Origin: an uncultured bacterium
GTDB lineage: Bacteria; Myxococcota_A; Polyangia; Polyangiales; Houyiibacteriaceae
DNA length: 33,802 nt
Direction of reading: 5' to 3'
Assembly (NCBI GenBank): GCA_937984275.1
Contig: CALJYC010000044.1
Location: forward strand, 1 to 33,802
Below, piece by piece: positions 1-33,802 of this stretch. Below the pieces are notes generated by a model that did no database searches, was not told where the DNA came from, and was given only the letters and a program-made list of their open reading frames with translations. How positions within the stretch are numbered: the first letter of the stretch is position 1; the number at the start of each line of letters is the position of its first letter. The position numbers were made by a program, and so were the translations under genes.

Positions 1-348
1 GACAAGTATGTGACACCCATCTACATGGGCCTCGGACTGCTCCCGTTTCCGGCGGAGCTCCACTACATCGTGGGCGAGCCGATCCGCTTGCCCTACGGCC
101 CCGAGGCTGCCGAGGATCGTGAAATCGTCGCGCAGCTCCACCGGCAGGTAGCGGAAGCCGCACAGAAGTTGATCGACCGAGGCCTCGAAGAGCGCAAGAT
201 CGCTGGCACTGGCACTGGCACTGGCACTGACACTGACACTGGCACTGACACTGACACTGGCACTGGCACTGGCACTGACACTGGCACTGGCACTGGCACT
301 GGCACTGACACTGACGCCGGCACCTCTCGGGATCGACTCGTGGTATAG
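1..348 (+). CDS. C-terminal part of a PlsC-like phospholipid/glycerol acyltransferase (5' end outside window)
   Basis: The reading frame is open from base 1, so the gene starts upstream; 115 residues are visible. The segment LPFPAELHYIVGEPI followed by an amphipathic helix with EDREIVAQLHRQV resembles the C-terminal end of lysophospholipid/diacylglycerol acyltransferases, where a strand reading 'h.y.vGePI' is followed by a terminal helix. The catalytic HxxxxD motif would lie upstream and cannot be checked. After the normal-looking end (GLEERK, about residue 64) the protein runs into 18 Gly-Thr or Asp-Thr dipeptides encoded by a hexanucleotide repeat, then stops. A GTG at position 10 is in frame but would remove the whole catalytic part, so it is not taken as the start. 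The family call is moderate because only the tail is visible. Confidence 0.6.
   Translation, partial: DKYVTPIYMGLGLLPFPAELHYIVGEPIRLPYGPEAAEDREIVAQLHRQVAEAAQKLIDRGLEERKIAGTGTGTGTDTDTGTDTDTGTGTGTDTGTGTGTGTDTDAGTSRDRLVV
205..312 (+). repeat. Hexanucleotide tandem repeat, 18 units of G(G/A)CACT
   Basis: Eighteen uninterrupted 6-bp units, GGCACT (12) or GACACT (6), lie in frame at the 3' end of the acyltransferase-like gene. They encode Gly-Thr or Asp-Thr. The only variation is a G/A transition at the second base, which switches Gly to Asp. Degenerate units (GACGCC, GGCACC) follow at 313-324. Because the unit is a multiple of three, copy-number change would lengthen or shorten the tail without a frameshift. 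Confidence 0.97.
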
Positions 349-369
349 TTCGGGGCTCCGGGGGGAAGC

Positions 370-924
370 GTGGCGTATAGGCTCTACCGAAGAACATTCA
401 CCAAGCTCAGCTTGCTCACCGGCGCCGGCGCGCTGGTTCTCCCTGCGTGCAGCGACGATTCAGCCACGCCTAGCGGCACCGTCACGCTCACTGCCGACGA
501 ACGTGAGCTCATGGAGCGCTTTGCAGAGGTTTACGTGCCGACAGACGGCACATCGCTCAAGCCGCGATCGGACGTTCCGGTGGTCGACAACATAGAGCAC
601 GCGTTCTCGCTCATGGACGCTCCGACCCTCGAACAGGTGCGCATTGGGCTCAAGCTTTTCAACTACGGCGCGATCCTGATCGGTTTTCACTTCACCCGTT
701 TCGTCCATCTCTCGGCCGGGCAGCGGCTCGGTTACATCCAGCGATGGGAAGAAGGCATGGAGATCCAACGCGGGATCTCTACCGTCCTCAAAAAGCTAAT
801 GTGTTACGGGTACTGGAAGGACGTCGAGGCCGGCCGCGCGATTGGTTACCAGGGCCCGGTTTCGGAAGCAGGCGGCATTCCCAGCCTGGGCAATGCGCCG
901 ATGCCCCAAGTCCCGAGCGAGTGA
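370..924 (+). CDS. Tat-type lipoprotein resembling gluconate 2-dehydrogenase subunit 3
   Basis: This 184-residue protein starts at GTG 370 after a G-rich Shine-Dalgarno (GGGGGGAAGC). The N-terminus has a twin-arginine pair (YRRTFTK, residues 6-12), a hydrophobic stretch and a lipobox ending in Cys27 (LPAC), so it is probably exported folded by Tat and lipidated. The rest is helical and resembles the small 'subunit 3' partner of periplasmic GMC dehydrogenases. The GMC oxidoreductase gene starts 5 nt after its stop, which matches the usual pairing of an exported small subunit with a flavoprotein lacking its own signal. Its expected role is export and membrane anchoring of that partner. The similarity is judged from size, Tat signal and neighbourhood, so the family name is tentative. 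Confidence 0.65.
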   Translation: MAYRLYRRTFTKLSLLTGAGALVLPACSDDSATPSGTVTLTADERELMERFAEVYVPTDGTSLKPRSDVPVVDNIEHAFSLMDAPTLEQVRIGLKLFNYGAILIGFHFTRFVHLSAGQRLGYIQRWEEGMEIQRGISTVLKKLMCYGYWKDVEAGRAIGYQGPVSEAGGIPSLGNAPMPQVPSE

Positions 925-929
925 CCGCC

Positions 930-2486
930 ATGCCAGACGAACCCAGAACGATGGCCGAGCGGCGCCCGATCTTGAGAGTCACGCAGCCGAGCGAGATGCC
1001 GGACGCCGGGCTCACCCTCGATGCGGACGTCGTGGTCATTGGTTCGGGCGCCGGAGGCGCGGTGACAGCCTACGAGCTGACACGGTCGGGAGCGAAAGTC
1101 GTCGTGCTGGAAGCAGGGCCGCACATCCCGTCCGGTCGGTTTCAGGAGCACGCCCCAACTGCGCTCGAGACCTTGTACGAGGACCATGGGAATCAGACGA
1201 ACACGACGGGCGACCTGCCGATCCTTCAAGGAAAGTGCGTTGGAGGTTCGACCGTCGTCAATGCCGCTGCGTGCTTCCGCGTGCCGGACCAGGTCTTGCA
1301 AAATTGGACCGAGGAGCACGGTCTCGACAATCTCTCGCCCCAGGCGCTGGCTCCCTACTTCGAACGAGTCGAGCGAAACCTCTCCGTTCATCAGAACCAG
1401 CCGCACGAGGTCAACTACAACGGGCGTCTGCTGATCGAAGGCGCGCAGAAGATCGGGATTTCGGCGGCTCCCATCTCTCGCAACATCAAGGATTGCGCGC
1501 TGACCGGGCACTGCGTCTCCGGGTGCAAGACCGATCGTAAGCAATCGATGCTGGTAACCTATCTGCCATGGGCGAGCGAGCTCGGCGCAACGATTTTGAG
1601 CGGCACGCGCGCTGAAACTTTCGAGATCAGCAACCGCCGCGTCACAGCGGTCAACGCGGTCGCCACCGATTCGAGTGGCAAGATGAAGCCGGTTCGAGTC
1701 GAGGCGGCTCTGGTCGTCGTGGCCGCCGGCGCGGTGCAGACCCCTCTCCTGTTTCAGAAGAACAGAATCGGAAACAGCAGCGGCCAGGTCGGGCACAACT
1801 TCGCGTGCCATCCGTCGCTTGCGGTGTTTGGCGAGCACGACAAAGAGGTCTACGCGTGGGTCGGCGCCACCCTGAGCGCGCAAGCGGGCGACATCGAGAA
1901 CCCCCTCAAAGGCGGGTACTTACTCGAGGCCGGGATGGTCGGCCCCGTCATCACCAGTAGTTGGATCGACGGCGGCATCGGCCGCGACTTCGTCGAGTTC
2001 ATGGAGAACTCCAAGAAGATGCAAGCTGCTGTCACGCTGATCCACGACCACAACGTCGGCCGCGTCTACCTCGAGGGCGATCGCAAGCGCATCGACTACG
2101 ACCTCGACGATCGCGACTTCGAATCGATGCGCGAGGCGCTGCGCGGGACGGCGCGAATCTACTTCGCGGCTGGGGCACACAGGGTGTATCTGCCCACGAC
2201 GCGCCGAACCACGATCGAAAGCGCGGAGCAAATCGACTCCGTGATCAACGGCCTGACGAACGGAAAGCACCGGTACCGCATGACGTCGTACCATCCGCAG
2301 GGCACGATGCGGATGGGCGCCGACCCCGCGAGAAGCGTGGTTGCACCGGACGGCCGCTGTCACGACCTCGACAACGTGTACGTCCCGGACGCAAGCCTGT
2401 TTCCGTCATCACTGCTCGTGAACCCGCAGGTCACCGTCTACGCGATGGCGAGCTACATCTCCGACCGGATCATGGCGCGCGGCTAG
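930..2486 (+). CDS. GMC-family FAD-dependent oxidoreductase
   Basis: This 518-residue flavoprotein has an N-terminal FAD-binding Rossmann motif (GSGAGG at 38-43, with an acidic residue closing the fold in VVLEAG) and the GMC signature GGSTVVNAA. The C-terminal GMC domain carries catalytic His455 (SYHPQGTMRMG) and Asn498 (NPQVTVYA). A cysteine cluster (GHCVSGCKTDRKQS) sits in the middle, as in bacterial alcohol/sugar GMC dehydrogenases. ATG 930 is used; an in-frame ATG at 951 is possible, and the frame is also open upstream but overlaps the previous gene. There is no signal peptide, which fits co-export with the Tat lipoprotein directly upstream. The substrate (alcohol, sugar or sterol) cannot be told. 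The electron acceptor is probably a cytochrome or quinone rather than oxygen, by analogy with gluconate dehydrogenases. Confidence 0.88.
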   Translation: MPDEPRTMAERRPILRVTQPSEMPDAGLTLDADVVVIGSGAGGAVTAYELTRSGAKVVVLEAGPHIPSGRFQEHAPTALETLYEDHGNQTNTTGDLPILQGKCVGGSTVVNAAACFRVPDQVLQNWTEEHGLDNLSPQALAPYFERVERNLSVHQNQPHEVNYNGRLLIEGAQKIGISAAPISRNIKDCALTGHCVSGCKTDRKQSMLVTYLPWASELGATILSGTRAETFEISNRRVTAVNAVATDSSGKMKPVRVEAALVVVAAGAVQTPLLFQKNRIGNSSGQVGHNFACHPSLAVFGEHDKEVYAWVGATLSAQAGDIENPLKGGYLLEAGMVGPVITSSWIDGGIGRDFVEFMENSKKMQAAVTLIHDHNVGRVYLEGDRKRIDYDLDDRDFESMREALRGTARIYFAAGAHRVYLPTTRRTTIESAEQIDSVINGLTNGKHRYRMTSYHPQGTMRMGADPARSVVAPDGRCHDLDNVYVPDASLFPSSLLVNPQVTVYAMASYISDRIMARG

Positions 2487-2900
2487 CTACTGCGTTTTTT
2501 GAACTCGGGCGAAGCACCAGATGCCGCCGTCGGCTTCGACGAGCTTCCAGCCCTCTGCACCGAGACCCGAGAACTGTGTCGTCATCGCGTCGGGTTTCTT
2601 GGCCGGACGGACGCACTTGTACTCCCACTTGTGCGAGCCCCATTTCCCGTGGCAGCCGTGGTGCGCCTTGCCCTTGCCGCAGTGGGCGCATGCCTTGCCC
2701 TGTTTGCAGTACGGGCAGGTCTTGCCCTCGGTGCAATGCGGACAGTCTTTGCCCGCCGCGCAATGCGGACAGTCGGAGCCCTGTGCACAGGTTTGACAAG
2801 ACGCGGCGTTGCCATCGGTCTGCGATTCGGCGGGAGTACCGCCAAAGGCGAGCCACATCACGCCAGCGGTGAGAACAGAAGCTAGAAGCACAGAACGCAT
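2487..2900 (-). CDS. Secreted Cys-rich repeat protein with a DUF4177-like C-terminus
   Basis: This 137-residue protein begins at ATG 2900 behind a strong Shine-Dalgarno (GAGGAGG). A signal peptide (hydrophobic core LLASVLTAGVMWLAF) is followed by five tandem nonapeptides of the form C-x-x-C-x-x-G-[KS]-x between about residues 35 and 79. A His/Cys/Gly-rich degenerate unit follows (HHGCHGKW). The last 50 residues (WEYKCVRP, then LGAEGWKLVEADGG, then WCFARV) resemble the small DUF4177-type fold. CxxC arrays usually bind zinc, iron or copper or form disulfides, and an exported metal-binding or redox-active protein is a reasonable inference. I do not recognise a characterised homologue. It lies downstream of trpF on the same strand but is separated by a palindromic repeat, so it is probably transcribed alone. 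Confidence 0.8.
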   Translation of the reverse strand: MRSVLLASVLTAGVMWLAFGGTPAESQTDGNAASCQTCAQGSDCPHCAAGKDCPHCTEGKTCPYCKQGKACAHCGKGKAHHGCHGKWGSHKWEYKCVRPAKKPDAMTTQFSGLGAEGWKLVEADGGIWCFARVQKTQ

Positions 2901-2940
2901 GAATCCTCCTCGAGTTGAAGCGAGCAGCCTAGCACGAACA

Positions 2941-2987
2941 ATTAACCCTTCTAAAAAGGGGTCTGACCCCTTTTTAGAAGGGTTAAT
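2941..2987. repeat. Perfect 47-bp palindrome (REP-like element)
   Basis: Two 23-nt arms (ATTAACCCTTCTAAAAAGGG continuing GTC) are exactly complementary around a single central T. The element lies between trpF and the Cys-rich gene, both on the minus strand, and overlaps the trpF stop codon (TAA at 2985-2983). As RNA it would form a very strong hairpin that could terminate transcription or protect the 3' end. A related element occurs at 33669-33727, which points to a dispersed palindromic repeat family rather than a gene-specific terminator. Confidence 0.93.
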
Positions 2988-3591
2988 TTTTGGCGGCGGT
3001 TATGAAGGCTTGGACTTGGGCGTGGTCTTTTTGACCGGGGGCCATTTCTACTCCGGAGGCTACGTCTACGCGGAAGGGGTTCACGGCGTGGATGGCTTCG
3101 GCGACATTGTCAGGGTTGAGACCTCCCGCCAGGGTCAGCTTCCGCTCCTTCGCGACCGCCGCTGCGATGTCCCAATCGAAGGTACGGCCGGTGCCGCCGG
3201 GCATGCCCGGCACGCTGGCATCAAGCAGGAGATGCTCGCCGGGATAGGTTCGGGCGAGCTCGATTGCGGAGCCGTCTTTCACGCCAATCGCTTTGTATGC
3301 ATTTGGAAGCAGCTCCGCCAGCAGCTCGGGAGGCTCCGCACCGTGCAACTGCGCCCATTGAATCCCGGTGTCGCGCAGGGTCTCGCGAATCTGCTCGAGG
3401 GTGAAATCGACGAAAACCCCGACCATGACGGCACGGTCGCGAGCGCCCTCAACGATCGCGCGGGCCGTCGGGACGTCCACACATCGAGGCGAGCCCGGCC
3501 AAAAGTTGAGACCGATCGCGTCGGCGCCTGCGTCGATGCAACGCACTGCGTCGTCGACCGTCGTTAGCCCGCAGATCTTGACCTCAACCAT
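2983..3591 (-). CDS. trpF: Phosphoribosylanthranilate isomerase
   Basis: TrpF catalyses the Amadori rearrangement of N-(5'-phosphoribosyl)anthranilate to CdRP in tryptophan synthesis. The 202-residue product has the family length and motifs: VKICGLT with catalytic Cys7, GLNFWPGSPR, WAQLHG, the catalytic-Asp strand LLLDAS (Asp124) and the phosphate-binding end LAGGLNPDNV followed by DVASGVE. ATG 3591 is chosen because MVEVKICG matches the normal N-terminus; the frame is open further upstream. No other trp gene is present, so trpF is detached from any trp operon here. The stop codon lies inside a dispersed palindrome, so the insertion may have reset the C-terminus (ending AAKN). It is divergent from korA, with 146 bp between the starts. 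Confidence 0.95.
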   Translation of the reverse strand: MVEVKICGLTTVDDAVRCIDAGADAIGLNFWPGSPRCVDVPTARAIVEGARDRAVMVGVFVDFTLEQIRETLRDTGIQWAQLHGAEPPELLAELLPNAYKAIGVKDGSAIELARTYPGEHLLLDASVPGMPGGTGRTFDWDIAAAVAKERKLTLAGGLNPDNVAEAIHAVNPFRVDVASGVEMAPGQKDHAQVQAFITAAKN

Positions 3592-3737
3592 ACCCCGAGG
3601 ATGCGCCGACAGTGTCTCATCGTCCAACCTCCCGATAACCACTTGCGGACCAGGGAACCCCGCCCTAGAACGCGTTCCAGTTTGGCCCGGAAGGACGGGC
3701 GTTACGGAGCCTGCGGGACTAGAATCGACAATCGAGC

Positions 3738-5615
3738 ATGGAACCATCTGCCGCTGCGCGCGTTCAGCCCAGTCCGCGTGAAACCCTAGACTCCGTCATC
3801 ATCCGATTTGCCGGCGACTCCGGCGACGGGATGCAACTCACCGGTAGCCAATTCACCACTGCTACGGCCGACGCCGGAAACGATCTTTCGACGTTTCCAG
3901 ACTTCCCCGCGGAGATCCGCGCGCCGGCCGGCACGACCTACGGCGTGTCCGGCTACCAAATCCACTTCGCGTCGCACGACGTACAAACACCCGGGGATGC
4001 CCCCGATGTCCTCGTGGCGATGAACCCTGCCGCGCTCAAGGTCAACAGCGAGGTGCTCAAGACAGGTGGCTTGCTCGTGGTCAACAGCGGGGCATTCACC
4101 GCGAACAATCTCAAGAAGGCCGGCTACGAGGTGAATCCGCTCGAAGACGGCTCGCTCGATCGCTTTCGTGTATTGGCGCTCGACGTCACGAAGATGACCC
4201 TCGACGCAGTGAAAGAGGTCGGCCTCGGTTCCAAAGACGCCAACCGCTGCAAGAACATGTGGACGTTGGGCCTCATGTATTGGCTCTTCGGCCGCGAGCG
4301 CGATCAAACGGTTGGCTGGCTCAAGAACAAATTCGCGAAGCGCCCCAAGCTCGCTGAGGCAAACATCGCAGCGCTCAACGCCGGCCACATCTACGGCGAG
4401 AACGCGGAATTGCCCCACGGAATCAACGCGTATCAGGTGCCGTCGGCGAACCTGGCGCCGGGCGAATACCGCAATATCAGCGGCAACGAAGCGACCGCGT
4501 GGGGCCTAGTCACGGGCGCGAGGCTTGCCGGCCTCGAGGTCATGTACGGTTCCTACCCGATCACGCCGGCGTCGAGCCTGTTGCACAACTTGGCGCGTCT
4601 CAAGCACTTTGGCGTGACGACATTCCAGGCCGAAGACGAGATCGCTGCCGTCGCGGCGGCTGTCGGAGCAAGCTTCGGTGGCTCGATCGGCGTCACGGGC
4701 ACCTCCGGTCCGGGCGTCGCATTGAAGTCCGAAGCGATTGGGGTGGCGATGATGGCGGAGCTGCCATTGGTCATCGTCAACGTCCAGCGTGGCGGGCCTT
4801 CGACCGGGCTTCCGACGAAGACCGAACAGTCCGATCTCTTCCAGGCGGTCTGGGGGCGCAACGGCGACGCACCACTCGTGGTGCTGGCCGCCGCAACGCC
4901 GGGCGACTGCTACTACATGGCGATCGAAGCGATTCGCGTCGCGACGACCTACATGACGCCGGTCATCTTGCTCACCGACGGCTATCTCGCCAACAGTGCA
5001 GAGCCTTGGCTACTGCCCGACGTCGACGCGCTCAAGCCATTCCCGGTCGCGTTCCACCAGGAGCCCGAGGGCTTCCACCCCTTCTCGCGGGACGAGGAAA
5101 CTCTAGCCCGCGTGTGGCCCGTGCCGGGGACGCCCGGTCTCGAACACCGCATCGGAGGGCTCGAGAAGGACCGGAGCACTGGCCATATTTCCTACGACCC
5201 CCACAACCACCACCTGATGACCAGCGTTCGGCACGACAAGATCGCGGGAATCGCGAGAGACGTCGCACCCGCGAAGGTCGACCAGGGGGACAACCACGGC
5301 GACTTACTGGTCGTCGGCTGGGGATCGACGTACGGCTCGATCAGACAGGCGGTAAGCGTGCTGCGCGAGAAAGGCCACCAGGTATCGCACCTGCACCTTC
5401 GCAACATCTGGCCCCTTCCCGAGGGGCTTGGAAACTTGCTCGATTCGTTCCATACCGTCCTGGTCCCTGAGCTCAACAACGGACAGCTGGTGAAGCTGCT
5501 TCGCGCCGAGTACCCGGTCGACGCCGTGAGCTTGCCCCGAGTGACAGGGCTGCCCTTCCGTATTGGCGGCCTCATCCAAGCGATGGAAGAGCGTCTGCAG
5601 GGGAGCGCGATATGA
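3738..5615 (+). CDS. korA: 2-oxoacid:ferredoxin oxidoreductase, fused gamma-alpha subunit
   Basis: This 625-residue protein fuses the gamma domain (about residues 20-190, beginning IIRFAGDSGDGMQLTG) to the alpha/pyrimidine-binding domain (from about 245). The alpha part carries YPITPAS, the conserved Glu region FQAEDEIAA, TGTSGPG and VQRGGPSTGLPTK. With KorB it forms a TPP and iron-sulfur enzyme that oxidatively decarboxylates a 2-oxoacid, most likely 2-oxoglutarate, to the acyl-CoA while reducing ferredoxin. ATG 3738 is the first plausible start; a TAGAAT hexamer at 3720-3725 could be a -10 but no good -35 is seen. Its stop overlaps the korB start (ATGA). This two-gene layout is the KorAB type found in many aerobes as well as anaerobes. 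2-oxoglutarate versus pyruvate specificity is inferred from overall resemblance. Confidence 0.92.
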   Translation: MEPSAAARVQPSPRETLDSVIIRFAGDSGDGMQLTGSQFTTATADAGNDLSTFPDFPAEIRAPAGTTYGVSGYQIHFASHDVQTPGDAPDVLVAMNPAALKVNSEVLKTGGLLVVNSGAFTANNLKKAGYEVNPLEDGSLDRFRVLALDVTKMTLDAVKEVGLGSKDANRCKNMWTLGLMYWLFGRERDQTVGWLKNKFAKRPKLAEANIAALNAGHIYGENAELPHGINAYQVPSANLAPGEYRNISGNEATAWGLVTGARLAGLEVMYGSYPITPASSLLHNLARLKHFGVTTFQAEDEIAAVAAAVGASFGGSIGVTGTSGPGVALKSEAIGVAMMAELPLVIVNVQRGGPSTGLPTKTEQSDLFQAVWGRNGDAPLVVLAAATPGDCYYMAIEAIRVATTYMTPVILLTDGYLANSAEPWLLPDVDALKPFPVAFHQEPEGFHPFSRDEETLARVWPVPGTPGLEHRIGGLEKDRSTGHISYDPHNHHLMTSVRHDKIAGIARDVAPAKVDQGDNHGDLLVVGWGSTYGSIRQAVSVLREKGHQVSHLHLRNIWPLPEGLGNLLDSFHTVLVPELNNGQLVKLLRAEYPVDAVSLPRVTGLPFRIGGLIQAMEERLQGSAI

Positions 5616-6625
5616 GTCCCAACTCACCAAAGAAAGAATACACCCGCAAAGACTTCGCTTCCGATCAGGAAGTTCGCTGGTGCCCCGGCTGCGGCGACTA
5701 CGCGATTCTCGCCGCCGTGCAGCGAACCCTGCCGAGCCTTGGATCGACCCCGGAGAACACCGTGTTCATTTCCGGCATCGGCTGCTCGAGCCGGTTCCCC
5801 TACTACATGAACACCTACGGGTTTCACACGATCCACGGCCGCGCGCCCGCGATCGCGACAGGGCTCAAGCTCGCCAACCCCAAGCTCGACGTCTGGGTGA
5901 TCACCGGTGACGGCGACGGGCTGAGCATTGGCGGCAACCATCTGCTTCACGTGTTGCGCCGCAATATCGACCTACAGATCATGCTGTTCAACAATCAGAT
6001 CTATGGCCTGACGAAGGGGCAGTACTCGCCGACGTCGCAGGTCGGTAAGGTCACCCCTTCGAGCCCGCTCGGGTCGATCGACCAACCAGTGGTGCCGACG
6101 CGTTTCGCGTTGGGCGCGCGCGCGACTTTCGTGGCTCGAGCTTTCGACACGTCGAAAAAGCTCCCGGAGGCGTTGAGCGCGGCCCGCGAGCACAAAGGCG
6201 CATCGTTCATCGAGATCCTCCAGAACTGCCCCGTCTTCAACGACGGAGTCTTCGAGCTGATCACGGATCGAAAGACTGGCCCGGCCTACCAACTTTGGCT
6301 CGAGCACGGCCAACCGATGAAATTCGGGGCCAACGGCGAGAAAGGCCTCCGATTGAAGCCGGAAACGCTCAGCCTCGAGGTCGTGACGATCGGCGAGGAC
6401 GGCGTCAGCGAGCAGGACATCGTCGTTCACGACGAGACCAACGCCTCGCTTGCGTGGATGCTCACGGACCTACCCGAGGTCGTCGCGCTCGGCGTGCTCT
6501 ATCGTCAGCCAGGCCCCGTCTACAACGAAAGCGTTGCAACCCAGCGCGACCTCGCAGAGGACCGATTCGGCGAGCCGGACCTACATGCCCTTCTTCGGCA
6601 AGGGCACACCTGGACCGTTTCCTGA
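5612..6625 (+). CDS. korB: 2-oxoacid:ferredoxin oxidoreductase, beta (TPP-binding) subunit
   Basis: This 337-residue partner of KorA carries the 4Fe-4S and TPP region: WCPGCGDYAIL near residue 28, GIGCSSRFPYY, HGRAPAIATG and the Mg-TPP motif GDGDGLSIGGNH, followed by FNNQIYGLTKGQYSPTS. These are diagnostic of KorB-type beta subunits. It is translationally coupled to korA (4-nt overlap). The last 45 nt overlap the 3' end of the convergent histidine-kinase-like gene on the minus strand, and no terminator separates the two, so the transcripts may read into each other. No ferredoxin or delta-subunit gene is adjacent; the electron acceptor must be encoded elsewhere. Confidence 0.93.
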   Translation: MSPNSPKKEYTRKDFASDQEVRWCPGCGDYAILAAVQRTLPSLGSTPENTVFISGIGCSSRFPYYMNTYGFHTIHGRAPAIATGLKLANPKLDVWVITGDGDGLSIGGNHLLHVLRRNIDLQIMLFNNQIYGLTKGQYSPTSQVGKVTPSSPLGSIDQPVVPTRFALGARATFVARAFDTSKKLPEALSAAREHKGASFIEILQNCPVFNDGVFELITDRKTGPAYQLWLEHGQPMKFGANGEKGLRLKPETLSLEVVTIGEDGVSEQDIVVHDETNASLAWMLTDLPEVVALGVLYRQPGPVYNESVATQRDLAEDRFGEPDLHALLRQGHTWTVS

Positions 6626-7318
6626 CGCCGCGCCGTTGGACACGGGCAACGTCAACACGATGCGAAGGCCGTGCGGGTCGCGCACGCTTGCCGTGACGTA
6701 GCCGCCGGAGCGCGACGCTAAATCTGCAAGCCTGGTCAGTTCGAACCCGACTTTCGGCCGCCGATCGAGCTTGGTGAATGGGGTGAACAAGGCGCAAAGC
6801 TCCTTCTCGCTCGGACTCGCGCCGTCGTCTTCAATTGTCAACGCAGCGGCGGAGCCGACGACGCGCGTGGCAACACGAAGCGATGTGGCGGCCTTGGTCT
6901 GTGCCATGAATTGCGCCACTCCAGAGAGCGCCTCCCTAGCCATCCAAACGTCCAGCTGGACAGTCGAGTCTTCGGCGCTCAGATCGAGCTCGGCGGGTGT
7001 TCCGAGCTCAGAAACCACGTTGGTCACGAGATCGTTGAGAGAAAGAGCCCGTGCGCGAAACGACGCTTCTCCTGCGAGGACGGCAAGTTGACGCATGAGC
7101 TCGCGCCCATCTTCCGCCGCATCGCGAACTTCGCCCATGTACTTCTCGAGCGCCTCGACGTTTGAAGCGCTCTTCTGTGCCAGATGCGCATTCCCGATGA
7201 TCACCCCGAGGATGTTGTTGACTTCATGAACGACACCCGCCGCGAGGTCTCTCGCCGCCTGCATACCCTCCGGATGCAAGATGCCCTTCCCCGGAACCTG
7301 CGATTCGTCGGCGGCCAT
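6581..7318 (-). CDS. Histidine-kinase-like protein with degenerate ATP-binding domain
   Basis: The 245-residue protein has no sensor or membrane segment. A canonical H-box (LAAGVVHEVNNILGVIIGN, His31) heads a dimerisation helix pair typical of HisKA kinases. The C-terminal half aligns by eye with a HATPase domain, but the key residues are missing: the N-box Asn is absent (ALSGVAQFMAQT), the G1 box reads IEDDGAS, and the G2 GxGL motif is replaced by VGFELTRLAD. The final strands (SGGYVTASV and LRIVLTLP) still fit the fold. ATG 7318 has GAGG 10 nt upstream; a TTG at 7327 overlapping the preceding stop is the alternative. It is the last gene of the chemosensory cluster, 5 nt after a receiver gene. 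It probably acts as a phosphotransfer partner or scaffold rather than an active kinase. Confidence 0.75.
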   Translation of the reverse strand: MAADESQVPGKGILHPEGMQAARDLAAGVVHEVNNILGVIIGNAHLAQKSASNVEALEKYMGEVRDAAEDGRELMRQLAVLAGEASFRARALSLNDLVTNVVSELGTPAELDLSAEDSTVQLDVWMAREALSGVAQFMAQTKAATSLRVATRVVGSAAALTIEDDGASPSEKELCALFTPFTKLDRRPKVGFELTRLADLASRSGGYVTASVRDPHGLRIVLTLPVSNGAASGNGPGVPLPKKGM

Positions 7319-7323
7319 CGTCG

Positions 7324-7698
7324 TCAAACCTCGAGCAGCTTCTTCACGGCGCGGATGACCCGTGGTGCTTGAATCGGCTTTTCAATGTACGCGTTCGCGC
7401 CCAGCGCCAGCGCCCGGTCCCGATCGTTCGGCGCGCTTTCCGTGGTGATGATCACGATGGGGGTCTTCTCGTGCCGCGGGTCAGCCCGAACGTGCCGTAC
7501 GAGCTTCAGACCGTCCATCACGGGCATGTTGACATCAGTCAACACGAGATCGAATCGCTGTGTGGCCAGTGCACGGATGCCGGCCAGGCCGTTCTCGGCC
7601 ACGACGACTTCCATTCCAGGGATTCGTTCGAGAGACTCTGCCAACATGTTGCGCATCGTCTTGGAATCTTCGACTACGAGGCAGCGGTACCGACGCAT
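7324..7698 (-). CDS. Single-domain response regulator (CheY-like)
   Basis: This 124-residue stand-alone receiver has the acidic pair EDS near residues 10-12, the phospho-acceptor Asp55 (LVLTDVNMPVMDG), a Thr at the TTES position (84-87) and the signature Lys106 (IEKP). There is no output domain, so signalling must be by protein-protein contact, as for CheY. It lies 48 nt downstream of cheB and 5 nt upstream of the histidine-kinase-like gene on the same strand, suggesting that the two are partners at the output end of the chemosensory pathway. ATG 7698 is preceded by AGGATTGAG, a modest Shine-Dalgarno. Confidence 0.92.
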   Translation of the reverse strand: MRRYRCLVVEDSKTMRNMLAESLERIPGMEVVVAENGLAGIRALATQRFDLVLTDVNMPVMDGLKLVRHVRADPRHEKTPIVIITTESAPNDRDRALALGANAYIEKPIQAPRVIRAVKKLLEV

Positions 7699-7746
7699 GG
7701 CTAACTCAATCCTACGATAGGAGACGGTGTGCTCAAAGTTCGAGCC

Positions 7747-8823
7747 TCATTTCGGTCCTGGCCGCGCGAGCTCGGCGAGCATGTCGCCGAGAGCCCAAAT
7801 CCCTAGCGATTGATGCTGCACCCCGGACCGCTGCGCGGCCAGAGGCATTCCTGAAACAACGGCCGTCTCAGGCGCTTCGACCAACACCGTTCCGCCTCTC
7901 TTCGAGATGGCACGGACTCCTTCCGCCCCGTCGTCCCCCATTCCTGTGAGCACCACGGCGATCGCCCTATCGCCGAGCACTCGGGCCGCGGAGCTGAAGA
8001 GCTGATCAACCGAGGGGATGTAGTGGGAGTGTTGATCGGGAGCCACGACGCGAATCGCAGGTCCGCGATCCGAGGGAACGACCTCGATACACCGCCCTCC
8101 CGGGCAAACATAGGCATGCCCACGAGCGAGGCGCTCGTATTGCTTGGCTTCCGAGACCTGCACCACGCCGGTCCTGTCGAGGCGACCGGCAAACGTTCGG
8201 GTGAAGCGTGGCGGCATGTGCTGGGCGATTACCAGCGCGGCATCGACCTCCTCGTGCAGGTGGCGAAACAAGGTGACCAGCGCTTTCGGACCCCCGGTCG
8301 AGGCACCGATGACGATGACCTTGCTCGGCACCCTCTTCAGCACTGAGGGCTCCCGTACACCGCTCGACGTTTCGCGAACGTCGCCGTCGAGAGCTAGACC
8401 GCCGAGGGTCGTCCTGCGAAGGGCCAGGGGTGATAGTTGCTGGACGACACGCACTTTCTCGATGAGCTGCCTTCGCAAACTCTCGAGCGGGGCATCTGAC
8501 CCCTGAGGCTTCTCGAGGAAATCGATCGCGCCGAGCTCGAGGGCGCGAAAAACGTTCTCCTTTGCCGACAGCCCGGACACCACCACGACGGGAAGAGGAT
8601 TGCGATCCATCAGAAGTTGAAGAAATTCGAACCCGTCTAGCCGCGGCATCTCCAAGTCCAGCGTGATGAAGTCCGGCGGCTTTGCTTCGACGGCCCGCAG
8701 GGCGTCCGCCCCGTCGCTTGCGACATCCACGCTCGAGATGCCCGGAATTTCCCCGAGGATCGCAGCGATCGTGCGCCGATTCAGCGAAGAGTCATCTACG
8801 ACCAGTGCGCGGAGCTCTCTCAC
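7747..8823 (-). CDS. cheB: Chemotaxis methylesterase/deamidase CheB
   Basis: CheB removes methyl groups from glutamates of chemoreceptors and so resets sensitivity. The 358-residue protein has an N-terminal receiver domain with phospho-acceptor Asp56 (FITLDLEMPRLDG), a linker (about 110-165) and a C-terminal esterase domain. The esterase has the catalytic triad: Ser175 (GASTGG), His202 (QHMPP) and Asp298 (TGMGDDG). GTG 8823 is the start: it directly abuts the cheR stop (TAG-GTG) and has GAGGAG 7 nt upstream. Its presence implies a methylated receptor partner, yet no receptor gene is in the window. Confidence 0.96.
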   Translation of the reverse strand: MRELRALVVDDSSLNRRTIAAILGEIPGISSVDVASDGADALRAVEAKPPDFITLDLEMPRLDGFEFLQLLMDRNPLPVVVVSGLSAKENVFRALELGAIDFLEKPQGSDAPLESLRRQLIEKVRVVQQLSPLALRRTTLGGLALDGDVRETSSGVREPSVLKRVPSKVIVIGASTGGPKALVTLFRHLHEEVDAALVIAQHMPPRFTRTFAGRLDRTGVVQVSEAKQYERLARGHAYVCPGGRCIEVVPSDRGPAIRVVAPDQHSHYIPSVDQLFSSAARVLGDRAIAVVLTGMGDDGAEGVRAISKRGGTVLVEAPETAVVSGMPLAAQRSGVQHQSLGIWALGDMLAELARPGPK

Positions 8824-9705
8824 CTAGCGTCTCCTCGGAGGCAACTCGGTGTACGGGATCGGGCGCCGATAGACGATGTCGGTGGTCAGCTGCGCGATCT
8901 CGAAGGCGGTGCTCGACTGGAGCAGCGACTCGCTGTGACCCAAAAGCAGGTAACCACCGCGATTCAACCGCTCGTAGATCGTGTCGAGAACGTTGCGGCG
9001 CGAGGCGTCATCGAAATAGATCAGAACGTTTCGGCAGAAGGTGACGTCCACGCGCCCCACGATGGCGGCGCGCCGCTGATTCATCAGGTTGAGGTGCCCG
9101 AAATGGCACATCGACCGGATACGCGGATGAACCTGTCTGCCTTCATCGGTGTCGATGAGGTAGCGCTCATATTCGGGAATCATCGCCCTGAAGCTCGCTG
9201 AGGTGTAGGTGGCCCCACGTGCCTTGCGCAACACGCGGCGCGAAATGTCGTTTCCAAATATGCGGATGTCCCAGCCCTCGAACAGACCGGTCGCGTCGAT
9301 GAGCATTGCAATCGTGTAGACCTCTTCCCCGCTCGAGCATCCCGCGCTCCACACGTCGAGCCGCTTCGACCCTCGGGCGAGCGCTCGTCCTCGAACGACG
9401 GGGAGAATCTCATCGGTGAAGGCTCGCAGTTGGTAGGCTTCGCGAAAGAAATAGGTTTCGTTCGTCGTCAGAACCTCGGCGGCCGCTTCGAGCTCCGCGT
9501 CCGCTCTCGGGTGGTACTGTAAGTACCGGTAGTATTCGGCGAAGTCATCGATCCCGAGGTCGCGAAGACGCTCCCGAAGACGCCGTTCGACGATGTACGC
9601 CGAATCGTCCGCGAAGTAGATCCCACAGAATTGGTTCACGAAATCCCGAAGGAGGCGGAATTCCTTTAGGTCCAAGGTCGGCCCCGCGTCGTGCAGCAAG
9701 GTCAC
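8824..9705 (-). CDS. cheR: Chemotaxis protein methyltransferase CheR
   Basis: CheR uses S-adenosylmethionine to methylate chemoreceptor glutamates. The 293-residue protein has the N-terminal helical domain (LDLKEFRLLRDFVNQFCGIYF) and the methyltransferase domain, with TTNETYFFRE, the SAM-binding WSAGCSSGEEVYT, FGNDIS and DVTFCRNVLIYFD, all hallmarks of the family. I see no C-terminal TPR or pentapeptide-tether region. GTG 9705 is preferred: it is 1 nt after the stop of the HEAT gene with GGAG 6 nt upstream. A TTG at 9768 would overlap the HEAT gene by 62 nt. It is translationally coupled to cheB immediately downstream. Confidence 0.95.
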   Translation of the reverse strand: MTLLHDAGPTLDLKEFRLLRDFVNQFCGIYFADDSAYIVERRLRERLRDLGIDDFAEYYRYLQYHPRADAELEAAAEVLTTNETYFFREAYQLRAFTDEILPVVRGRALARGSKRLDVWSAGCSSGEEVYTIAMLIDATGLFEGWDIRIFGNDISRRVLRKARGATYTSASFRAMIPEYERYLIDTDEGRQVHPRIRSMCHFGHLNLMNQRRAAIVGRVDVTFCRNVLIYFDDASRRNVLDTIYERLNRGGYLLLGHSESLLQSSTAFEIAQLTTDIVYRRPIPYTELPPRRR

Positions 9706-9706
9706 G

Positions 9707-11728
9707 TCAAACTCCGCGCAAACCGCTCTCGATGGCGTGTCGAACCATGGAATCGCTCTCGCTGGCAAGCGCCTTGGTTAGAAGCTTTCGGGTATGCTCG
9801 GTATCGAGATCGAGCAGAAGCTTGATCGCCAGCATGCGAACGTTCCACGCCGAGTGTTGGAGACCCTGGCCCACGAGCCGCTCGGCGTTGCGAACAGGCA
9901 AGGTGTGGGCTGCGCGGAGCCCGGCCTGAAAGACCTCGTCATCGGAGTGAGCGAGAGCGCGCTCGACGGACACGGCGACTTCGGAATCCCCTAGCCACGC
10001 TAGGGCATCGAGCGCAGCAGCGATGACTACCGGCTCTTGGTCCTCTAGCAAGTCTCGAATTCGGGGAATGGCATCACTGGCGTCACGCCGGCCAAGAGCA
10101 AGAGCTGCCTCGGCCCGAATAGGAGGAAACGGAGAATCGAGCGCGGTGCTGAGCGGCCCGTTGGCCTCGGCGGTGCTCATCTGGCCGAGCGTTCGAACCG
10201 CGGCGATTTGAACGTCGATGTCTTCGTCTGCAACGGCATAGCCGATCAGTTGAGCCACGTCGGTCGCGTTCGCCATGGCAAGCGCCTGAACGACTGCTCG
10301 GCGTGTGCGCGGATCACCGCTATGCAAGCCGCGTTTGAGCATTTCGACCGCGCCGCTGGAATCTAGACGGGAGAGCACGTGCGCGATATCGGCACCCCCA
10401 GGGCCGTCGAGGTCCGCGCGTTGGAGGGCCTCCTCCACGAGGATGGGCACTCGCTTGGCGAGCGCTTCGAGCGCGCTGGTCGCGGCTGCGCGAACGTGAT
10501 GTGACGAGCTGCTCAAGCATTCGACGAGCGCGCGGCAGTCGCGTGGGTCACCCCACCAACGAAGGCTCTCGGCCGCCGCGGCTCGGACGGCGTTCGGTGC
10601 GTCGGTCAGATCTCGCTCGATCAAGCTGCGAATGCGATCGCGCGTGCCTTCTGAAATCGAGTCGAGATGCCGGTAGCTCAGCTCGGCCGCAAGCTCGAGT
10701 GAGATTGCCCACACCCGCGGCTCACCACGGTGCTGCATCAGCAACGGCTCGATCAGCCCGGGGCCCCAACTCCGGAGAGCGTCGACGGTTTCGGCGTTGG
10801 CGACGTCATCGGCGACCGCTTGAAGAACGGCCTCGAGAGAGCTCTCGTCCCTGCACAGCACCGCAAGGTAGGCAGCACCTTGTCGAGTCGCGGTATCCCC
10901 ATGAAGGAGCGCCTCGTGGATTGCATGCCGGAACGATTCGTTCGAGGCGCTCAATCGCTCGATCAATTCGGCGCGATGGGCCTCGGCCTCCTCGGCAAGC
11001 TCCGCGATGGCGCGAAGGGCCGCCGAGGAGGTCTGAGGCGAGGCATCGGCCGCGAGCTCCAGAAGAAACTCCAGTGCCTCTGGCTCCCCAGTCCGTCCGA
11101 GAAGCTCAGCGGAAATGCGGCGAACGATTGCGTCATCGACCGCCGGTTTGAGCTCTTCCCACGGAACACGGGTGCCCAACCGCGTCAGCCCCTCGACGAT
11201 GGAGATGCGGAGAAACAGATGGGGCGTGGGCAGATGCTCCCGAAGAAGGCTTTCGGCGCGGGCGCCCCCGATACAAACCAGGGCCTCCACGGCTGCAGCC
11301 GCAACGTTTGCGTCTGAGCCTCGAACGAGCGATTCGAGCTGGTCGATCATCTGGGGATCGCGCGTCTTGCCCATCGCCTCGACGAGGAACTTCCGCACGC
11401 CCTCTCCCGCAGCTTCGCAAGCGCTGGCGAACTTCTCGGCGTTGCCCTGAGCAACCATCCCGAGGACTTCTATCGCTGCGTTGCGCAAACCAATGTTGTC
11501 GGTCTCGACCACTCGGATGAGAAGCGCGTCGATCAGCGCATCCTTCTCACGTGTTTGCGCCGCAAGCGAGATCGCTTCTCTTCGAACGCGCCAATCCGTG
11601 TCCGACAACGCATCGAGAATCTGGGTCAGTGGCGTCCCCTGAGGACGCAGGCTCATTCCATGGACCGCCTGACGGCGGACGTCCGGGTCGGCGGAGTGAA
11701 ACGCCTGGTCGAGCCGATCGCTGGTCAC
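9707..11728 (-). CDS. HEAT-repeat (PBS-lyase-type) scaffold protein of the chemosensory operon
   Basis: This 673-residue soluble protein is made almost entirely of HEAT repeats of about 30 residues, roughly twenty by eye. Typical units read DTDWRVRREAISLAAQ, SSSHHVRAAATSALEALA and SPFPPIRAEAALALG. Such alpha-solenoids bind partner proteins; there is no catalytic motif, signal or membrane segment. GTG 11728 overlaps the cheW stop by 4 nt (GTGA) and has GGAGG 4 nt upstream. Its position between cheW and cheR makes it an integral member of the pathway. Myxococcus xanthus Che7 is described as regulating a HEAT-repeat protein (Cpc7) encoded with it, so a similar output or scaffold role is a reasonable inference. 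Orthology with Cpc7 has not been tested. Confidence 0.88.
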   Translation of the reverse strand: MTSDRLDQAFHSADPDVRRQAVHGMSLRPQGTPLTQILDALSDTDWRVRREAISLAAQTREKDALIDALLIRVVETDNIGLRNAAIEVLGMVAQGNAEKFASACEAAGEGVRKFLVEAMGKTRDPQMIDQLESLVRGSDANVAAAAVEALVCIGGARAESLLREHLPTPHLFLRISIVEGLTRLGTRVPWEELKPAVDDAIVRRISAELLGRTGEPEALEFLLELAADASPQTSSAALRAIAELAEEAEAHRAELIERLSASNESFRHAIHEALLHGDTATRQGAAYLAVLCRDESSLEAVLQAVADDVANAETVDALRSWGPGLIEPLLMQHRGEPRVWAISLELAAELSYRHLDSISEGTRDRIRSLIERDLTDAPNAVRAAAAESLRWWGDPRDCRALVECLSSSSHHVRAAATSALEALAKRVPILVEEALQRADLDGPGGADIAHVLSRLDSSGAVEMLKRGLHSGDPRTRRAVVQALAMANATDVAQLIGYAVADEDIDVQIAAVRTLGQMSTAEANGPLSTALDSPFPPIRAEAALALGRRDASDAIPRIRDLLEDQEPVVIAAALDALAWLGDSEVAVSVERALAHSDDEVFQAGLRAAHTLPVRNAERLVGQGLQHSAWNVRMLAIKLLLDLDTEHTRKLLTKALASESDSMVRHAIESGLRGV

Positions 11729-12225
11729 GGCGCCTCCGATGGCAAGGACGGCATGTCTCCGGGATGAATCGCCATTGCGGGTTCGACGAGCCGTTCGGCA
11801 TCGAGCAGGAACACGAGCCGATTGTCGTGCCGGTAGGCTGAGGTAATCCCGCGTCCGTGATGACGCTCGTCCAACACCGGCACTTCCCGCTGCTTTGCTT
11901 CCGCGGACGAAAAAACGTCAAGCACTGCATCTACGACGACCCCGACCAGCATTCCGGCTGTTTCCAGGATGATCCACTTGGTTCGTCGAGTCGTCTCCTG
12001 GGCGGGCAGACCAAAAAGACAGCGCAAGTCGACGATCGCCACTACATGCTCGCGGTAGTCTGAGACTCCGAGGACGAAGGGGCGCTCGCGCGGCAGCTCG
12101 ATGACCGGAAGCGGGTTGACGATCTCACGGATGCGCGCGACTTCGAGCGCATACAGGACCGTTCCGACCTCGACCCGAATCAAGTCCTTCGCAAGTGTCG
12201 CGCTGTATGCCCTGCCTTCGCTCAC
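11725..12225 (-). CDS. cheW: CheW-like coupling protein (second copy)
   Basis: This 166-residue CheW-domain protein would couple receptors to CheA. Motifs include YALEVARIREIV (strand-helix start), VLGVSDYREHVVAIVDLR, LVGVVVDAVLDV and the terminal VFLLDAERLV. GTG 12225 lies 1 nt after the stop of the preceding cheW and has AGGGGA 5 nt upstream. The C-terminus carries a short extra tail (PGDMPSLPSEAP). It is clearly different from the first copy, so the two probably have distinct positions in the array or distinct receptors. The second copy is also coupled by overlap to the HEAT gene. Confidence 0.9.
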   Translation of the reverse strand: MSEGRAYSATLAKDLIRVEVGTVLYALEVARIREIVNPLPVIELPRERPFVLGVSDYREHVVAIVDLRCLFGLPAQETTRRTKWIILETAGMLVGVVVDAVLDVFSSAEAKQREVPVLDERHHGRGITSAYRHDNRLVFLLDAERLVEPAMAIHPGDMPSLPSEAP

Positions 12226-12226
12226 T

Positions 12227-12718
12227 TCATTCCCCTAGCAACGACACCGGATCGATCAGAATCAACATGTCTTCCGAATCGGTCGCCGAAGCCGAAGGAA
12301 CACGCCCGACGCCCACGACGTACTCGGAAAGCTCGGCGCCCATCGCACTCGCATACTCAATCTGGTTGGGTTCCATTCGATACACCTGAATCACGCGGTC
12401 CACGGCGACACCGATGAGCTCTTCGCCATTGTCGACTAACAGGACACGGCCGTACGCCTCCGTCTGCTCCACCTCGAGATGCAACATCTTAGGCAGGTCG
12501 ATCAAGGTGATGATCTGGCCCCGCACGGTGATGACTCCTAGGAAGTGCTCGGGCGCGCGCGGAACCTCGGTCAGGGGGGGCGGCACCAAGATCTCGCGCA
12601 CCGCGGACAGCGGAAACCCATAAGCCTCATCGCCCGCCAGGACCGCGAGAACCGCGACGGCCCCAGTCTCGCTGTCCAAATCGGGCGCCAGCGTCGCCCG
12701 TTGTCCGGTCGGGTTCAT
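12227..12718 (-). CDS. cheW: CheW-like coupling protein (first copy)
   Basis: This 163-residue CheW-domain protein has the family strands YGFPLSAVREILVPPP, EHFLGVITVRGQIITLIDLP, LIGVAVDRVIQVYR and the C-terminal MLILIDPVSLLGE. An N-terminal extension of about 20 residues precedes the domain. ATG 12718 overlaps the cheA stop (ATGA) with GGAG 8 nt upstream, so it is translationally coupled to the kinase it should bind. CheW docks on the CheA P5 domain and on receptor tips. The missing receptor gene means its array partner is encoded elsewhere. Confidence 0.91.
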   Translation of the reverse strand: MNPTGQRATLAPDLDSETGAVAVLAVLAGDEAYGFPLSAVREILVPPPLTEVPRAPEHFLGVITVRGQIITLIDLPKMLHLEVEQTEAYGRVLLVDNGEELIGVAVDRVIQVYRMEPNQIEYASAMGAELSEYVVGVGRVPSASATDSEDMLILIDPVSLLGE

Positions 12719-14787
12719 GGGTGCGTCTCCAGGGCTCGGAGCGCGCCCGGCCCGTCGAAATGCTCGGTGAAGAGCGCCGGCGCGTCGAGCACCAACGCTA
12801 CTTTCTGGTCGCCCAAATCGGTGGCACCGGCGAAGCCCCGAACCGACGACAAGCTCTTGCCGAGGGCCTTGATGATCACGTCGTCCTGACCGATGAGCTC
12901 ATCGACGACGAACCCCAGCTCTCGGTTTCCCATCGAGCCGACGACGACGAATCGGCCTTCTTTTCGGCTGGAGCCTCGAAAACCAAACAAGCGAGCGAGA
13001 TCGCAAATCGGAAGCGTCTCGCCGCGCAACGTGATGACCTCACGGCCTTGAATGGTGCGCACATCTTCCGGCACGTACGGGATCGCTTCGCGAACCGCCG
13101 TGATCGGCAACGCAAAAGTGCGCGACGCGACCGTGACGATGAGCGCACGAATGATCGCAAGGGTGATCGGAAGCGTCACCGTGATCTTCGTTCCGCTGCC
13201 TTGCTCGCTCGCGATCGAGATCATCCCGCCCAACCGAAGGATGTTGGTCTTGACGACGTCCATGCCGACGCCTCGGCCCGACAAGTCCGTGATCTCGGAG
13301 GTCGTGCTCAGCCCTGGAAGGAACACCAAGTTGAGCATCTCCTGGCGCGTGAGCTCATGACTGGCGTCAGCGCTCAACAGGCCGCGCGACACCGCGGCTT
13401 CTCGCAGCTGGTGTGCATTCATGCCGCCGCCATCGTCCTCGACCTCGATGACCACGTTGCTGCCCTTGTGATAGGCATTGAGCGCCAGGGTGCCTTCCGA
13501 CGGCTTGGCGACGCGGTTCCGCGCGTCGGCAGGCTCGATACCGTGATCGATGGCGTTCCTGACCAGGTGCATCAGCGGGTCCGTCAGCTCTTCCACGATG
13601 AGCTTGTCGACCTCGGTGTTCGCGCCCGTGACGACGAGGCGAACTTGTTTGTCGCGCTCCCGCGCAACCTGCCGCACGATGCGAGCGAGCTTGTTGAACA
13701 CCTGGCCAAGCGGCACCATGCGAACGTCGAGGATTCCGGTGCGGAGCTCGGAAAGCTGACGCTCGAAGCCGCGGCCGATGCGGTCGAGATCCATGAGCGA
13801 TTGCCGGTGCATCGATTCGCTCTTGAAGCGATCGACGATTCGGTTGACGGCGCTCCGAACCAACGCGAGCTCACCCACGACGTTCATCAGGTGGTCGAGC
13901 TTTCGAATGTCGACACGGACCGAGTTGGCCACCGAACGAAGAGATGCCTGGCTTGGGTCCTCTTCGGGATGAGGTCCCATGCTGACCGCAGCCGAGGGAA
14001 TGGACGTGAGCCTCGGGGGCAGCGTCGGCAGGTGCGTTCGCTCCTCGAGCGCCTCGATGGTGCCGTACCGCCCTTCAAAATGAGCCTTGAGGTCATCCTC
14101 CGGCACTCGGCTAGCGAGCAGTACCACAAGCTCGATTGTGTCCTCGTTGCCTCCCTCCATGCTGGGCAGGTAGGTGACAATTTCGGCATCGTCGCGCGCC
14201 ACGTCGCGCAGTGTCTCGATCGAATCATCGATAGCGGTCAGGTCAAACGCTGCGCGGAGTCGATAGAGCTTCAATCCTTCCCGGATGCACGCGCGGAGCC
14301 GATGTTCTTCGTACTCCGTCAGCACCGAGAGAACGGCAGGCTCGATTGCGTACTTGTCGAGCGGATCGCCTTCTTCCGGCTCGGGCTCGGCGCCAATCGA
14401 GCGGATGGCCGCGATGTAAGCCTGCACCCCCGGTTCTTCGTCCGGGGACTGCGGATCATCGAGCGCCAAGAGCCGCTGAAACCGCTCGACCGAGTCGAAG
14501 AGCAGGTCGAGCAACTGCGAACCGACGGGCGTGCGACCCAGTCGCAGATCGTCTAGCAAGTCCTCGAGCGCGTGAGCGACCGCGCCCACGTGCTTGTACC
14601 CAAACATCCCTGCGATGCCCTTGAGGGTGTGAACGCTGCGGAAGATCTCGTTGATCAGGGCCGGGTCGATGCGTTCGTTTCCATGATGGGCCTCGTCGAG
14701 CAACAAGAGATCGCGCGACAACGCCTCCACGAGCTCTTGGGCTTCCGCCAAGAACTCCTGTTGCACATTGTCCCGAGGGTCGCTCAC
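12715..14787 (-). CDS. cheA: Chemotaxis-type histidine kinase CheA
   Basis: This 690-residue hybrid-free CheA has an N-terminal HPt (P1) domain with phospho-acceptor His53 (SVHTLKGIAGMFG). An intermediate region of about 140-280 is hard to assign. The dimerisation helices begin near 285 (VDIRKLDHLMNVVGELALV). The HATPase domain has N-box LVRNAIDHGIEP, G1 VEDDGGGMN and G2 SGRGVGMDVVKTNI. A C-terminal CheW-like P5 domain runs from about 545 to 680. All catalytic boxes are intact, so this is an active kinase. I cannot recognise a standard P2 domain; the intermediate region may replace it for receiver docking. GTG 14787 overlaps the preceding receiver stop (GTGA) with GAGG upstream. No receiver is fused, unlike FrzE. 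Confidence 0.96.
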   Translation of the reverse strand: MSDPRDNVQQEFLAEAQELVEALSRDLLLLDEAHHGNERIDPALINEIFRSVHTLKGIAGMFGYKHVGAVAHALEDLLDDLRLGRTPVGSQLLDLLFDSVERFQRLLALDDPQSPDEEPGVQAYIAAIRSIGAEPEPEEGDPLDKYAIEPAVLSVLTEYEEHRLRACIREGLKLYRLRAAFDLTAIDDSIETLRDVARDDAEIVTYLPSMEGGNEDTIELVVLLASRVPEDDLKAHFEGRYGTIEALEERTHLPTLPPRLTSIPSAAVSMGPHPEEDPSQASLRSVANSVRVDIRKLDHLMNVVGELALVRSAVNRIVDRFKSESMHRQSLMDLDRIGRGFERQLSELRTGILDVRMVPLGQVFNKLARIVRQVARERDKQVRLVVTGANTEVDKLIVEELTDPLMHLVRNAIDHGIEPADARNRVAKPSEGTLALNAYHKGSNVVIEVEDDGGGMNAHQLREAAVSRGLLSADASHELTRQEMLNLVFLPGLSTTSEITDLSGRGVGMDVVKTNILRLGGMISIASEQGSGTKITVTLPITLAIIRALIVTVASRTFALPITAVREAIPYVPEDVRTIQGREVITLRGETLPICDLARLFGFRGSSRKEGRFVVVGSMGNRELGFVVDELIGQDDVIIKALGKSLSSVRGFAGATDLGDQKVALVLDAPALFTEHFDGPGALRALETHP

Positions 14788-15173
14788 CGAGAGACCTCTT
14801 CCGCCGAGCCGAGCAAACTTCGAATCAGCGCTCGAAGCTCATCGACTTCGAACGGCTTCTTGAGAAACGCGTCGGCGCCGAGCTCGGTGCCCCGCTCCGA
14901 ATCGGGACCATCCACCTGTGTGCTGATCAGGATCTTGCGAGCGCCCTGCTGCCGTGGGCTCTTCTTCATGAAGGCGAGCAGTTCGAGCCCATTGATATCC
15001 GGCATGTTGACGTCGACGATCACGACGTCGAACGCGTTAGAAGCAAGCAGCCGGAGCGCTTCGAAGCCGGTCTCGGCCTCTTGAACCCGGGCGAAGTCCG
15101 CGTCCTCCAAAGAAGCGCGGACGAACGCGCGCACGGCGCTGCTGTCGTCGACAATGAGAGCTTGGAATGCCAC
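14784..15173 (-). CDS. Single-domain response regulator (CheY-like), first gene of the chemosensory operon
   Basis: This 129-residue receiver has the acidic pair at residues 9-10 (VDDS), phospho-acceptor Asp54 (VIVDVNMPDINGLELL), the Ser-Thr switch region (ISTQ, 83-86) and Lys106 (LKKPF). It has no DNA-binding or enzymatic output. GTG 15173 starts it, with a G-rich run (GGGGGATCGA) just upstream. It is translationally coupled to cheA and is the most likely direct phosphoacceptor from it. A 50-nt gap separates it from the upstream DUF971 gene; no convincing promoter is visible there, so the chemosensory genes may be co-transcribed with recO. Confidence 0.93.
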   Translation of the reverse strand: MAFQALIVDDSSAVRAFVRASLEDADFARVQEAETGFEALRLLASNAFDVVIVDVNMPDINGLELLAFMKKSPRQQGARKILISTQVDGPDSERGTELGADAFLKKPFEVDELRALIRSLLGSAEEVSR

Positions 15174-15223
15174 TCGATCCCCCCGCGTACATGGTAACAG
15201 AGAGAAACCGAGGGGGACCTGCC

Positions 15224-15565
15224 CTATTCACGCCAAAACAAGCGCGACTTCGGCTCGTCCTCGGCGCAGGATGAACATGCGCACAGGCTCCGGAGGAACC
15301 GATGGCTGTAGATCCCGGTTTGGTGTCCGTCACGCCACACGAGCCGGAACGCGTAATTCCCGATGGGCTCGATGTCGGTCAGCTCGAGGTCGCCGCCTTC
15401 CACGAACCGAACGGGCCCTTCGTGACCCTGACAGTGCGCGCAGGGGCAGAAGCCGCGCAATAGCTCATGCGGGTAAACACTGCGGTGCCCATCGGCCCAG
15501 TCGATTTCCATCACACGGGCTCCACGCGGCGCGCGAAGCTCGGTTGGCGCAGGCGCTTCACTCAC
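15224..15565 (-). CDS. DUF971 domain protein (gamma-butyrobetaine-hydroxylase-like N-terminal fold)
   Basis: This 113-residue protein matches the small DUF971 fold: ARVMEIDWADGHRSVYPHELLRGFCPCAHCQG near the N-terminus, then LELTDIEPIGNYAFRLVW and DGHQTGIYSHRFLRSLC. It has two CxxC-like clusters, CPCAHC and CACSSC, the latter near the C-terminus. Stand-alone DUF971 proteins are often linked with iron-sulfur biology, and the Cys clusters may bind metal. GTG 15565 is preferred because it overlaps the recO stop (GTGA) with GGAGGG 9 nt upstream; a GTG at 15583 is possible but has no Shine-Dalgarno. No specific function is assigned. Confidence 0.85.
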   Translation of the reverse strand: MSEAPAPTELRAPRGARVMEIDWADGHRSVYPHELLRGFCPCAHCQGHEGPVRFVEGGDLELTDIEPIGNYAFRLVWRDGHQTGIYSHRFLRSLCACSSCAEDEPKSRLFWRE

Positions 15566-16320
15566 GAAATGCGGCCCTCCCACCGGCCCGATGCCGCGGA
15601 CGTTCGCTCCCGAACGCTAACCGTTGCATGGTGTGCATCCAGATGCGCCAGCGCGTCGTGAATCTCTTGGCGCTCGCCGTCCGGCCACGGCTGCTGGGGA
15701 AACTCGGACGTCGCCTGCACCGCCACCCAACGGCGAAGTGCACCCGCCGACAGAATCAATCGCCCCCCGCCGCACGCCCTGCACACGATCCCGCCCCGCC
15801 CAGCGTCAAAGGACGCAGAACGCCCCGGCGCCGGCATCTTGCCACACTGAACGCAGCGATCGAGCGTCGGCGCGAAACCGAGCAACGCAAGAGCTCGAAT
15901 CTGGAGGCACAGCAGAGCCTCTTCGACGGGTGCGCCTTCGTTGAGCGCGGTCAGGAACCGCACCGCAACATCGAACACGGCAGGCTCGGGCTCGTGATCA
16001 GGTACGCGCTCACGAATGACGGCCAGTGCTGCACCCGCCGCCCCAATTGCCTCCAAACTCCGAAGGATCTCGTGAAACGATCGGTCGACCGACACACGCT
16101 CCAAGTGCGCGAGCTCGCCGCGGCCAGGCCGGAAGTGCGCGTTCATCAAGACATAGGGTTGCAACGCACCGCCAAACCGACGCTGACTCTTTCGAGCGCC
16201 GCGAGCAAGTGCGGAGATCTTGCCGTACTCCTCTGTTAGGAGTGTGACGATGCGGTCGGAGTCGCGATAGTCGACGGAACGCAGAAGGAGCGCTCGACTT
16301 TGGCGGCTTCGAGTTGGCAC
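15562..16320 (-). CDS. recO: DNA repair protein RecO
   Basis: RecO works with RecR (and RecF) to load RecA on SSB-coated single-stranded DNA. The 252-residue product has the N-terminal OB fold (RALLLRSVDYRDSDRIVTLL, then GKISALARGARKS) and the helical middle. A zinc-binding pair (CVQCGK and CRACGGG) completes it, all in family order and length. The start is GTG 16320, the only start that keeps the conserved N-terminus; its upstream region lacks a Shine-Dalgarno. It overlaps the 3' end of the rodZ-like gene by 85 nt, unusually long, so translation is presumably coupled to it. Downstream it is coupled to the DUF971 gene. Confidence 0.93.
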   Translation of the reverse strand: MPTRSRQSRALLLRSVDYRDSDRIVTLLTEEYGKISALARGARKSQRRFGGALQPYVLMNAHFRPGRGELAHLERVSVDRSFHEILRSLEAIGAAGAALAVIRERVPDHEPEPAVFDVAVRFLTALNEGAPVEEALLCLQIRALALLGFAPTLDRCVQCGKMPAPGRSASFDAGRGGIVCRACGGGRLILSAGALRRWVAVQATSEFPQQPWPDGERQEIHDALAHLDAHHATVSVRERTSAASGRWEGRIS

Positions 16321-16727
16321 GGCACCGCGGAGGATAGCTCAATCGGATCGTCCTGTGCAGGCGCGCGCCGCACGAGGGCGAAGGTGGCCACGATGATCGC
16401 GAAAAGGGCCGCCGTCGTGAGCGCCAGCAGAAGAGCCCGGTATCCGCGGCGGCTGTGGACCGTCGCGAGCGGTGCCGGAGACAGGGCTTGCGGACGCTCC
16501 TCGTCAAAGCGCGCAAGGACCTCGTCCGCGCTGATATCAACCGCCGACGCGTAAGCCTTGATGAAGCCGCGAACAAATACCCCGCTCGGCAGGTCTTCGA
16601 AGCGATCGTCTTCGAGTGACTCGAGCGTCCTGCGGGGGATGCGCGTCGTGCTCGAGACCTCTTCGATCGAAAGCCGGCGCGTCTCGCGCTCGGTCTTCAA
16701 GTAGTCGCCGATCGAGTCACTCCTCAT
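16236..16727 (-). CDS. Short RodZ-like membrane protein with helix-turn-helix
   Basis: This 163-residue protein has a RodZ-type HTH at residues 5-75 (IGDYLKTERETRRLSIEEVS, then SGVFVRGFIKAYA). A cytoplasmic linker and one membrane segment (about 97-118) follow. RodZ links MreB to the cell-shape machinery. Here the periplasmic part is only about 45 residues, so the usual DUF4115 domain is missing. Those last residues are partly encoded in the overlap with recO. ATG 16727 overlaps the stop of the TPR lipoprotein (ATGA), with GAGG 7 nt upstream. The order pilF-like then rodZ-like matches the pilW/pilF-rodZ arrangement of many proteobacteria. The truncation may be real or reflect a frameshift near 16320. 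Confidence 0.8.
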   Translation of the reverse strand: MRSDSIGDYLKTERETRRLSIEEVSSTTRIPRRTLESLEDDRFEDLPSGVFVRGFIKAYASAVDISADEVLARFDEERPQALSPAPLATVHSRRGYRALLLALTTAALFAIIVATFALVRRAPAQDDPIELSSAVPCQLEAAKVERSFCVPSTIATPTASSHS

Positions 16728-17515
16728 CGTGACGCCTCGAGAAGGGATTGACACATGCGCCCATCGTTCGAGTACGGGTCGAGCTCAACGCACTCTTCCA
16801 AGTCGGCGATCGCGTCTCGGCGATGGCCCAAGCGCGCGCGCACCTCTCCGCGCAGGCGCCACGCACCCTGAAGCTGCGGACTCTTGGAACACGACTCGTC
16901 GGCACCGAGGGCGCTCACGAGCGCGCGCTCCGCATCCTTCAACTGCTGCAGATGCCACATGGCCCGAGCCATCGTGTAATAGCCAACGCAAAATCGCGGC
17001 TGTATTCGGACCGCTTCCATCGTGGACTTCACCGCCTCTTGATATTCGCCTAGGTGGAATTGTGCCAGTCCAAGATTGCCCCATGCAAGATGTGGAGCTG
17101 TGTTCAGTTCATCGATTGCGGACTGCCGGAGCACGACGATCGCATCCTCGTAACGTTCCAGCTCCATGAGGCAGAGCCCGTAGATGTTGCGAGCCTCTGC
17201 AAGTGTCGAACCGCCACGCTTTTGCTTCTCCAGGAGCTTGATGGCAGTGCTCAGATCTTGTTCTGCTTTTTGGTAGTCCCGGCGTTCCATCTGGATGAAC
17301 CCCAGAAGCAGGTGGGCTTCGGCGTTGTTCGGGTTGAGCTCGAGAGCGATGTGCAGATGTTCAATGGCACTGGCCGTCTGACCCTCACTCCGAAGGGCAG
17401 CCGCAAGCTTGAATTCCCGCTCGGAGCGCTCACCGTCCGGCGTCGTCGCCCCGGAGGTCGTCGCGCAGCCAATGACCAGGCAAACCAGCCAAACCAATCC
17501 CCACATTCGAAGCAC
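16724..17515 (-). CDS. TPR lipoprotein, PilF/PilW/Tgl-like type IV pilus assembly factor
   Basis: This 263-residue protein has a lipoprotein signal (lipobox VIGC, Cys17) followed by tandem TPR motifs from about residue 33 to the end. Examples are SAIEHLHIALELNPNNAEAH, then KAEQDLSTAIKLL, then WGNLGLAQFHLGEYQEA. PilF/PilW/Tgl lipoproteins assemble the secretin ring of type IV pili in the outer membrane; Myxococcus Tgl is of similar length. The identification rests on size, lipobox, TPRs and the adjacent rodZ-like gene, a conserved neighbourhood. TPR lipoproteins are common, so other roles are possible. GTG 17515 gives an n-region Arg; ATG 17506 is the alternative. Neither has a clear Shine-Dalgarno. 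Confidence 0.72.
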   Translation of the reverse strand: MLRMWGLVWLVCLVIGCATTSGATTPDGERSEREFKLAAALRSEGQTASAIEHLHIALELNPNNAEAHLLLGFIQMERRDYQKAEQDLSTAIKLLEKQKRGGSTLAEARNIYGLCLMELERYEDAIVVLRQSAIDELNTAPHLAWGNLGLAQFHLGEYQEAVKSTMEAVRIQPRFCVGYYTMARAMWHLQQLKDAERALVSALGADESCSKSPQLQGAWRLRGEVRARLGHRRDAIADLEECVELDPYSNDGRMCQSLLEASR

Positions 17516-17564
17516 GTAGAGGGTCTACTGAGTGCGACGACCCCGGTCAAGAAGGGGTGTCGGT

Positions 17565-18218
17565 TTACCGACAGCTCAGGCCGTGGCGCACGTCTTCCTT
17601 GAGCGCGAGCAGATCGTGAAGCTGGCGCAGCGCCGAAGCGTCACTGATGGTGATCGTTTGATCACCTACCGAGAGGTATCCTCGCTCCTGCAACTGGCCG
17701 ACGACCGCTTTGACCTGATCGAGGTCCAATGCAGTTCGGGTGGATAATTCGAGAGGCGAGAGCTCGAGCGGCCCTTCCTCTGTGACGTCGACCGCATGGA
17801 GGAGGGTGTTCAGCACCCGGATGGTGGGATCGGGCAGCAGGAAGTTCTCGATTTGCTCGCCCGCCCGCTGCAGGCGCCGAGCGAGCTGCTGCATGACGCC
17901 CTCCCCTAGGTCAGGGCGGCGACGCACGAGCGCCCGAAAGGTGTCGCTCTCGATAACCAGCGCAGTCACGGGCTCCATCGCTTGAGCGGTCGCGGAGCGA
18001 TGCGCCCCCGGCAAGAGAGCCTCTTCACCGATTAGCTCCTCCGCCCCGTAAAGGCCGATGCTTCGTTCGACCCCTCGCGCGCGCTTGACGAGCTGTACTC
18101 TGCCCGTGCGGATCAGGTAGAGCTCCGTTGCAGGGGCTCCCGCGTAGTAGAGGGTCGTCCCAGCGGAAAAGCTCCGGTAGTACCGATCGATTCCGATCTC
18201 ATCGGTCGAATCCGCCAT
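17565..18218 (-). CDS. CRP/FNR-family cyclic-nucleotide-binding regulator
   Basis: This 217-residue protein has an N-terminal cNMP-binding beta-barrel (FSAGTTLYYAGAPATELYLI, then GRVQLVKR) and a phosphate-binding cassette-like stretch (IGEEALLPGAHRSATAQA). The C-helix is followed by a winged-helix-like region (LSTRTALDLDQVKAVVGQLQ, then ERGYLSVGDQTITI). The C-terminal part is less typical than in CRP, lacking an obvious recognition-helix signature, so DNA binding is probable but not certain. There are no Fe-S cysteines at the N-terminus as in FNR. ATG 18218 has no strong Shine-Dalgarno. It follows the ABC ATPase genes by 42 nt on the same strand; targets are unknown. Confidence 0.83.
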   Translation of the reverse strand: MADSTDEIGIDRYYRSFSAGTTLYYAGAPATELYLIRTGRVQLVKRARGVERSIGLYGAEELIGEEALLPGAHRSATAQAMEPVTALVIESDTFRALVRRRPDLGEGVMQQLARRLQRAGEQIENFLLPDPTIRVLNTLLHAVDVTEEGPLELSPLELSTRTALDLDQVKAVVGQLQERGYLSVGDQTITISDASALRQLHDLLALKEDVRHGLSCR

Positions 18219-18260
18219 CCGGTTCAGTTACCCCACTTGGCGTAAGCGCCGCAACCGCTA

Positions 18261-19235
18261 TCAGGCCAGGTGGCAGGCAACCTCGTGCCCCGGCTCGAGC
18301 GCCCGAAGCGCTGGAACCTCTCGATCACACAGGCCTTTTTCGGCGATCGGGCATCGAGGGTGAAAGGCACAACCGCTAGGAGGATCGATTGGGCTCGGCA
18401 CGTCACCCTCCAACAACAAGCGCCGTTTGCGGGCTGTCGGGTCGGGCTCGGGAGCGGCGCTCAGAAGAGCTTCGGTATAGGGATGACGGGGTTTGTTGTA
18501 GATCTGATCCGAGCTCGCGAGCTCCACCACGCGGCCGAGGTACATGACCGCCACGCGTCGGCTAACGTGCTCGACGACATGTAGATCGTGGGCGATGAAT
18601 AGATAGCTCAGGCCAAGCTCTTCTTGAAGGTCGCTGAGGAGGTTCACGATCTGCGCCTGAATGGAGACGTCGAGGGCGCTGACCGGCTCGTCTGCCACGA
18701 TGAAGCTGGGGGAGACGGCCAGTGCGCGCGCGATGCCGATGCGTTGGCGCTGTCCGCCGGAGAACTCGTGCGGATAGCGTCGCATGTGCTCGGGCCGCAA
18801 CCCAACCCGTTCGAGCAACGCGGCGATGCGCTCCTGCTCCTCCGATGCGGAGCTCACCATCCCGTGCACGCGCAACGCTTCGGACAGCGCAGCCTGTACC
18901 GTCATGCGGGGGTTCAACGAGCTGTAGGGATCCTGAAAGATGATTTGCATCTTGCTGCGGATCGGTCGCAGCGCCGACTGCGACAGACTGGTGATGTCTT
19001 GCCCCTCGAAGTAGACGCGCCCGCTCGTCGGCTCCTGGAGCCGCAGCAACAACCGCCCCAACGTGCTCTTGCCGCAACCGGACTCTCCGACGAGGCCCAG
19101 GGTTTCGCCCGGCATCACCTCCAGGCTGACGCCGTCGACGGCGCGCAGCTCCGCATGGCCACGCCTGATGCCGCGCGACGGGCCGCGAAACGACTTGCGT
19201 AGCGACTCGGCGCGTATGATCGGTTTCCTGCTCAT
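18261..19235 (-). CDS. Peptide/nickel-type ABC transporter ATPase (OppF/DppF-like)
   Basis: This 324-residue ATPase has Walker [11 protein letters not shown]-loop [14 protein letters not shown], signature [16 protein letters not shown], Walker [13 protein letters not shown] and the H-loop FIAHD. The C-terminal oligopeptide-transporter extension carries a CxF...CP cluster ([10 protein letters not shown]) typical of OppD/F proteins, which may hold an iron-sulfur cluster. ATG 19235 overlaps the stop of the partner ATPase (ATGA) with GAGG 7 nt upstream; the open frame runs further upstream into that gene. The two ATPases would energise one importer, but no permease or binding-protein gene is nearby. 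Confidence 0.92.
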
Positions 19236-20206
19236 GCCGACGCCTCGGCGTGAAAGCACGAAACCGCACTTTGATCGAGTTGCTGCAAGGTCGGCTCGCC
19301 CGCGCGGCACGCGTCGGTGACGAGGCCGCAGCGATCTTGAAAACGGCACCCCGTCGGCAGCTCGCGCAAGTCGGGAACGATTCCCGGGATGGTCGGCAGC
19401 CGTTCCCCACGATTACGGGCGCTCGGCAAACTGTGCAGCAACCCCCGTGTGTACGGATGGCGCGGCGTTTGAAACAAGACGTTGGTCTCCGCTTGCTCGA
19501 CGATCTTGCCTGCGTACATGACGGCAATCTCGTGTGCGAACTCCGCCATCACACCGAGATCGTGACTGATGAAGATGATGCTCATGCCAAGCTCTTGCTG
19601 CAACGAACGGAGCAAATCCAGGATCTGCGCCTGAATCGTAACGTCGAGCGCCGTCGTGGGCTCATCGGCAATCAAGAGTCGCGGCTCGCACGCGAGCGCC
19701 ATCGCGATCATCACGCGCTGCCGCATGCCACCAGATAGCGTGTGCGGATAGGACTCGATCCGCTCCGTAGGAGCGGGGATCCCGACCAAATCCAGTAACT
19801 CGATTGCGCGGGCCTTGGCGGCGCGGCGGCTCACGTCCTGGTGAAGTCGGATCGCCTCCACGATCTGCGAGCCAACTGTATACACCGGATTGAGCGACGT
19901 CATCGGTTCCTGAAAAATCATCGAGATCTCGTTGCCCCGCAGGCTCCGCATCTCCGATTCGCGAAGCTGGAATAGGTCGCGGCCTTCGAATAACGCCTCG
20001 CCGCCCTCGATGAACCCCGGCGGGCTCGGGATGAGGCGCATGATCGACAACGACGTGACGCTCTTCCCACAACCACTCTCCCCGACGATGCCGAGCGTGC
20101 GGCCGGGAAGCACGTCGAACGAGACGTCGTCGACGGCTCTCAAGTAACCCTCGTCGGTCTCGAACGCCGTGACCAGGTGGCGCAGGCTTAGCAGGGGCTC
20201 GGTCAT
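19232..20206 (-). CDS. Peptide/nickel-type ABC transporter ATPase (OppD/DppD-like)
   Basis: This 324-residue ATPase has Walker [11 protein letters not shown]-loop [17 protein letters not shown], signature [16 protein letters not shown], Walker [14 protein letters not shown]-loop ISHD and the C-terminal TGCRFQDRC cluster of the OppD subgroup. It pairs with the OppF-like gene directly downstream (4-nt overlap). ATG 20206 has a weak AAGG-type Shine-Dalgarno. It is the first gene after a 40-nt gap from the DUF4292-like gene, so it may belong to the same long minus-strand transcript. Substrate could be di/oligopeptides, nickel or another small solute. Confidence 0.92.
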
Positions 20207-20246
20207 GCGGCGCTACCTTAGCACCGGTCCGCCGATGCTCGGCCTT

Positions 20247-21059
20247 TCATGAGCACGAGGCGAATTCGATCGACATGCCGGGGCTCGGCGTTTGCTGAAA
20301 GGCCCCCTCCGGAACGTTGGGGTTCAACGAGATCGATTTCACGCGAACCGAGGTGTCGGCGTCATTGACCTCATCGACAAACCGAACGTTCGTGGGAAAC
20401 GACTGGCCCTCGACGTCGACGTAGTCGTCATACGTCGCCTCCCAGCGCATCTTGCCGTCAGGGGCGCGCTCGGTGGATCGCCGGAGCGTCAATCGTTGGG
20501 CCTCCGGAAGCTTGTCCCGGTCGGCGTCATCGACGGAGAACGCGACCTCCTGGGTGGTACCGTCCGCGGCACCGAGCGTCACGACATAGCGCCCGTCGCG
20601 ACACTCCATCGACCGCTCGGTCGCGTCGATCATTGGTGTGTCGCCGGTGAGAAGCCGAAGCACGTTCTCCGCGTCAACCGAGATCCCCAACAAGCGGGCG
20701 ATATTCTCGGGACACGTCGGGCCGTGCAGGAACACGCCTTCGCGCAAATCGCTGAGCTGGAAGGTGTCCCCATCGCTCGTCAACACGGCCGCGGGCCCCA
20801 CCTGTGTCATGACATCGAAACGAACGCGGTTCGGCTGCTCGAGAAACATCAACACCGTGCCGCGAATGCGACCATTGCGGCCCCATTGCGTCACGCGAGC
20901 TTCGGCCTTGATCGACTGCCAGCCGGATTGACGGCTAGCGTGATCGTCTAGCGCTTTCCCAGCGTCCGTACGAGCTTGTACGGGACACGCAGGCGCTGTC
21001 TTGCAGCCTGTGACGGCCAACGACAACAAGAACAACGCGGTGAGCCACCCGCGCGTCAC
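20247..21059 (-). CDS. Outer-membrane-type lipoprotein, DUF4292/LolB-like
   Basis: This 270-residue lipoprotein has a signal peptide (LTALFLLSLAVTGC, lipobox Cys at about 18). The body reads as beta-strands of the LolB/DUF4292 type: GWQSIKAEARVTQWG, then LEQPNRVRFDVMTQVGP, then LTSDGDTFQLSD. LolB inserts lipoproteins in the outer membrane; DUF4292 members are of the same fold with unproven roles. The conserved opening 'ik.ea.' followed by 'p.r.R.d' supports the fold. GTG 21059 overlaps the upstream stop (TAGTG), coupling it to the cytochrome-like lipoprotein gene. The C-terminal region (YVDVEGQSFPTNVRFVDEV) fits a lipid-carrying half-barrel. Function is inferred from fold only. Confidence 0.72.
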   Translation of the reverse strand: MTRGWLTALFLLSLAVTGCKTAPACPVQARTDAGKALDDHASRQSGWQSIKAEARVTQWGRNGRIRGTVLMFLEQPNRVRFDVMTQVGPAAVLTSDGDTFQLSDLREGVFLHGPTCPENIARLLGISVDAENVLRLLTGDTPMIDATERSMECRDGRYVVTLGAADGTTQEVAFSVDDADRDKLPEAQRLTLRRSTERAPDGKMRWEATYDDYVDVEGQSFPTNVRFVDEVNDADTSVRVKSISLNPNVPEGAFQQTPSPGMSIEFASCS

Positions 21060-22171
21060 TAGTTGTCTGGAGCTCCCAAGTCGATCCAGTCTTCGACGAC
21101 CTGGATCAGCGGCTCGGCGATTGACCCAGGGGGCGGCATCACCGTGCCACAAGCCGGAGGATTGTTGCGCATCTTGTCGAGCAAGAGTGAGTTGTCCGAA
21201 ACGCCTGGAACCACGAGCGTGCCGAAAGTGGCACACACGCCTCCGGTGTAGGCCGAAGCGTTGACCACCGCCGGATACGAGTCCCCGGCCCAGTCGCTGG
21301 TGTTGGTCTTGTCGAAGCCGCTCAGGTCCAACGCTTCGACCGCCGCCCCACTCGGATCCGCGCCGCCTGGGATTCGGGTGCCGAACGGATTGTTTGGATT
21401 CTGGTCGTCGTTGTTGTTGGGCGGTCCGTGACAGGCAACGCACTCGGTGAACATGATGCTCCAGTAGATCTCGCTCCACTCCGGCGCGGGGAGCGCCCCT
21501 TGCGGCCCGGAGTAGACGCAGATCTCGTCGTCGACGCTAGCGCAGGGCTGGAGCTCGTCCTCCGGGGATGTCGCGATCTCGGTGCGCGCGATGACAGGCG
21601 ACTGACAAGCGAGCCAGTTGCGGACGATCTCTTGGCCCTCCTCGGATCGGATCGAGGGCAGCAGCGACTCGCCGTCTTTGCGGAGCCAAGGCGTGGGATT
21701 CTCCGCGAGCACTCCGGCTTCGCCCGGCGGCATCGCACCCGCGCGAATCTCCTGAATCATGCCCTCGGCCCAGCTGTTGATGCTGCTCTGGTTGCCGTAT
21801 AGGCGCCCAATCCGATCCGCATAGGGGGGCGACTGGTCATCGCAGTCGTCGAATGGAACCGTGCACGCGAGCGCCACGTCGAAGTTCAGCCCTGCTGGAA
21901 CACCAACCCGGTTGGCTCCTACAGCGGCGGGCGCATGACAAAACGTTCCATCGCCGCAGGTGGATTGCACCAGGGCTTGCCCCTCATACATCGGCAGGCC
22001 GTCGGTGACGCGAGACGCGATGTCGAACGCAGCGGGCCCGGGAATCGCGCGCCCGTCCGTCGTTTGGCCGTCCAGATTGCATTCACCGAGGTCGCGCTTA
22101 CAGCCCCCAATGCTCGTCAGGGCGCTCGCAATGAGCACAAGTGAGCAAGCAAGAGCGGGGCCGCGAAGCAT
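21059..22171 (-). CDS. Lipoprotein with c-type cytochrome-like motifs
   Basis: This 370-residue lipoprotein (lipobox IGGC, Cys24) has one classical heme c motif, CVACH at 244-248. Candidate distal Met ligands lie in RAGAMPPGE (143-151) and GTVMPPPGS (342-350). A second, atypical motif, CGDGTFCH (72-79, C-x5-C-H), sits in the N-terminal half. Many extra Cys (102, 110, 189, 210, 218, 313, 341) could form disulfides. The pattern resembles the large Cys-rich cytochrome-like lipoproteins common in myxobacteria, acting in periplasmic electron transfer. ATG 22171 is chosen for the signal peptide; the frame is open upstream into the sigma-factor gene. It lies 58 nt after that gene and may be co-transcribed. 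Confidence 0.75.
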   Translation of the reverse strand: MLRGPALACSLVLIASALTSIGGCKRDLGECNLDGQTTDGRAIPGPAAFDIASRVTDGLPMYEGQALVQSTCGDGTFCHAPAAVGANRVGVPAGLNFDVALACTVPFDDCDDQSPPYADRIGRLYGNQSSINSWAEGMIQEIRAGAMPPGEAGVLAENPTPWLRKDGESLLPSIRSEEGQEIVRNWLACQSPVIARTEIATSPEDELQPCASVDDEICVYSGPQGALPAPEWSEIYWSIMFTECVACHGPPNNNDDQNPNNPFGTRIPGGADPSGAAVEALDLSGFDKTNTSDWAGDSYPAVVNASAYTGGVCATFGTLVVPGVSDNSLLLDKMRNNPPACGTVMPPPGSIAEPLIQVVEDWIDLGAPDN

Positions 22172-22229
22172 CTGAGCCGGCAAATTGCTTCTGATGCCCC
22201 GCGGAGTCAAGCGAGATGCGCGGCCCCGC

Positions 22230-23039
22230 TCAGGCTGCGGGCCGGAGGTGCCCCAGGCGATCGCGGAGCTTTTGACGGGCCCGGACCTCGAGCTGCCGGA
22301 TCCGCTCCTTGCTGACACCCATCTCGCGGCCGAGCGCCGCAAGCGTGCAAGGCTCCTCGGAAAGGATGCGCGCCTCGATGATTCGCTGCTCGCGCGTGGT
22401 CAAGCTCGCCATCGCCGACTGCAACGCGGCACGCACGTGGTGCACCGATTCGGAACGCGCAAAACACTCTTCAGGAGTCGGCTGCTTGTAGGTCATGCGC
22501 TCCATCGCAGTGGGCGCATCGGACACCGACGCGTCGAGAGAGAGGTCTCCGCGCGCCAACAACGGCCACAGCTGTTTCGCGCGAGTGAGCGGCATCCCAC
22601 TTTCTTCGGCAAGCGCCTGCGGCGACTCGAAGGCCTGGCGCCGAAATGCGCGCATGGCCCGACGCTCGGTGCGCGTCGTCCCCAACCGGACGATCCGATA
22701 GGAGCGCACGACGTAGTCGCGAATCTCAGCGCGAATCCAATACGCCGCGTACGTGATCAGCCGGCAGTTCTTTTCAGGGTCGAACCTCGACGCGGCCTTC
22801 AACAGTCCGAGGTTGCCCTGCTGAACCAAATCTTCGAGGGGAACACCCCAGCGCCGATACTCGCGCGCGATGGAGATGACGAACGGCAGGCTCGACTCGA
22901 TCAAGCGAGCCCCGGCGGATTGCTTACCCTCCGCCCAACTCTGCGCGAGCTCACGTTCGGTCTCGGCGTCTAGGATCTCGATCCGCTTGAGTGAAGCACG
23001 GTATCGGTCCAAGGCCGTTGCAGTGACAATGGTCGGCAT
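22230..23039 (-). CDS. RpoH-like alternative sigma factor (sigma-70 family)
   Basis: This 269-residue sigma factor lacks region 1.1. Region 1.2/2 reads ALDRYRASLKRIEILDAETE, then LVQQGNLGLLKAASRFDPEK, then TYAAYWIRAEIRDYVVRSYR. Region 3 is short. Region 4 reads LTTREQRIIEARILSEEP, then LGREMGVSKERIRQLEVRAR. The length and the WIRAEI...Y.rsyRIVrl sequence are closest to the RpoH group, in which the myxobacterial SigB/SigC-type factors also fall. It would direct RNA polymerase to stress or developmental promoters. ATG 23039 gives the normal N-terminus. The start lies in a 227-bp divergent region facing the small gene at 23267. Heat-shock function is inferred only. Confidence 0.88.
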   Translation of the reverse strand: MPTIVTATALDRYRASLKRIEILDAETERELAQSWAEGKQSAGARLIESSLPFVISIAREYRRWGVPLEDLVQQGNLGLLKAASRFDPEKNCRLITYAAYWIRAEIRDYVVRSYRIVRLGTTRTERRAMRAFRRQAFESPQALAEESGMPLTRAKQLWPLLARGDLSLDASVSDAPTAMERMTYKQPTPEECFARSESVHHVRAALQSAMASLTTREQRIIEARILSEEPCTLAALGREMGVSKERIRQLEVRARQKLRDRLGHLRPAA

Positions 23040-23266
23040 GCCTGACCGCTGCTGCACTATCTGTGCCGAACGAACAAGCACCGAAAACGTGGGAAAACCC
23101 AGCGTGTGTCCCCCGCGGCGCGGCGTTTTGCCACATGCGGCAACCTCTTCGCCGCGGCAGCGGCGGCAAGACTTGCGCCACCCGCGCAAGACTTGCAGAT
23201 GCGCAGAAAGGCTGGAGTTTTCCGTGTGAGCTTTGCTGGTGCACTCAATTATGCTAGTTTCGGTGC

Positions 23267-23533
23267 GTGGAAGTCGTCCTTCGCAAAGTTGGCCGGAAGT
23301 CGGGTCGAGCTGTCGTTGGGCGTCTCTTGCGGCCGCCTCGGAAGGGCTCCGTCGTCGTCATCGAGTTTGCCGATGGACTCCACGAGTACGTCACCACGCC
23401 GGTGAAGCGCGTGCTTCAACTTTGCGGGCAGGACGGGTTGGACACCTATTACCTGCAAACCGCGAATAGCCGCTACCGCCTCGAGGTTCGTTCGAACGAA
23501 TCCGGCGTGATTGATCAGCCCGTCGCGAACTGA
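23267..23533 (+). CDS. Small conserved-looking protein of unknown function
   Basis: This 88-residue product starts at GTG 23267. The sequence is basic and strand-rich: RKVGRKSGRAVVGRLLRPPR, then GSVVVIEFADGLHEYVTTPV, then YYLQTANSRYRLEV. It is compact and lacks the Arg/Ser/Ala-only composition of shadow frames, so I regard it as a real gene. No signal, membrane segment or known motif is seen. The last 19 nt overlap the 3' end of the convergent N-formylglutamate amidohydrolase gene. It is divergent from the sigma-factor gene across 227 bp. An alternative short ORF in another frame (from 23233) is less protein-like. Confidence 0.6.
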   Translation: MEVVLRKVGRKSGRAVVGRLLRPPRKGSVVVIEFADGLHEYVTTPVKRVLQLCGQDGLDTYYLQTANSRYRLEVRSNESGVIDQPVAN

Positions 23534-24360
23534 GCCGAGCCGGTCACGAGCTTGCCGAGCTTGCCGACCAGCTGGTCGAGCACGGTTTGTAGCTGCGCAA
23601 AGTCGCTCTTCTTGATCTCACTCGTCTGTTCGTCGACGTAGAGCGCGCGGTTGAGCTCGATCTGAACGGCATGCTGACGGCGTTTGGGGGCGCCATAGCT
23701 CGAGGTCGTCCACCCACCGCGATACGGGTCGTCGTGCTTCACGCTCAAACCGGCGGCGCGAAAATGCGAATCAATGAGATCGATAATACGACCATCGGCG
23801 GTGGAACGTCCGCGCGTGCCGGGGACGATGTCGGCACGACGCACCTCCGCCCCACCTACCATTCGCCGGCCAGACGAGGGCATTGAATGCGCGGCCAGGA
23901 TCACGACTTGACCGTGCTGCTCCCGTATCTGCGCCGCAACCTCGCGCAGCGTCCGGTGATAGGGCTCATAGTAGAGATCTAGTCTTCGGGTGAACTGTTT
24001 GACGGTGAGCGGCGCACGCAGCAATGGCGTCCCGTCCGTCCTAGCGCGCCAAACGACCCCGCGCGCTGGGATGTGGCGCGCCTTCGGGTGCCTCGGCACC
24101 GCCGCCGAGTCGACCTCGTCGGGACCGCGGTTGAGATCAACGACATACCGGGATACCCGTGACACCAGGAGGGTCGCGCCGTTCTCCGGAGCACGTTGGT
24201 AGAGTTGATCGACGTAGATGTCGGAGTCGCGCAACATGGCCAACGGCGTCGCGTCGATCTCGGATTCGACCGCAGGGGGAACCTGCAAGCCCGAATGCGG
24301 AACTTCGACGAGCACGGGGCTCGGAGTGGTTCTTGGGTGGGTTAACTCGACGAAAGTCAC
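23515..24360 (-). CDS. N-formylglutamate amidohydrolase family protein
   Basis: This 281-residue protein shows the FGase/HutG-type signature: VLVEVPHSG near residue 16 (metal-ligand His), SDIYVDQLY, VSRYVVDLNRGPDE, YHRTLREVAAQI and VILAAHSMPS (second His region). HAVQIELNRALYVDE follows near the C-terminus, with the conserved Gln-Glu-Asn/Arg set. The family hydrolyses N-formylglutamate to glutamate and formate at the end of one histidine-degradation route; many members have unproven substrates. No other hut gene is present. GTG 24360 is 7 nt after the stop of the kinase gene, so it is probably its operon partner. A C-terminal extension (about residues 240-281) is helical. Confidence 0.88.
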   Translation of the reverse strand: MTFVELTHPRTTPSPVLVEVPHSGLQVPPAVESEIDATPLAMLRDSDIYVDQLYQRAPENGATLLVSRVSRYVVDLNRGPDEVDSAAVPRHPKARHIPARGVVWRARTDGTPLLRAPLTVKQFTRRLDLYYEPYHRTLREVAAQIREQHGQVVILAAHSMPSSGRRMVGGAEVRRADIVPGTRGRSTADGRIIDLIDSHFRAAGLSVKHDDPYRGGWTTSSYGAPKRRQHAVQIELNRALYVDEQTSEIKKSDFAQLQTVLDQLVGKLGKLVTGSAQFATG

Positions 24361-24367
24361 GCGGGGC

Positions 24368-26368
24368 TCAAGCGCTATACGATTCTCGGAAGGGCATCTG
24401 CGAAGGACTCACCTTGGTCCGAACCAGCCCACACGCAAGCCCTAGATAGAGCGCGCGGTAGACCGGCTCCAGATCCGCCCCCGAAGCGCTCTCCCGAGCC
24501 AACACGCCCCCGAGAGTCGTATCGCCCGAAACCGAGTCGAGCACGCCGATCCATGGGGGGGGCAGACGAAATGCCGTCAGGGGAGGACCATCTTCACAGC
24601 GCTCGACCACCCGCTCGCGAAGCGGCTCGAGCACCGATTCGATCTCCTCCAGGTGTGCCTCGCTCGCCGCGTCTCGCAGAAGCTCGTACGGGTCTTGTCC
24701 CGTCGGGAAGGTCTCTTCGTGACTGCGAGCGCCACGCACGAATGCCCACTCGCCGCGCCGCCAACGGAACGACTCCATCAATCGGCCACGAACCTGATCG
24801 CCGATCGCCCTGAACAGCTCGACCGGGCGCAGGATCCCGAGCCCGACGAGCGCGTCCCCGAGACGCCCGCCGTACTTTGGCAGGAGCGCCAACGCCATCT
24901 CGATCTCCATCCGCAAGCACTGACCGGTCGCCACCAGGTACTCCCCCAGAAGCTCCGACTTGTCCGTCGACGCAACGAAGTCGGGCTTGCCATCGACGAA
25001 GTAGATCTTCTTGCGCCGGTTACGCTGCCATAGGTGCAACACGCCGGTCTGTTGCCTGGAGATGATGTCGTAGAAAACCGGCAGCAGAGTCGCCGCCCGG
25101 AGCTGCCCTTGCTTCTCGGCCTGCGCAAGCTCTTCGAGCTTCCATTGAAGCCCAGGCGACGTGACGAAACGTGTGAGCTCGGGGAGGTGCGATGGATCGA
25201 GGTACGTACCGTCGGCCTTGGAGATCTTGCTGCTGCGGCTGTCGATGACGCCCGTCGTGAGGAGCTGGATCAGGCGCGGGTAGCTCATCGGCCCCATCAC
25301 GCTGCCGTCGGTCAGCTGAACGCGATAGATCGTCGGTGAGGTGACGGCTTGCGGCCCGATCAGTTCCTGCCCCGCGTGGTGCATCAGGTCGCTATCCACC
25401 AAGGAGGGTACTTTGGCGCCCGGAAGGTGGAGATCGGGGCCCTCGCCTTCCACCAGATTGAGCTGGGAGAGGAGGCGGGCCACCCGATCGGGGCCGTGCC
25501 CCATCCCTCGACGCCGAATCACCTCCGCGCACGCCTCGGCAAACGCGCCCGCGGTCGGCCGTTCTGCAGGGTCACGCTGCAGGCCACCAAGAACGACGGC
25601 ACGGATGTCTTGTGGGATGCGCCGCTCGCATCGTGCGAGCACTCGAAGGTCCCCATCTCGAATCTGCAGGAGGACGTTCAGCTCGCTCTCTCCCTGGAAC
25701 AGCGGCTCGCCGATCAGCATTTCAGCCAGGACGGTCGAAAGCGTGAACACGTCGCTCTTGCCGCTGAGCTCCTTTCCGAGCACCTGTTCAGGGGACATGT
25801 ACCCGAGCTTGCCGCGAACCTGGCCATCTTCGGTGGTTGGGGCACGGCTTCGAACAGTTGCGATGCCAAAGTCGGTGAGCTTCACATGACCGGTACGGCT
25901 CAGCAGAATGTTGGCCGGGCTGACGTCGCGATGGACGAACTCGAGCGGCTCCCCCTCGTCGTCGACCGCGTGATGAGCGTAATCGAGGGCTTGGGCAGTT
26001 TGATAGGCAATGTGGAGCGCCACGTCCCAGGGGATCGGCGAATCCTCGGGCGCGCTGCGTAGCAGCCGGCTCACGTTGGATCCGTCGACGAGCTCCATGA
26101 CGAGCACGAGGTCGTCGCCCATCGTGCCGAAGTCGAACACCTGAACAATGTTGGGGTGTTCGAGCAGAGCCGCGAGGCGCGCTTCGTCGATGAACATCCA
26201 AACGAAGTCCGGATCACTCGAATACTGCGGCAGAATTCGCTTCAGAGCCACGCGCTTCGAGAAGCCGTGCAGACCTTCACGACGAGCAACGAAAACCTCG
26301 GCCATCCCCCCCGCCGCCAAGCGACGCTCGATGTGGTACGGCCCGAGTAGCGGCCGTTCTTCACTCAC
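24368..26368 (-). CDS. Ser/Thr protein kinase with GYF-like and DUF4388 (PATAN) regions
   Basis: This 666-residue cytoplasmic kinase has an N-terminal Hanks-type domain (about 10-280): glycine loop LAAGGMAEVF (degenerate but usual for myxobacterial kinases), Lys43 in VALKRI, HRDVSPAN (146-153), DFG from Asp166 and YMSPEQ. A region around 350-410 (IYRVQLTDGSVMGPMSYPRL) resembles a GYF_2 peptide-binding module. About 425-560 matches DUF4388/PATAN (TGVLHLWQRNRRKKIYFVDG, then GRLGDALVGLG), a protein-interaction domain. There is no transmembrane segment. GTG 26368 is chosen because of a strong Shine-Dalgarno (GGAGGG) 4 nt upstream; an ATG at 26395 is in frame but lacks one. It is divergent from a second kinase gene. 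Confidence 0.92.
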   Translation of the reverse strand: MSEERPLLGPYHIERRLAAGGMAEVFVARREGLHGFSKRVALKRILPQYSSDPDFVWMFIDEARLAALLEHPNIVQVFDFGTMGDDLVLVMELVDGSNVSRLLRSAPEDSPIPWDVALHIAYQTAQALDYAHHAVDDEGEPLEFVHRDVSPANILLSRTGHVKLTDFGIATVRSRAPTTEDGQVRGKLGYMSPEQVLGKELSGKSDVFTLSTVLAEMLIGEPLFQGESELNVLLQIRDGDLRVLARCERRIPQDIRAVVLGGLQRDPAERPTAGAFAEACAEVIRRRGMGHGPDRVARLLSQLNLVEGEGPDLHLPGAKVPSLVDSDLMHHAGQELIGPQAVTSPTIYRVQLTDGSVMGPMSYPRLIQLLTTGVIDSRSSKISKADGTYLDPSHLPELTRFVTSPGLQWKLEELAQAEKQGQLRAATLLPVFYDIISRQQTGVLHLWQRNRRKKIYFVDGKPDFVASTDKSELLGEYLVATGQCLRMEIEMALALLPKYGGRLGDALVGLGILRPVELFRAIGDQVRGRLMESFRWRRGEWAFVRGARSHEETFPTGQDPYELLRDAASEAHLEEIESVLEPLRERVVERCEDGPPLTAFRLPPPWIGVLDSVSGDTTLGGVLARESASGADLEPVYRALYLGLACGLVRTKVSPSQMPFRESYSA

Positions 26369-26458
26369 ACATCCCTCCGTTAGTGACCGGCGCATCCATC
26401 ATAAGCGCGTGAGGCACCGACTGTCAGCTTACTCCCCGTTTCAGCCAGAGCGGAACAC

Positions 26459-26488
26459 TTGGGGCTCCGCTTCATTCCTGTTTATCAT
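26459..26488 (+). promoter_or_regulatory. Possible sigma-70-type promoter for the plus-strand kinase gene
   Basis: TTGGGG at 26459-26464 and TATCAT at 26483-26488 are separated by 18 nt, in an AT-richer patch between the two divergent kinase genes. Predicted transcription would start near 26495, leaving a 5' leader of about 22 nt with a G-rich Shine-Dalgarno (GGGGGAACC). The -10 is good and the -35 poor; this is read by eye. Confidence 0.4.
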
Positions 26489-26516
26489 ACCAATATCCAC
26501 TGGGTACGGGGGAACC

Positions 26517-28250
26517 ATGGGGATTGTTCGGAAGACGTCGCGCTCTAAGAAATCAAAGGATCCGCTTCTCGGGAAAGTCGTTGCCGGTCGATATCGACTG
26601 GAATCGATGCTCGGCGAAGGCGGAATGGGTGTCGTCTATCGAGCACGACACGTGCTCATCGACCGCGTCGTCGCGCTGAAGCTGATTCGGCCTGACTTGC
26701 GAGGCGAGACGCACTTGCGCGCTTGGATGGTACGCGAGGCGCGCGCGGCGAACCGCGTCGACCACGCACACATCGTCGACATTCACGATGTCGGAGAGAC
26801 GGAAGACGGAGAGCTCTATCTGGTGATGGAGTACCTGATCGGGGATTCGCTCTCGTCGCAGATCGCGAAAGGCCCGATGCCGATTGCGCGCGCGGTCGAC
26901 ATCCTCGAGCAGATGACTGCGGCACTTGCGCGTGCACACGATCTCGGCGTCGTACACCGCGACCTGAAGAGCGACAACATCATGATCACGGCGCGCGGCG
27001 GCCGAAAAGACTTCGTGAAGATCTTGGACTTCGGTCTGGCTGCGCTGACGCGTGACCCGCGTCTCGCGCCCAAGGGCGCCGTCTTCGGGACGCCCGAGTA
27101 CATGTCACCAGAGCAGGCGCGCGGCGAAGACGCCATCTCGTCGAGCGATCTGTACGCACTCGGTGTGCTGTTCTTCGAGATGCTCACCGGACGGCTTCCT
27201 TTCCGTTCGGGAGATCGAGACGAGCTGCTCGAGATGCAGCGAAAGGCCAAGGCGCCGAGCCCTCGGAAATACCGCCCGGAGATTCCGGAGCAGGCCGAGC
27301 AAATCATTCTCAAGCTGCTCGAGAAGAAGGCGGAAGACCGTTTCCGCGATGGGCACCATCTCAAAGAGGAGCTCAAGGAGATGCAGCGGTCCCTTCCCTC
27401 GCGGGAGTGGGATGCGCCAACCGATGTTGCGCCTGTAGCACCACCGCCACCGCCGCCAGCGCAGACGCCGGGAGTGGTCGAATGGAGCGGCACCGCCGCA
27501 AACTTCCTTCGGGCAGTTGCACGAGCCTACCCGGACGGGGATGCGCCGGCCGAGGTGCAAGGCGCGTCGGACAAGATTTGGGAGCTCGCATCGCGGGCGT
27601 CCAGGCTCGAGGGAGAGCTAGAGAGTCATTCGAAGAAGCTCGAGGCAATCGAAAAGCGCGGCCGAGGCCTTCGTGCTGAAATCGGTCGTAAGGTCGAAGA
27701 CCTGGCCGGTGAAGAATCGCGCGCCTTGCGCGATGCGTCGTCGGAGCGCGACGTCCTGAGCCACCTGATCCTGAAGCGGAAGCGAGCCCAGCGCGAGCAC
27801 CAGACCGCGCAGGCCGAGGCGAAGGCGGCGGGCAACAACATCGAACGGATCCGGCGCGGATACGAATCACTTGGCGCGACCCGCGCCCAGGTCGAAGTCC
27901 TCGAAAGCGTATCGCGCGACTACGAACGCCGTGCGCGCTCGAAGGAGGACATCGCCGCCGAACGGCGGAAGCAAATCGAAGAGCTGCGCGCCCAACTGAA
28001 ACGATACAGCGAGGCCCTCGAAAACGATTTGCAGACCGGCCGCGAGCGAATCGCCAACCGCGTCCGAGAGGCCCTCGCCTACGAGAAGGCCTTCAGCGAC
28101 GCCTCGAACCTGCTGCTCGACCACCTCCGCGATAAAACGGAATGCCGAGAGCTCCTCGAAGACATCGACAAACGCCGCAACGGCAAAGACCCCGACGACA
28201 AGCCATCCGAGCTCCAAGAGCTAATGCAAAAACACGTCGCCGCCCGATAG
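26517..28250 (+). CDS. Ser/Thr protein kinase with long C-terminal coiled coil
   Basis: This 577-residue kinase has an N-terminal Hanks domain (26-290): GEGGMG (33-38), Lys55 (VALKLI), HRDLKSDN (147-154), DFG (171-173), GTPEYMSPEQ (191-200) and SSSDLYALGVLFFEMLTG. All catalytic residues are present. A Pro-rich linker (six consecutive Pro near 309-314) leads to about 200 residues of charged, heptad-like helix (350-545; for example ASRASRLEGELESHSKKLEA). There is no membrane segment or extracellular sensor, so signal input is probably by coiled-coil oligomerisation or partner binding. ATG 26517 is the start with GGGGGAA upstream; the open frame extends 5' but overlaps the divergent kinase gene. 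There is no obvious operon partner. Confidence 0.92.
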   Translation: MGIVRKTSRSKKSKDPLLGKVVAGRYRLESMLGEGGMGVVYRARHVLIDRVVALKLIRPDLRGETHLRAWMVREARAANRVDHAHIVDIHDVGETEDGELYLVMEYLIGDSLSSQIAKGPMPIARAVDILEQMTAALARAHDLGVVHRDLKSDNIMITARGGRKDFVKILDFGLAALTRDPRLAPKGAVFGTPEYMSPEQARGEDAISSSDLYALGVLFFEMLTGRLPFRSGDRDELLEMQRKAKAPSPRKYRPEIPEQAEQIILKLLEKKAEDRFRDGHHLKEELKEMQRSLPSREWDAPTDVAPVAPPPPPPAQTPGVVEWSGTAANFLRAVARAYPDGDAPAEVQGASDKIWELASRASRLEGELESHSKKLEAIEKRGRGLRAEIGRKVEDLAGEESRALRDASSERDVLSHLILKRKRAQREHQTAQAEAKAAGNNIERIRRGYESLGATRAQVEVLESVSRDYERRARSKEDIAAERRKQIEELRAQLKRYSEALENDLQTGRERIANRVREALAYEKAFSDASNLLLDHLRDKTECRELLEDIDKRRNGKDPDDKPSELQELMQKHVAAR

Positions 28251-28486
28251 CTAGAGCGCCGTAAGAGACCCTCCACAAGACAATGGCGAACGCAGCGGCT
28301 CCTAACCGCCCCTCGTATGTCGACTTCTCCAGAGGAGAACGGCTCGCGATGGGCAGCACAGTGATTGGGTCGGCGCCTAGCCGTGTGTCGACATATGCAG
28401 CCGTGCCGACGGGGCTCCCAATCGCGAGCACGCCCGTCGCGAGCCGTTCTCCGCTGACTCATTTCGGAAGCGCTGGGGCCGCTTAG
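28251..28486. other. Intergenic stretch without a supported gene
   Basis: I see no supported gene between the kinase stop and the tRNA. A plus-strand ATG frame (28283-28486) and an overlapping minus-strand frame both give plausible-looking peptides, but neither has a Shine-Dalgarno or a recognisable motif. No T-tract terminator was found. Confidence 0.4.
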
Positions 28487-28569
28487 TAGCCGAGGTCGGA
28501 CTCGAACCGACACATCCAAAGGATACCGGATTTTGAATCCGGCGCGTCTGCCAATTCCGCCACTCGGCC
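28487..28569 (-). tRNA. tRNA-Leu (CAA anticodon)
   Basis: On the minus strand an 83-nt class II tRNA can be folded. The acceptor stem GGCCGAG pairs with CTCGGCT (first pair G-U). The D-arm lies in TGGCGGAATTGGCAGACGC. The anticodon stem CCGGA/TCCGG encloses loop TTCAAAA, giving anticodon CAA (Leu, UUG codons). A variable arm pairs ATCC with GGAT, and the T-arm GTCGG-TTCGAGT-CCGAC is complete. The discriminator base is A and the 3' CCA is not encoded (CTA follows), so it must be added post-transcriptionally. It lies between the kinase gene and fabH, both on the plus strand. Confidence 0.96.
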
Positions 28570-28581
28570 GAGGGGGCCGGA

Positions 28582-28587
28582 CTTATA
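28582..28587 (-). promoter_or_regulatory. Possible -10 element of the tRNA-Leu promoter
   Basis: On the minus strand TATAAG ends 13 nt before the mature tRNA 5' end, a suitable -10 position. No matching -35 is obvious at 16-18 nt upstream, and the region downstream (CCGGCCCCCT) is GC-rich like a stringent discriminator. Confidence 0.35.
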
Positions 28588-28706
28588 GCAGGCCCCAGGC
28601 GGCGTGCATTCCTGAAAGGTAGGGCGCGAGCCCCGTGGTCGCCGCGGCGCGTCGACTTTGCGGGGTGGGTTCGCTAGGCTCGGCCCAACTAGAAGGGGCT
28701 CGATAC

Positions 28707-29705
28707 ATGACAAGGACCGCGATTCTGGGGCTGGGGCATTACGTGCCCTCGAAGGTCGTCACCAACGACGACCTCGCGAAAATGTTCGACACGAGCGACG
28801 AGTGGATCCAGCAGCGCACAGGCATCAAAGAGCGCCGCTACATCGAGGAAAGCGGCACCGGAGCCAGTGACCTCGCCGTGCCGGCCGCCAAGATGGCCTG
28901 TGAAAACGCCGGGATCGACGTGTCTGAGATCGACGCAATCATCTTCGCAACGCTTTCTCCCGACTTCAACTTCCCCGGCAGCGGCTGCTTCTTGGGCGAC
29001 AAGCTCGGCCTCGGGGGGGTGCCCGCACTCGATGTGCGCAACCAGTGCAGTGGCTTTCTCTACGGCATGCAGATCGCCGACGCGTGGATTCGATGCGGTA
29101 TGTACAAGCGCGTCCTACTGGTGGGTGCCGAGGTCCACTCGACCGCGCTCGACTTCAGCGACGAAGGTCGCGACGTGACGGTTCTTTTCGGCGACGGTGC
29201 GGCTTGCGCGCTCTTGGGGCCCAGTGACGACGACGATCGGGGAGTCCTCGACGTCGAAGTCCACGCAGACGGAAGCGGCGCGAAGGAGCTCTGGCTCGAG
29301 GGACCAGCCAGCGCGTACAAACCTCGCCTCACCCACGAGATGATCGACAACAAATCGGTCTACCCGGCGATGAACGGCCGCCACGTGTTCCGATGGGCTA
29401 CGGCCAAGATGCCGGAGGTAAGCAAGTCGGTGTTGGAGCGCAACGGGGTGTCGATCGAGGACCTCGACCTGGTGGTCCCGCACCAAGCCAACAAGCGGAT
29501 CAACGAATTCGTGTCGCAGAAACTCGCGATCCCACCCGAGAAGGTCGTCCACAACATCCAGAAGTACGGCAACACGACCGCCGCATCGATCCCCCTCGCG
29601 CTCAGCGAGGCCGTGCAGGAAGGCCGCGCCAAGAAGGGCGACCTGATTCTCATGCCCGCGTTTGGCTCCGGTTTCACCTGGGGCGCGGCGCTCGTGCGGC
29701 TCTAA
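28707..29705 (+). CDS. fabH: 3-oxoacyl-[ACP] synthase III (KAS III)
   Basis: FabH condenses acetyl-CoA or a short-chain acyl-CoA with malonyl-ACP to start fatty-acid synthesis. The 332-residue product has the complete thiolase-fold triad: Cys114 (NQCSGFLYGMQ), His259 (VPHQANKRI) and Asn289 (YGNTTAASIPLAL). It also has the C-terminal GSGFTWGAALVRL typical of the family. ATG 28707 is preceded by AAGGGG 8 nt upstream; the open frame continues 5'. No fab cluster surrounds it, and the next gene is a lipid kinase 3 nt downstream, so it could serve general fatty-acid initiation or a specialised lipid or polyketide starter. KAS III-like enzymes with other roles (ketosynthase-like OleA, for example) are less likely given the sequence. 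Confidence 0.92.
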   Translation: MTRTAILGLGHYVPSKVVTNDDLAKMFDTSDEWIQQRTGIKERRYIEESGTGASDLAVPAAKMACENAGIDVSEIDAIIFATLSPDFNFPGSGCFLGDKLGLGGVPALDVRNQCSGFLYGMQIADAWIRCGMYKRVLLVGAEVHSTALDFSDEGRDVTVLFGDGAACALLGPSDDDDRGVLDVEVHADGSGAKELWLEGPASAYKPRLTHEMIDNKSVYPAMNGRHVFRWATAKMPEVSKSVLERNGVSIEDLDLVVPHQANKRINEFVSQKLAIPPEKVVHNIQKYGNTTAASIPLALSEAVQEGRAKKGDLILMPAFGSGFTWGAALVRL

Positions 29706-29708
29706 CCC

Positions 29709-30722
29709 GTGTTTCCGAAGGCCGACCGCGTTGCTGTCGTGCTAAACGGCAACGCACGGCAGGTCACTGACGAGCTCGTCGAAAGCTTCGATCAACTGGT
29801 CGGAAGCGGCGACCTCTTCTTATCGAGCAGCTTGGACGAGGCGCACGGCATCGCGCTCGAAATCGTCGAGTCTCGCTATCCGGTGGTATTGACGGGAGGC
29901 GGCGATGGGACCTTCGTGCAAATGGTTACGGCGATCACGAAAGAGGCGCGCAGCCGAGACCAGGAACCACCGCGCTTTGGTCTGCTGAAGCTCGGTACCG
30001 GCAACTCGCTCGCATGGGCGCTCGGCGCGGGGACTTCGCGCAAAGGCGTGTTCGCCGACTTGGCTCGGTTGCGGCATGACAGCGCCCACCGAGATTTTCG
30101 TCTCATCGAAGTGCAGGATCTGCTCACGCCGTTCGCGGGCGCAGGGTTCGACGCGCTGGGGCTCAAGCATTTCCACGAGGTTCGTTCCGTCATGCGTCAC
30201 TTGCCATGGGTCGGGAAGCGCGCGACAGGCGCGATCTCCTACGCGATCTCGATCCCGACACTGACGATCCCCGAGCTCGCCCTTCGGCCGCGGATGGAGG
30301 TGAGGATCGTCAACCGTGGCGCGGCGGAACGTCTCGACCAGAACGGCCAGCCGTGCGGCTCGCCGATCGAACGAGGTGAAGTCATTTTCGAAGGCGCGTG
30401 CATCGCAGCGTTGGTGTCGACGATCCCGTACTGGGGATTCGGTGTGCGGGTGTTCCCGTTCGCCGACCGACGCCCCGCGGACCGCTTTTGTCTGCGCGTG
30501 GTCGCGACGAGCCCACTACACGTTGCTGCACACATGCTCAGCGTATGGAAGGGGACCTACCGCGACGAGAAGCTGATCGACGTCTACGCCGAGGACGTCG
30601 AGTTCGAGTTCGACAAGCCGACCGCAATCGAAATCGGTGGTGATCCCGCGGGGATGACGGACTCCATGCGCGCTCGATTGCACCCGGATCCGGTCAAGCT
30701 CATCGACTACGACGCTCCGTAA
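29709..30722 (+). CDS. Diacylglycerol/sphingoid-type lipid kinase
   Basis: This 337-residue protein belongs to the DAGK-catalytic superfamily. The nucleotide-binding GGGDGT is at 63-68, followed by LGTGNSLAWALG (95-106) and the glycine-rich substrate part AGAGFDALGLKH. The C-terminal beta domain (VFPFADRRPADRF, then LIDVYAEDVEFEFDKP) carries the typical ending motif with IEIGGDPAG. It would phosphorylate a lipid alcohol with ATP at the membrane surface; the substrate is not inferable. GTG 29709 lies 3 nt after the fabH stop, without its own Shine-Dalgarno, so translation is probably coupled to fabH. The pairing suggests a shared lipid pathway. Confidence 0.88.
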   Translation: MFPKADRVAVVLNGNARQVTDELVESFDQLVGSGDLFLSSSLDEAHGIALEIVESRYPVVLTGGGDGTFVQMVTAITKEARSRDQEPPRFGLLKLGTGNSLAWALGAGTSRKGVFADLARLRHDSAHRDFRLIEVQDLLTPFAGAGFDALGLKHFHEVRSVMRHLPWVGKRATGAISYAISIPTLTIPELALRPRMEVRIVNRGAAERLDQNGQPCGSPIERGEVIFEGACIAALVSTIPYWGFGVRVFPFADRRPADRFCLRVVATSPLHVAAHMLSVWKGTYRDEKLIDVYAEDVEFEFDKPTAIEIGGDPAGMTDSMRARLHPDPVKLIDYDAP

Positions 30723-30799
30723 CCCTCTCCAGCCGAGCGTCCCTCCGAGAGGATTTCGATGGCCGGCGCCCGGGTTCTGAGCGGAAAAAGGGAATTTTG

Positions 30800-30828
30800 T
30801 TACCTTTCTCTCAGTAGGGCTGTAATAA
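30800..30828 (+). promoter_or_regulatory. Possible promoter of the cupredoxin-like/Cache receptor operon
   Basis: An AT-rich patch, unusual here, contains TTACCT (30800-30805) and TAATAA (30823-30828) with a 17-nt spacer. Transcription would begin near 30835, only about 7 nt before ATG 30842, which has no Shine-Dalgarno. The mRNA could thus be nearly leaderless. Read by eye only. Confidence 0.4.
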
Positions 30829-30841
30829 TACAGAAATACCA

Positions 30842-31531
30842 ATGCGGGGATTTAGGAATTGGATCATGCTGGGGGCCGGATGTGCCGCCGCTTTGCTCGT
30901 CGCCTTCGGGGGGGCATCAGCCGAATCGGTCGAAGGATCGGTTCAAGGCGACAAGGGCAAGCAGGCGAGCTCCGGCGCCAGTCAACACGACTACTACTGG
31001 AAGGTTTGGAACGGCGCCCTTCCGGAGCAACGCGACAAGGACGATCACGACGACGTGCTTGCGGTGCTGACAGGCAAGTTCACCGGACCGCCGATCGGCT
31101 GCAAGTTCCGCTTCCGCGGAGGCGGGCTCGATCCTTCGACGATCGCTGCACGCTCGGGAACGACCGTTCGAATCGAGAACGGGGACGCGTTTACGCACGA
31201 GCTCTCGGTCGACGGACTACCCGGCTTCACGCCTCTCGAATCCGGCCCGGGCAAGGCACGGGCGATTCCCGTTCCGGTCGGTGGACCATGGGAGCTCGGT
31301 GACCGCATTTATGGGCACGTCGACGGCCACCTACACTCGATGCGCGAGCTCGTCGCCTGCGCGACGGTCACGCCGAGCGGCAAGTTTCGGTTCGATAAAG
31401 TTCCGCCAGGCCCATACTCGTTGAGAATTCTTCGGGGGTCCGAGCAAGTGGCCATGCGCCGTGTCACCGTACCGGCAGGCAAAACACTGAAGGTCGATCC
31501 GCTCAGCCTGAGCAAGAGTCGGAGGAAGTAA
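30842..31531 (+). CDS. Exported cupredoxin-like protein
   Basis: This 229-residue protein has a signal peptide (FRNWIMLGAGCAAALLVAF, cleavage near ASA-ES at 27-28) and a beta-sandwich part. SGTTVRIENGDAFTHELSV resembles the first copper-ligand strand of cupredoxins (His119). A later His/Met/Cys-rich segment (YGHVDGHLHSMREL, then Cys173) could supply further ligands, though in an atypical order. The C-terminal 50 residues (GKFRFDKVPPGPYSLRIL, then VTVPAGKTLKV) look like a carboxypeptidase-regulatory/beta-sandwich domain. It is expected to be periplasmic. It is 3 nt upstream of the receptor gene and would be co-transcribed with it, suggesting that it binds a metal or ligand for that sensor. Copper binding is inference. 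Confidence 0.68.
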   Translation: MRGFRNWIMLGAGCAAALLVAFGGASAESVEGSVQGDKGKQASSGASQHDYYWKVWNGALPEQRDKDDHDDVLAVLTGKFTGPPIGCKFRFRGGGLDPSTIAARSGTTVRIENGDAFTHELSVDGLPGFTPLESGPGKARAIPVPVGGPWELGDRIYGHVDGHLHSMRELVACATVTPSGKFRFDKVPPGPYSLRILRGSEQVAMRRVTVPAGKTLKVDPLSLSKSRRK

Positions 31532-31534
31532 CCG

Positions 31535-33394
31535 ATGTTGTCTCGCCTTTGGTACTTGGTTCTAGCTTTGGCCGTCGGGGGAGCGCTTGCAGGCGCGTTC
31601 TTGAACAAGTCGGCCGCCAGTCGGGAAGCCGAATTCCAGCTCGGAGAGCAGCTACGCCGCGACCGAATCGAAGCGGAGTTATGGATGCGACTCGACGCAC
31701 GGCTTCGTTTGGACGCCTTGGCATCCGTCGCAGTCGAGCCGGAGGTTCGGCAGACTCTGCGTAGCTCGAGCGGTCGCGCCGGGACGCCCCCAACAGCCAC
31801 GCGCAAGCGGCTGAGCCAGAAGCTCGGCATGCTCAACGCCAAGCTCGAAGAGGGCAAGGGAGACATGGTCTTCGCCGTAGACACGGAGGGCGAGGTCGTG
31901 GCCACGCTCGACAAGAACGCGATGGGATCGGAGCGGCTCGACAAGATGCCGCTCGTCCGTGACGCGCTCCGAGGTTTCATGCGAGACGACGTGTGGGTCT
32001 ACAACGGTGAGGTCTTCAGAATGGCCGCGCGCCCCGTCTTCGACGGCGGCCGCTATGTGGGCGCGATCGTGCACGGCATGGCGATTGGGGACGACCTCGC
32101 GAGGCGTCTCGGGAGCAAGCTTCCGAACGCGTCGGTCGTGTTCTTCTTCCGCGATCGATTGATTGGGGCTCATGTGGGCGGAGCCAAAGCGCCAAGCAGC
32201 GCCGAGCTCAAGAACGGACTCTCGCCCGCGCTTGCCAGCATGGAGAACGGCGAAGGCTCGATCGAGATCGGCGAGCGCACTCGCGTGATCGCGTCGCCCG
32301 TTCGCGGCGAGGCTGCGCATGCCGAGGTGGGCTACGTCATTGGCCGCAAGGGAAGCACCGTCGGCCTCGGCGGGCTGTTCGCGAATACCTTCAAGGAAGA
32401 CGTTGCGTCGCTGCCGTGGCTAGTCGTCATCGGAATTCCCCTCTTGCTCCTGCTCCTCGGCTTGTTCCTGCTCTACCTGGAGCACGACAAGGCAGTCGGG
32501 ATTCTTCGTAAGGCCAGCGAAAGCCTCGCGAAGAGCGAGCTGAGTAGTCTTCCCGAGGGAGAGCTGCGACGCCACTACCGCAAGATCGCCGAGAACTTCA
32601 ATGGCGCGCTTCGTGCGGGCGTCGGATTCAAAGAAGACAGGGCCGAACGCGCCTCGGTCGACCTCGACCAGATCCTCAACACTACGCGCGATAGCGCTGA
32701 CTCGGGTTACTTCGGTTTCTCCGACGAGGCGCCCACGGCCAAGCAGGTCTCACTCGACGATCCCGAGCCGGCGCGAAAACCGGCGGCGAGTTCGCAGCAT
32801 ATGACGCCCATTAAGCCGGATCCAATCGGCAAGAGCGTGGCAGCCAAAACAGATCACGGTGCGGTGACTGCACCGCCGCAGGGAACACCGACGGCGCGCC
32901 CCGATGGCGCACCAACCGCCCGCCCGCAGCGCTCGCCTTCGTCGCGGCCGCAGCGCTCCCCATCATCTTGGCCAGCGCGCGCGCCGTCTTCGCGTCACCC
33001 GGTGACCGCAACTGTTCGGCACGGCGAGGATCATTTCAACACTGCGCCGGACGACCCACCGACTCGTCCGAACGCGATGCTTGACGACTACGATGGATTT
33101 GATCATCCCGAAGAGAACACCCAGATCAAGCACGTGCCACAGGAGCTACTCGAAGCTTCCGCACCGGCGGTGCAAGGCGAGGAGACGCACTTCCGTGAGG
33201 TGTTCGACCGGTTCGTCGCGACGCAAGAAGAATGTGGTGCTCCGGTGAACGGGCTCACCTTCGACAAGTTTGTACGCAAGCTTCATGCCGCCCGCGAGCA
33301 GGTCATGAAACGCCACGATGCGGCCTCCGTACGCTTCACCGTGTACGTAAAAGACGGCCGCGCAGCGCTCAAAGCCAGTCCAGTCAAACAGTGA
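31535..33394 (+). CDS. Membrane receptor with Cache-like sensor and MXAN_5187-type C-terminus
   Basis: This 619-residue protein has a first membrane helix (5-22), a periplasmic Cache-like region (30-290; DMVFAVDTEGEVVATLD, then VRDALRGF, then RPVFDGGRYVGAIVHGMAIG) and a second helix (about 293-315). A short HAMP-like segment follows (ILRKASESLAKSE to about 358). A long disordered linker contains Pro/Ser/Arg repeats (TARPDGAP, TARPQRSP, SSRPQRSP, around 440-490). A helical C-terminal domain of about 70 residues (FREVFDRFVATQEECGAPVN, then FDKFVRKLHAAREQVMKRH) resembles the C-terminal domain named after Myxococcus MXAN_5187. There is no kinase or methyl-accepting domain. It is a one-component-type receptor of unknown output, 3 nt after the cupredoxin-like gene. 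Confidence 0.8.
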   Translation: MLSRLWYLVLALAVGGALAGAFLNKSAASREAEFQLGEQLRRDRIEAELWMRLDARLRLDALASVAVEPEVRQTLRSSSGRAGTPPTATRKRLSQKLGMLNAKLEEGKGDMVFAVDTEGEVVATLDKNAMGSERLDKMPLVRDALRGFMRDDVWVYNGEVFRMAARPVFDGGRYVGAIVHGMAIGDDLARRLGSKLPNASVVFFFRDRLIGAHVGGAKAPSSAELKNGLSPALASMENGEGSIEIGERTRVIASPVRGEAAHAEVGYVIGRKGSTVGLGGLFANTFKEDVASLPWLVVIGIPLLLLLLGLFLLYLEHDKAVGILRKASESLAKSELSSLPEGELRRHYRKIAENFNGALRAGVGFKEDRAERASVDLDQILNTTRDSADSGYFGFSDEAPTAKQVSLDDPEPARKPAASSQHMTPIKPDPIGKSVAAKTDHGAVTAPPQGTPTARPDGAPTARPQRSPSSRPQRSPSSWPARAPSSRHPVTATVRHGEDHFNTAPDDPPTRPNAMLDDYDGFDHPEENTQIKHVPQELLEASAPAVQGEETHFREVFDRFVATQEECGAPVNGLTFDKFVRKLHAAREQVMKRHDAASVRFTVYVKDGRAALKASPVKQ

Positions 33395-33395
33395 G

Positions 33396-33424
33396 TTGAC
33401 CGCGGGGAACCGCGGCTCTAGTTT
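33396..33424 (+). promoter_or_regulatory. Likely sigma-70 promoter of the 6S RNA
   Basis: TTGACC (33396-33401) and TAGTTT (33419-33424) are separated by 17 nt. They begin 2 nt after the receptor gene stop. A start near 33431 would suit the 6S RNA 5' end. Two CCGCGG hexamers lie in the spacer. Confidence 0.55.
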
Positions 33425-33438
33425 AATGAATGGTCTCT

Positions 33439-33620
33439 CTGTTGTTGCAGGTGAGGAAGGAGTAGTGAATCCCTGACTAGGTCGATTCGGGAGCTTTCAA
33501 CGTACGTGGTGTGCGGACCCGGCTAGCGTCATCGGGGGGCCTAAAGCGTGCGACACCGGTTCCCACCTACTAGTAAATTGTAGGGGTTCGACTCAATATT
33601 AGATCCCACGGCAACAACGG
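33439..33620 (+). ncRNA. ssrS: 6S RNA candidate
   Basis: The 182-nt segment folds into the long interrupted hairpin of 6S RNA, which mimics an open promoter and sequesters housekeeping RNA polymerase. The closing stem is GTTGTTGC (33441-33448) with GCAACAAC (33611-33618), extended by C-G and U-G pairs outside. Inner pairs are GAGT/ACTC, GAATCCCT/AGGGGTTC (8 bp), TAGGT/ACCTA and GGGA/TCCC. An asymmetric central bulge includes GCTTTCAACGTAC on the 5' side. The apical stem is GGTGT/ACACC with GGACCCGG opposite the G-run and CC. The segment GGCCTAAAGCGTGCGACACC resembles the GCCTTAAAACTGCGACGACA region of E. coli 6S. A promoter lies upstream and a terminator downstream. All pairing was done by eye. 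Confidence 0.82.
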
Positions 33621-33637
33621 TCCGGGCTATTTGGGGG

Positions 33638-33666
33638 GCCGACTCGAAAGAGTCGGCTCTTCGTTT
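33638..33666 (+). terminator. Intrinsic terminator after the 6S RNA
   Basis: GCCGACTC (33638-33645) pairs perfectly with GAGTCGGC (33650-33657) around a GAAA tetraloop, followed by TCTTCGTTT. It lies 18 nt beyond the 6S closing stem, a normal position for the primary transcript end. Confidence 0.85.
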
Positions 33667-33668
33667 AT

Positions 33669-33727
33669 GGGGACTGTCTCCTTTTCAGGATCGTTAACCC
33701 TTCGGAAAAGGGGACTGTCCCCTTTTT
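33669..33727. repeat. Second copy of the REP-like palindromic family (double-core arrangement)
   Basis: Two GGGGACTGTC(C/T)CC cores (33669-33681 and 33710-33722) flank a TTAACCC-containing spacer. The second unit, GTTAACCCTTCGGAAAAGGG and onward, matches the left arm of the element at 2941-2987. The core differs as GGGGAC-T-GTCCCC versus GGGGTC-T-GACCCC. The paired change keeps the palindrome intact. The first core is degenerate (one C to T). It lies between the 6S terminator and a convergent gene. Confidence 0.87.
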
Positions 33728-33732
33728 CTTCT

Positions 33733-33802
33733 TTATTGGCTGGGGGCGGTTAGGCGGGCGATTCGGACGCCTAGGCGGAAGTACCAGGGCTTTTTGTCGT
33801 AC
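33733..33802 (-). CDS. C-terminal end of an unidentified gene (5' end outside window)
   Basis: On the minus strand the frame entering from the window edge encodes 22 residues, YDKKPWYFRLGVRIARLTAP followed by SQ, and then a TAA at 33735-33733. The composition (aromatic and hydrophobic residues alternating with basic) looks like real protein rather than a shadow frame. It could be the end of an outer-membrane or enzyme domain, but it is too short to name. The gene converges on the 6S RNA and ends 6 nt from the palindromic repeat. Confidence 0.6.
   Translation of the reverse strand, partial: YDKKPWYFRLGVRIARLTAPSQ

Follow-up and report, generated by a model that had tools for sequence, protein, structure and literature searches.

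Genetic organization of the cysteine-repeat locus

In the window (the whole stretch of 33,802 nucleotides that was analysed), the gene under study occupies positions 2487-2900 of the minus strand, with its stop codon at 2487-2489, and encodes a protein of 137 amino acids. As judged from sequence comparison, this open reading frame is a genuine gene, since substitutions concentrate at third codon positions, indels between orthologues keep the frame, a promoter-like motif is conserved upstream and orthologues occur in 16 of the 19 genomes of the genus. The third-position excess is exemplified by the orthologue L002, which differs from the window gene at 8, 12 and 36 sites in codon positions 1, 2 and 3, respectively. 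The promoter-like sequence TGCTAGGCT, which resembles an extended -10 element, lies at positions 2926-2934 (minus strand), 26-34 bases 5' of the ATG, and is kept in orthologues; a Shine-Dalgarno sequence (GAGGAGG) is located between it and the ATG. A TGCTAGnCT-like motif and a Shine-Dalgarno sequence were likewise found 5' of the ATG in the orthologues examined, and, as read by eye, TGCTAGGCT would act as a promoter.

The N terminus (residues 1-27, MRSVLLASVLTAGVMWLAFGGTPAESQ; positions 2820-2900, minus strand) resembles a signal peptide without a lipobox cysteine, with a positively charged start, about 19 hydrophobic residues and small residues at AES|Q, where a cleavage site was also assigned by eye; orthologues L003 and L005 carry VxA|D at the equivalent position. 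This start is in keeping with an exported protein, as the sequence-only reading had claimed. It is followed on the same strand by five units of 27 bp encoding an array of CxxCxxGKx nonapeptides (residues 35-79; positions 2664-2798), by a spacer rich in histidine and cysteine, HHGCHGKWGSH (residues 80-90; positions 2631-2663), and by a C-terminal Sp36/DUF4177-like beta-alpha-beta-beta domain (residues 91-137; positions 2490-2630). The protein has 13 cysteines in total, ten of them in the units, one in the spacer (Cys83) and two in the domain (Cys96 and Cys129).

A GMC oxidoreductase gene (positions 930-2486, plus strand, start at 930 inferred; Pfam GMC_oxred_N, 2.7e-48, and GMC_oxred_C, 3.6e-27) converges on the cysteine-repeat gene so that the two stop codons directly abut. 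It was present at 13 of 15 orthologous loci, being missing at L031 and L034, where an acyltransferase gene is adjacent instead. Upstream of the cysteine-repeat gene and on the same strand lies trpF, encoding phosphoribosylanthranilate isomerase (positions 2983-3747, minus strand; Pfam PRAI, 4.4e-43), which was seen at 12 of the 15 loci, is absent from L033 and L037, and at L034 falls where the contig ends. Because the cysteine-repeat gene is preceded by a conserved motif of its own and its neighbours are missing at some loci, we rejected an operon-based function and read none from the neighbourhood.

Several other features of this region were recorded. A long palindrome around AAAGGGGTCTGACCCCTTT lies at positions 2942-2989, between trpF and the cysteine-repeat gene; its 19-base core occurs in 95 copies in this genome, several of them paired 41 bases apart, and in 0-6 copies in 18 relatives, and it is a REP-like element expanded specifically in this genome. 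At positions 203-313, a CTGGCA six-base tandem repeat of 18.5 copies encodes the Gly/Thr/Asp tail that ends the open reading frame at 10-348 (plus strand), and the acyltransferase gene beside the L031 and L034 orthologues matches this repetitive stretch. An exported-looking protein with a twin-arginine-like start (MAYRLYRRTFTK) and no Pfam match is encoded at positions 370-921, adjoining the GMC oxidoreductase gene, a place which we take to resemble that of the small subunit of membrane-bound GMC dehydrogenases.

The cysteine-repeat array

The units read, in order, CQTCAQGSD, CPHCAAGKD, CPHCTEGKT, CPYCKQGKA and CAHCGKGKA. They are arranged head-to-tail with a period of nine residues and cysteines at unit positions 1 and 4, which places the array cysteines at residues 35, 38, 44, 47, 53, 56, 62, 65, 71 and 74. 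The five tandem nonapeptides with ten regularly spaced cysteines that had been noticed in the sequence were borne out by the open reading frame, by TRF, which detected a DNA tandem repeat of period 27 over the array, and by 200,000 composition-preserving shuffles of the mature protein, which produced at most three consecutive period-9 CxxC units versus the five observed; the strict CxxCxxGK form is confined to units 2-5, unit 1 being CQTCAQGS.

Across the 58 units of the 16 orthologues, positions 2-3 are mostly Pro-His (P in 34, H in 37), with Pro-His not maintained in the first unit, or Pro in most last units. Unit positions 5, 6 and 9 vary, while the unit cysteines are kept with mixed TGC and TGT codons, the exceptions being C47 replaced by glycine in L014 and a shortened unit, CPC, in L010. 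The linker of every orthologue is rich in both cysteine and histidine (2-12 Cys and 2-11 His over 24-71 residues), short forms such as DGKACAHCGKGHPHHGHWGAHK included. The array was modelled by AlphaFold at low confidence, with no confident structure, and had no convincing sequence relative among solved structures. The haem motif CxxCH does not occur in any of the 16 orthologues, so a c-type cytochrome was rejected.

The number of units changes within one orthologous group

Searches covered one set of 58 genomes and one of 34 from the family, most genomes being fragmented metagenome-assembled genomes (MAGs), and the three genomes of the genus in which no orthologue was found are 79-81% complete. 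Named records of the genus are themselves MAGs, mostly labelled "Deltaproteobacteria" or "Myxococcales bacterium", and one SG8_38. Five CxxC units are present in the window protein, L002, L004 and L005, six in L003, L006, L007 and L008, two in L010-L013, L015 and L016, and one in L009 and L014, the second unit of L014 having lost one cysteine. In a tree built on the neighbouring 2-oxoacid:ferredoxin oxidoreductase subunit, L032 (six units) and L039 (one unit) are fully supported sisters that stand five units apart, and L035 (two units) shares a clade with the window and L031 (five units each); these placements imply that unit number has changed repeatedly. Collapse of the arrays during assembly was considered unlikely, because the units are not identical in sequence and two-unit arrays lie on 650-kb contigs; the one-unit L039, from a fragmented MAG, is the possible case. 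These data show that unit number varies through gain and loss of 27-bp repeats in one orthologous group.

Conservation of repeat number, which the sequence-only reading had put forward for checking, was thus not found, as orthologues carry one, two, five or six CxxC units and numbers are unlike even between sister species. Conservation of the cysteines themselves held in part: those within units are kept, but unit number ranges from 1 to 6 and the homologues seen beyond the orthologous group are repeat-less. All 16 orthologues retain a minimum of one CxxC pair, as well as histidine in the spacer.

In order to delimit the distribution of the array, a DNA pattern for CPHCxxGxxxCPHC, strict enough that diverged units would escape it, was run over 379 genomes from 235 genera of the phylum, and its sole hits lay in this gene, in four genomes that belong to the genus. 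Beyond the phylum, the search took in plasmids, viral contigs and a named-genome scan that picks up close relatives, and the array motif was found in no viral contig or plasmid. Among the genera examined, the array-bearing orthologous group is found only in this one. A literature search for the motif, spelled CXXCXXGK and in similar ways, found none. A PHROGs match of unknown function spanning the array (E 0.0016) and Pfam matches of orthologues to Opy2, BSD2_CRD and DUF7895 (0.006-0.009) were taken to reflect cysteine composition.

The C-terminal domain belongs to a wider exported family

AlphaFold2 modelled the domain with a mean pLDDT of 89.2 from a 41-row alignment, as a strand (residues 3-9 in domain numbering), a helix (15-27) and two further strands (31-36 and 39-46), with the two domain cysteines in the first and last strands. 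No convincing sequence relative of the domain was found among solved structures, and Foldseek returned generic matches only (best E 0.15). Both cysteines are kept in 48 of the 49 domains compared and are jointly lost in the exception, L106, which makes a disulfide between them probable. At L106 (positions 1544-1693), the domain reads RWEYKAID...GYFKRP and the lipobox-like N terminus is retained.

An order-wide profile search matched the domain family in 44 of 184 genomes and in 17 of 84 genera. The window protein carries the features of the exported family across the order, namely a signal peptide or lipobox followed by W-x-Y-x-C ... GW[EKR][LM] ... CF, and is a member of this family of small exported proteins and lipoproteins with an Sp36/DUF4177-like domain. 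Nearly every genome of the genus encodes a second, repeat-less paralogue with a signal peptide followed by WQYQC...LWCFKRP, whose neighbours are conserved within the genus only, none being common to loci outside it. Outside the genus, family N termini often show, by inspection, a lipobox-like GC (ILGC, VGC). The relatives seen outside the orthologous group have neither repeats nor a linker rich in cysteine and histidine.

Comparison with known families

The NCBIfam model Sp36_fam (NF053529) scored 22.9 bits (E 6e-5) with the window domain and 19.8 bits with the whole protein, against a cut-off of 50, and, at E<=0.01, matched 29 of the 41 domains compared (best 2.4e-11). In the window domain, residues 4-37 align to positions 1-35 of the model, and the likeness includes the WEY...GW signature; besides its score below the cut-off, the window protein differs in having an export signal, the domain cysteine pair and the cysteine array. 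The archaeal sP36 of Methanosarcina mazei, at 61 amino acids, has no such cysteine arm. It is targeted to the cytoplasmic membrane, where it brings about inhibition of the ammonium transporter AmtB1 (PMC10714827), a role that is not carried over to the exported protein of the window. A Pfam scan of the window protein gave no match, DUF4177 (PF13783) included; orthologues match that family weakly over the corresponding region, the best at 15.7 bits against a gathering cut-off of 25, which falls short of membership. The earlier description of the domain as DUF4177-like therefore stands as a remote resemblance to Sp36/DUF4177 at scores below the cut-offs, and the window protein itself has no Pfam match. 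No well-described family was matched above its curated cut-off in Pfam or NCBIfam.

Within the same phylum, the repeats of myxobacterial surface proteins (TIGR02232, and TIGR04201 of TraA) are likewise tandem cysteine-rich units of exported proteins, but TIGR02232 spans 38 positions versus 9 in the window unit, and the window protein lacks a C-terminal sorting tag. The NCBIfam scan found no TIGR02232 in the window protein, though the profile does match other proteins of the same genome. The CxxCxGxG zinc finger of DnaJ also repeats CxxC followed by glycine; the window units, which read CxxCxxGK in a nine-residue head-to-tail arrangement, lack the first glycine of DnaJ and belong to an exported protein, and with no Pfam match a DnaJ-type zinc finger was discarded. 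Bacterial metallothioneins are short metal-binding chains rich in cysteine and histidine and, to our knowledge, those known are cytosolic. The window protein resembles them in concept, differs in its regular nonapeptide period and attached domain, and matched no metallothionein profile in Pfam.

Possible role of the arm

A periplasmic metal-binding or redox role had been suggested from the sequence, and a metal or redox role of the arm is plausible. Our best reading, tentative and somewhat short of an even chance, is that of an extracytoplasmic Cys/His metal-binding arm joined to an exported Sp36/DUF4177-like domain. The two domain cysteines would form a disulfide after export and staple the small domain, which would tether or present the arm; outside the cytoplasm, the arm would bind metal ions of the soft or borderline class (Zn, Cu(I), Cd). 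Two thiolates would come from each CxxC pair, with sites completed by neighbouring pairs or histidines, so that repeat number would set capacity and not an exact fold. Metal coordination fits best because the arm is rich in cysteine and histidine in all orthologues. No metal transporter or regulator adjoins the cysteine-repeat gene. That the protein is an extracytoplasmic metal binder of a new kind, with capacity given by copies of a 27-bp coding repeat and an Sp36-like tether, arisen within a single genus, is a stronger claim that we regard as rather improbable.

The main rival is a disulfide-bonded or structural arm, in which exported CxxC units would be oxidised to intra- or interchain disulfides and form a stiff stalk of variable length presenting the domain. 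Such a spacer would tolerate a changing unit number, and the cysteine-rich tandem repeats of the myxobacterial TraA, proposed to form a rigid stalk (PMC3325183), offer a precedent. Moreover, a search of six genomes of the genus gave five to eight DsbA-domain matches in each; with several DsbA-family proteins in the genus, exported CxxC pairs may be oxidised, which makes disulfides a serious alternative. However, a stalk has no need for histidine-rich units and spacer, orthologues with one or two units are too short for one, and the TIGR02232 repeat, present elsewhere in the genome, is not matched in the window protein. We consider the stalk unlikely on balance.

Less probable still is that the linker is a drifting coding minisatellite, an expansion that is tolerated but contributes little itself, the domain doing the work. 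The range of 1-6 units, the jump between the sister species L032 and L039 and the array-less paralogue in nearly every genome of the genus are what such drift would give, but the cysteine columns are almost perfectly retained across orthologues despite codon variation, and none of the 16 lacks a CxxC pair or histidine in the spacer. The lowest ranked is a thiol redox arm, a somewhat poorer candidate than drift, whose CPHC units would be exchangeable dithiol/disulfide pairs serving, outside the cytoplasm, as a buffer or relay for oxidising equivalents: CPHC also forms the active site of E. coli DsbA and Pro-His prevails in the units, but no thioredoxin fold surrounds CPHC in an array modelled without confident structure, and the first unit and most last units depart from the motif.

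Returning to the metal-binding arm, the orthologue series with one, two, five and six Cys-pair units would be a natural test of whether metal capacity or only arm length follows unit number. The protein also shows that the Sp36/DUF4177 superfamily has a branch that is exported and whose domain probably contains a disulfide.

As a separate observation, an open frame of 677 amino acids in one genome of the genus (G000:C348:6770-8524) contains three consecutive DSBA-domain matches, and each of the five further genomes searched within the genus has a frame of 671-677 amino acids with DSBA matches.
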